A stretch of 38,845 nt of DNA from a virus. Below are positions 1 through 38,845 of the stretch, in pieces. Both the position numbers and the translations under genes were made by a program. Position 1 is the stretch's first letter. Each line of letters opens with the position of its first letter. Under the pieces are notes generated by a model that had not been told where the DNA came from, ran no database searches, and worked only from the letters and a program-made list of their open reading frames with translations. The stretch covers positions 1 to 38,845 of IMG/VR virus record IMGVR_UViG_3300025141_015523, one strand, 5' to 3'.

Positions 1-158
1 TCAATACCATATTCCTCACTTAGTAGTTCAACGATTGTGTCATCATGATTATGCTCTAAATTAAATTCTCCATACTCCTCCTCATCCCATTCAACAAGCT
101 TGTTTACAAACTCGTTATTCCATTCAACTCCAAAAACTCTCTGTGGGTAAAACTGCAT
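1..158 (-). CDS. Hypothetical acidic protein, C-terminus cut by window edge
   Basis: The frame starts at an ATG (156-158) and stays open to the window edge, giving at least 52 residues beginning MQFYPQRVFGVEWNNEF. It is rich in Glu, Asp and Asn and I recognise no domain. An AAAGGAG ribosome-binding site lies just upstream and overlaps the end of the HAD phosphatase gene; the stop of that gene is only 1 base before this start, so the two are probably translationally coupled. The real length cannot be judged because the 3' end is outside the window. Confidence that it is coding rests on the ribosome-binding site, the tight spacing and the continuous minus-strand gene order. Confidence 0.6.
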   Translation of the reverse strand, partial: MQFYPQRVFGVEWNNEFVNKLVEWDEEEYGEFNLEHNHDDTIVELLSEEYGI

Positions 159-159
159 C

Positions 160-465
160 TCATTCTCCTTTGTTAAAAAATTTCTCTGAATTTATTGCTT
201 TATCGCAAATAAACAAATCATACATTGGCTTTCCACACCCTGCTTTATGGTACTTTGCTCCCCATTCTTCCAATTGGCGACAAACAAGATCATTCCAATC
301 AATTCCTGATCCGGAACCTCTTGCCGTCCAGTAAGTTATTTCATGACCTTCGTCATAAAGTTGATTGATCTTTTCGATGTTTTCTTTGATTGGAACTGAT
401 TTTGTATAATCCCTATCTTCTGGGGTTATACAAATAGTCTCATCGATGTCAACTATGATCTTCAT
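160..465 (-). CDS. Small HAD-superfamily phosphatase-like protein
   Basis: A 101-residue protein starting MKIIVDIDETI. The N-terminal DIDET matches HAD motif I (two Asp, the nucleophile and acid/base), YWTARGS fits motif II with its Thr, a Lys in AGCGKPMYD fits motif III, and DLFICDKAIN fits the Asp-containing motif IV. Compact HAD proteins of this size are phosphatases or nucleotidases; the substrate cannot be told from sequence. I chose the ATG at 463-465 because AGAGGAGG lies just upstream and because the HAD motif begins there; a longer frame to 504 adds a segment with no homologous feel. Its ATG overlaps the stop of the dehydrogenase gene (ATGA), so it belongs to the same operon as the two lysine-type enzymes. 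Confidence 0.8.
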   Translation of the reverse strand: MKIIVDIDETICITPEDRDYTKSVPIKENIEKINQLYDEGHEITYWTARGSGSGIDWNDLVCRQLEEWGAKYHKAGCGKPMYDLFICDKAINSEKFFNKGE

Positions 466-1538
466 TTTTCCTCCTCTGAAAATAGCTTTCCATACTCTGT
501 CCATTGTAACTTATCAAATGGAATGTCTTCTTGGCTAACAAATCCTCTCTCGGGGAGATGACCCATATCCACCAATTGTAATGTAGAGACCATCGCGGCG
601 GCTGTTGTCCACGCAATCGCTTTATAGGGCATTCCATTTATAACTTTTGGTCCGTATTCTTTTACGAACTCAACGGTTTGAATTTTATCATTCTTTTCTC
701 CTGTAACTGATGCATATACTACAACTTTGTCTTGTTCACAAGGCGGGAGAGCATTTTGAAGTATCTTCATAAGTTCCCACCTCTTGTCCTTCATTTTCAA
801 ATCATCCAAGAGGAACTTCATCATCTTACAGTGACCGGGGTAGCGAATAGATTTGTAGTCTAGGTTCTTGACTTTATCTTTATAAGTCTCCGCCATTGTT
901 CCTAAGCCGCCGGAAGTTGTGAAGGCTTCGTATTCAGTTCCATCAACTCTAAGTGTTTCCAACATAGTCATTGGAGAAACCTTTTGAACCTTGCCTTCCT
1001 TGATTATGTCACACTCTTCGATGTATTCGTTTACCAAGCCCTCTATAGACCAGTTAACAGCGTAACCAAGCTTTCCAGATGGATTCTGTGGTAATGCTCC
1101 AACTCTCATCTTGATCGTATCGATGGTCTTGAAACCTTGCACCAAATGAGACGCTACAATACCGATAAAGCCGGGAGCCAATCCACATTGAGGAATCATA
1201 ACTCCTTTTGCGTTCTTGGAACGGTCTTTGATGTAGCTTGTCATCTGTGTATCTTCAGTTGCGTCTAGGTAGTGAATACCTCTCTCAAATGCTTCCTCGA
1301 CAACAAATCTTGTAAGGTGATAAGGTAAGCATGAAATAACTGCATCGCATTCATCTAGAGAAGCTGATAAAAAGTCTTTGTCTGCTACATCACCTCTTTT
1401 AATCGGAATTGTTGATTTAACTCTTTGAGTATCAATTCCTACAACTTCATAGCCATACAGCCTCAGCATCAGCGCAACTAGACTGCCTATGACGCCCATC
1501 CCGACAACTGCGACTTTTTTAATGCCATCTTCTTTCAT
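462..1538 (-). CDS. Lysine 6-dehydrogenase / saccharopine dehydrogenase-like oxidoreductase
   Basis: A 358-residue NAD(P)-dependent enzyme. A Rossmann GxGxxG (G13-M-G-V-I-G18) opens the protein; GLAPGF, SIEGLVNEY, EAFTTSGGLGT and YKSIRYPGH are blocks I recall from lysine 6-dehydrogenase and the related saccharopine-dehydrogenase C-terminal fold. Length (about 360-385 in LysDH, 440 or more in many saccharopine dehydrogenases) favours the LysDH type, which oxidises lysine directly to 2-aminoadipate semialdehyde with release of ammonia. The gene directly upstream encodes an ALDH7-type aldehyde dehydrogenase, which would take that semialdehyde. The two are 6 bp apart. Family placement is confident; LysDH versus saccharopine dehydrogenase specificity is inference from remembered motifs and context. 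Confidence 0.8.
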   Translation of the reverse strand: MKEDGIKKVAVVGMGVIGSLVALMLRLYGYEVVGIDTQRVKSTIPIKRGDVADKDFLSASLDECDAVISCLPYHLTRFVVEEAFERGIHYLDATEDTQMTSYIKDRSKNAKGVMIPQCGLAPGFIGIVASHLVQGFKTIDTIKMRVGALPQNPSGKLGYAVNWSIEGLVNEYIEECDIIKEGKVQKVSPMTMLETLRVDGTEYEAFTTSGGLGTMAETYKDKVKNLDYKSIRYPGHCKMMKFLLDDLKMKDKRWELMKILQNALPPCEQDKVVVYASVTGEKNDKIQTVEFVKEYGPKVINGMPYKAIAWTTAAAMVSTLQLVDMGHLPERGFVSQEDIPFDKLQWTEYGKLFSEEEK

Positions 1539-1544
1539 AAGTTT

Positions 1545-2894
1545 TTAATCTCCAAATTGGATTCCTTGGGCGAGGGGGAGCTTGTCTGACCAATTTATTG
1601 TGTTGGTCTGTCTTCGCATGTAAGCTTTCCAAGAATCAGATCCTGATTCCCTTCCTCCTCCAGTATCCTTTTCTCCACCGAAAGCTCCGCCAATCTCTGC
1701 ACCAGAAGTTCCAATATTAACATTTGCTATCCCACAATCAGATCCCACAGCAGACAAAAATTGTTCTGCTTTGCGGAGACTGTCTGTGAATATGGAGCTT
1801 GAAAGACCTTGAGAGACATCATTATTTATTTCGATAGCTTCTTCCAAAGTTTCATATTCCAATATATATAGTATCGGAGCAAATGTTTCTTCTTTGACGA
1901 TGGCTGTTTGTGAGGGCATCTTAACTAGGGCCGGCTTTACATACCTGCCTCTTACTTTGCCACCGTAAAGAACCTCCCCACCCTGAAACTCTTCTGCAAT
2001 TTTCAACGCTAATTCATATTTCTCAACTGCCTTGTGACTAATTAAGGGGCCCATCAGCGTTTTTTCATACATCGGATCATCGATCACAACCTGATCATAA
2101 GCTTTTAAAAGACGGCATATCAATTCTTCTGAAACATCTTTATGAACAATGAGCCTTCTGGTGGTTGTGCATCTTTGACCGTTTGTTCCAACGGCGCCAA
2201 AAAGAATGGCGCGAGTTGCTAAATCTAAATCAGCATCTTCAGCTACAATGACAGCGTTGTTTCCCCCAAGTTCTAAAAGGCTCCTTCCTAGGCGCCGGGC
2301 GACAACTTCTGATACACTCCTCCCAGCTTTGGTAGATCCTGTGAAAGAGATGAGGGGAATTCTCCTATCCCTCGCCATTTGATGTCCTGACCCCTTATCA
2401 CCCAAAACTAGATTGAAAACACCTTCGTGCCCCGTTTCCTTTGAGATATCTTCGCAAATTGCGTGGATATATTTCGCTGTTTCTTTTGCTAATTCACTTG
2501 GCTTCCAAATAACTGTATTTCCACAAACAGCCGCAATAGCCGCATTCCATGCCCATACAGCGCCCGGGAAGTTAAAAGCCGTTATAACGCCTATAGCGCC
2601 CAGTGGGTGCCATTGTTCAGTCATCTTGTGCCTATACCTCTCCGAGGCTATTGTAAGCCCGTAGAGTTGACGAGAGAGCCCCACAGCGAAGTCGCAGATG
2701 TCTATCATCTCCTGAACTTCTCCGAGGCTTTCTTGATAGATCTTTCCAACTTCTGAGGTTATTATTTGCGCTAATTCTTCTTTCTTTTCTCGGAGCTTGT
2801 TTCCAAGTTGCCTAATGACTTCTCCACGCTTTGGAGCGGGAACTTCTTTCCAAGTTTTGAAAGTTTCTAGTGCTACTTTTACTTGTTCATGCAT
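1545..2894 (-). CDS. ALDH7-family aldehyde dehydrogenase (2-aminoadipate semialdehyde dehydrogenase type)
   Basis: A 449-residue aldehyde dehydrogenase. Visible hallmarks are TAFNFP (catalytic-site Asn 108), FTGSTKAG (cofactor loop), LLELGGNNA (general base Glu 208) and GQRCTTTRR (nucleophile Cys 242). The C-terminal GGAFGGEKDTGGGRESGSD and the TNTINWSDKLPLAQGI end are characteristic of the ALDH7/antiquitin family, which oxidises 2-aminoadipate semialdehyde to 2-aminoadipate. Compared with ALDH7A1 (about 510 residues) it starts late: roughly 45-60 N-terminal residues are absent, and the family block APKRGE appears already at residue 20. The start overlaps the stop of the preceding small gene (TAATG) and has only a weak ribosome-binding site, so translation probably depends on coupling. 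Confidence 0.92.
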   Translation of the reverse strand: MHEQVKVALETFKTWKEVPAPKRGEVIRQLGNKLREKKEELAQIITSEVGKIYQESLGEVQEMIDICDFAVGLSRQLYGLTIASERYRHKMTEQWHPLGAIGVITAFNFPGAVWAWNAAIAAVCGNTVIWKPSELAKETAKYIHAICEDISKETGHEGVFNLVLGDKGSGHQMARDRRIPLISFTGSTKAGRSVSEVVARRLGRSLLELGGNNAVIVAEDADLDLATRAILFGAVGTNGQRCTTTRRLIVHKDVSEELICRLLKAYDQVVIDDPMYEKTLMGPLISHKAVEKYELALKIAEEFQGGEVLYGGKVRGRYVKPALVKMPSQTAIVKEETFAPILYILEYETLEEAIEINNDVSQGLSSSIFTDSLRKAEQFLSAVGSDCGIANVNIGTSGAEIGGAFGGEKDTGGGRESGSDSWKAYMRRQTNTINWSDKLPLAQGIQFGD

Positions 2895-3169
2895 TATTTT
2901 TTACCAAATCCGGGTAATCTGAAGCCTTTGCTCCTCTTTTTGACTTCTTCTTTTTTCTCGCTTGCAACAACAGGCGCTCTTGTATTAGAGTGGCCATATG
3001 CTCTATAAAGATGTTTATAAACTGCTGCTTTTAAATCTGAAACATTTTTTTCTAGCTCTCTCATGAGAACTTCTGTTTCTATGTTCGAAGCTGTCTGCAA
3101 ACTTGCTATTCCCAATAATTCATTAATTTCTGTTTGTAAATTTTGCAATTGTGCTGATAACGTAGCCAT
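2894..3169 (-). CDS. Hypothetical small coiled-coil protein
   Basis: A 91-residue protein. Residues 1-55 are heptad-like (LSAQLQNLQTEINELLGIA, then MRELEKNVSDLKAAVYKHLY) and should form a short coiled coil; the tail is basic and ends RSKGFRLPGFGKK. No family is recognised. A GGAGGG ribosome-binding site precedes the ATG. Its TAA overlaps the ATG of the aldehyde dehydrogenase by one base, so it is the upstream partner in a coupled pair. Similar short coiled-coil proteins with a basic Gly-rich tail are common among phage unknowns, and there is no evidence that this one has a metabolic role. Confidence 0.65.
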   Translation of the reverse strand: MATLSAQLQNLQTEINELLGIASLQTASNIETEVLMRELEKNVSDLKAAVYKHLYRAYGHSNTRAPVVASEKKEEVKKRSKGFRLPGFGKK

Positions 3170-3188
3170 TTTCCCTCCATAATAAAAT

Positions 3189-3497
3189 AAGCTCAGGCAG
3201 AAGCTTTAGTTAAAATTAATGTTTATTTTCTACGAACTCTTTAATGGACTTTGCTTCATCAAAGACTTCATTCAAAGTGGGATAAACTGGCTTCTCCAGA
3301 AGAGGAACGTTTCTCCCTTCTGCCAATAAAGTTTGGCAAACTCTATAGTCTTCTAAATTTTCTCGCCATTTTTGCTCTGCGCGTTGCTGAGCAGTATGAA
3401 AAATTTCGAACCGAAGTTCATATGGGTTTTTACTTTTATTATTATTCATAATAATCTCCTTTGTGTTTTTTCTTGTGTTATTGCTCTGCCTGAGCTT
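3189..3497. repeat. 12-bp inverted repeat flanking the 77-residue gene
   Basis: AAGCTCAGGCAG on the plus strand at 3189-3200 recurs exactly, in inverted orientation, at 3486-3497. The arms are 285 bp apart and enclose one small gene; the outer arm abuts the 3' end of the tRNA-like gene. Each arm can also form a short hairpin by itself (AAGCT...AGCTT around the left arm, GCTC...GAGC around the right arm). Function is unknown; a mobile-cassette boundary, RNA pairing across the gene, or chance are all possible. Confidence 0.55.
3216..3449 (-). CDS. Conserved-looking phage hypothetical protein, 77 residues
   Basis: Starts MNNNKSKNPYELRFEIFHTA and is strongly amphipathic and helical throughout (AQQRAEQKWRENLEDYR). 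The NPYE-R-x(5)-A opening is reminiscent of small unknown proteins of marine T4-like phages, but that is memory, not a search. An AAAGGAG ribosome-binding site sits at the right distance. It stands alone between the tRNA-like gene and the metabolic genes, bracketed by the 12-bp inverted repeat. No catalytic motif, signal peptide or membrane segment is visible. Confidence 0.65.
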   Translation of the reverse strand: MNNNKSKNPYELRFEIFHTAQQRAEQKWRENLEDYRVCQTLLAEGRNVPLLEKPVYPTLNEVFDEAKSIKEFVENKH

Positions 3498-3499
3498 TA

Positions 3500-3573
3500 T
3501 GGACTCGGTAGGTCTCGAACCTACGTCTTTCCCCTTTTTTACGGGGTTGCTTTTCCAACTAAGCTACAAGACC
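3500..3573 (-). tRNA. tRNA-like gene, Phe-like AAA anticodon, apparent 8-nt anticodon loop
   Basis: Read on the minus strand: acceptor GGTCTTG paired with CGAGTCC (one T-T mismatch at 3-70, one T-G wobble), D-arm GCTT-AGTTGGAA-AAGC with the conserved A14, GG and A21, a perfect T-arm GTAGG-TTCGAGA-CCTAC, and discriminator A at 3500. CCA is not encoded. The anticodon arm is odd: CCCC/GGGG enclose GTAAAAAA, eight bases rather than seven. With T33 the anticodon would be AAA, reading UUU (Phe). The whole is one base longer than standard. It is either a frame-expanding or degenerate tRNA, or contains a homopolymer error in the A6 run. Isotype is uncertain. Confidence 0.7.
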
Positions 3574-3576
3574 AAA

Positions 3577-3598
3577 ATGGAGGGCTTTCACCCTCCAT
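3577..3598 (-). terminator. Hairpin after uvsX, immediately before the tRNA-like gene
   Basis: On the minus strand ATGGAGGG-TGAAAG-CCCTCCAT forms a perfect 8-bp stem with a 6-nt loop, followed by TTTT and then the first base pairs of the tRNA. It begins just after the uvsX stop. The short T tract makes it a modest intrinsic terminator; it could equally be a processing or stabilising hairpin between the mRNA and the tRNA. Confidence 0.6.
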
Positions 3599-3602
3599 GC
3601 AC

Positions 3603-4712
3603 CTATTCTTCTTCCTTCTCTTCGTAGTATTTGCTCGCTTCCCCTGTGCGAGATTCAAACCTCATGATAACCTCTTCATCCATCACGTCAAGAACAGCTT
3701 GCCTAAACTCTGGATCTTGAAGCTTCTCAATCCATTGTTTACCCTGAAACTTGTATTCTTTACCCTTTGAATTCAAAGTATACCATGCCCCTGCACTTGT
3801 CAAGGCATCCGAACCTTTTATCGCATCAAGCCAACTTTCCTCATCTTGGATTCCAATTTTATCCCCAGCCCACAAGATTTTATAGTTACATCTTCGCCCA
3901 GCCGTTCCAAAGCGTGATTTCTCAAGCTTTGCTTTAACCTCTGAACCGATTCTGTAACCTTTATCATCTTCAACAAAAGAAGCTTTCGCTTTGCGACCCG
4001 TAAGCCATATACGCAAAGAATATGCGTAATGCATAGCTTTTCCGCCGGGAGTGAACCATGGAGTTGTCATTGCCTCTGACATGCTCATTGTAATGTTCGT
4101 CTTTAGTTGGTTTAGAACCAAAAACGTACATTGAGCGTTTGCCAAAGGAACTGTGAGTTTCGCCATCCCTTTTGAGAGGATACGAGGCTTCACAGCCATC
4201 GAAGACTGTGGGTTGAAATCTCCTTCCAAGTCTTTTTTACTTGGAGTGAGTGCTAAACTATCCCAAATAAAGAGAAGTTTATTCCCAGATCCCAACAGTT
4301 CTTCAATATATTCCAAAACTTCCTCAACAGAGGTCGCCTGAACGTAAAGGAACCTGTCCAAATCAATTCCTATTTTTTGCAGGAATTCAGGATCAATTGC
4401 TGATTCAGAATCAAAGTAAACCACGTCAATGTCCATTCTTTGAGCATTGGCGGCAACTTGCGCTGCCATATAGGATTTACCGGTAGACTCTAAGCCTGCA
4501 ATCTCAGTTATTTTTCCTACCGGAATTCCGCCAAGCTTTCCTCTACAAACTATAGAGTCTAGCCAGCGGGCTCCGGTTGGAATCCATTCTTTTACTTCAG
4601 TTGGATTATCCGAAGAAAGATCATGGGCGACTTCGATCCCTGCTTTTTTGTTCAGCAGTTTTCTCATTTCCGCCATATTGAGCTTTCCAGCTTTTGCCTT
4701 CTTTACGGCCAT
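3603..4712 (-). CDS. uvsX: UvsX/RecA-family recombinase
   Basis: A 369-residue RecA-like ATPase. Walker A is GLESTGKS at residues 73-80; the Walker B-like strand KLLFIWDSLAL and the segment TFLVLNQLKT with its Gln follow in RecA order. The protein catalyses homologous pairing and strand exchange on gp32-coated single strands, supporting recombination-dependent replication and repair. I start at ATG 4710-4712 (MAVKKAKAGK); the only extension uses a TTG two codons upstream. The start is 2 bases beyond the gp32 stop, so the pair is coupled. It lies in the operon behind the consensus promoter at 5735-5763 and ends in a hairpin. Confidence 0.93.
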   Translation of the reverse strand: MAVKKAKAGKLNMAEMRKLLNKKAGIEVAHDLSSDNPTEVKEWIPTGARWLDSIVCRGKLGGIPVGKITEIAGLESTGKSYMAAQVAANAQRMDIDVVYFDSESAIDPEFLQKIGIDLDRFLYVQATSVEEVLEYIEELLGSGNKLLFIWDSLALTPSKKDLEGDFNPQSSMAVKPRILSKGMAKLTVPLANAQCTFLVLNQLKTNITMSMSEAMTTPWFTPGGKAMHYAYSLRIWLTGRKAKASFVEDDKGYRIGSEVKAKLEKSRFGTAGRRCNYKILWAGDKIGIQDEESWLDAIKGSDALTSAGAWYTLNSKGKEYKFQGKQWIEKLQDPEFRQAVLDVMDEEVIMRFESRTGEASKYYEEKEEE

Positions 4713-4714
4713 GA

Positions 4715-5449
4715 TCAACTACCAAGAAGTTCGGAAAAAGCTTTGGTGACTTTATCGTCGCCTGTAGCGGCGTACTTATTGATTTCGTCTTTTTCTTCTC
4801 CACCTTGCATAAATATATCAAGAAGTTCTTGAACTTGCGCAGTAGTTTTGCGTTCAAAGAGTCCATCAAATTCAGGAATCTCTCCTAGAAGTTCCTTGCA
4901 ATCCTTATCTCCCTTTGCACAAGCGGGAGAAGTTTTTCGCTTTGGAGTTAACTTTGTTGATGGATATAGTGCTCCTGCTTTCTTCCCATAATTAAGTACC
5001 AGATCTGTTCCTTCGTCCACATCAGTAACATCGCCATAATCCGGATTCAAGACAAGCTGAAGCAGTTGCTCATATACTGTTTTTGAATATCCCCACACAC
5101 GAACTCCCAATCCTTCTTCGCCTCTTACAAGAACTGGAGAAAAGAATCTCTGCTTTGGGAACAGCTTTTTAGCCATTTCAATAGAGTCTGGTGTTCCCTC
5201 CTTGTATAAGGAAGAAGCGAAATCCAGAACAGGACTATCTTCGCCAAAGTTTCTCTTCGGACAAAGAACAGGGCCTTTATCCAAATTATAATAAAACCAA
5301 AACTCCTTGAAAGGATCTCCGTCAGCGGTGGGCAAAATACGGATCACTTGATCTCCATCCTGTGGTTTCCAAAATAAATCCTTTTTTCCGCCGCCTTTAC
5401 TTTTGAGAGTGTTATATTTCTCTCTCATCTTTTTCATATCAATACCCAT
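4715..5449 (-). CDS. 32: Single-stranded DNA-binding protein, T4 gp32 family
   Basis: A 244-residue protein with the gp32 layout: a basic N-terminus (KKMREKYNTLKSKGGGKKDLFWKP), a core with DGDQVIRILPTADGDPFKEFW and a CPKRNFG segment, then an acidic, flexible C-terminus. The KxGGGKKD-FWKP opening and RILP motif are typical of gp32 homologues. It binds single-stranded DNA at replication forks and recruits partner proteins through its acidic tail. Cysteines are present (VLCPKR, SPACAKGDKDCKE), but I cannot assign the T4 zinc ligands one to one. It is smaller than T4 gp32 (301). It sits between the WYL_2-like gene and uvsX, 1 base after the former. Confidence 0.88.
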   Translation of the reverse strand: MGIDMKKMREKYNTLKSKGGGKKDLFWKPQDGDQVIRILPTADGDPFKEFWFYYNLDKGPVLCPKRNFGEDSPVLDFASSLYKEGTPDSIEMAKKLFPKQRFFSPVLVRGEEGLGVRVWGYSKTVYEQLLQLVLNPDYGDVTDVDEGTDLVLNYGKKAGALYPSTKLTPKRKTSPACAKGDKDCKELLGEIPEFDGLFERKTTAQVQELLDIFMQGGEEKDEINKYAATGDDKVTKAFSELLGS

Positions 5450-5450
5450 T

Positions 5451-5705
5451 TTAAACTCCTTGTTTTTGTGTTTGGGTTAGATCAACTTCTACTACTTCTA
5501 CTTTTCCTACAACAGTCTTATGATTAAACATACGATAAGAATGATTTTCAACATCCCATACTAACTCCATACCTTCTTGCAACTTTGGTCTTTTTCCTCC
5601 TTTTGCTTCCGGTAAGACCCCCTCCGGCACATCATCGACTTTCATAAAAGTCATTGTCCTTACTTCTCCACTCTTTTTCATAAATGTTCCAACATACGCT
5701 TTCAT
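5451..5705 (-). CDS. WYL_2 / Sm-like SH3-barrel small protein
   Basis: An 84-residue protein starting MKAYVGTFMKKSGEVRTMTFMKVDD, with the VWDVE...YRMFNHKTVVGKV block near the C-terminus. This pattern matches, from memory, the family called WYL_2 or Sm-like SH3 beta-barrel (formerly DUF2693), common in phages but of unknown molecular role; nucleic-acid binding or regulation is usually guessed. It is the first gene after the strong promoter at 5735-5763 and precedes gp32 and uvsX, so it is probably expressed early with the replication proteins. The ribosome-binding site is AGAGGAG. Confidence 0.75.
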   Translation of the reverse strand: MKAYVGTFMKKSGEVRTMTFMKVDDVPEGVLPEAKGGKRPKLQEGMELVWDVENHSYRMFNHKTVVGKVEVVEVDLTQTQKQGV

Positions 5706-5734
5706 CTTTTCTCCTCTTATTGTTTATGTTTTAC

Positions 5735-5763
5735 ATTATAGCATACTATTTTCGGCTTGTCAA
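5735..5763 (-). promoter_or_regulatory. Consensus sigma70 promoter for the WYL_2-gp32-uvsX operon
   Basis: On the minus strand TTGACA (5758-5763) is followed by exactly 17 bases and TATAAT (5735-5740): a perfect -35, spacing and -10. It faces the gene starting at 5705, leaving a leader of about 20-25 bases that contains the ribosome-binding site. The -35 overlaps the stop codon of the tubulin-like gene. A host RNA polymerase should use it without phage factors, fitting early expression. Confidence 0.9.
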
Positions 5764-6581
5764 GTAAAAAGTTGCCCTTGATGAAAATGAGTTCTTTTTA
5801 TGACTATACCGTAATCATAGTCTGCATTATTTGAATAAACCTGATAACTTGAACTATTTTTTTCTTTAAAGTTGTCTTTTATTATCTTCACCAACTCATA
5901 ATCCTTTTCAAGTTTTTCCTGATGTATGGATATATAATACATGTTTTCAATTGGATTGTCAAGAGAAAAATACATTTTTTCTTCATTTATTTTGTAATCG
6001 TATGATCCTATTGATAATATTCGACAGTGATCTTTATGATCGATCTTTGTTTTTGATACTGGTTTAGTATTATCGAATACGTTAATCATATGAAGTGAAT
6101 AACTTATTACTTCGTTTATTTTATCATATTTGTTGAGGAAGGTTAAGTCCGGAATTGTCTCTTCTAGTGTTTCATTAGAAATCAATATTATGTCCTTAAA
6201 CATCCCCGATCTCGCATAATCTTGCAAAGCATTAAATATAAGTTTATGCTGAAGAGCATATGTCTCGAGCATTTCAGATTGATCCGGAAGGATCAGAACA
6301 ATTCTAATTTCAGTATTTTTGAAATGATGGAGCAATCTTAGACTGGCGCCGGTTATTAAACCAGAAGATGCGCATATAAAGATTGTTTCATCATGTTTTG
6401 GTTTAAATCGATATTTTGGAAACGTTTCTTCATATTTTTGATGTTCTTTTTGCTCTTTTAAGAGTCTAAAATTTTTATGATTCCTTTTTTCAGAATCGAA
6501 GCAATAAACTTCATATTGAGAATATTTGTCAAACTTCTCTGCAATATTACAGCCGCATTGGCCTAGGCCGATAATGTTCAT
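5760..6581 (-). CDS. Divergent tubulin/FtsZ-like protein
   Basis: A 273-residue protein. The N-terminal MNIIGLGQCGCNIAEKF resembles the first nucleotide-binding loop of tubulin/FtsZ (GxGxxGxN; eukaryotic tubulin has GQCGNQ). Further on, ETIFICASSGLITGASLRLLHHF occupies the place of the GGGTGTG phosphate loop and its helix, then RIVLILPDQSE, NALQDYARSG and KDIILISNETLEE mirror the FtsZ order (VTLPF, the Arg/Ala helix, IVIPN). The tubulin signature itself is degenerate, so GTPase activity and polymerisation are doubtful. The C-terminal third (residues 180-273) is unassigned. The start overlaps the polymerase stop (ATGA), so the two are coupled. Superfamily assignment is inference from local motifs only. 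Confidence 0.6.
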   Translation of the reverse strand: MNIIGLGQCGCNIAEKFDKYSQYEVYCFDSEKRNHKNFRLLKEQKEHQKYEETFPKYRFKPKHDETIFICASSGLITGASLRLLHHFKNTEIRIVLILPDQSEMLETYALQHKLIFNALQDYARSGMFKDIILISNETLEETIPDLTFLNKYDKINEVISYSLHMINVFDNTKPVSKTKIDHKDHCRILSIGSYDYKINEEKMYFSLDNPIENMYYISIHQEKLEKDYELVKIIKDNFKEKNSSSYQVYSNNADYDYGIVIKRTHFHQGQLFT

Positions 6582-7744
6582 AACTTCATCTCTTTCATTT
6601 CGCCGAAGTTCTTTCCTCCGGAAATATTAACTTTAAATTTCCCCAATTCTGTATTAGAGAACTCTTCTAGCAATCCCTCGACCACTCCCTTATCAGATAA
6701 GTGAAAGTCGAGCACCAGACTATCATGGATAGTAAAAGCCACATTTGATTTTCTTCCCTTCAATAATTTCCATATTTTAATTGCTTGTCTCAAGAACAAA
6801 TCAGAAGTTGTAGATTGAATAAGATAATTCAAAGCATAATGTTCTTCGCATTCAATCTTTCTCCCAAACGGAGTTATAATATATTTTTCATCATAATTAT
6901 AGTATTTTTGCAAAATTTTAGTTCTTTCGAAGATCTTTTCCAGTTTTTTATCATTTTTCTTCGGATCATAGAGCCAACTAAAAACTTTCTGCTTTACTTT
7001 ATCTCTCTCAAACTTGTTTCCATAAACTTCTTCGCCAATCCAATTGTGAATATCTTCTTCGGGCTGATCAATATCCAAAAGTGCCAAAAAAGTCCTCAAT
7101 TCGGCCGCATTATAATCAAGCTCAACGAAACAGTGTTTATATGGCTCTATAATGCCCCTACATTCCTTTTTTAAGTTCAAAATAGGGAAAGACATAGGCT
7201 TGATGCTTAAACGTCCTGTAATCGTCTTATAGGCATCATATTGAACGAATGAAGATGCACGTTGGATCTTTTTGAAGACATCTTTGTGTCGAAGTGAATA
7301 TTTGATATCGTCCAAATTGATTTTCAAAGGCTTTTCGGCGATCTCGGAACACATTTTATGAAGATCGCACATAAAGTCATAATCATGTGGTTTTTCGAGA
7401 TTTTCGAAAACATGTTGAGAAATATGATTTTTATAGAACAAAAATTTAAAAATGAATTTTTCTGGAATTAACTGTTTGATATTAAATTTTGAAGTGTCGG
7501 CGCCGACTATCTGATAAGATTTAATAAAAGATTTGATCTTTTTACTGATTTTTGACCAATCTTCATAAATTGTATCTGGACATGATTCATCCAAAGAAAG
7601 GCCATTTGACCAGACATACGCATAATCAGCATTGTGATCTTCCAAGATCGCTTGATAATCCCAAGTTTTGTCGCAACCATCCGGAAGGAAGTTAAATATT
7701 TGATTATTATGGAAGAATTGGTTTTCAAAAATTTGAAAGAACAT
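6578..7744 (-). CDS. Short family-A DNA polymerase (polymerase domain)
   Basis: A 388-residue protein with the family-A polymerase core: TGRLS (176-180), motif A LDYNAAELR with Asp 210, motif B RDKVKQKVFSWLY (from Arg 247), the conserved NYLIQSTTSDLF segment, and motif C IHDS with Asp 341 (usual form HDE; the Glu is replaced by Ser). Both metal-binding aspartates are present. It lacks a recognisable 3'-5' exonuclease; the first 160 residues are unassigned. Typical PolA polymerases are much longer, so this is a minimal or specialised enzyme. T4-like phages normally replicate with a family-B polymerase. A GAGAGG ribosome-binding site and a consensus promoter (7784-7812) precede it. Confidence 0.85.
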   Translation of the reverse strand: MFFQIFENQFFHNNQIFNFLPDGCDKTWDYQAILEDHNADYAYVWSNGLSLDESCPDTIYEDWSKISKKIKSFIKSYQIVGADTSKFNIKQLIPEKFIFKFLFYKNHISQHVFENLEKPHDYDFMCDLHKMCSEIAEKPLKINLDDIKYSLRHKDVFKKIQRASSFVQYDAYKTITGRLSIKPMSFPILNLKKECRGIIEPYKHCFVELDYNAAELRTFLALLDIDQPEEDIHNWIGEEVYGNKFERDKVKQKVFSWLYDPKKNDKKLEKIFERTKILQKYYNYDEKYIITPFGRKIECEEHYALNYLIQSTTSDLFLRQAIKIWKLLKGRKSNVAFTIHDSLVLDFHLSDKGVVEGLLEEFSNTELGKFKVNISGGKNFGEMKEMKL

Positions 7745-7759
7745 GTGTGCCTCTCTGGT

Positions 7760-9052
7760 TTAGCAATATTTCATCTTGTTGAAAGTATAGCGCACCAAGA
7801 GCTTTTTGTCAAGTCCTTTTTTGATCTTATTCGAAAGATCGAGTAAAATCTGTTTTACATCAGGACGATTGCCGTATGCAGAATTTAATATTTGAGCGTA
7901 TTTTATCAGATATTTGTTAAAGCTATTTCTGTACAATTCCTCTAATTGCCCTTCCGAATATATCTCTCTATCAAATGACTGAGCAGTTGATACTTTGTTC
8001 ACCCTGTAGCTTTTAGAGCAAAAAAACGTTTTTTGTTCGCTTTTATAATATAAAGGTGCTGTTTCCAGCAAATTCAGGTATGATTTAAAAATAGCCCTAT
8101 AAAACAGTTCCATTTCTTCTTCAGTGCCTTCAGCTAATTCAAAATTATTTTCAAAAAACTTTTCTTTCGATATTCCGCTTATCTCTGTTTTGCTAGCATC
8201 TAAGTTAAGATCCATCGCAAACCTCCATGGAACATTTGAATCATAACGAAGCCCATTAATCAGGAAATATCCGGCCACGCGGTTATACATAGGATATTGA
8301 TAAAAAGCGGCAAATTTTGCTGCATTATCATCATATGCAACCTGTTCAACATTCTCTATTTCGAACATCAAGCCGGAATTTAACATAGAATTTTCCCCGC
8401 CCTTGACATATTCATTAAAGAAGGCGCTTTTATCAATTTTGTGCAACGTAAACAATTTGAATATTAAATCCAAATAGGAAACAAAATCCATGGCTGTATC
8501 TTTTATGTTGGTGGTATCATCGAATACCTCCTTCATATATATCTCATTAATCATATTGCCTACAGACGTTATATATGATTCTTCTATTTCTTCTCTCGGG
8601 CCGGCACCTTTATCGATTTTGAATACTTCCATAAACTGGCTAAGTTGCTGCTTATCCAAAGCAAATTCGAGCTTAACCATTTCATAAAATTTCAAATATA
8701 GTTGATATGTATATTTGTTTAAAAATATTTCCTCATCAATTAAAAACTTATCGTCAACTTCAACTAAGCTGGTTCTTTTCGGCAAAATTGCTCGGCCGAA
8801 AGTGTCAACTTTTCCATAATAAGATCCTTTGTCAAGAAAATCAAAACCCCTAGGAATCCAGACCGGGGTGCCCATTGCTTTAAATAACGCCCTACTTCGA
8901 AAAGCTGTTTTCAAAGAAGAATCATTACTATTCTCCAAAATTGCAATATCTCCGGTAATTGTGAAGTTATCATCATCCTCAAAACCGGCAAATGGGCTTT
9001 GAGAGTTTCGATCCTTCTTAATAGGAAATGTGTCTGGATTTAACTTTTCCAC
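7760..9052 (-). CDS. Hypothetical protein, probable structural/tail neighbour
   Basis: A 430-residue protein with no recognised family. It is mainly helical, rich in Phe, Tyr and Asn, with no signal peptide or clear membrane segment; one visible stretch is GPREEIEESYITSVGNMINEI. I place the start at GTG 9050-9052 because TTGGAG lies 6 bases before it; a TTG four codons upstream would put the ribosome-binding site inside the gene. It follows the 880-residue baseplate-type gene by 14 bases, so it probably belongs to the tail transcription unit. The promoter for the polymerase gene lies within its last codons. Confidence 0.65.
   Translation of the reverse strand: MEKLNPDTFPIKKDRNSQSPFAGFEDDDNFTITGDIAILENSNDSSLKTAFRSRALFKAMGTPVWIPRGFDFLDKGSYYGKVDTFGRAILPKRTSLVEVDDKFLIDEEIFLNKYTYQLYLKFYEMVKLEFALDKQQLSQFMEVFKIDKGAGPREEIEESYITSVGNMINEIYMKEVFDDTTNIKDTAMDFVSYLDLIFKLFTLHKIDKSAFFNEYVKGGENSMLNSGLMFEIENVEQVAYDDNAAKFAAFYQYPMYNRVAGYFLINGLRYDSNVPWRFAMDLNLDASKTEISGISKEKFFENNFELAEGTEEEMELFYRAIFKSYLNLLETAPLYYKSEQKTFFCSKSYRVNKVSTAQSFDREIYSEGQLEELYRNSFNKYLIKYAQILNSAYGNRPDVKQILLDLSNKIKKGLDKKLLVRYTFNKMKYC
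7784..7812 (-). promoter_or_regulatory. Near-consensus sigma70 promoter for polymerase and tubulin-like genes
   Basis: On the minus strand TTGACA (7807-7812), a 17-base spacer and TATACT (7784-7789) lie inside the 3' end of the 430-residue gene and point at the polymerase gene starting at 7744, giving a leader of about 33 bases. Both bases flanking the -10 (GCTATACT) match the other early promoter (GCTATAAT at 5735). Confidence 0.85.
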
Positions 9053-9066
9053 TTTTATCTCCAATT

Positions 9067-11709
9067 TTAATCATACTTGTATCGATCATCAATAGATTTA
9101 AAAACATTAACCTTATCTTTCCAGCCTGTTTCGCCCTCACAACCAGCGGCCTTCTTTGCGGCCGCGGCCTTACGCCTTTTCTCGGCTTTATCAGCGGCAC
9201 TTGGGAATAGGTTGTGGCCATCTCCAAATCCAACCCATCTAGACGTAAAATTCGTATAAAATTCTCCAGATTTAATTGAACTAGTAACTTTTGTTATAAT
9301 GTAGTATCCCCCCAAGCCCAAGGCCCGGGCTGTTGAGATTTTTTTAGCGGGATCTCCCATTCCAACAGTTGTGGGATCAATATATATCATCTGTCCGGGC
9401 AAAAAAGAGCCATTTCCATAGCACTCAACATCAGCGTTATACACTCTTCGAAAAACATCCAATTCTCTTCTATTTTTTGAATTTTCCAACAAAGACTCTT
9501 CCAAATAATCGGCGCCGGTTTTAGAGAAAGAAATACTTCTAACTATGCCGGAATTTTGAGCAATATTCAAATGAAAAATACCTGTTTCCATGTCTCTTAC
9601 GCGATTTTTGATCCTCTTGTTCATTGCTTGATTCACCGCATTAATGAACAAATAGTTTGCCATAGTAATATCGGGATCATCAGGATCTGCTTCTGAAAAC
9701 TTAAGGTTTTTCAAAGCACTTACTGACAATCTCTTCTTGAGCATCGGTATGCTTGATAAAGATTCGCCTGCCGGGGCTTTTGTGAAGACTTCTTTGGCGC
9801 CGCCATTTGAATTTGAAATTCGAACTGTGTGAAAAGCCATTTCAACCCTGTTTCTGGCAAAATTTGCAAAATGTTTCTTCTGATCCGTAAAGCAATCGTT
9901 TCCTACTGCGGCGTTGACCAATTCTATCAACAATAGCCTTATAAAGTCTTTTAAGAGAAAACTAGCTTTTCCGGCATCAATTACATTTTTTATAAACCAA
10001 GCATTAAACAAATTATAAGATACTGGTAAATCACTCAAGGATATTGTTTTTTCGCCGCCGGCATATTTCGAACCAGCACCGATCACCCAAGTTGGCAATG
10101 TTATTGTGCCAAACACAATTTTCATATTGCTTAATATTGAATTTAAATTAGAGTCAGCAGTTCCTCCGGTTTTTGCTATCGTTCCTCCGGCGCCATAGAT
10201 ATTCAAACAAGATATAATAACCGCATCAATAATATCCCCTAAATAACAATACTTAAAATTTGTGTAGAGATCTTTATCTTTTTGTTCAGCAAGCAGTTCA
10301 TCATTCATTTTCTTCATTATTTTTTTATATTCTTTTAAGCCCTTAGGATCTATCTTCTTGCCACTTGCCTTTGTTAGTTGAGCTGAAATAGTGTTGCTTA
10401 CCGAATATACTGGAGTTGGTTGGCCAACGTCCATCGCGCCACGGATTTCCAGTACAACTCCATAATCCTCTATTACTTTTTGAATATTTTTGCCGCCTTT
10501 TTTCTGGCCCCATGAAGTCCCCGCCCATCCCTTTTTTGTGATAATATTTCCGTCGGTAAACCCCAATTCGATTGAAGGAACTCGAATTTGAAACACTCTC
10601 GATCTAAATATTTTGCCGCCCTGCCACAATATTGGCTCATGAAGCACTTTATTAATCTCTCGCAAGACTGCAAAGCCGGCACGGCCTTGCACTTTTTGTG
10701 CGAAGTCAAGGCGCATTTTCATTTTCTTTTTATTTGCTAGATAGTCTTTATAATTAGAAGTGTCCATAAGTCCAGCTAACCGATGCTTTTTCTTCGGCTC
10801 GCAGCCTTTTGCGCTCAATTCTTTATAAAGCTTTTCTGCTTTTTTAAAATCCTCCTCTTGGGCTTTTTTCTTTTTCTTTGATCTCATATCTTTTATGACA
10901 TTTATTTTCTGCAGATCGTATTCTAGAGAGCTATAATATGTTATTGTAAGGTTGACTGTCCCATTTTGATTAAATTTTAAATCATGATTTTTCAACTGGA
11001 GCCACATGGTCTGATTTGATTTTGCCAACGCTTTTCGAACTTCATTAGCTCTTCTTTGGCTTTTGAAAATCACCGAACTTTTTTCAGGAAGGTGCCATCC
11101 AACATCGAGTCTCAGTCTAAAACCTTCTGATGGGCCCCTTCTGCGAAATAAGTCCAAGTAAGAAAGTCGACCGGGGGTCTCGCCATTGGTCAGAACACTA
11201 ATTGAAGAAAAGAAAAATTCCGCATCAACCTGAACATATCTCTTAACTTCTGCTGGTTGCCCTCCCAGAAGCTGCCAGTTAACACCCAGCACTCCCGCTT
11301 CGCCAAAACGCTCAGATTTGCCGGACATAAGGTTGGCAACATTTTCTTTACTAACATGAGAATCAAAATAAAATTCTTTCGTTTCAGTAACTTTTCCTGT
11401 TTTCGGATCGGTTTCAACACGATAGAAATTCAACCTAGGAACTATGGCAGATAATTCGTGAGTTTTAAGATCAAACAACGTTCCAATTTCGGGCCCAATA
11501 AAATACTTTCCCAATATTTCTGAAAAATTTGCTTTACGTGACAGCGATATATGATGTGTATGGAATGCATGTCTTTTTTGGTCCAGCTGGCTTTCACTAG
11601 GGCCCTTGTTGGTTGTTACTTTCTGCAAGTTTCCAACCAACCAACATTGTTCTGCTCTCCTTACACGAGAAGAATATTCATTTTTATTTGCATTTTTCTT
11701 CTTTCCCAT
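9067..11709 (-). CDS. Large baseplate/tail-hub-like structural protein
   Basis: An 880-residue protein. The C-terminal segment FLPGQMIYIDPTTVGMGD followed by LGLGGYYIITKV and FYTNFTSRWVGFGD resembles the end of phage baseplate-hub proteins (beta-strand, positioning and transport type), and the gene lies between the LysM baseplate gene and the end of the tail cluster. The N-terminal half contains a very basic linker (MRSKKKKKAQEEDFKKAEKL). A Lys/Ala-rich tail (about residues 840-865) suggests a flexible end. It could be the hub component equivalent to gp27, or a wedge protein; I cannot choose. It starts 1 base after the stop of the LysM gene. Structural assignment is by position and C-terminal pattern. 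Confidence 0.6.
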   Translation of the reverse strand: MGKKKNANKNEYSSRVRRAEQCWLVGNLQKVTTNKGPSESQLDQKRHAFHTHHISLSRKANFSEILGKYFIGPEIGTLFDLKTHELSAIVPRLNFYRVETDPKTGKVTETKEFYFDSHVSKENVANLMSGKSERFGEAGVLGVNWQLLGGQPAEVKRYVQVDAEFFFSSISVLTNGETPGRLSYLDLFRRRGPSEGFRLRLDVGWHLPEKSSVIFKSQRRANEVRKALAKSNQTMWLQLKNHDLKFNQNGTVNLTITYYSSLEYDLQKINVIKDMRSKKKKKAQEEDFKKAEKLYKELSAKGCEPKKKHRLAGLMDTSNYKDYLANKKKMKMRLDFAQKVQGRAGFAVLREINKVLHEPILWQGGKIFRSRVFQIRVPSIELGFTDGNIITKKGWAGTSWGQKKGGKNIQKVIEDYGVVLEIRGAMDVGQPTPVYSVSNTISAQLTKASGKKIDPKGLKEYKKIMKKMNDELLAEQKDKDLYTNFKYCYLGDIIDAVIISCLNIYGAGGTIAKTGGTADSNLNSILSNMKIVFGTITLPTWVIGAGSKYAGGEKTISLSDLPVSYNLFNAWFIKNVIDAGKASFLLKDFIRLLLIELVNAAVGNDCFTDQKKHFANFARNRVEMAFHTVRISNSNGGAKEVFTKAPAGESLSSIPMLKKRLSVSALKNLKFSEADPDDPDITMANYLFINAVNQAMNKRIKNRVRDMETGIFHLNIAQNSGIVRSISFSKTGADYLEESLLENSKNRRELDVFRRVYNADVECYGNGSFLPGQMIYIDPTTVGMGDPAKKISTARALGLGGYYIITKVTSSIKSGEFYTNFTSRWVGFGDGHNLFPSAADKAEKRRKAAAAKKAAGCEGETGWKDKVNVFKSIDDRYKYD

Positions 11710-12054
11710 TTAGGCAACTCCCATAAGAGAAGCAACAGAGTCCATTTCAAGAGGGATAATTATTTCTTCACCGATTTTAATATGATGTTCGGTGGGCGAA
11801 TTGTTAAACATAGCAATAACCCACCAATAAGACGCATCACCATAAAAATCATGAGCCAATTTATAAAATCGATCTCCGCGAGACCATGTATAACTTTCAT
11901 AACTTAAGTTTTCCAACATAGTATCAGTAATTCGTTCAAATTTAGGTGTTCCAAATAACGATACGGAATTTAGATTTCTCCTTTCTTTGATCTGTTTAAA
12001 CATGTCTTCTTTTGACAATCTAACAGTATCTCTACTGGCATATCTATCTGGCAT
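11710..12054 (-). CDS. LysM-like baseplate wedge protein (gp53-like)
   Basis: A 114-residue protein. Residues 50-103 form a LysM-like unit typical of phage baseplates: YTWSRGDRFYKLAHDFYGD, then YWWVIAMFNN and IKIGEEIIIPL. T4 gp53 and the small LysM proteins of other contractile tails share this GDR-x-x-KLA-x-x-x-YGD...WWxIA...IxxGxxxxIP pattern and link baseplate wedges to the hub. The preceding 49 residues are basic and probably an arm. It lies between the 340-residue tail protein and the large hub-like gene. Confidence is high for the fold, moderate for gp53 equivalence. Confidence 0.75.
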   Translation of the reverse strand: MPDRYASRDTVRLSKEDMFKQIKERRNLNSVSLFGTPKFERITDTMLENLSYESYTWSRGDRFYKLAHDFYGDASYWWVIAMFNNSPTEHHIKIGEEIIIPLEMDSVASLMGVA

Positions 12055-12068
12055 AGTTTCTACTCCGA

Positions 12069-13091
12069 TTATTTGTTACCATATGGAAAGTTGCCAAACC
12101 CTTTTGGATCCACGTTTGTTTTCTTATTCTTTGTCAGGTTTTTTTGGATTTTTTGCGCATTCGCTAATTTTGCTCTTGCAGCAGTTCCCTTCTGCGCAGC
12201 AGCCAGACCGGCGGCCACCCCTTTGGCGGCGGCGTAGGACTTAGCAGCGGCTTTTATCGCTTTTTTGGCATTTGCCACCTTCTTCCCCGCCTTGGAATTT
12301 GCGCCGACATCAACTGTTGTTTGCGTTCCCAAATCATGCTGATGAAGAACTGAAAATTCTGATGACATCTGAATCTCATGAGGGATAATAAAAGGAGACG
12401 AGGCTACATAATCCTCAAACTCTTCCGGGCGAGGAGTGCCCAAAGGTGGCGGAACGTGTGGATCAAGCTTTTTAGAGCCTCCATAGAACCAAGGCGCCCG
12501 ATCACTAAATTGTGGATTAACTTGTAAAGATCCGGGCACAACCAAAAGGCCGGCTTCTGCTGCGTTTCCATTTCCCGTATAATTAACAAATTTTCTCATC
12601 GGCCAGCCCTTAGCACGAGATCTTTTCTGTGTTTTTTCTAAGCTTTGCACAGATGTATCAGCTATCAAGTTCATAAATTTCATTTTCAACAAAGGAGGTG
12701 AAGCAAGTGTTGTTGCTGAGAATTTTTCCGGGGTTTTGGATCCTTTTTTCTGTTCATAAATAAACTTCTTATATGAGGGATACATCATTTTAATATAATC
12801 CTGAACTCTTTTCCAATTTTCCCAAGCTTCTGCATGTGATTCTGCGACAACAGTCCATGCTAAGTTAATTTTTCTTTTTGTGCCTTGATAAGTTGCGATA
12901 GGATCCATGCGACCATATACATCTTGCTCATTAAAAGAAACATTATATGATTCGCTATAATCAGTTATAAAAGCTTTAAATTTAACAACTCTCTTGGTGG
13001 GCAAATGATAAAATTCCAAATATATTCCATTATTCTCAACAATTTTATCTGTACCACCTCTGAGGCCATGTTTAAAATATCCGACTGCCAT
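12069..13091 (-). CDS. Tail/baseplate structural protein with Ala/Lys-rich tail
   Basis: A 340-residue protein. The N-terminal half contains FKAFITDYSESYNVSFNEQD followed by VYGRMDPIATYQGTKRKINL and then MMYPSYK, a set of blocks I associate with a conserved tail or baseplate protein of marine T4-like phages whose T4 counterpart I cannot name. The last 80 residues are a low-complexity Ala/Lys helix (KKAIKAAAKSYAAAKGVAAG), probably a flexible or DNA/membrane-contacting extension. It is followed 14 bases later by the LysM protein and preceded by the tape measure, matching the usual order tape measure, then distal tail and baseplate genes. Confidence 0.6.
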   Translation of the reverse strand: MAVGYFKHGLRGGTDKIVENNGIYLEFYHLPTKRVVKFKAFITDYSESYNVSFNEQDVYGRMDPIATYQGTKRKINLAWTVVAESHAEAWENWKRVQDYIKMMYPSYKKFIYEQKKGSKTPEKFSATTLASPPLLKMKFMNLIADTSVQSLEKTQKRSRAKGWPMRKFVNYTGNGNAAEAGLLVVPGSLQVNPQFSDRAPWFYGGSKKLDPHVPPPLGTPRPEEFEDYVASSPFIIPHEIQMSSEFSVLHQHDLGTQTTVDVGANSKAGKKVANAKKAIKAAAKSYAAAKGVAAGLAAAQKGTAARAKLANAQKIQKNLTKNKKTNVDPKGFGNFPYGNK

Positions 13092-13103
13092 TAGTTATTT
13101 CCT

Positions 13104-16100
13104 CTAAGCCATACTTTCATTAAGCTTTTTATTAAGTTTCCGTGTGAATGCATGCAACGAATCATCAGTTGCTTTTATATTATTGTGTGTTATTTTTAAT
13201 TCAAGTTCAATTTTATTCTGCTTTTGAATATCAATAACAGCTTTCGAAAGCGCTTGCACGGCTGAAGCTGCAGCCTTGGCATTTCCCGGTGTTATTTTTG
13301 CAATTTGCTCAAACACATCTGTTGTAGTGGTTACAATCTTGGGATCAATATCCCCCATTGCTATTAAGTTATCTTTCAAATCTCCTACTGATTTGGACAT
13401 GCCAACAAGCTTTTTTATAGTATCTCCCTCAATAGATTCTATAGCGCTGGCAACTCCAAAAATAAACCCTGCTAAAGCGTTAGACGGTCCTAAACCAAAG
13501 AAAGAGGTAATTGCGGTCACAATTGAGAGCAATTGCAGGGCGGCCAACGATACAGTTAATATACCGACTGCGCCGGCAAACTTCACAAGCGAGGACGCGG
13601 CAGTTCCCAGTTTTCCAATCCCGATATCATTCAGGAAAGAACCCAAAGTCTTATTAAGCAACGCCATTCCGGCGCCGGCTGCTGCTGATGCTGCGCCGAC
13701 TGCGACCAAAACAACAGAAAAGGCGAGCAATATGACTCCCGCGACTATGTAAGCAGCAAACGACGCAGCAACCGCCCATGCAGAAAGAGTTAGTACCGCC
13801 ATAGCCCCGGCTACCGCCACCATTCCCAATGCAATTTTAAGCAAATCAACATCTTGCAGGCTTGTAAAAGCGCCAACAAGAATCGACATTCCAAAAGCAG
13901 CTACAGCAATTCCAATACCGATCAGCAGTATTGCCGCACCAAATGCGAGCAATGGAATAGTTGCGCCGGCGAGCGCTGGTGCCGCAAAAGCCAATATGGC
14001 CACTATTGCAACCATTCCACCCATAAAAACAAGAAGAGCATATGTAACAGCGTGAATTTTATCCACCGACATCCCGTCAAATGACTTAACAAACAGTGCC
14101 ATTCCTTTTGCGGCGATATAAATACCTGCGCCAATCATAACTATTGCGGCGCCGAAAGCTAACAATGCTACTGCGATCGATAGTATTTGTTTGGCTTTTA
14201 TCTTCGAAAGATCTCTCAAAAATCTGCCTCTACGCTTAGGTGGCTTCTTGTCGGCGACCGGTGCCGGAGAAGTATCCTTGGGTATGAGACCCCCCCCTTT
14301 TCCGGGCATCTTTTTGCCGAGGAGAAAACTCCCTACCCCCATGGCTTTTATGGCCGTTGCACCTGCTTTCATAGCGGCCATGGCCATCGTTGTCTTTCTG
14401 ATCGCTACAGCAAGAGCCACAAAACCTGCAGTACCCAAAATTACCCACTTTAACCACGGAGTGCTTAAAACCTTTGCAAGCAGTTTTGTCATCCAAGTCA
14501 GCGCATCAATCACAGGCTTAAATGCAACTGCAAGGTTTTGCATGGCAACCTGAAACTGTTTTGAAACATCTTTGGTCGCTACTTGCCTAGCCTTAAACTG
14601 ATCAATAGTCAAACCAGCGTCTTTTGCTTTTTTCTCCATAATCGCAAGATTTTCTGCAGATGTTCCAAACAATTTCATAGCTTTCGTCATATCCGTTATT
14701 CCAACAGACGAAGCCAACGCTTTCTTTTCAAAACGGCTCATATGAGAAAACTGTTTTCCGGACATTTTCAAAGAATTCTGAAGCATTTTGATTCTTTCGC
14801 CTTCTGTGGCGTTGAGCATTTGAATCGAATTCAAATAATCTCCGCCCAATAACGAATTCATGCGACCAACGGATTCGGCGGCAGAATCATATGTATCAAA
14901 TTTGGAAGCCAAGCCGGTTAATTCGGAAATCGCCAAACCAGTTGCAGCAGATTGGGCGGCTAAATTTTTGAAGACTTTTATGGCGCGGTCTTTTGTAAAA
15001 GCAGCAAGAGAGGCCATGGCAGGGCCAAATTCGCTCATAATCTTCTTGGTCATATGTGGGCCCAAAGCTGTACCGGTTGCATACAAGTCCACTTGGAGTT
15101 GTTCTGCTGCTTTAGCAGAAAATCCCATACCTTTTGTTGCGGTATTTAAGTTCTCGGTTATGTCGACACCGAAATTCTCGAACAGCGCAACAGTTTGACC
15201 TAAAGACACTCTTGTTTCGGCGCTGACCATATTGAAGTTAACAAAACTTCCCGCAAGTTTGTTCATTCCCGCGGCTGCTTCTGCCATTAAAAGGCCTGAT
15301 TGTGCGGCGGTATTCATGGCGGTCGACAATTCCTGATTGAACTCTCCAGTTCCTCCAGTAGTCTTGGCCAATTCTGCTCGATGAGTATCATAAGCCATGG
15401 TCATCTCAATTATATTTCCAACCATCGCAAAGAACATGGTGTTAAGAGCGGCCATTGGATTTCTTGCATATGCACCAGCTTTTCCAACTAATTCCAAGCC
15501 TTTAGCAAGGGCAGGGGATTTTGCGACTGCCTTGCCCATGGCTTCATTTGATTCGTTCTGAACTGCTAGATCCTTTTTCTTTGAGATCTGCATTTTTGAC
15601 TCAGTTGCTATATTCTTTATCAGTTGTTTTTCGCCGACGGCGAGGGCTTCAGTCAATTTCTCTTGATTCTCTATTGCCCCAGAGTGCAAGTCAATTTTCT
15701 CTTCGAGTATCTCGTTAGCTCGTTGAAGAGCGGCAGTTTCCTTTTCTACCGCTTTGTCCATTTTCTTGGCATCACCGGTGTATGCCTTCTTCGCTGCATT
15801 CAAAGCCTCTTGTGCTATTGTCTGTGCTGTCGTAGCGGCTGTTATTTCCCTTTGCCCCGCTGTAGCAGCAGCCTCAATAGCAACTTGCTGATTGAGGATG
15901 GCCAGCATATCCTCCTGTTCTTTCCTCCGCAATTCCGATAGCTGAATTTCATTTTGGATCTTATCTGCATGAAGGCCAAGCTGGGTATCTAATTGGATCC
16001 GGAGTTCCAGATCTCTCTTCATCTGCTCGGAGCCTCTTTCCCTTTCTTCTCGCAGTTTCATCATGGCCGCGGCTATTGCATCTGCACCCGCGGCTGTTTG

Positions 16101-16157
16101 GCCACCGGAAGGATTATCGGCAGCATAAAATATATTTATTGGTCTCCAATCAGACAT
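13104..16157 (-). CDS. Tail tape measure protein
   Basis: A 1017-residue protein, the longest in the window. Residues 30-210 are coiled coil (KLREERERGSEQMKRDLELR and on). Several hydrophobic stretches between about 565 and 890 (for example WVILGTAGFVALAVAIRK, ILSIAVALLAFGAAIVMIGA) look like membrane segments, as in many tape measures that insert into the host membrane during ejection. The last 120 residues are helical. It lies directly after the gp26/chaperone pair and before baseplate genes, the standard tape-measure position. It is well over the length of T4 gp29 (590), which would predict a longer tail if one residue sets about 1.5 angstrom. Confidence 0.85.
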   Translation of the reverse strand: MSDWRPINIFYAADNPSGGQTAAGADAIAAAMMKLREERERGSEQMKRDLELRIQLDTQLGLHADKIQNEIQLSELRRKEQEDMLAILNQQVAIEAAATAGQREITAATTAQTIAQEALNAAKKAYTGDAKKMDKAVEKETAALQRANEILEEKIDLHSGAIENQEKLTEALAVGEKQLIKNIATESKMQISKKKDLAVQNESNEAMGKAVAKSPALAKGLELVGKAGAYARNPMAALNTMFFAMVGNIIEMTMAYDTHRAELAKTTGGTGEFNQELSTAMNTAAQSGLLMAEAAAGMNKLAGSFVNFNMVSAETRVSLGQTVALFENFGVDITENLNTATKGMGFSAKAAEQLQVDLYATGTALGPHMTKKIMSEFGPAMASLAAFTKDRAIKVFKNLAAQSAATGLAISELTGLASKFDTYDSAAESVGRMNSLLGGDYLNSIQMLNATEGERIKMLQNSLKMSGKQFSHMSRFEKKALASSVGITDMTKAMKLFGTSAENLAIMEKKAKDAGLTIDQFKARQVATKDVSKQFQVAMQNLAVAFKPVIDALTWMTKLLAKVLSTPWLKWVILGTAGFVALAVAIRKTTMAMAAMKAGATAIKAMGVGSFLLGKKMPGKGGGLIPKDTSPAPVADKKPPKRRGRFLRDLSKIKAKQILSIAVALLAFGAAIVMIGAGIYIAAKGMALFVKSFDGMSVDKIHAVTYALLVFMGGMVAIVAILAFAAPALAGATIPLLAFGAAILLIGIGIAVAAFGMSILVGAFTSLQDVDLLKIALGMVAVAGAMAVLTLSAWAVAASFAAYIVAGVILLAFSVVLVAVGAASAAAGAGMALLNKTLGSFLNDIGIGKLGTAASSLVKFAGAVGILTVSLAALQLLSIVTAITSFFGLGPSNALAGFIFGVASAIESIEGDTIKKLVGMSKSVGDLKDNLIAMGDIDPKIVTTTTDVFEQIAKITPGNAKAAASAVQALSKAVIDIQKQNKIELELKITHNNIKATDDSLHAFTRKLNKKLNESMA

Positions 16158-16219
16158 AAGTGTTTATCTCCATAGAACACAGTTATATACAATAATTAGG
16201 GAAGAACAGAAATAATATG

Positions 16220-16474
16220 TTATTTTGCGGAGGCTTTTTTCATTTCATCGGCTTCGGCTTGGAGTTGTTTTGTTAAACGCTTCAGGAACCAGCGACGAAT
16301 TGTTATAGGCAAGTTATAAGATTCAAAGAAAGACCACCCTCCATGATACTTCAGGAGAAACAGTTCTTCATAGACACCTTCAATGTATTCTTCATTTAGG
16401 CCAAAAAAAGTCCGTGGTGAGAGGAACCTCGAGGTCCTCGCAATGGCCGCAATCGTCACATTGGAATTTCGCAA
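16220..16474 (-). CDS. Frameshift extension of the gp26-like protein (GT-like); no ATG start
   Basis: This frame overlaps the end of the gp26-like gene by 83 bases and has no ATG; the first possible start is TTG (16472-16474) without a ribosome-binding site, and the residues before FFGLNEE look like out-of-frame noise. From FFGLNEEYIEGVYEELFLLK onward the sequence is well formed: about 61 residues, acidic then basic, ending QAEADEMKKASAK. The frames meet at a seven-T run (16403-16409). I infer it is made as a C-terminal extension of the gp26-like protein by a +1 (or -2) ribosomal frameshift, like the G/GT tail assembly chaperones encoded just before tape measures. Independent initiation at TTG or GTG is the alternative. 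Confidence 0.7.
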   Translation of the reverse strand: MRNSNVTIAAIARTSRFLSPRTFFGLNEEYIEGVYEELFLLKYHGGWSFFESYNLPITIRRWFLKRLTKQLQAEADEMKKASAK

Positions 16475-17231
16475 TTAAGCTTGTATTTGGGTTAACTTTA
16501 TCATAAACATTTCTCAAGGTTCGTGAATCTGAAATTGGCATATTATCGACAAAGTAGTCAATAACTTTCTTATCTTCATATCCATTAACCGACTGAATCA
16601 TCAATTTAAGCTGATGTGTCAGATTGTTTGATTCTTTGCTTTTCTTATCAAAGTTCTTCAGAACCTCTTTTTCTTCTTTGCCGCGAAACAGCTTTACAAC
16701 GCATTCAGCTTTCGTATTCGGAAGAACAATTTTAAAGAGAGAGTCTCCAACAAAATTTGTGTTTTCAACTTCTTCTTCTCCGTAATCCATGGAAATACAT
16801 TCTTCCAAGTCGAATTCTTCTTCTTGTTCTTCGCCACAAGAAGGGCATAAAACCTTTGCGTTGTAATATGAGCCATATCCTGAAATTCTTGCTTGAATCA
16901 GGATTGCGTTTTTATCTCCAAGAAGAATATCCTCAACTCTGATCTTTTTGTTAAGGATCAGGCTTTGAGCCAAACGATCAAGGACAATTCTTTTCTTGAT
17001 CAAGTTCGGAGAAGTTAAAATATCCTCATCTTTTGCCGTCATGAAGCGAATTTCAAGAGAATCCTGCTCATAAAGAGGATGCCCTTCAGCATAGTATCGG
17101 CCTTTTGATGGAAGATCGACATGCATCGTGGGAACAACAAAGTTTAAGGGATCTTGTAAGTTTTGGGAAAGAATGGGGCTGTCTTCATTAGGAGCCGCCC
17201 CAAGCCGCTCCTCGTTATTTCTAACTGACAT
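16392..17231 (-). CDS. 26: gp26-family baseplate hub / tail assembly protein
   Basis: A 279-residue protein of the T4 gp26 family (the base plate protein family). The opening VVPTMHVDLPSKGRYYAEGH, then EIRFMTAKDEDILTS and GDKNAILIQARISGYG are its familiar blocks. Two CxxC pairs (C129-C132 and C258-C261) suggest a zinc ribbon. In T4, gp26 assists hub assembly; in this phage the gene occupies the tail-assembly-chaperone position between tail tube and tape measure. Its 3' end carries the slippery T7 run and overlaps the frameshift extension. At 279 residues it is longer than T4 gp26 (208). Confidence 0.85.
   Translation of the reverse strand: MSVRNNEERLGAAPNEDSPILSQNLQDPLNFVVPTMHVDLPSKGRYYAEGHPLYEQDSLEIRFMTAKDEDILTSPNLIKKRIVLDRLAQSLILNKKIRVEDILLGDKNAILIQARISGYGSYYNAKVLCPSCGEEQEEEFDLEECISMDYGEEEVENTNFVGDSLFKIVLPNTKAECVVKLFRGKEEKEVLKNFDKKSKESNNLTHQLKLMIQSVNGYEDKKVIDYFVDNMPISDSRTLRNVYDKVNPNTSLIAKFQCDDCGHCEDLEVPLTTDFFWPK
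16400..16412 (-). promoter_or_regulatory. Candidate programmed frameshift site (T7 slippery run)
   Basis: On the minus strand the gp26 frame reads GAC TTT TTT TGG CCT AAA TGA. Omitting one T gives GAC TTT TTT GGC CTA AAT GAA and enters the downstream frame. The stop of the first frame lies 8 bases beyond the run. A +1 slip, or a -2 slip on the same run, joins the frames; a -1 slip does not. Confidence 0.6.
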
Positions 17232-17266
17232 CTAACACCTCATCGGTTAAGTTAATTTATTCTCGA

Positions 17267-17917
17267 TCAATCGCTATTTTTTGGGCGGGTACCCCAATCA
17301 AAACCTTTTTCGGTCAATCCCTTGGATTCAATCTGGCTCACAAGAGCTGGATCAGATGGAGGCTGTTGAATCCCGCCTGCTTCTATCGATGCCCAATCAT
17401 AGCGACACGTTATTGTGCATGTCATAAAATCATCTGCTGAATAATCGAATTCGCCACCGAAAACAACTTTTTGAATCCACGGATTGTGGAAAAAATATGC
17501 TTCCGTAACTTGACCAGCAGAATCCAATTGCTGAACTTCAAGTTTCCCTAAAGCTGCGGCGGATCTAGCCTTCGTCACACCTGCAGAAGTTGCCGCATTG
17601 AGGCCTGATGGGAGGACATATCCGGCAGCTTGAACTGCTTGGTACAGAAATAACGAGGCATTACCTTCGTCGGCGGTTTCTTCAGATCCTGCAATATCGA
17701 TAAAAGTCACATCAACTGTATTCCAGACCACAGGGCCCGGGTACCAAAACGAATGTCCCAATATTTTATGCTCTTTCTCTGTCGTTGACCATTCAGGTTT
17801 TGCAACCTTTTGAATCACATATTGCTGAACAACATTCCCGTTTCCAACGTTTGCAACCCACCGAAATTTCCTTTTCGGCTCAATATTTCTCATATGCCAA
17901 AATTTATTACTAGGCAT
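17267..17917 (-). CDS. 19: Tail tube protein, gp19-like
   Basis: A 216-residue protein directly after the sheath gene. Motifs such as WVANVGNG, HSFWYPGPVVWNTVDVTFID and the mixed-strand C-terminus with VTEAYFFHNPWIQKVVFGG fit T4-type tail tube proteins, which assemble as hexameric rings inside the sheath. The T4 homologue has 163 residues; the extra length lies mainly in the middle (an Ala/Ser-rich insertion after YQAVQAAGYV) and at the C-terminus. Strong ribosome-binding site AGGAGGG. The 54-base gap to the sheath gene holds an AT-rich ACTATATACTAGT block that might be a promoter for this abundant protein. Confidence 0.85.
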   Translation of the reverse strand: MPSNKFWHMRNIEPKRKFRWVANVGNGNVVQQYVIQKVAKPEWSTTEKEHKILGHSFWYPGPVVWNTVDVTFIDIAGSEETADEGNASLFLYQAVQAAGYVLPSGLNAATSAGVTKARSAAALGKLEVQQLDSAGQVTEAYFFHNPWIQKVVFGGEFDYSADDFMTCTITCRYDWASIEAGGIQQPPSDPALVSQIESKGLTEKGFDWGTRPKNSD

Positions 17918-17971
17918 TTATATTGCCCTCCTATGTTCTTGCCTTTACTAGTATATAGTATCCTTTAGTTA

Positions 17972-20900
17972 TTATTCTGGAAATTGAGCGCCTGTTTTTG
18001 TAATAATAAAGTCGAGAGCAATAAATTCAATTGCGCGAGCCGGCTTTATAAACAATTTTGCATAAAGAATGTTTTGGTCAATCATATCCGGTGTTGTTGT
18101 AGTTCCATCGAGAACAAACTTATAATCAACAATTCCCAAACCATCTTTCACTTCTTCCAAAATTCCTTTTGCATCACCAGAGAAGCTATTCCAAGTTGAT
18201 TCAACATTTTGTTCAAACAGCACATTTCTCGCTACTGCGCCAATTTTCCGCTTAAGGTAAATCAACAAACGACGAACATTAATCCTATCCAAAGCGCTTC
18301 GTTCCAATTGAAGAGTTTTTTGTCCGAAGACAACAATTCCTTCAGCCGGGAAGTTTGCAATTGGGTTAATTCCATGATCATAAAGTTCATCTCTTTCCGC
18401 GGAAGTTAAGCGATCCTTAACATTGACAACCCTCAATCCTGTTGTGCCATCTGAAAGCCCACCGCGGGAGAAGCCTGCAGGAGCGAACCAAACTTCTGAA
18501 GTTTGTTTAACTCTTCCAAAAACGCCCATCATCGCAACTGTTGGAGGACTCGCAACAACAGATCTTGTTCTTCCATCGTGAATATCAACCCATGGATAGA
18601 ATGTTGCGGCATAACTATGAATAGTTGTACTAAGATTATCTCTTCTGTCGGCGACTGCGCCTGAAACTGTACCTCGCTTTCCGGTTGCCGTCAATTCCGA
18701 AGGCCTAATGTCTTCGATGGGGCGATAACCAGAATCAATATCTAAAATTGCTAAAGCATCACCACGGTCTCGGCAATAATCTGCTAATTTAGTGTTCAAG
18801 GTTGAATCAACCAATCCCGGAACTGCTGCAAGATTAAAATCTAAGAATTCTGGATCTCTCAGCATTTTTATGGCTGTTAAGACTGAGTACCAAGCATAGT
18901 TGCCGCGGCCATCAGTGCTCGAACCACCGTCTTTTGCAATATTAACAATTGAGAACGGATTTTTCTGTTTAATATCAACTCCGTCAAAACCGCCGTGCAT
19001 CGGCATCGTAAAGGCTTTATATCCAGCATCTAACACGACTTTCCAGCCGTCGCCGCTTTGATACCTATATGCTGCCACTTTGTTTGATCCTTCTGCTTTA
19101 TAATATGCTCCCAGTTGGGTTATTGATTTAAATCCAGTCACTGTATTTACCCTAGAACCGGTTGCGTAGATAGCATTATCTGTCCAACCTTTTGTAGAGC
19201 TTGAAGCTTGTCTTACATCGTCCAAAGAAAAGGCAAATGTGCGGAAAGTCGTAGAATTATCTGCTATCCATGAATCTTTTTCCTCTTCAAGTGGATAAGT
19301 TAGATCAGCATATGCGGGGGAGGGGTATCTTCCCGAATCTGCTCTAGAAGTTCTAATACCGAAATAGGCATTTTTTGCCAATCCACGCGTAGCGTTTGAA
19401 GCTGTTACGCGCAGAAGATAATCCGGCCAGACCAAAGAGCCTGTAAATCGATATTTGTTAAGGGCCTTTTCACCGTTGCCAGTTTGGTCGAAAATATAAG
19501 AAGTAGCCTCGCCCTGATTATAGGAAGTAGTATCGTAGGCATAAGAACTGGCATAATCAGTATATCCAAAGGTCGTCTGTGCTGGGCCACCGGTACTTCC
19601 GGAGAAAATCTGGAATTTCTTTCTTCTTGCTGGGCCGAGGAATCCAAACGGAAGAAGTTTTGCATCGACGCCACCTGCTTTTACAGTTGGATGAACGTCA
19701 ACTCGAACATATCTTGAATTGTTTGGATAGTCTCCGTAAATTTCAATTTTATCATTAGTATAATCCCACTTAAGGTATTGATCTCCAATAACTCTTCCGA
19801 TAAATCTAGCAGATCGCGGGTTCAGGTTGACTGACTCAAAAGATTCAAGAAGAACCGGATTGTCATCAGAATCACCTAGGGATCTAACTTCCACGTTAAA
19901 AGTTCCATAAGGATCGGCATCCTGATCGATGGCTGTATAGGTAATATTTGAAATAGAGATTTTTAAATTCTTTGAAGCCCACGATCCTTCGGTTAGCCCG
20001 ATAATCCTAAATAGTCTCTGTGTGGGAGTATTAAGTGGATCAAATTCAGAAGCTATTCCCAAATCCTGTGAGATTACGTATCCCGTTTTTGCGGCTTTGG
20101 CAGGATAGCGATAATTACCCTTTTCAACACTTCCCTGAACCAAAGGAGAAATAAACGCGTAAGTTCCGAACCCTGTTCCAGCCGAATCAGACAATTCTTT
20201 AATGTTGTCTTCAAAAGTCTCTCCAAGCCAATAAAGCTCACTTTTGCCCGAATCAACCACGGTTGAGTTTGTCTCAATAGGGCTAGTATTAAAAACTTTA
20301 CGAATAAAGTTGCCCTTGCTGGGATCCATTGAAACTCGCATAGTTTTTACAGTCTTGCCATCAAAACCGCCGGCTGTCGAGGAAGTAAGTTGCAACTGGA
20401 TATCCGCCGTGTGCATTTGTCCTGAAAAAGGTAACAATTGTTTTGTCCGTGGGGTGGTGGACGCGCTCATAACGGATATTCCAGATCCTGAATTCATATA
20501 AAAGACTGCGGCTAAAGAACCAGTTCCATGTATAGCTCCCAGCGGCCACGCTTTATCGGCTGCTGATGAGGATGGAAGTAGCCAGAGCCCGTAAGCTCCA
20601 CCATTATCAGTTAAGAGTGTAGCCGGAGTGGTTTTCGTGGTTTGCCAACCGGCTTGGCCATAAGTTGTACTAGTATCTACGTTGGGATGCTGTACGCCAC
20701 CCAGACGAAGAAAGGTTACGGGAGCGGAATTTCGAAGATAAGCCAAAGCAGCATATGCTCCATAATCCGGCGCAGTTCTATTTTCCCCACGCCAAAGATC
20801 CGAATCCGCAAATCCGCCGGGGGAAGGAACGCCAAATGTTCTCGTGAATTCATCAACACTAGAGACAACGACCGGCTTAAGTATCGGCCCAAATTGTGAT

Positions 20901-21013
20901 CGCCCGACAATAACCGGACCGACTTCCGACTCAATTGGAACATTAATAATACTTTCGTCAATCTCTTCGATTTTTATCCCGGGAGATCTAAACCTAAAAT
21001 TTTTAGCAGACAT
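17972..21013 (-). CDS. 18: Contractile tail sheath protein, gp18-like
   Basis: A 1013-residue protein. The N-terminus FRSPGIKIEEIDESIINVPI and EVGPVIVGRSQFGP, followed by AYLRNSAPVTFLRLGG, is the standard sheath signature. The C-terminal domain contains FYPWVDIHDGRTRSVVASPP, VVFGQKTLQLERSALDRINV and RRLLIYLKRKIGAVARN, the conserved sheath core that contracts during injection. It is about 350 residues longer than T4 gp18 (659); the excess lies in the middle (about residues 130-700), presumably surface-exposed insertion domains rich in Gly, Ser, Thr. A candidate late promoter (21052-21059) precedes it and the ribosome-binding site is AGGAGA. Confidence 0.95.
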   Translation of the reverse strand: MSAKNFRFRSPGIKIEEIDESIINVPIESEVGPVIVGRSQFGPILKPVVVSSVDEFTRTFGVPSPGGFADSDLWRGENRTAPDYGAYAALAYLRNSAPVTFLRLGGVQHPNVDTSTTYGQAGWQTTKTTPATLLTDNGGAYGLWLLPSSSAADKAWPLGAIHGTGSLAAVFYMNSGSGISVMSASTTPRTKQLLPFSGQMHTADIQLQLTSSTAGGFDGKTVKTMRVSMDPSKGNFIRKVFNTSPIETNSTVVDSGKSELYWLGETFEDNIKELSDSAGTGFGTYAFISPLVQGSVEKGNYRYPAKAAKTGYVISQDLGIASEFDPLNTPTQRLFRIIGLTEGSWASKNLKISISNITYTAIDQDADPYGTFNVEVRSLGDSDDNPVLLESFESVNLNPRSARFIGRVIGDQYLKWDYTNDKIEIYGDYPNNSRYVRVDVHPTVKAGGVDAKLLPFGFLGPARRKKFQIFSGSTGGPAQTTFGYTDYASSYAYDTTSYNQGEATSYIFDQTGNGEKALNKYRFTGSLVWPDYLLRVTASNATRGLAKNAYFGIRTSRADSGRYPSPAYADLTYPLEEEKDSWIADNSTTFRTFAFSLDDVRQASSSTKGWTDNAIYATGSRVNTVTGFKSITQLGAYYKAEGSNKVAAYRYQSGDGWKVVLDAGYKAFTMPMHGGFDGVDIKQKNPFSIVNIAKDGGSSTDGRGNYAWYSVLTAIKMLRDPEFLDFNLAAVPGLVDSTLNTKLADYCRDRGDALAILDIDSGYRPIEDIRPSELTATGKRGTVSGAVADRRDNLSTTIHSYAATFYPWVDIHDGRTRSVVASPPTVAMMGVFGRVKQTSEVWFAPAGFSRGGLSDGTTGLRVVNVKDRLTSAERDELYDHGINPIANFPAEGIVVFGQKTLQLERSALDRINVRRLLIYLKRKIGAVARNVLFEQNVESTWNSFSGDAKGILEEVKDGLGIVDYKFVLDGTTTTPDMIDQNILYAKLFIKPARAIEFIALDFIITKTGAQFPE

Positions 21014-21051
21014 ACATTTATCTCCTATGCATAGTTAAACTTTTACTTATA

Positions 21052-21059
21052 ATAAATAG
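21052..21059 (-). promoter_or_regulatory. Candidate late promoter upstream of the sheath gene
   Basis: CTATTTAT on the minus strand, followed by TATAAG, ends 38 bp before the sheath ATG. The same octamer appears at similar distances before three other late genes (26862, 29610, 35289). It resembles, but does not match, the T4 late -10 TATAAATA. There is no -35 element, as in T4 late promoters. Confidence 0.5.
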
Positions 21060-21096
21060 ATTGAAAAGAGTCAAAAGGAACAATAATCATAATTAA

Positions 21097-21993
21097 TCAT
21101 TTTAAACTTTCAGGATTTTCGCCAAGTTCTCTATATTTTTTTGTAACATCGTTATGATCCGGCTCCTCACCCAATACCGACCTTTCCCTCGAGATTCTCA
21201 ATTCGACTGGATTCTCTCTTACAACGTTGATCGGCTTAACTTGATTTGCTCCATCGCCAATAAGGTAAGCTAAAACTTTAATATCAACTTTTGATTGAAA
21301 TGTTCTTTCTTCTTCGCCCATGGAAAAAATATTGTTATCAACTCCATAATCGGTTTGAATAAAAGCTTCATAAAAATGACCATTACGTTTCAAGGGAAAA
21401 TAATTAATTCCGCCCGTGTTTGTAACAAATGGCGTAATCATCTCATTCATTTGTTGCTGATAATATGATTTGATTTTGACCTCATATGAAACATCAATAT
21501 ATACCGGAATTGGAATAGATACTGTTTTATAAACTGTCTTTTTTCTTTTTTTTGGCAAAACAAAATTGATCTGCCTTCTGCTTCCGGCTTTGAGCGCATC
21601 AGCATTTGCAAAATTTGCTGTTTTATTTTGATTAATCTTTTTTGTAATTTTGATTATTCCGCCACGATAATCATCAACCTCCGGAAGAGGAGCATATACC
21701 GCTCCTTTTTTTGTTCGGTCTTTAACAATCCCTGCTCTTCCAATCGTGATAAGAGGGTATACCAAGGCGCCGTCGGAATCATGGATTTCTTTATCGTTCT
21801 TGATCTGAAATGATCTTTCCGCGGTTGCCCAAATAACTGGGACTTTTTTAAATCCTTCATTTGTATTTGCGCTAATGTTTAAATGCTCGTCAACCCATTC
21901 AAACATGGCCATATCAATATTCTCTAAATTTGAAGGCTGAAGATATACAACATCTGCGTGTTCTAAACTGTTATCCATTTTGTTATTGGGCAT
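21097..21993 (-). CDS. Probable tail-terminator / sheath-stabiliser, gp15-like
   Basis: A 298-residue protein between the neck gene and the sheath. KVPVIWATAERSFQIKNDKE and VYPLITIGRAGIVKDR are distinctive blocks; the second half contains IPIPVYIDVSYEVKIKSYYQ and QMNEMITPFVTNTGG. In T4 the gene between neck protein gp14 and the sheath region is gp15, which caps the tail, and the motif set and length (T4 gp15 has 272) fit. It overlaps the end of the gp14-like gene by 11 bases. Assignment is by position plus general resemblance, not by a diagnostic residue. Confidence 0.6.
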   Translation of the reverse strand: MPNNKMDNSLEHADVVYLQPSNLENIDMAMFEWVDEHLNISANTNEGFKKVPVIWATAERSFQIKNDKEIHDSDGALVYPLITIGRAGIVKDRTKKGAVYAPLPEVDDYRGGIIKITKKINQNKTANFANADALKAGSRRQINFVLPKKRKKTVYKTVSIPIPVYIDVSYEVKIKSYYQQQMNEMITPFVTNTGGINYFPLKRNGHFYEAFIQTDYGVDNNIFSMGEEERTFQSKVDIKVLAYLIGDGANQVKPINVVRENPVELRISRERSVLGEEPDHNDVTKKYRELGENPESLK

Positions 21994-22474
21994 TGAAAGT
22001 TCCCTCTCTAACTCTTATGCACTTAGCGCCGATTTCAAAAGATTTATCTCCTCTCCCGAACAACCACTTTGGTTCTTCAAGCGATATTATTTCGTAATAA
22101 AGATCGGAGTATAAAACAAAATCTCCCACTCTCACATAAAGATTCTGATCTTCTGTGAGTCTTCTTTTATGAAAAGAAATGCTTATTGATTGAAGGCGAT
22201 CAATTCCATAATTAGTTGCGGTCGTAGCGTGTCCATCAAACTTAACCATTGCCATGACACGCACAGGAGGGAGAAAACTTTTTTCCATAGATTCTCCATA
22301 AAGAGGGTGGAAATGTGTAGACTCCAGATCGATCGGATAGTAGAGGACTGTTTGGCCAATCACTCTTTCGATTAATTCATCATTAACCTGTTTTACCAAA
22401 TTTCTCTCTTTTTGATTGAGAAACATTTGGGGTGGCGGAGCATCTGGTTGTGACCATTTGTTCTTTGTCGACAT
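21983..22474 (-). CDS. Neck protein, gp14-like
   Basis: A 163-residue protein starting MSTKNKWSQPDAPPPQMFLN. RVIGQTVLYYPIDLESTHFHPLYGE and FLPPVRVMAMV match what I recall of neck (head-to-tail connector) proteins in marine T4-like phages, and the second half (YVRVGDFVLYSDLYYEIISL) has the small beta-barrel look of head-closure proteins. T4 gp14 is longer (256). It lies between the gp13-like and gp15-like genes, in T4 order, with 10 bases to the upstream gene and an 11-base overlap with the downstream one. Confidence in a connector role is good; exact equivalence to gp14 is less certain. Confidence 0.65.
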   Translation of the reverse strand: MSTKNKWSQPDAPPPQMFLNQKERNLVKQVNDELIERVIGQTVLYYPIDLESTHFHPLYGESMEKSFLPPVRVMAMVKFDGHATTATNYGIDRLQSISISFHKRRLTEDQNLYVRVGDFVLYSDLYYEIISLEEPKWLFGRGDKSFEIGAKCIRVREGTFNAQ

Positions 22475-22484
22475 TTAGATTCTC

Positions 22485-23759
22485 CTAGCCCATAAAAATA
22501 TAATTTGGCACACTAGTGTATACCTTTTGTGCGTTTTCTGTCATTGAAGCGTCATTTTCGATTAATTTTACATATGTCATTTCGTCAAGAATTGTTTTTA
22601 ATTCTTCGCGAAGCTTATCTTGCTCTTCTTTAGCCTGACCAAGCAATTCAGAGTGGTTCAGAGTAACAGCATCGCCCGGAATAGGTATAGAGGTGAACTT
22701 GCCTCTAATCTGTCCCAACATCTCTTTAGAGAGTGCCAGAGCGAATCTTCTAATCCATTGCTTCCCTATTGAATTAATACTCTCATATGGTAGGTTTGCA
22801 TACGGAATCGTATTCAAGTTATTAACCCCGTCGACTCCACCCGGCCTTCCAGATTGGCTTTCCCATGCATCTGTATCAACTGTAAATTCAAACCACATTC
22901 TCTTGTTGTTCAACAAACTTGGAGGAATTGGAAAAACTCTTAAGTTATTATCTCGAATCTCATATGAGTATTGAGAAGTTCTGGTGCGAATAGCATCTTC
23001 ATATCCCGCTGCTTGAGCTTTGTTTTGCCAAACAGGAACCAATTGAAATGTTGAATCATCTGCGAATTGCCCATAAGTGCTTAAATTGCCTGTTGCCCCC
23101 AAGCCACCATAATATCCATAAAATCTCCAAATTGCTCTTGGAGAAACATAATAAACACGGCGAATGAGAAGCCTTTTATCTGTATAGTTAATAGAAGAAG
23201 TGAGCGCTCCGCCTTCAATATTGCCAGAAACAGCAGCAACCAAATCATAATCTTGGGTACTTGAAGTAAGTACGAAAGAAGCTGAATAAAAAGGCTGTGT
23301 TCCTCCCACAGTCGCTTCTGCTGATGCCGCATCACCAAATCTTCTAGTGTATCCATAATCAAATTTCGTATATTTTAAGGCAACATTCCCACCGCTCAAA
23401 CTAGCAGATAGTGATCCGGATTTATATTCTCCCAAATGATCAAAAGAACTTGTTGTGTTTCCTAATGAATCTCCCAAAGAATTCTTTGCTTGATGAATAT
23501 TAATAATATACGAGTATTCTAAAGTTGCTTCTTCAAAAGCTGTATATACCTGTTCTTCTGTTATTTCAACCTCGAGAAGATCTCCTCCAAGTTTTTTATA
23601 AGTATATGCGACCTGAGCAACAGCGCCGGAAATGAAATCTGGTGAGTTTAAATACATTCCAAAAGGTACGGCTGTGGAAGTCACATTTGTTGTACTTCCG
23701 GTAGCGGGAAGTATATTAGCGCTTGTTTGGCTGTCTGGGGTTAAAGTAGGTATACCCAT
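22485..23759 (-). CDS. Head completion / neck protein, gp13-like
   Basis: A 424-residue protein directly after the capsid gene. The N-terminal TEEQVYTAFEEATLEYSYII and C-terminal IRRFALALSKEMLGQIRGKF with ALSKE-x-LG-x-IR and GQAKEEQDKLREEL are typical of head-tail adaptor proteins of large T4-like phages. The middle (about 100-290) is beta-rich, Ser/Gly/Tyr-rich and may be an insertion relative to T4 gp13 (309 residues). It would bind the portal after packaging and close the head. The position (gp23, then this, gp14-like, gp15-like, gp18) supports the role; a terminator hairpin separates it from gp23. Confidence 0.6.
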   Translation of the reverse strand: MGIPTLTPDSQTSANILPATGSTTNVTSTAVPFGMYLNSPDFISGAVAQVAYTYKKLGGDLLEVEITEEQVYTAFEEATLEYSYIINIHQAKNSLGDSLGNTTSSFDHLGEYKSGSLSASLSGGNVALKYTKFDYGYTRRFGDAASAEATVGGTQPFYSASFVLTSSTQDYDLVAAVSGNIEGGALTSSINYTDKRLLIRRVYYVSPRAIWRFYGYYGGLGATGNLSTYGQFADDSTFQLVPVWQNKAQAAGYEDAIRTRTSQYSYEIRDNNLRVFPIPPSLLNNKRMWFEFTVDTDAWESQSGRPGGVDGVNNLNTIPYANLPYESINSIGKQWIRRFALALSKEMLGQIRGKFTSIPIPGDAVTLNHSELLGQAKEEQDKLREELKTILDEMTYVKLIENDASMTENAQKVYTSVPNYIFMG

Positions 23760-23813
23760 TCATCAGTTTCTCCTGTGGCAGAAAGGTCTTGTAGTAATTA
23801 GTTGTAGATAATA

Positions 23814-23850
23814 GAAAACCCCGAACCTTATAAAAAGATCCGGGGTTTTC
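23814..23850 (-). terminator. Intrinsic terminator downstream of the major capsid gene
   Basis: Perfect 10-bp inverted repeat GAAAACCCCG / CGGGGTTTTC with a 17-base loop, followed on the minus strand by TATTATC. It lies 34 bases after the gp23 stop and before the gp13-like gene. A flanking A-rich 5' arm and T-rich 3' arm would work in the minus direction. It probably isolates the highly expressed capsid message. Confidence 0.8.
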
Positions 23851-23884
23851 AAGAGTCTCATTCAAGCTCTATGGCGTTGAACTA

Positions 23885-25714
23885 TCAACTACCTCCGTCT
23901 TCTCCATCAAGCCCTCTGATAATAACCAGACCATACATGTCGGGTCGAACCATTTTCTTAGCGTATCGAGTCATCACACCCTTGCGAGGTACGAAGTCTT
24001 CAACACCAAAGATGGTGGGAGTAACTTGCAGTGGCACATAAGGTGCGTACACATAACCAGACTCAAGGAATGAAGAACCTTTACGGCCAACAAGAACAAC
24101 GTTCCTGTGGAAGTAGGGATCTACATAAACTTCGAATTTCTTCGAAAGAGTTCCAGTTTTGAGGGCGCCGATGGTACCTTTAGCGGTATCAGCAGTTACA
24201 CTAGCTCGGAAACCAGCGGTGAATTCCAAAACGTTAGCAACTTCGGGTGAACAAACTACAAAGTTTGCTCCGCCTCGAAGTACTTTTCTATGAATTTCAG
24301 CGGAAACATCGTTGATGCTTTCAACCAAAGTCTCATACCATTCTGAAACGGTACCGGTGAAGTCAGGAGCTTTTGTAGCAGCGCCAACTTCGGCTCCGGT
24401 TGTTCTGTTTAGGAACATTCCCGGGCTTCTTGACCAATAACGCGTAGCAGCAGTTGCTCCGTTCACGAGATCGTTGAGAAGTTCTCTGTCGATTTCGAGT
24501 GCAATTTGCTCAGACAGAATGCTGGTAAGTTCCACTTCTGCATCCAAGTTATGATAAGCGTTGAGGTCTTGACCCAATTCTGGAGACCACTTGGCTTTCA
24601 GTTTCTTGGTTTGAGCGGTAACAGCGATGCTGTCCACTTTGATGTCAATCTCTGGGATTACATCAACGCCGCGGCCGTTAAAAGACTGTGAAGTAGTGTC
24701 GCCCGCGCCTTCAAGTCCCCATGGATCCGCGCCAAGAACAGAGCCAACAGCTCCGCCGATGTTGAAGTTGTCTCTAGTTGGATAGGTTCCAGCCAAAGTA
24801 CCACCAACAAGCTGTGTACTATTCACAAGGGCGTTGGTCTGGACTCCGCTAGCGACACCAAAATCAACTTGGGCTGAAGCGGATGTACCAAAGACAGTAA
24901 AAATGAGGTTGGTTGTTCCCGAACCGGAATATTGAGTCAAGCGACGAACCAAGCCATAGTTTGTTCCGGCACCAAGACCGGTTATACCGGTCGCCAGTTG
25001 GGCGCGGGTGAAGTTAAATGCCGTAAGGTTGTCAAAGTCACCTTCTGAAAAGAGTGACGCCGATGCTTGAAATTGCATAACACAATAAGCCGTGTCCGAG
25101 CCAGACAAAGCCAAGATATCTGGGTCATATCTAATAGACTTTTTGTCAGCTTCAGTAAGAGCTGCTCCTCCGCCTACGTTGATCAAGAACTTGCGTACAA
25201 GTGCCGGTGTGGCGGAACTAATAGCTCCACTAGGGCTAGAATACGCACCACCCATCAAATAGGGGCCGCCCCTACTAAGAGAAGCTGTGGTGATAATATC
25301 AACACCACCAGTAATTTCGCTAGCAACCTTGGATCCACCATAAATGGATTTATCAACAGTATTGCCAAATCTAGCGCTATTATATGTAAAATCTAGGAAG
25401 AAAATCAGTCCAGAGGGTAAGCTCATAGGCTGAACGCTAACAATATCGTTAGCAATTAATCCGCCGAATACACGTCGGACGATGGGGAAAGCAACAGAAG
25501 AGAATCCTTCTACGTCGCCGGCCGCCATGGAAGAAGCTTCTTTCAAAAGCTGCTTCGCTTGGTTTTCCAAGAGACGTGACATCCCTTGTCGTTTAAAATC
25601 GTTATCAAGGCCTTCGAGCAGACCGGTTTTTTCCCACTTATTCAGCAGGGCTTCCCCCTCTTGTCGAAGATCCCTATCAACGATGCCTTCTGTCAATGTT
25701 TTTAATACAGACAT
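23885..25714 (-). CDS. 23: Major capsid protein, gp23-like
   Basis: A 609-residue precursor. VRRVFGGLIANDIVSVQPMS aligns with T4 gp23 VRRAIPNLIAFDICGVQPMN, and the C-terminal VEDFVPRKGVMTRYAKKMVRP matches the conserved gp23 end. The N-terminal propeptide is helical, and QLLKE59-A60 matches the T4 prohead-protease consensus (Ile/Leu-x-Glu), equivalent to T4 FLTE65-A66. It is about 90 residues longer than T4 gp23 (521), with Gly/Ser/Thr-rich insertions around residues 120-330, probably surface loops. It follows the scaffold gene by 25 bases and is closed by a strong terminator. Confidence 0.96.
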   Translation of the reverse strand: MSVLKTLTEGIVDRDLRQEGEALLNKWEKTGLLEGLDNDFKRQGMSRLLENQAKQLLKEASSMAAGDVEGFSSVAFPIVRRVFGGLIANDIVSVQPMSLPSGLIFFLDFTYNSARFGNTVDKSIYGGSKVASEITGGVDIITTASLSRGGPYLMGGAYSSPSGAISSATPALVRKFLINVGGGAALTEADKKSIRYDPDILALSGSDTAYCVMQFQASASLFSEGDFDNLTAFNFTRAQLATGITGLGAGTNYGLVRRLTQYSGSGTTNLIFTVFGTSASAQVDFGVASGVQTNALVNSTQLVGGTLAGTYPTRDNFNIGGAVGSVLGADPWGLEGAGDTTSQSFNGRGVDVIPEIDIKVDSIAVTAQTKKLKAKWSPELGQDLNAYHNLDAEVELTSILSEQIALEIDRELLNDLVNGATAATRYWSRSPGMFLNRTTGAEVGAATKAPDFTGTVSEWYETLVESINDVSAEIHRKVLRGGANFVVCSPEVANVLEFTAGFRASVTADTAKGTIGALKTGTLSKKFEVYVDPYFHRNVVLVGRKGSSFLESGYVYAPYVPLQVTPTIFGVEDFVPRKGVMTRYAKKMVRPDMYGLVIIRGLDGEDGGS

Positions 25715-25739
25715 GTTTTTAATCTCCTTTTAAAATAAA

Positions 25740-26828
25740 TCACGACTTAATTCCGGCTAATTTCTGCCATCTAGAAGAAATAGCCTCTTCGATTGTGTCT
25801 CGTTCTCGTCGTCTTTTCGGAGACACAGTTAACAAGCTTCGTTTTTCAACTGCTTCACTTAGTGATTTTGGAGATCTTTTTCCGGATCCCCCCACCGTGT
25901 TTTGAAGTGTTTCAAAAATTGTTTTAGCCTGTTTAGGTGAATCAGCCCGTGATAATGCTTCGACAATATTTCCTTTTTGTCGCTCATTCAGAGAGGGATT
26001 AGATAAGACTTGATTCGTATAATATAATCTTGCGTTGGTTAGATTTGTCTCAACCAGCTTTGTTTTAAGTTGCTCAACTGTTGTTCCATATTTTTTATTT
26101 TTTGTTTCCATGACATTAATAATCTGGAGAGCTTGTTCCATTAATTTCTTTTGTTTATTGTTTTTATCTTCTAGCTCTTCAACTTTGTCTTTGATCGCAT
26201 TCATTTCTTCGGCATATTCCCATTCCGCGCCTGTAAATGGCTGGAGGTGTCCGGTTGGAACAGTTCTGTAATCTACCTTAAGTTCTTCTTCAACTGCCTG
26301 TCGGATTTGGGATTCTGCAGCATATCTAGCTGTTTCCGGACTAGCTTCTTCTGCTTCGCCTTTTTCTTCTTCGTCAGAATCATCAAAGAAATCCATATCA
26401 CCATCTTCCGTCAATTCAATTTCCTCATCTTCATCTTCGGTGAGGTCAATCTCGATCTCTTCGTCTAATTCCTCTTCCTTATCTTCCGAGACAAGAACCA
26501 TGCTCTCTTCCTTGGGATTGAGTTCTCCGTAAATCTTTTCAATTTGCTCTTCAAGTTGTTCAAGATTAATTGTTATATCATTATCAGATTCTTCAACTGT
26601 TCTGTGCTTATAAGGAAATTGATCGTAGTTTTCTTCTTCCTCCACAACTTCTTCTTCACCTTCGGCTTCGTCTAGACCTAGATCAAGATCATCTTGTTCC
26701 AAAAGGCCATCGACGGCCGTTTTAACTTCTTCTGAATATTTTTCAATAATTGCTTGCTCTGCATTTTTCAGCGCGGCTTCTTTTAATGCCCCAGCATCAA
26801 TAATTGCTTGTTCTAACATCGAAGACAT
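25740..26828 (-). CDS. 22: Prohead scaffolding core protein, gp22-like
   Basis: A 362-residue, highly acidic helical protein: the first 150 residues contain long Glu/Asp runs, and the rest is coiled coil (KDKVEELEDKNNKQKKLMEQ and VEQLKTKLVE). This composition, and the position immediately upstream of gp23, are those of the T4 scaffold gp22, which forms the prohead core and is degraded by gp21. The C-terminal basic segment (SPKRRRERDTIEEAISSRWQ, KLAGIKS) is typical of scaffold ends that contact the capsid shell. It is longer than T4 gp22 (269). A candidate late promoter and an AGGAG site precede it. Confidence 0.75.
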   Translation of the reverse strand: MSSMLEQAIIDAGALKEAALKNAEQAIIEKYSEEVKTAVDGLLEQDDLDLGLDEAEGEEEVVEEEENYDQFPYKHRTVEESDNDITINLEQLEEQIEKIYGELNPKEESMVLVSEDKEEELDEEIEIDLTEDEDEEIELTEDGDMDFFDDSDEEEKGEAEEASPETARYAAESQIRQAVEEELKVDYRTVPTGHLQPFTGAEWEYAEEMNAIKDKVEELEDKNNKQKKLMEQALQIINVMETKNKKYGTTVEQLKTKLVETNLTNARLYYTNQVLSNPSLNERQKGNIVEALSRADSPKQAKTIFETLQNTVGGSGKRSPKSLSEAVEKRSLLTVSPKRRRERDTIEEAISSRWQKLAGIKS

Positions 26829-26861
26829 ATTTTATACTCCTAAGTAAAATAATACTTTTTT

Positions 26862-26869
26862 ATAAATAG
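26862..26869 (-). promoter_or_regulatory. Candidate late promoter upstream of scaffold and capsid genes
   Basis: CTATTTAT on the minus strand in the context GACTACTATTTATAA ends 33 bp before the scaffold ATG. The GACTNCTATTTAT context is shared with the site at 35289. Together with the hairpin at 26883-26904 it looks like the start of a new transcription unit carrying gp22 and gp23. Confidence 0.55.
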
Positions 26870-26882
26870 TAGTCAGATTCAT

Positions 26883-26904
26883 TAAAATCCCTTTGGGTTA
26901 TTTT
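26883..26904 (-). terminator. Terminator-like hairpin before the scaffold/capsid unit
   Basis: On the minus strand AAAATAACCC-AAA-GGGATTTT folds with a 2-base bulge: CCC/GGG plus AAAAT/ATTTT. It overlaps the stop codon of the 134-residue gene. The stem is AT-rich and imperfect, so this is a weaker call than the hairpin after gp23. Confidence 0.4.
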
Positions 26905-27307
26905 AGTTTATGATTATATAGCTCATTTTTATCTCTGTATCATTAGCAACCGTTGTGCCGCTACTATTGACTAACATAAATTGATATTGATTATCTACCG
27001 TTAGGTAAGGAGCCGCAGTAAGACCAATAGCCTTTGATGAATGGCTAGAACTTAGACAAGTAAGAGCAACAAAGGCACCCTCATCTACTACTGAATTTGA
27101 TAATACAATAAGGTTACTAGCTGGACTGGTAAAAACAGCACCATTTGCAGTCGTTCCGTTACTAGTGATAGTTAGAGTACCTCGGGCTCCAGTAGCGGAT
27201 AATATATATGCAGAAGCCAGATCAACTGACGCATCTGCTTTATTTGGAAAAGTAAAGCCATCTGATCCACTAAGAACTATATCCCCTGCAATATATTTGT
27301 AACTCAT
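26903..27307 (-). CDS. Hypothetical beta-rich small protein, possible head decoration
   Basis: A 134-residue protein, Ser/Thr/Ala/Gly/Asn-rich with alternating hydrophobic residues (GTLTITSNGTTANGAVF, YQFMLVNSSGTTVAND), suggesting an all-beta fold. No signal peptide. It is the last of three small genes lying between bS21 and the scaffold gene, in a region otherwise devoted to head assembly; head-surface decoration or fibre proteins are the natural guess, but no family is recognised. It starts 12 bases after the preceding gene and its stop overlaps the terminator-like hairpin. Confidence 0.55.
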   Translation of the reverse strand: MSYKYIAGDIVLSGSDGFTFPNKADASVDLASAYILSATGARGTLTITSNGTTANGAVFTSPASNLIVLSNSVVDEGAFVALTCLSSSHSSKAIGLTAAPYLTVDNQYQFMLVNSSGTTVANDTEIKMSYIIIN

Positions 27308-27319
27308 TGTCTATATCCC

Positions 27320-27844
27320 CTATATCACGCGCCATTCGTCAGAACCGTTTGAGATCAAAGTTACTGAACCGTATGCGGCAATAATTTCAATTGAAGTTGC
27401 TCCATCAATCGTATCAGATCCTCCACGGGCAATCGTTATAGCGTTTGCTCCTGAAGCAGCATTTCCTTCGGCATCTTTAATGGTTAAAACAAATCCGGAA
27501 CGAACACTAGCGCAGGTTGGAAGAGTTACAGTCTTTCCTCCGGTGGTTATGCCAATAACTCTATCAGCAGCGGTGGCTGATGTGTCAACAGCACTTTCTC
27601 TATAAGCAAAATTCATTTTTTCTACCTCAAATAAGAAATCTCTTGGATTCAAACTCTGTGCAACAATATAAGCCTTATCTTCAAATGGAGGCAAAGGGCA
27701 AACATTTTGTGCGATCATCGACTTAACCGTAAACGGAATAAGAGAAAAGGGTATTTGATCAAGCGTTGGAGCTTTTCGCCTTTGTGCGCTTATATTAGCA
27801 GTTGTTTGTATTATAAAGCTGCTATCTGTGTATTTCCTCGCCAT
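27320..27844 (-). CDS. Fibre-like protein with C-terminal beta domain, possible head fibre
   Basis: A 174-residue protein. The N-terminal 85 residues are unique (PLPPFEDKAYIVAQSLNPRD). The C-terminal half, GKTVTLPTCASVRSGFVLTI, then NAITIARGGSDTIDGATSIE and AYGSVTLISNGSDEWRVI, is a repeat-like beta domain I associate with tail-fibre, head-fibre and beta-helix tips (the VTLISNGS-x-WRVI ending is common in phage fibres). Located among head genes, it is more likely attached to the capsid than to the tail. It starts where the previous gene stops (1-base overlap), indicating coordinated expression. Confidence 0.6.
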   Translation of the reverse strand: MARKYTDSSFIIQTTANISAQRRKAPTLDQIPFSLIPFTVKSMIAQNVCPLPPFEDKAYIVAQSLNPRDFLFEVEKMNFAYRESAVDTSATAADRVIGITTGGKTVTLPTCASVRSGFVLTIKDAEGNAASGANAITIARGGSDTIDGATSIEIIAAYGSVTLISNGSDEWRVI

Positions 27845-28224
27845 TATTCGGTAATTCCTGTACCGGTCAATTCAAACATTCTATTCCTATCAATTCTTGT
27901 AAGTTCTGCCATAACTTGAAATCCAGTTGCGGATGTACAAGAAACAAAAATGTCAGTACACTTTACATTCATTGTAAGAGCGTCTTCGGTCGAATTGAAC
28001 TCCCAATAATTCCCGGGAAAGCCTGTCATGCTACCAGTCGGAGCAAAGTGGACTCGAAGATTTCCGCTTCCTGATTGTGCTATGGTAATTGACTTTGTTA
28101 CAAACGGAAAACTAATCTGCTTTTCGTATCCTGCAACCAATGTTGATCCACTTACCCATGGATGTCCACTAACTTGATAAGATCCAACATTACCAATGCC
28201 AACATCATAATAATTCCAAGCCAT
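27844..28224 (-). CDS. Small structural protein, possible capsid decoration
   Basis: A 126-residue protein starting MAWNYYDVGIGNVGSYQVSG. It has a beta-sandwich look: KQISFPFVTKSITIAQSGSG, NLRVHFAPTGS, ALTMNVKCTDIFVSCTSATG. The NYYDVGIGNVGSYQVSG opening reminds me of a conserved small structural protein in marine T4-like genomes located near gp23, but I cannot name it. It is separated from bS21 by 16 bases and overlaps the fibre-like gene by one base. Capsid decoration is inferred from position and fold. Confidence 0.6.
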   Translation of the reverse strand: MAWNYYDVGIGNVGSYQVSGHPWVSGSTLVAGYEKQISFPFVTKSITIAQSGSGNLRVHFAPTGSMTGFPGNYWEFNSTEDALTMNVKCTDIFVSCTSATGFQVMAELTRIDRNRMFELTGTGITE

Positions 28225-28240
28225 TTTCTATTCTCCTAAA

Positions 28241-28477
28241 TTAGTCTCTTTCACCGAGATGTTTTCTAACAGTTCTTTGTTCTCTTCTTTGTTCTCGCTG
28301 CAAAGCCCTTCTAGCTCTTTTTCTCTTTTCACGTCTCTTAACAGAAGGTGGCCGATATGACATTCTATCTCTAACTTCTTCGATAATTCTTTCTTTTTTA
28401 CACTTTTTTATGAACCTTCTGACCAGTCTCTCTGCAGATTCATTATTCCTTTGCGTCACAATAACATTTGTTGCCAT
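28241..28477 (-). CDS. rpsU: Ribosomal protein bS21 homologue
   Basis: A 78-residue, very basic protein. NESAERLVRRFIKKCKKERI, IEEVRDRMSY and PPSVKRREKRKRARR follow the bS21 pattern of E. coli ([40 protein letters not shown]) in order and spacing. Host bS21 binds the 30S subunit near the anti-Shine-Dalgarno region and affects initiation; phage copies are known in aquatic viruses and may bias ribosomes towards phage messages. The unusual point is the location, inside the head-gene cluster 9 bases from its neighbour, implying late expression. It is slightly longer than the 71-residue E. coli protein, with an extra basic tail. Confidence 0.85.
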   Translation of the reverse strand: MATNVIVTQRNNESAERLVRRFIKKCKKERIIEEVRDRMSYRPPSVKRREKRKRARRALQREQRREQRTVRKHLGERD

Positions 28478-28486
28478 AATTGCTTC

Positions 28487-28876
28487 CTATAGTAATTTTC
28501 CCCAATTTTCCATACCGGGGATTGATGAGATATCAACTCCCGCATCACTTGGATTTTGCCCCGATAACGGATTTTTGTTAGATCCTTCTGGGCCCAATGG
28601 AGTCGTATTTTCAAAAACATTAACTCCACCAAGTTTTTGGCTTCCGATTGAATCTAAAAGTCTTTTCCGCGCGTCAATATTATTTTTTTCGGACTTTTTC
28701 TCTCTTTGTTGATTTAAAAGTTTTGTTTGCTTTCTTTCCTGCAGGATGTTTGAGTTGGTTAATCCAATCGCAGTCTCTTGAACAATCTTTGAAAGCATTC
28801 CCTCTTCCAAGAGAACCTCCCGAATACATTCTTTAATCATCGGTTGGATGATTCTTTTTAATTCGCTGACTTTCAT
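28487..28876 (-). CDS. Prohead-region coiled-coil protein
   Basis: A 129-residue protein starting MKVSELKRIIQPMIKECIRE, VLLEEGMLSKIVQE. It is helical in the first 80 residues, with a Gly/Pro/Asp-rich tail ending DAGVDISSIPGMENWGKLL. It sits directly after the gp21 protease gene (1-base gap) in the position of T4 small core/scaffold genes, so a prohead core or internal role is plausible. The opening (MK-x-S/T-x-x-LKRII-x-x-x-I/K-E) echoes the N-terminal module repeated at 36.1-38.7 kb. No catalytic motif is seen. Confidence 0.65.
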   Translation of the reverse strand: MKVSELKRIIQPMIKECIREVLLEEGMLSKIVQETAIGLTNSNILQERKQTKLLNQQREKKSEKNNIDARKRLLDSIGSQKLGGVNVFENTTPLGPEGSNKNPLSGQNPSDAGVDISSIPGMENWGKLL

Positions 28877-28877
28877 T

Positions 28878-29477
28878 TTAGTCCCTTAAAATCTCGTCGA
28901 TGAGGGAATTGATTTTTTCTTTTCCCTCTTTAATATGTTTTTTCTTTGCTTCTTGAAATAAGAAAGCACCTGATGTCGAAGGCTCTTGGACAATATCAAA
29001 ACAAATAAGTTGAAAATCATCCTCCACCAAAGTTTGACCTTGACTTTCTCGGACTGAGCCCATGCCTCGAGAAGAAATTCCAATTTTTACACCACCTTCG
29101 ACTAAAGCTCTAAGAGTTTGGCCAGCGGGCGTGTTTAAAACCTGAAGTTTGCCCTTCACGCTATCTCCATCCCACCAACAGGCTGTAAATTTGTGAGAAA
29201 CATTCCTCAAATTTACTACAGAGTCATCTGGATGATCAAGCTCTCCAACGGCTCTCCCCTCTGTGATGACTTTGTTATATTTCTTTATCTCTCTTTCGAG
29301 AATTGGCCGAGAATAAACCCGCCCATTGCCGTTCTGTCTATCAGCGGCTTGAATAACGCCGGATAAAAATAGAGCATTATGCTCTGTGATCATCCTCTTT
29401 TCTTGTTCTGTGAGTAAATCTTCGCAAACACCATTAGGGCAAAGCTCATAATACTCTCTTAAAACTTGTTTTGACAT
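28878..29477 (-). CDS. 21: Prohead core protease, gp21-like (peptidase S80)
   Basis: A 199-residue serine protease of the T4 gp21 type. GELDHPDD carries the catalytic His (His 82) and KIGISSRGMG the catalytic Ser (Ser 135/136), in the same spacing as T4 gp21; NGNGRVYSRPILEREI is the conserved N-terminal block. It processes gp23, scaffold and core proteins at Ile/Leu-x-Glu sites during head maturation. It lies between portal-linked genes and the scaffold, in T4 order. A GAGG ribosome-binding site lies within the end of the mini-ORF upstream. Confidence 0.92.
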   Translation of the reverse strand: MSKQVLREYYELCPNGVCEDLLTEQEKRMITEHNALFLSGVIQAADRQNGNGRVYSRPILEREIKKYNKVITEGRAVGELDHPDDSVVNLRNVSHKFTACWWDGDSVKGKLQVLNTPAGQTLRALVEGGVKIGISSRGMGSVRESQGQTLVEDDFQLICFDIVQEPSTSGAFLFQEAKKKHIKEGKEKINSLIDEILRD

Positions 29478-29479
29478 TC

Positions 29480-29569
29480 TTATTTCCTCGTTATGCCGGC
29501 GCGACCGGCACGAATAAGCATCCTCTGCTGCAGCGTCTCACCGGTTGAAGTTTCCATTTTTGTATCCAC
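29480..29569 (-). CDS. Mini-ORF upstream of gp21 (29 codons)
   Basis: From GTG 29567-29569 (AAAGGAG 9 bases upstream) this frame encodes MDTKMETSTGETLQQRMLIR, AGRAGITRK; an internal ATG at 29555-29557 gives 25 residues. It fills the 97-base gap between the 94-residue membrane gene and gp21, and its TAA is 2 bases before the gp21 start. A different frame from ATG 29570-29572 (MWIQKWKLQPVRR...) competes for the same ribosome-binding site. Amino-acid content of the first frame looks more protein-like. It could be a small prohead core peptide or only a coupling leader. Confidence 0.45.
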   Translation of the reverse strand: MDTKMETSTGETLQQRMLIRAGRAGITRK

Positions 29570-29574
29570 ATAAT

Positions 29575-29859
29575 CTAACTCCTTTCTATTCGAAATCCGT
29601 CTTCATCGAATAAATAGCATAAAATAAAAGATGTTCCAGAAGATAAGCACCCTAAGCATAAAATATTTACCAAGGAAACATCAAAACTAAATAGTGTGCA
29701 AAATTGATTAATCAAACATAAAAATGCACCCACCCAGAATCCAACACACATTGGACAATGGAAAAAATAATATTTTGGACGAATTTTCTCTAATAATCTA
29801 GAATGAGCTAATATTTTAGTAAGCCCAAATGAAACAAGAATGAAATAAAGTAAACTCAC
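29575..29859 (-). CDS. Small membrane protein with CPMCVGFW motif (DUF1360-like)
   Basis: A 94-residue protein with about three hydrophobic segments (residues 1-18, 38-55, 63-84) and the motif FFHCPMCVGFWVGAF at 33-47, which resembles the C-x-x-C-x-x-FW motif of DUF1360-type membrane proteins in phages and bacteria. Function is unknown; the paired Cys might be redox-active or bind metal. The start is GTG (29857-29859), overlapping the stop of the upstream gene (GTGA). Its location between portal and protease genes is shared, as far as I recall, by marine T4-like relatives. The last codons carry both a candidate late promoter and the ribosome-binding site of the mini-ORF. Confidence 0.65.
   Translation of the reverse strand: MSLLYFILVSFGLTKILAHSRLLEKIRPKYYFFHCPMCVGFWVGAFLCLINQFCTLFSFDVSLVNILCLGCLSSGTSFILCYLFDEDGFRIERS
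29610..29617 (-). promoter_or_regulatory. Candidate late promoter upstream of gp21 unit
   Basis: CTATTTAT on the minus strand inside the 3' end of the 94-residue gene, ending 40 bp before the GTG of the mini-ORF that precedes gp21. Being in coding sequence it is weaker evidence than the three intergenic copies. Confidence 0.35.
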
Positions 29860-30413
29860 TTTTCACCTAATTTCTTAGACTCGTAGACGTAAGGACGATA
29901 GCCATATCCGTAGCCATAATATTTCCCGGGAGGCATCGAGCCTTGCTTTTCTCTTTGCGGAACTTCGCCAAGTTCAGTTGAATGCTCTGGATCCGGATGA
30001 AGAAGAGAATCTTCGTAATCATCTTCAATATCGTCGATAACTTTAAAATAAGGCTCTTCCATTTTTAAAAAATTATAAATTCCAAGCATACAGACACTAA
30101 TTTTATTAATATGATCTTCTTTTGGCTCTAAAAGTGTGCCCATTAACGAGTTGGCAACGTTTCCGGATCTAATACTCGATCGATCTAAAGCGCCCTTTTT
30201 TGTCAAATAAGACAAAAAGCGGTCTTGAGAGTCATATGCTTCGGTCCCATAGTCTTCTTTCGGAAATGTTATAACTTTGCCATTTTTCTTATCTATAAGA
30301 ATGTCTATTTCAGGGTGATCATCAAAAAGATAATCACCATTCAAAGTTTTAAAACCTTCTATAGTGATTTCAGCTTCTAGTCCGGGATCAGATAATTTAA
30401 ATTTAAGCTTCAT
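29856..30413 (-). CDS. Hypothetical protein downstream of portal, Tyr/Gly-rich tail
   Basis: A 185-residue protein from ATG 30411-30413 (MKLKFKLSDPGLEAEITIEG); an ATG five codons upstream is possible but no better supported. The N-terminal 70 residues look beta-rich, the middle helical (KEDHINKISVCMLGIYNFLK), followed by an acidic stretch and an unusual tail, PPGKYYGYGYGYRPYVYES. No family recognised. It overlaps both neighbours (upstream by 11 bases, downstream by a GTGA), so it is part of the portal operon and may be a head-assembly factor. Confidence 0.6.
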   Translation of the reverse strand: MKLKFKLSDPGLEAEITIEGFKTLNGDYLFDDHPEIDILIDKKNGKVITFPKEDYGTEAYDSQDRFLSYLTKKGALDRSSIRSGNVANSLMGTLLEPKEDHINKISVCMLGIYNFLKMEEPYFKVIDDIEDDYEDSLLHPDPEHSTELGEVPQREKQGSMPPGKYYGYGYGYRPYVYESKKLGEK

Positions 30414-31233
30414 TATTATTAATCTCATGTATCAATTCTTGAACTTTTAAAATCTGCAAAATCATCCCCTGATCGATATTCTTATCTTTGTTTGTTGCGA
30501 TAGCTTCTTCGATCAGTTTTAATTTTTCTTTTGTCTCAACACATTCTTCTAGTTTTCGAGCTTTTTTAAGTTCTTTATTAAGACGTCCGATCTCTTCATC
30601 TAGATATATCATAATCCCCGACTTATTATCCGAAAAAGAAAATAAATAATTTTTTATTAAATTTCTCTGCTCTTTTAAAAGAGTATCAGCATATTTTTCA
30701 TTAAATTTCTTAAGAAAAATATTAAAAGAGAGGTTATCAACTGGCTGCATTCTAATTTCTTGATGATTTTCCGAAATCATGGACTTGATAACGTTATTTT
30801 CCAAAAGAACTTTATTTTTCACAGAAACATTCTGGCTAAAAATTTGGGATATGGTTGCTAAATTTTTATAATTTGGCAAAAAATGACCAAATGCTTGCTT
30901 TCCCAGTTTTTGGTTAATAAGCTTGATAAGAGAGGTCTGCTCATTAAACAATTCTTTTTCATCAACTTCAGAATGTCTTTTATATTTTGACTCTACTAAT
31001 AATTTCTCCGCATTTCTGGGGGAAGCATTTTTTGTTTCATAAATTGCCCTAAAAGAATCCAAGTCTTTTTGAAGATTTGTGCCCTTTTTAAAAAACTTAA
31101 CCAATATTCCCTCTATGAGTTTCTTTTTTTCTGACCTTTTATTAACAATCGCCAATGTAAGTTCTCGAATTAAAGACTCATAAAGAAAAGCGGTATTTCT
31201 TTTCTTATTATGCTTGAGTTTACTTGTTTTCAT
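30403..31233 (-). CDS. Hypothetical helical protein downstream of portal
   Basis: A 276-residue, Lys-rich, mostly helical protein beginning MKTSKLKHNKKRNTAFLYES and containing LIRELTLAIVNKRSEKKKLI. The NKKRNTAFLYE-x-LIREL block is one I associate with a conserved gene next to portal in marine T4-like phages, without known function. Its start overlaps the portal 3' end by 14 bases. No signal, membrane or catalytic motif. Candidate roles are prohead initiation or core assembly, by position only. Confidence 0.65.
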   Translation of the reverse strand: MKTSKLKHNKKRNTAFLYESLIRELTLAIVNKRSEKKKLIEGILVKFFKKGTNLQKDLDSFRAIYETKNASPRNAEKLLVESKYKRHSEVDEKELFNEQTSLIKLINQKLGKQAFGHFLPNYKNLATISQIFSQNVSVKNKVLLENNVIKSMISENHQEIRMQPVDNLSFNIFLKKFNEKYADTLLKEQRNLIKNYLFSFSDNKSGIMIYLDEEIGRLNKELKKARKLEECVETKEKLKLIEEAIATNKDKNIDQGMILQILKVQELIHEINNNEA

Positions 31234-33136
31234 CTTTTTTCTCCAATTGGGAAATCAAACCATTCACCTCTTCATTTGAATTTAGAATTTTTATTTCTTC
31301 TTTTGAGTAATTAGCCTCGAGATTTTCATAAATGCCTCTTCCAACACGACTTAGTGCGTTTATATCTGGATATATATTTTCTCGAGATGAACTAGCCAGA
31401 CGATCTGAATATTGTTTTTTCATGGATTTTTTTCTTGGGGCCAGATGGCGTCGCTTATCTAGTTCTTTTGGAACTGGCTTATACCATTTACCCTTGGACT
31501 TGGGTGTTGTTGTTACAACTTCATCTCTTTTTCCCGGAGTGGCCAAAAGCATATCTTCTCCTCCGGCTTCTTCTCCACCTAGGTCTTCCCCGCCTAGGTC
31601 TTCCCCGCCTAGGTCTTCTCCGCCTAGGTCTTCTCCACCCAGATCCATTCCGGCATCTTCTCCGCCGGCGTCGAGAGCTTCTTCTTCTGCCGCGGCCTCT
31701 TCAGCGGCCTTTTCGAGATCAGCAGTAAAAATCTTATCAAAATACATTTCCCTTTGATTCCTCAAAGCATCTGCTTCCGAAAGATTAAAAATATTTTCAC
31801 TAATCCACCTTTTACTAAAGAATCCTTCCGTTGCTCCTCCTGCAATCTCGAATTTAGTTCTCCAATATTCTAATTCTTGAAGCTCTGCGATTCTTGACGG
31901 ATTATTCAAGCGCAATTTGAAAGAAATTAAATCTTTGCTCTTAAACCCAAGAGTATAAAGATGAATAATCCCTATTTTTTCTAATTCGGAAACAATAGAT
32001 CTTTGTAATCTCGTAATTGTTCTTGCAAATCGAATATCTTTTTGAGCTAATGCTGTTTTATCTTCTGCTTCTTCGCCGGCAATTAAATAAGCAGCAGGAA
32101 CTTTAAGGGCTGCGAAAAGTTTTTCCCTTAAATACTTTACATCATCAATATCTCCAGTATAGGCACCTCCGGCCAGAGAAGTAACATCAGATCCAACGCC
32201 GTTTCTAACTGGGAGAAAATAATCCTCTTCAACACTCAGGGGATTATATCGTAAATCAACACGACCTGTGTCTGGATCTATAACTTGATTTCGCTTCATT
32301 TGTGTCATAACACGCTGAACATACTGTTCTACATCTTGTGGAGGTATATTCCCAACCTCAATTTTAAAAACTCTTCTCTCGGGAGAACGAACAATACGAT
32401 AAGACATCATAGCGTCTTCAATAAGCGTCAATTGCCGAAAAATACGTCTGGCGCCTTCTAAAACCGAAGTTCCATAGGGAGAAAACTTATCATTTCCCAG
32501 AATACGGAAATGAGCCATTTGCCAATTTTCAAAAGTTAAGCCACCGGAATTCCATTGGTACTGAATATAATTTGGATTTGTCGGATCTTGCCCTTCCATT
32601 CTTTCTATTTCTTGCGTGGGGAGGCCGATGGCATTTATTATTCCTTTTCCTTCTTCGATTTCCAAATAAAGGAAAAAGTCACCCTGTTTACACATTGTTC
32701 GACACCAGCCAAACAAATTAAACTCAATATTTAAAATATTTTGATAAAGATCCTCCAAAATTTGTTTAATTTCATAATTTTTACAATCAATTCTTAATAA
32801 TTCATTAATAAATGTCGAGGTTGTCATCTCATCGGCATAAATATCTAAAGCAGAGGATATTTCAGGCATATATTCCATTTGATCAAAATCAGCATACCTC
32901 TCTGCTCGACCTTGTGCGGCAACATAATTGTAAGTTAAATTAGAGAAGGGATCATAAACAGATTTCTTAAATTGTTGTCCCGATGCTGAACGAAATTTAT
33001 ACTTGTCTAACTGCCTTCTTCTTTCTCGGCGGGGAGTTTGAGCTTGGTAGTTCACAATTGGTCCGGAAAAAAGCTTTGTCAATCTTCGAAAAAGACTCGA
33101 ATCCGGATTTCTATTTCCCTTTTTGTCATTATCCAT
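31220..33136 (-). CDS. 20: Portal protein, gp20-like
   Basis: A 638-residue protein. QGRAERYADFDQMEYMPEIS followed by SALDIYADE is the signature opening of gp20 in T4-like phages; later FSPYGTSVLEGARRIFRQL and FRLLNNPS-type segments follow in order (here KSKDLISFKLRLNNPSRIAE). It forms the dodecameric ring at the packaging vertex. The C-terminal part carries an acidic region with five tandem GGEDL units encoded by 15-bp repeats (31571-31645), which accounts for part of the extra length over T4 gp20 (524). It starts 5 bases after the terminase stop. Confidence 0.95.
   Translation of the reverse strand: MDNDKKGNRNPDSSLFRRLTKLFSGPIVNYQAQTPRRERRRQLDKYKFRSASGQQFKKSVYDPFSNLTYNYVAAQGRAERYADFDQMEYMPEISSALDIYADEMTTSTFINELLRIDCKNYEIKQILEDLYQNILNIEFNLFGWCRTMCKQGDFFLYLEIEEGKGIINAIGLPTQEIERMEGQDPTNPNYIQYQWNSGGLTFENWQMAHFRILGNDKFSPYGTSVLEGARRIFRQLTLIEDAMMSYRIVRSPERRVFKIEVGNIPPQDVEQYVQRVMTQMKRNQVIDPDTGRVDLRYNPLSVEEDYFLPVRNGVGSDVTSLAGGAYTGDIDDVKYLREKLFAALKVPAAYLIAGEEAEDKTALAQKDIRFARTITRLQRSIVSELEKIGIIHLYTLGFKSKDLISFKLRLNNPSRIAELQELEYWRTKFEIAGGATEGFFSKRWISENIFNLSEADALRNQREMYFDKIFTADLEKAAEEAAAEEEALDAGGEDAGMDLGGEDLGGEDLGGEDLGGEDLGGEEAGGEDMLLATPGKRDEVVTTTPKSKGKWYKPVPKELDKRRHLAPRKKSMKKQYSDRLASSSRENIYPDINALSRVGRGIYENLEANYSKEEIKILNSNEEVNGLISQLEKKDENK
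31571..31645 (-). repeat. Five 15-bp tandem repeats in the portal gene
   Basis: Units of 15 bp (plus-strand forms TTCTCCACCTAGGTC, TTCCCCGCCTAGGTC twice, TTCTCCGCCTAGGTC, TTCTCCACCCAGATC) encode DLGGE repeats in frame. The two central copies are identical, suggesting recent slippage; copy number probably varies among relatives. Confidence 0.9.
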
Positions 33137-33141
33137 AGTTT

Positions 33142-34794
33142 TTAACCTTTATAAACCCAACTAAACTCTTCATATTGTTTTTTTGCGTCACTTTTCTTAT
33201 TGTTTAAATCCGCTTTATGATCATAACCTTGTTGGCCCGGGACTCTTACATCTAATTGTGTATTTGCCAAAAACATTCCGCCAATTAAAGCTTTTTTATA
33301 TTCATCATTTCTTCTATTTTGTATTATGGCCGTATCCCTAACCCAACAAGCTATGGCCAAGGACATCACTAAATCGTCGTTACAACTCCTCATCGCCTCT
33401 GGTCGACCATTATTCCACACAAATGTCCTCATTTCATTAATTGTGCGCTTAGACCTAATCCTAATTAGTTTATTTCTTATGAATTCCTCTAACTTTGCTA
33501 TAATTAGTGGTCTGGATTTTGATGATGTGGCGAAACCGGGTACGGAATTGCTCGTTGACTCGGCCAAATAAGAATCAACGTATTCTCCAGAACCTTTTAT
33601 TGAAAAATAAATATTTTTATATTCCATATTTATTAATTTCTCTATTACGGCATATCCAACATTGTTATTTTCAATTACGAGGAGAGATCCTCCATATTCA
33701 TTCCCAACATCAAAAAGAAATTTAGCAAACAAATCAATTGAAGGTTTTCCAGCATATTCTGCAACAATCTCTAAATTATCCACATCCATAATATGAAACG
33801 CTGAAAAATCCCTACCATCTCCCCTAGCTACATCTGCCGAAATGACGTATTTCTTCGTTGGTTGATATTCTTCCCAAATCCAATAATTTCTATCAAATCC
33901 CGAACGATATTTTGGCTCTTCTGTCAATTCGTAAAGATAATCTATATCATCCCCATGGATTACAGTTTCCCCTGAAGCGTTAAAATTACAAAGATATTCT
34001 TGTGCGATTTCTCTTTTTGAAAGACTCTTCGTTTCGTTTTCAAACCATGCCTGATCTCTCTCCGGGTGGACATTCCATGGCAGATTTGTCATAAAAAAAT
34101 CATTTGCGCCGGCAATGGAATCGGAACACATTTTATGAAACCAGTTTCCAACACCCAAGGGAGTTGAGAGGGCTATAACGCGCCCACCAGTTGAAATTGT
34201 GGGATATAGACCGGTCCAAAGCTCTTCCATATTTTCAATATGCGCAGCTTCATCAATAACCAGTAAAGAAAGAGCTTCAGAACGACCAGCGTCAGAAGAC
34301 GTTGAGCTTGCTTTGATTTGAGATCCATTTGAAAGTTCAAAAGAAGCTCGGTTGTCAATCGATATTTTTGCAATCCTCATCCAATCGGGAAGATTTTTCA
34401 TCATGGATTTAACTTTTTTTACCAAGTTCGAGGCTGTTTGAAATTTTGTAGCAATAACAAGGATGTTTTTATTACGATTAAACATCATCATCCACAATAC
34501 ATACGCGCCGGTGATCGTAGATATGCCTAATTGACGCGCTTTGAGAATAACATTGTATCTGTGGTTATTATAGTCTTCTAGCAATTGGGATTGGAAGTCA
34601 TATGTTTTAAAAGGAACGAGACCCTTGATCGGATGAACGATTTTTACATAATTATTGACAAAATAAGTGGGATTTTTGCCGCATTTAATAATTTCTGCTT
34701 TAATTTGTTTTTTTGAAATAGAATATTTTGACACATCGTAAGCCTTAATATGGGGTATCGTTTTTTCCCAAACTAATAAATTTTCTTGTAGCAT
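33142..34794 (-). CDS. 17: Terminase large subunit, gp17-like
   Basis: A 550-residue packaging motor. The ATPase domain has the adenine/Walker region VILKARQLGISTITGAYVLW (Ile in place of the usual Lys in the T4 SRQLGKT form), Walker B SLLVIDEAAHIE and coupling motif VIALSTPLGVGNWF. The nuclease domain shows YVISADVARGDGRDFSAFHI with acidic residues, LVIENNNVG and CNDDLVMSLAIACW. I start at ATG 34792-34794 (MLQENLLVWEKTI); the open frame extends to a GTG at 34818 without support. It overlaps the preceding gene by 50 bases, which is long but both reading frames look genuine. Confidence 0.95.
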   Translation of the reverse strand: MLQENLLVWEKTIPHIKAYDVSKYSISKKQIKAEIIKCGKNPTYFVNNYVKIVHPIKGLVPFKTYDFQSQLLEDYNNHRYNVILKARQLGISTITGAYVLWMMMFNRNKNILVIATKFQTASNLVKKVKSMMKNLPDWMRIAKISIDNRASFELSNGSQIKASSTSSDAGRSEALSLLVIDEAAHIENMEELWTGLYPTISTGGRVIALSTPLGVGNWFHKMCSDSIAGANDFFMTNLPWNVHPERDQAWFENETKSLSKREIAQEYLCNFNASGETVIHGDDIDYLYELTEEPKYRSGFDRNYWIWEEYQPTKKYVISADVARGDGRDFSAFHIMDVDNLEIVAEYAGKPSIDLFAKFLFDVGNEYGGSLLVIENNNVGYAVIEKLINMEYKNIYFSIKGSGEYVDSYLAESTSNSVPGFATSSKSRPLIIAKLEEFIRNKLIRIRSKRTINEMRTFVWNNGRPEAMRSCNDDLVMSLAIACWVRDTAIIQNRRNDEYKKALIGGMFLANTQLDVRVPGQQGYDHKADLNNKKSDAKKQYEEFSWVYKG

Positions 34795-35257
34795 CTCGAA
34801 CCAAATCTTCTTTCCCACTATATGGATTGGGCTCGCCCTTGATTGCTGAAATTTTATAATGCTTCTTACACTCGACCCAATTTCTATGCTTATTCATGCT
34901 TTGCATAAGAATGTCTGCTTCTTCCAAAGATTTAAGGCTTAGAGATTTTCCAGTATGTGCTTTATATTGTTTTTGGATAAATTTTGCGATATTAACATAT
35001 CGAGACTCAATCTCTCCCTGAAAATCTGTTCTATGAACTTCTTTGAGCATTACTTCTGATTGATATTTGATACAAAGCTTATCACCATAGAAAACAACCG
35101 AGAATCCATCCATTATTGGTCTTTCAGTATGAGGAATATCTGCCTCTCTTTGTAAGCCGATTTTAACCTTTTCTCCGGTCTTGGGATCAACCGCTCCATC
35201 ATATTTTTGTGAAAGTGCTTGAGAAATACCTCTAACAACATCTAACATCTTGGACAT
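34745..35257 (-). CDS. Hypothetical protein in small-terminase position
   Basis: A 170-residue protein beginning MSKMLDVVRGISQALSQKYD. It has mixed alpha/beta content, with a conserved-looking VVFYGDKLCIKYQSEVMLKE and a long basic segment (KFIQKQYKAHTGKSLSLKSL). It is immediately upstream of gp17, where T4 carries gp16, the small terminase, but I see no coiled-coil core or helix-turn-helix that would prove it; its length matches gp16 (164) only roughly. A candidate late promoter lies 31 bp upstream. Position suggests DNA packaging; identity is open. Confidence 0.6.
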   Translation of the reverse strand: MSKMLDVVRGISQALSQKYDGAVDPKTGEKVKIGLQREADIPHTERPIMDGFSVVFYGDKLCIKYQSEVMLKEVHRTDFQGEIESRYVNIAKFIQKQYKAHTGKSLSLKSLEEADILMQSMNKHRNWVECKKHYKISAIKGEPNPYSGKEDLVRDATRKFISLGKNDTPY

Positions 35258-35288
35258 TTTATTATCTCCGTACTAAAAGTTTATTATA

Positions 35289-35296
35289 ATAAATAG
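35289..35296 (-). promoter_or_regulatory. Candidate late promoter for the packaging operon
   Basis: CTATTTAT in the context GACTTCTATTTATTATAATAA on the minus strand, ending 31 bp before the ATG at 35257. It lies in a 51-bp intergenic gap and shares the GACTNCTATTTAT context with the site at 26862 and the downstream TTATAA with the site at 21052. Confidence 0.5.
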
Positions 35297-35308
35297 AAGT
35301 CAAAAAGT

Positions 35309-35671
35309 TCATTTACTTTTTATTTCTGGTCGCCATCCTACGCTCCATCTCTCTTCTCGACCTTCTATCAACCTTATATAGCAATCAAAACAACAACCGA
35401 ACTTAGAAAAATAAACATCGTTGTTTCTTTTTATTTTATTCTTCTCGCAGAAGTCGCAGTTTCTCACAACACTGCTCTTATTCTTAAGTAGTTTTTTATT
35501 TGATTCTCGACTTCTCAATTTTGCTTCTTTTTCTTTGAGTTGGTGGAGATATTCTTTTTCTTTTTCGGAATCCCATCCGGATTTAGGATTTTGGATAGCA
35601 TCTTCTCCATATTTATCAGAGATTGCCTTTTCCATCTTTGCAACATAATTGGGATCTTTTTTTTTACTCAC
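35309..35671 (-). CDS. Cys-rich zinc-ribbon-like protein
   Basis: A 120-residue protein from GTG 35669-35671 (MSKKKDPNYVAKMEKAISDK), whose start overlaps the stop of the upstream gene (GTGA) and follows AAAGAGG. The N-terminal half is a charged helix (KEKEYLHQLKEKEAKLRSRE). The C-terminal half has CDFCEKNKIKRNNDVYFSKF followed by GCCFDCYIRLIEG: two C-x2-C-type pairs about 20 residues apart, consistent with a zinc ribbon. Such phage proteins are often nucleic-acid binding or resemble HNH remnants, but no His-Asn catalytic motif is seen here. Confidence 0.65.
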   Translation of the reverse strand: MSKKKDPNYVAKMEKAISDKYGEDAIQNPKSGWDSEKEKEYLHQLKEKEAKLRSRESNKKLLKNKSSVVRNCDFCEKNKIKRNNDVYFSKFGCCFDCYIRLIEGREERWSVGWRPEIKSK

Positions 35672-36105
35672 TTTGTAACCTCTTTGATTGCAAATGCAAT
35701 TCCAATTGTTGAGCCGACCCCGATGGCAACCCCAATTGTGAACCAAAGAATTGTTAAATCTCTCTTTGGCTTAAAAACCATTTTCTGAAGTCTTGTGAGT
35801 TCTTCGTTCTTGAGTTTTATAATCTCGTCCGATCTTTTTTGTAAAGCTGACATATCAACCTTGAGAAGATTATACTTCATATCGTGCTGGATTTTAAGTT
35901 TTTCTTTTTGTTGGGAGAGTTTTAACTTGAGTTCATCTTTGAGCTTTTTTGTTTTTGCTAAGATTTCAGCGATTGCTTTGGCGTCTAGAAGTGTTCCGGG
36001 GAAAGGTGCTTTTTGATCTTTTTTGAGGGTTATTGATTTTCCTGCCGCGAATGCAGTTGTTTGAAAGATCATCAAAAAACATAGAATAAGCGGTAAGATT
36101 TTCAT
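35668..36105 (-). CDS. Exported coiled-coil protein with C-terminal membrane anchor, spanin-like
   Basis: A 145-residue protein. Residues 1-20 (MKILPLILCFLMIFQTTAFA) form a clear signal peptide with cleavage after AFA. The mature part contains KAPFPGTLLDAKAIAEILAK, a block common in phage membrane proteins of the spanin/lysis type, then a long coiled coil (KLKDELKLKLSQQKEKLKIQ ...) and a C-terminal hydrophobic segment LTILWFTIGVAIGVGSTIGI. The topology (exported coiled coil tethered by a C-terminal membrane helix) fits a unimolecular or inner-membrane spanin bridging the envelope at lysis. The start ATG overlaps the upstream stop (ATGA). Lysis role is inference. Confidence 0.65.
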   Translation of the reverse strand: MKILPLILCFLMIFQTTAFAAGKSITLKKDQKAPFPGTLLDAKAIAEILAKTKKLKDELKLKLSQQKEKLKIQHDMKYNLLKVDMSALQKRSDEIIKLKNEELTRLQKMVFKPKRDLTILWFTIGVAIGVGSTIGIAFAIKEVTK

Positions 36106-36578
36106 TTCAAATCTAATTTCAATGCGTTCACAGATTCCGTAGCCCACATTATCGGACCGCTCAAGTCCGATAGGTCGGGCTTATCCAACGTGCCTTCTTC
36201 ATCATATTTTTCTTGATATTCCTCTAATCTTCTTGCTATCTTGCGTAATGCCCAATAAATTTCATCAAGAGATCGTGGGGAGAGATTTTCACCACTGTTT
36301 ATAGTAGCCAGATTATTACTAAGGACATCGGAAGGACCTAGAATTTCATATGCACGGTCGAAATCATATTCGTCTTCAGGGTTAATATCTTTATTAAGCT
36401 CTTCCACCACATTCTCAAGCTCTGTGTGTAACTTTTTAATCTTTTCTGGATCGTGATCATGGTACCCCATAAATTTTTTGATCTTTTTCCCTGCACTTTT
36501 AAAAAACCCCTCCTCAGACAAGGTATTTTCAATCTCTTCTTGGATAATTCGCTTTAGTTGTTTTTTTGTAATCTTCAT
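36102..36578 (-). CDS. Cassette protein with N-terminal KITKKQLKRIIQEE module
   Basis: A 158-residue acidic protein. The first 16 residues, MKITKKQLKRIIQEEI, match those of neighbouring cassette genes; the remainder (a basic patch FFKSAGKKIKKFMGYHDHD, then acidic helices) is unrelated to them. No catalytic motif or membrane segment. The ribosome-binding site is AGGG at GGATAAGAAAA-ATG. The shared leader plus unrelated bodies suggests the leader is a targeting tag; it contains Ile-Gln-Glu, a possible prohead-protease site. The gene stop overlaps the start of the signal-peptide gene (ATGA). Confidence 0.7.
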   Translation of the reverse strand: MKITKKQLKRIIQEEIENTLSEEGFFKSAGKKIKKFMGYHDHDPEKIKKLHTELENVVEELNKDINPEDEYDFDRAYEILGPSDVLSNNLATINSGENLSPRSLDEIYWALRKIARRLEEYQEKYDEEGTLDKPDLSDLSGPIMWATESVNALKLDLK

Positions 36579-36589
36579 TTTTCTTATCC

Positions 36590-37801
36590 CTATCTTAGCG
36601 CTAGGGCTATTTCCCTTCGGATGGCTTCTTCGAGTTCTTCACGAGGGCTTTCAAATAGTTTCAATAATTTATGAACAGCCCACTTAGCGGGGTCTATTTT
36701 AAAAACCAGTTCTTGTAAAGGATCGGTAAAATTCCAATTGACAACATTGCCGGCAGCTTCATCCACTTTCTTTTCAAATCCGCGCAGGTCATCTGCTACA
36801 TCTTTGGCATAGGCTTCAATTTCTTCGGATGACTGAAACTCCGGAAGAGGCTGTATTCTGTGGCCATTGCGGTCCGGCTTAAAGGAGGCTGGAATTTCAA
36901 ACTTTTTTTGAAAGCCATGTTCCGCTATAAACATGGCAAGGTTAGAAAGTTCTGTTTCTAACTTTTCCAATATTTGGTCGGCGCCTCCGCCTTCTTCACC
37001 TAGAGCCCTTCCAATCTCTTCTTGGATGATTCGCTTTAGTTGTTTTTTGGTAATTTTCCTTTCTCTTATTCCTTTAGGTATACCAAGACGTGGCCACTTT
37101 TCTCCTGTCTTGCGCAGTTCGGGCTCCTTGGAAAGATCTAGGCTCTTGCCCGGCAGCTGCCTCGGATCTCCGTGTTTACTCTTATATTGTTGCAACATAA
37201 GGTCGGAATGCCCGTACCCGGGGAGCTCCCCCTCATAGGGGCCGTCACGCTTGACAGCGCGGCGATCATTCCAACCTTCGTCGGCGAATTTTTCAAGATC
37301 TTCATATTGTTCGATTGTTAGATTCCCAGCCTCATAATCCTCTAGAAATTTATCCGACCATTTGCGGTGATAGCTATCCCAGCTTGTTTCAGCCTCCGGT
37401 TCTGACTCTGTCCCTGACCGAAGACTCGTTCTCTCTGGTCCGCGACGTTGGTGCGACTTGTGGGTTGCTACATTAAAACCAAGTTCTGCAAAAAGATTTG
37501 CAAAAACAGCAAAGATAATTTCACCAAAGTCTTCATTCAAGAGCGTTGATTGCTCTCCGAGCGGCTGTTCTTCTCCCATTTCCGCTGTTTTTTTCTTTAC
37601 CATAGCATCTGCTTCTTCGAAGCTAATACCAAGCACGTCTGCAAGTTTTTGCGTTTCATTTCTAATATCTTCTGGATCCGGATCTGCAGGGTTGTCGGCT
37701 CCTTCAAAAGGCACATAGTGCCCTTTCATCCCTCCTTCGAACATGGCCCTTCCAATCTCTTCTTGAATAATTCGCTTAAGCTGCTTTTTGGTAATCTTCA
37801 T
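36590..37801 (-). CDS. Two-part cassette protein with N-terminal and internal KITKKQ modules
   Basis: A 403-residue protein from ATG 37799-37801 (GAAGG site 8 bases upstream; seven more codons are open upstream). It begins MKITKKQLKRIIQEEIGRAM and repeats RKITKKQLKRIIQEEIGRAL at residues 248-267. The first body (residues 20-247) is acidic, with SFEEADAMVKKKTAEMG and a Tyr/Arg/Asp-rich middle; the second body (268-403) is helical, ending EELEEAIRREIALALR. The internal copy is preceded by the same AAGGAATAA leader found before neighbouring start codons, so the ORF looks like a fusion of two cassette genes, or contains a base error. No known family. Confidence 0.7.
   Translation of the reverse strand: MKITKKQLKRIIQEEIGRAMFEGGMKGHYVPFEGADNPADPDPEDIRNETQKLADVLGISFEEADAMVKKKTAEMGEEQPLGEQSTLLNEDFGEIIFAVFANLFAELGFNVATHKSHQRRGPERTSLRSGTESEPEAETSWDSYHRKWSDKFLEDYEAGNLTIEQYEDLEKFADEGWNDRRAVKRDGPYEGELPGYGHSDLMLQQYKSKHGDPRQLPGKSLDLSKEPELRKTGEKWPRLGIPKGIRERKITKKQLKRIIQEEIGRALGEEGGGADQILEKLETELSNLAMFIAEHGFQKKFEIPASFKPDRNGHRIQPLPEFQSSEEIEAYAKDVADDLRGFEKKVDEAAGNVVNWNFTDPLQELVFKIDPAKWAVHKLLKLFESPREELEEAIRREIALALR
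37000..37075 (-). repeat. Internal copy of the cassette leader (gene-start-like sequence inside an ORF)
   Basis: Minus-strand AAAGGAATAAGAGAAAGGAA resembles the real leader AAGGAATAAAAGAATG found at 38656 and 37801, followed by codons for KITKKQLKRIIQEEIGRA. Compared with the copy at 37801 the 18 codons after the start differ at seven synonymous positions and no replacement position. Where the other copies have ATG this one has AAGG. Confidence 0.8.
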
Positions 37802-37818
37802 TCTTTTATTCCTTCTAA

Positions 37819-38328
37819 TCAATTATTTGTAAATATATGAAACAGCATATACCCGGCAGATCCCAATAACAAGATACTCCCTAGTGCCGCTGCTGTAGTG
37901 GCGGCTGCTCCTAGACCTAATGCGCCAAGTTGTCCAGCGGCTCCCATATATCCCATTGCGCCGGCGAAACCTACGGCTGGATGCCATCCTTTTGTCTTAT
38001 CTTGGCTCGGATAATTTGATTGATAATCTGGATCATCCAGTTTTTGAGAATGTGATCTTCTCATTTTTCCGAGTTTTCCTGCCGCTGTGGGAGTAAAAAC
38101 TTCTTCCAAAGCACCTTTTTCCGTTGCTTGCTTCTTTAGAAAATCTACAACCTTATCTTTCTGATCTTGCGGTAAAGAAAACATAATTTCTGAAAATCGT
38201 TTTGCTACTTCTTCTTCGTCATTCGTATCAGCAAATTTTTGAGCCTCTTCTGCGGCTTTTTCAACTTCTGCCTGCTTTTCAAGCTCTTCTTTAATAATTC
38301 TTTTTAAGGTTTCTTTTGTAATTTTCAT
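37819..38328 (-). CDS. Cassette protein with leader module and C-terminal membrane segments
   Basis: A 169-residue protein. Leader MKITKETLKRIIKEELEKQA continues into an acidic helix (VEKAAEEAQKFADTNDEEEV). Residues about 117-164 are Gly/Ala-rich and hydrophobic (FAGAMGYMGAAGQLGALGLG, AAATTAAALGSILLLGSAGY), enough for two membrane segments. LDDPDYQSNYPSQDKTKGWH separates the two parts. A protein that is soluble at one end and membrane-inserting at the other would suit delivery into or action at a membrane, but function is unknown. It starts 16 bases after the preceding cassette gene; the ribosome-binding site is AGAGGA. Confidence 0.65.
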   Translation of the reverse strand: MKITKETLKRIIKEELEKQAEVEKAAEEAQKFADTNDEEEVAKRFSEIMFSLPQDQKDKVVDFLKKQATEKGALEEVFTPTAAGKLGKMRRSHSQKLDDPDYQSNYPSQDKTKGWHPAVGFAGAMGYMGAAGQLGALGLGAAATTAAALGSILLLGSAGYMLFHIFTNN

Positions 38329-38344
38329 TTATTTGATCCTCTTT

Positions 38345-38656
38345 TTAGCATGCTCGACCATAGTCTTGTTCATGAAAATCAAGAGCCCTTTGTGCTCCTT
38401 TTTCGTCCATTCCATGAACTTTCATTAAAGCTTGTATGATTACTTCGCAAGGTTCTCCTCCATGGTCGGAAATCGTTTGCTCAACCGTTGTTTTTTCACG
38501 CACATACGGATCCTGTGGAGCAGGAGGGGGCGGTTCTTGGAACCTAGAAGCGACCGGTCCTCTTCCAGCTTCCCATCGAGTAGGATCGGATTCTTTGATC
38601 ATTTTTTCAATCTCTTCTTTAATAATCTTGCTCAACAGCTTTTTTGTAATCTTCAT
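38345..38656 (-). CDS. Cassette protein, 103 residues, with leader module
   Basis: Starts MKITKKLLSKIIKEEIEKMI at ATG 38654-38656, with AAGGA 7 bases upstream (nine more open codons upstream are unlikely to be used). After the leader comes a Pro-rich stretch (FQEPPPPAPQDPYVRE) and a C-terminal helical part, TISDHGGEPCEVIIQALMKV, HGMDEKGAQRALDFHEQDYG. No domain recognised. The upstream gene's TAA lies inside the AAGGAATAAAAGAATG junction, an arrangement repeated before other cassette genes. Confidence 0.65.
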   Translation of the reverse strand: MKITKKLLSKIIKEEIEKMIKESDPTRWEAGRGPVASRFQEPPPPAPQDPYVREKTTVEQTISDHGGEPCEVIIQALMKVHGMDEKGAQRALDFHEQDYGRAC

Positions 38657-38660
38657 TCTT

Positions 38661-38845
38661 TTATTCCTTGTGGTCAATTCCAAATTCTTCTGCTAGTTTT
38701 TTGGACAAAGCGTCCGGGTCATCTTTATGTTTTTTCATAAGACGTTTTATATCTTTCTTATAATTAGTATTTAGATCATCATTTTGCTTTTTGTGTTTAT
38801 CTTCAACTTCTTTTATAATCTTATTAAACTTTTCAACTTCTTTTT
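38661..38845 (-). CDS. Partial charged coiled-coil protein, N-terminus outside window
   Basis: The frame is open from the window edge to TAA 38661-38663 and encodes about 60 residues, KEVEKFNKIIKEVEDKHKKQ through LAEEFGIDHKE. It is a highly charged Lys/Glu/Asp helix with no recognised motif. Its start, and so whether it also bears the cassette leader, cannot be seen. The stop codon lies 4 bases before the next ATG. Confidence 0.6.
   Translation of the reverse strand, partial: KEVEKFNKIIKEVEDKHKKQNDDLNTNYKKDIKRLMKKHKDDPDALSKKLAEEFGIDHKE

Follow-up and report, generated by a model that had tools for sequence, protein, structure and literature searches.

The uncultured phage DNA analysed here encodes a reduced member of the tubulin/FtsZ superfamily next to a family-A DNA polymerase, and the same pair of genes recurs across a clade of related phages. 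The window, that is, the whole stretch of DNA under study, is an IMG/VR virus record of 38,845 bases in total. The gene, here called TUB-A (Table 1), had been pointed out in a sequence-only reading, whose coordinates, 5760-6581, proved correct; the strand, which was missing there, is minus, and the plus strand of the same bases has no usable frame, with stops throughout. The start codon of TUB-A and the stop codon of the polymerase share four bases, ATGA, at 6578-6581, so that the translational coupling to a polymerase proposed in that reading is borne out. The peptide blocks it had quoted were all located in the protein: GLGQCGCNIAEKF at residues 5-17, SSGLITGAS at 72-80, LILPDQSE at 96-103 and DIILISNETLEE at 130-141.

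Table 1. Positions of TUB-A, its motifs and its neighbours in the window, and of the TUB-B gene on a related contig.
Feature	Position	Strand	Basis or remark
UvsX/RecA-like recombinase	3603..4718	minus	Pfam/PHROG searches
gp32-like single-strand DNA-binding protein (SSB)	4715..5449	minus	Pfam/PHROG searches
WYL_2-like neighbour, 84 aa	5451..5705	minus	sub-threshold, E 0.00068
Perfect sigma-70-type promoter-like site, TTGACA-17-TATAAT	5735..5763	minus	0.02 expected by chance in the window
TUB-A, tubulin/FtsZ-superfamily gene, 273 aa	5760..6581 (stop counted in)	minus	ORF, relatives, predicted fold
Loop replacing T7 and helix H8, residues 171-187	6021..6071	minus	window KIDHKD; NxDxxD unconserved family-wide
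Core helix H7, residues 151-170, with N156, H164, N167	6072..6131	minus	N156 position is Asn in 93%
N136, T6 position, in register with the Asn of FtsZ IPN	6174..6176	minus	Asn in 91%
Family signature QDYARS, residues 120-125, end of helix H5	6207..6224	minus	Q120 and R124 invariant, n=153
T4-equivalent phosphate loop, residues 71-80, ASSGLITGAS	6342..6371	minus	GGSGxISGAS in the family; an eroded GGGTG[TS]G
T1 glycine loop, residues 5-12, GLGQCGCN	6546..6569	minus	G5 98%, G7 99%, G10 95%, C11 93% of 153
Family-A DNA polymerase (PolA), 388 aa, without exonuclease domain	6578..7744	minus	Pfam DNA_pol_A, 4.3e-13
Sigma-70-type promoter-like site before PolA-TUB-A, TTGACA-17-TATACT	7784..7812	minus	11/12
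TUB-B	L338:1027-2121, i.e. G052:103404-104459	minus	family loci L339-L418

First, both fold and homology place TUB-A in the tubulin/FtsZ superfamily, an assignment that is almost certain. An AlphaFold2 model built from a 34-sequence alignment reached a pLDDT of 90.5 and a pTM of 0.89; an earlier model, based on 6 close sequences, had a pLDDT of only 47.9 and was discarded. The predicted fold has both domains of tubulin/FtsZ, namely the Rossmann-like nucleotide domain and the C-terminal domain, with the core helix H7, and structural matches found with VIA-align cover residues 1-273. The first description had seen a likeness to the nucleotide-binding half of tubulin/FtsZ; the likeness holds and the restriction to that half does not, since the C-terminal domain of the predicted model matches as well. 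In a Foldseek search of the PDB, the 50 matches listed were all FtsZ or CetZ, with E about 1e-11. The top neighbour in VIA-align was CetZ (Z 23.9, rmsd 2.8, 249 residues), and FtsZ, TubZ and eukaryotic tubulin scored Z 21.7, 21.6 and 20.9, respectively. The best viral structural match is an unclassified 'FtsZ' from an uncultured phage.

At the sequence level, the relationship appears when profiles are compared. The TUB-A profile aligned with a combined profile of FtsZ, PhuZ and TUB-B (a second family described below) with hhalign E-values, which are single-comparison values, of 2.6e-7 (local) and 4.4e-8 (global) over 262 columns. PhuZ alone gave a weak match (E 2e-4), the best with any single-family profile, and FtsZ alone gave a non-significant one (E 0.2). 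Reversed profiles scored 0.18-0.68 and six unrelated families 0.045-0.95, the Rossmann dehydrogenase being the one at 0.045; all controls with reversed or unrelated-family profiles were at 0.026 or worse, and when a Rossmann dehydrogenase was compared as a single sequence, the GxGxxG that it has in common with TUB-A brought the value to 0.012. No family of Pfam or PHROG captures TUB-A: the window protein scores 13 bits against a gathering score of 33 bits for PF00091, a cut-off that PhuZ of phiKZ, at 31.8 bits, also fails to reach. Pfam Tubulin was the commonest sub-threshold Pfam match (11/34 members, best E 0.0055), the window protein had no match in PHROGs, where other members had scattered weak ones, and significant matches came neither from single-sequence searches nor from family-profile searches of PDB sequences, the latter giving chance matches only. 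NAD-binding families also appear weakly among the single-sequence Pfam matches, all of which are sub-threshold, and this would suit a different GxGxxG Rossmann protein, unrelated to tubulin, with a misleading T1 motif. Such a protein is hardly credible against a high-confidence two-domain model with Z 20-24 across about 250 residues and a profile alignment that spans T1, T4, T6 and H7 at E 4e-8. Thus, the fold comparison found tubulin topology along the entire length, with FtsZ and CetZ as neighbours, the sensitive profile search preferred FtsZ and phage tubulins to Rossmann dehydrogenase, and neither a fold lacking that topology nor a closer GxGxxG family emerged, so that the tubulin/FtsZ interpretation of the sequence-only reading stands.

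TUB-A is a real conserved gene, far above chance, and a clade-wide one with hundreds of members rather than a one-off. Five close relatives in IMG/VR share 77-81% identity with it, a later profile search reached relatives down to about 30% identity, and a third scan found relatives encoded on at least 587 IMG/VR stretches. The family alignment used here contains 153 non-identical full-length members with pairwise identity down to about 26%; their length is 264-314 aa, with a median of 280. The dN/dS of TUB-A against three relatives is 0.05-0.14, a rough estimate because several dS values exceed 1, and that of the adjacent polymerase is similar (0.09-0.12). Outside these uncultured viruses, tblastn with three family members against 50,697 GenBank phages gave zero matches, a pattern search of a bacterial and archaeal genome collection did not find the family at the sensitivity used, and no description of it was found in openly readable journal papers.

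The position of TUB-A relative to the polymerase is highly constant. In all 181 loci that have both genes (some contigs are counted repeatedly; distinct protein pairs number 130), TUB-A follows PolA on one strand. The gap is 50 bases or less in 128 of them, mostly an overlap of 1-16 bases, and the remaining 53 have an intervening gene or a longer gap. Among 80 loci selected by the polymerase, 77 hold TUB-A; in the remaining three, the sequence ends at the polymerase or shortly after it. The genes that intervene in many of these 53 are mostly small and varied, including YNKLVRDKIPEII proteins of about 100 aa, OMP decarboxylase-like proteins and others (L161, L250 and L257, among other loci). 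In the window, the WYL_2-like gene, the SSB and the UvsX/RecA recombinase all lie downstream of TUB-A. In eleven related records, four of them 147-193 kb long, neither a PolB nor a further PolA was found, and this PolA appears to be their sole polymerase of either type.

Promoter-like sites point to the same grouping. Sites matching 11 or 12 of 12 positions were found before PolA in 31/125 loci (shuffled, 0/625) and after TUB-A in 43/143 (shuffled, 6/715), and before TUB-A in merely 5/188. In the window, the -35 element of the perfect site after TUB-A overlaps the TUB-A stop codon, and two relatives share a site of the TTGACA-17-TATAAT type there. Since such sites flank the pair and are rare before TUB-A, PolA and TUB-A appear to be transcribed as a unit of early type and SSB/UvsX as a second one, as judged from these motifs. 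The distance matrices of PolA and TUB-A also correlate (r 0.70, a value reached in 0 of 999 permutations, with relatedness not removed); this would be expected of joint descent, and shared ancestry alone would suffice for it.

A replication-linked role is therefore probable for TUB-A, operon position alone being no proof. One unlikely form of such a role is a non-cytoskeletal replisome accessory, a monomer that binds the polymerase for processivity, loading or nucleotide sensing and forms no polymer. The obligate pairing and co-expression of TUB-A with a sole polymerase without exonuclease, its co-variation with that polymerase and the occasional nucleotide-metabolism gene among the inserted neighbours, such as OMP decarboxylase, all agree with this, whereas the homologous polymerase occurs in related phages that have no TUB-A. 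The nearest GenBank terminases (45%) are those of Flavobacterium immuto phages, Microcystis phage Mel-JY01 and a 484-kb uncultured phage, which have homologous polymerases and a PolA...SSB...RecA cluster, and a profile search of these phages did not find TUB-A. A protein of 428 aa, encoded close to the corresponding gene position in the Microcystis phage, was considered as a tubulin candidate and proved SAM-lyase-like. Since these relatives keep the polymerase cluster, TUB-A is either a lineage-specific gain in a replication cluster older than itself or has been lost in them, and since the cluster runs without it, a polymerase of this type does not, in general, need TUB-A.

What TUB-A may do at this position depends on which parts of the nucleotide site are kept. 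In tubulin and FtsZ, the Asn-type positions of T6 and H7 are base-contacting residues. TUB-A has both, N156 of H7 being in register with FtsZ AAND in the profile alignment, and its T1 loop, with the family consensus GLGxAGC, has the GxGxxG pattern. From T1 and these two asparagines, nucleotide binding is fairly likely. The GGGTGTG loop had been described as degenerate, and this is indeed the case: the window has SSGLITGAS, the family GGSGxISGAS, and the canonical T4 signature GGGTG[TS]G is absent from the window protein and from the 153-member family. The catalytic side is changed further. In the model, a loop joins H7 (151-170) directly to strand S7 (188-195), and helix H8 is absent. Position 181 is acidic in 46% of the family and position 184 in 69%. 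The close clade of the window has KIDHKD, with D181 in 6/6 and D or E at position 184; the aspartate spacing resembles that of FtsZ D209/D212, and the profile alignment sets these acidic positions one column off the FtsZ aspartates. With this spacing, some catalysis could survive in that clade. For the family, the loss of H8 and of the NxDxxD loop makes it somewhat more probable than its opposite that canonical GTP hydrolysis is lacking. TUB-A also has no C-terminal tail: the chain stops soon after the last strand (257-264), and pLDDT falls below 50 only at 271-273. Because the T4, T7-H8 and tail features are not found, TUB-A is not classed as a canonical GTPase tubulin, FtsZ or PhuZ. An inactive or regulatory derivative, as had been suggested from the sequence, would fit the loss of the catalytic T7-H8 segment.

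The residues that are invariant or nearly so in the 153 members, glycines aside, are Q22, Y23, L81, Q120, Y122, R124, S125, H164 and N167, and topology alone would put most of them on the face of the sheet opposite the nucleotide. They bear on whether TUB-A is a cytomotive phage tubulin, a polymer that forms with GTP and, like PhuZ, moves or centres replicating DNA or capsids, T7-H8 being replaced by a remodelled catalytic face. A complete predicted tubulin fold, conserved T1 and base-contacting Asn positions, and the D181 kept by the clade of the window all suit such a polymer, and Q22, Y23, Q120, Y122, R124, S125, H164 and N167 could, on topology, make a new subunit-facing site. It is nevertheless improbable, given the eroded T4, the loss of T7 NxDxxD and H8 from the family, and the missing tail, whose acidic knuckle was shown by mutation to be critical for polymerisation of 201phi2-1 PhuZ (PMC3678025). 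The remodelling of one polymer face with the other kept might also make TUB-A an anti-host decoy, whose nucleotide face, without the T7-H8 face, would cap or poison host FtsZ filaments and so block division. Some phages are known to inhibit FtsZ with unrelated small proteins, which is in favour of such a decoy. Pairing with a replicative polymerase is untypical of host-takeover genes, however, and the TUB-A sequence is very distant from that of FtsZ, so that a decoy is very unlikely.

The reading we prefer, at a probability of roughly one half, is that TUB-A is a tubulin that binds GTP, hydrolyses it poorly or not at all, and organises the replication factory of the phage. It would be produced along with PolA, the one DNA polymerase seen in the related phage records, and would bind guanine nucleotide via the T1 loop and the asparagines of T6 and H7. 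With H8 and the NxDxxD loop lost family-wide, GTP would not be hydrolysed through the usual inter-subunit mechanism, and TUB-A would then not form dynamic cytomotive filaments like those of PhuZ. Instead, it would most likely be a static or short assembly, or a nucleotide-switched adaptor, by which the factory is anchored or organised. The scaffold or positioning role itself is proposed tentatively, at somewhat less than even odds.

A second FtsZ-like family was found in related viruses. TUB-B, a protein of 364 aa (Pfam Tubulin, 3.1e-6), is encoded on a 166-kb contig that also encodes TUB-A, at a place in the genome away from the PolA-TUB-A pair. It keeps the canonical motifs GVGGGGGK, AGGGGGTGS and FDSKDL, and with these intact it looks like an active GTPase by its sequence. 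The family comprises 107 loci. It occurs in uncultured viral contigs of 94-281 kb, and tblastn of TUB-B against GenBank phages gave zero matches. Both genes occur in 6 large contigs, and most contigs carry one. An obligate pair of TUB-A and TUB-B was considered and rejected: TUB-B was unseen in 9/10 large contigs chosen by TUB-A, and TUB-A in 11/16 chosen by TUB-B, contigs that may be incomplete. A broader and doubtful idea is a 'replication tubulin', clade-wide and probably non-hydrolysing, that would be co-transcribed with the sole polymerase of the lineage and act on it, some members standing beside TUB-B as a two-tubulin system.

Some other features of the window were noted. A protein encoded at 36102-38683 (minus) has a short N-terminal segment like MKITKKQLKRIIQEEI that is common to several unrelated proteins, and the segment also occurs in small PolA-TUB-A inserts of relatives (L246, L256, L262 and L203); it is possibly a common targeting or packaging signal. 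At 462-2894 (minus), downstream of UvsX, a saccharopine-dehydrogenase-like protein and an aldehyde dehydrogenase, named by sequence reading, adjoin each other, as in relatives, and are possibly a phage-borne pair for amino-acid metabolism. The protein at the gp20-like portal position, 31220-33136 (minus), has an acidic repeat of the GGEDLGGEDLGGED type close to its C-terminus.

A distinct minimal tubulin is now placed in a widespread uncultured T4-like phage lineage, fixed beside the polymerase gene. The join with the polymerase suggests that, beyond the known jumbo phages too, a cytoskeleton-type protein is linked to the replication of phage DNA, and because of this fixed position tubulin-organised replication in ordinary-sized phages becomes a directly testable question. 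TUB-A is a natural experiment, a tubulin stripped of H8, catalytic loop and tail, yet under purifying selection, for which the canonical FtsZ-like TUB-B family offers a comparison.

Phage tubulins are known from jumbo phages and partition systems (PMC7824862, PMC13282480, PMC11724907), and an unspecified tubulin/FtsZ protein cluster has been reported in hot-spring viruses (PMC8597652). Among the characterised systems, archaeal CetZ (3zid, 4b45 and 4b46) has the same order of secondary structures as TUB-A, with 15% identity over 249 residues, but its chain is longer (342 residues in 3zid against 273), and in TUB-A H8 and the catalytic loop of T7 are missing and T4 is eroded. FtsZ provides top Foldseek matches for TUB-A, and the T1, T6 and H7 positions of the two align. 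However, the TUB-A family is shorter and without GGGTGTG and NxDxxD, its sequence similarity is below FtsZ level, the catalytic residues of FtsZ are not found, and its context suggests no division role. TubZ is part of the TubZRC partition system and has a tail. The TubZ proteins of Bacillus and Clostridium plasmid or phage partition resemble TUB-A in fold (Z 21.6), but solved TubZ chains have 381-414 residues. For PhuZ and phiKZ TubZ of the nucleus-forming jumbo phages, tblastn of the window TUB-A gave no match in GenBank phages, PhuZ phages included, and a query with phiKZ gp54 (chimallin), in a search without a working positive control, had no match in 6 contigs. TUB-A and these jumbo-phage proteins have in common a phage-encoded tubulin fold and a link to phage DNA. 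Unlike PhuZ, TUB-A is without the C-terminal tail and a conserved T7 Asp, and its gene is paired with that of a DNA polymerase, the phages concerned having T4-like modules.
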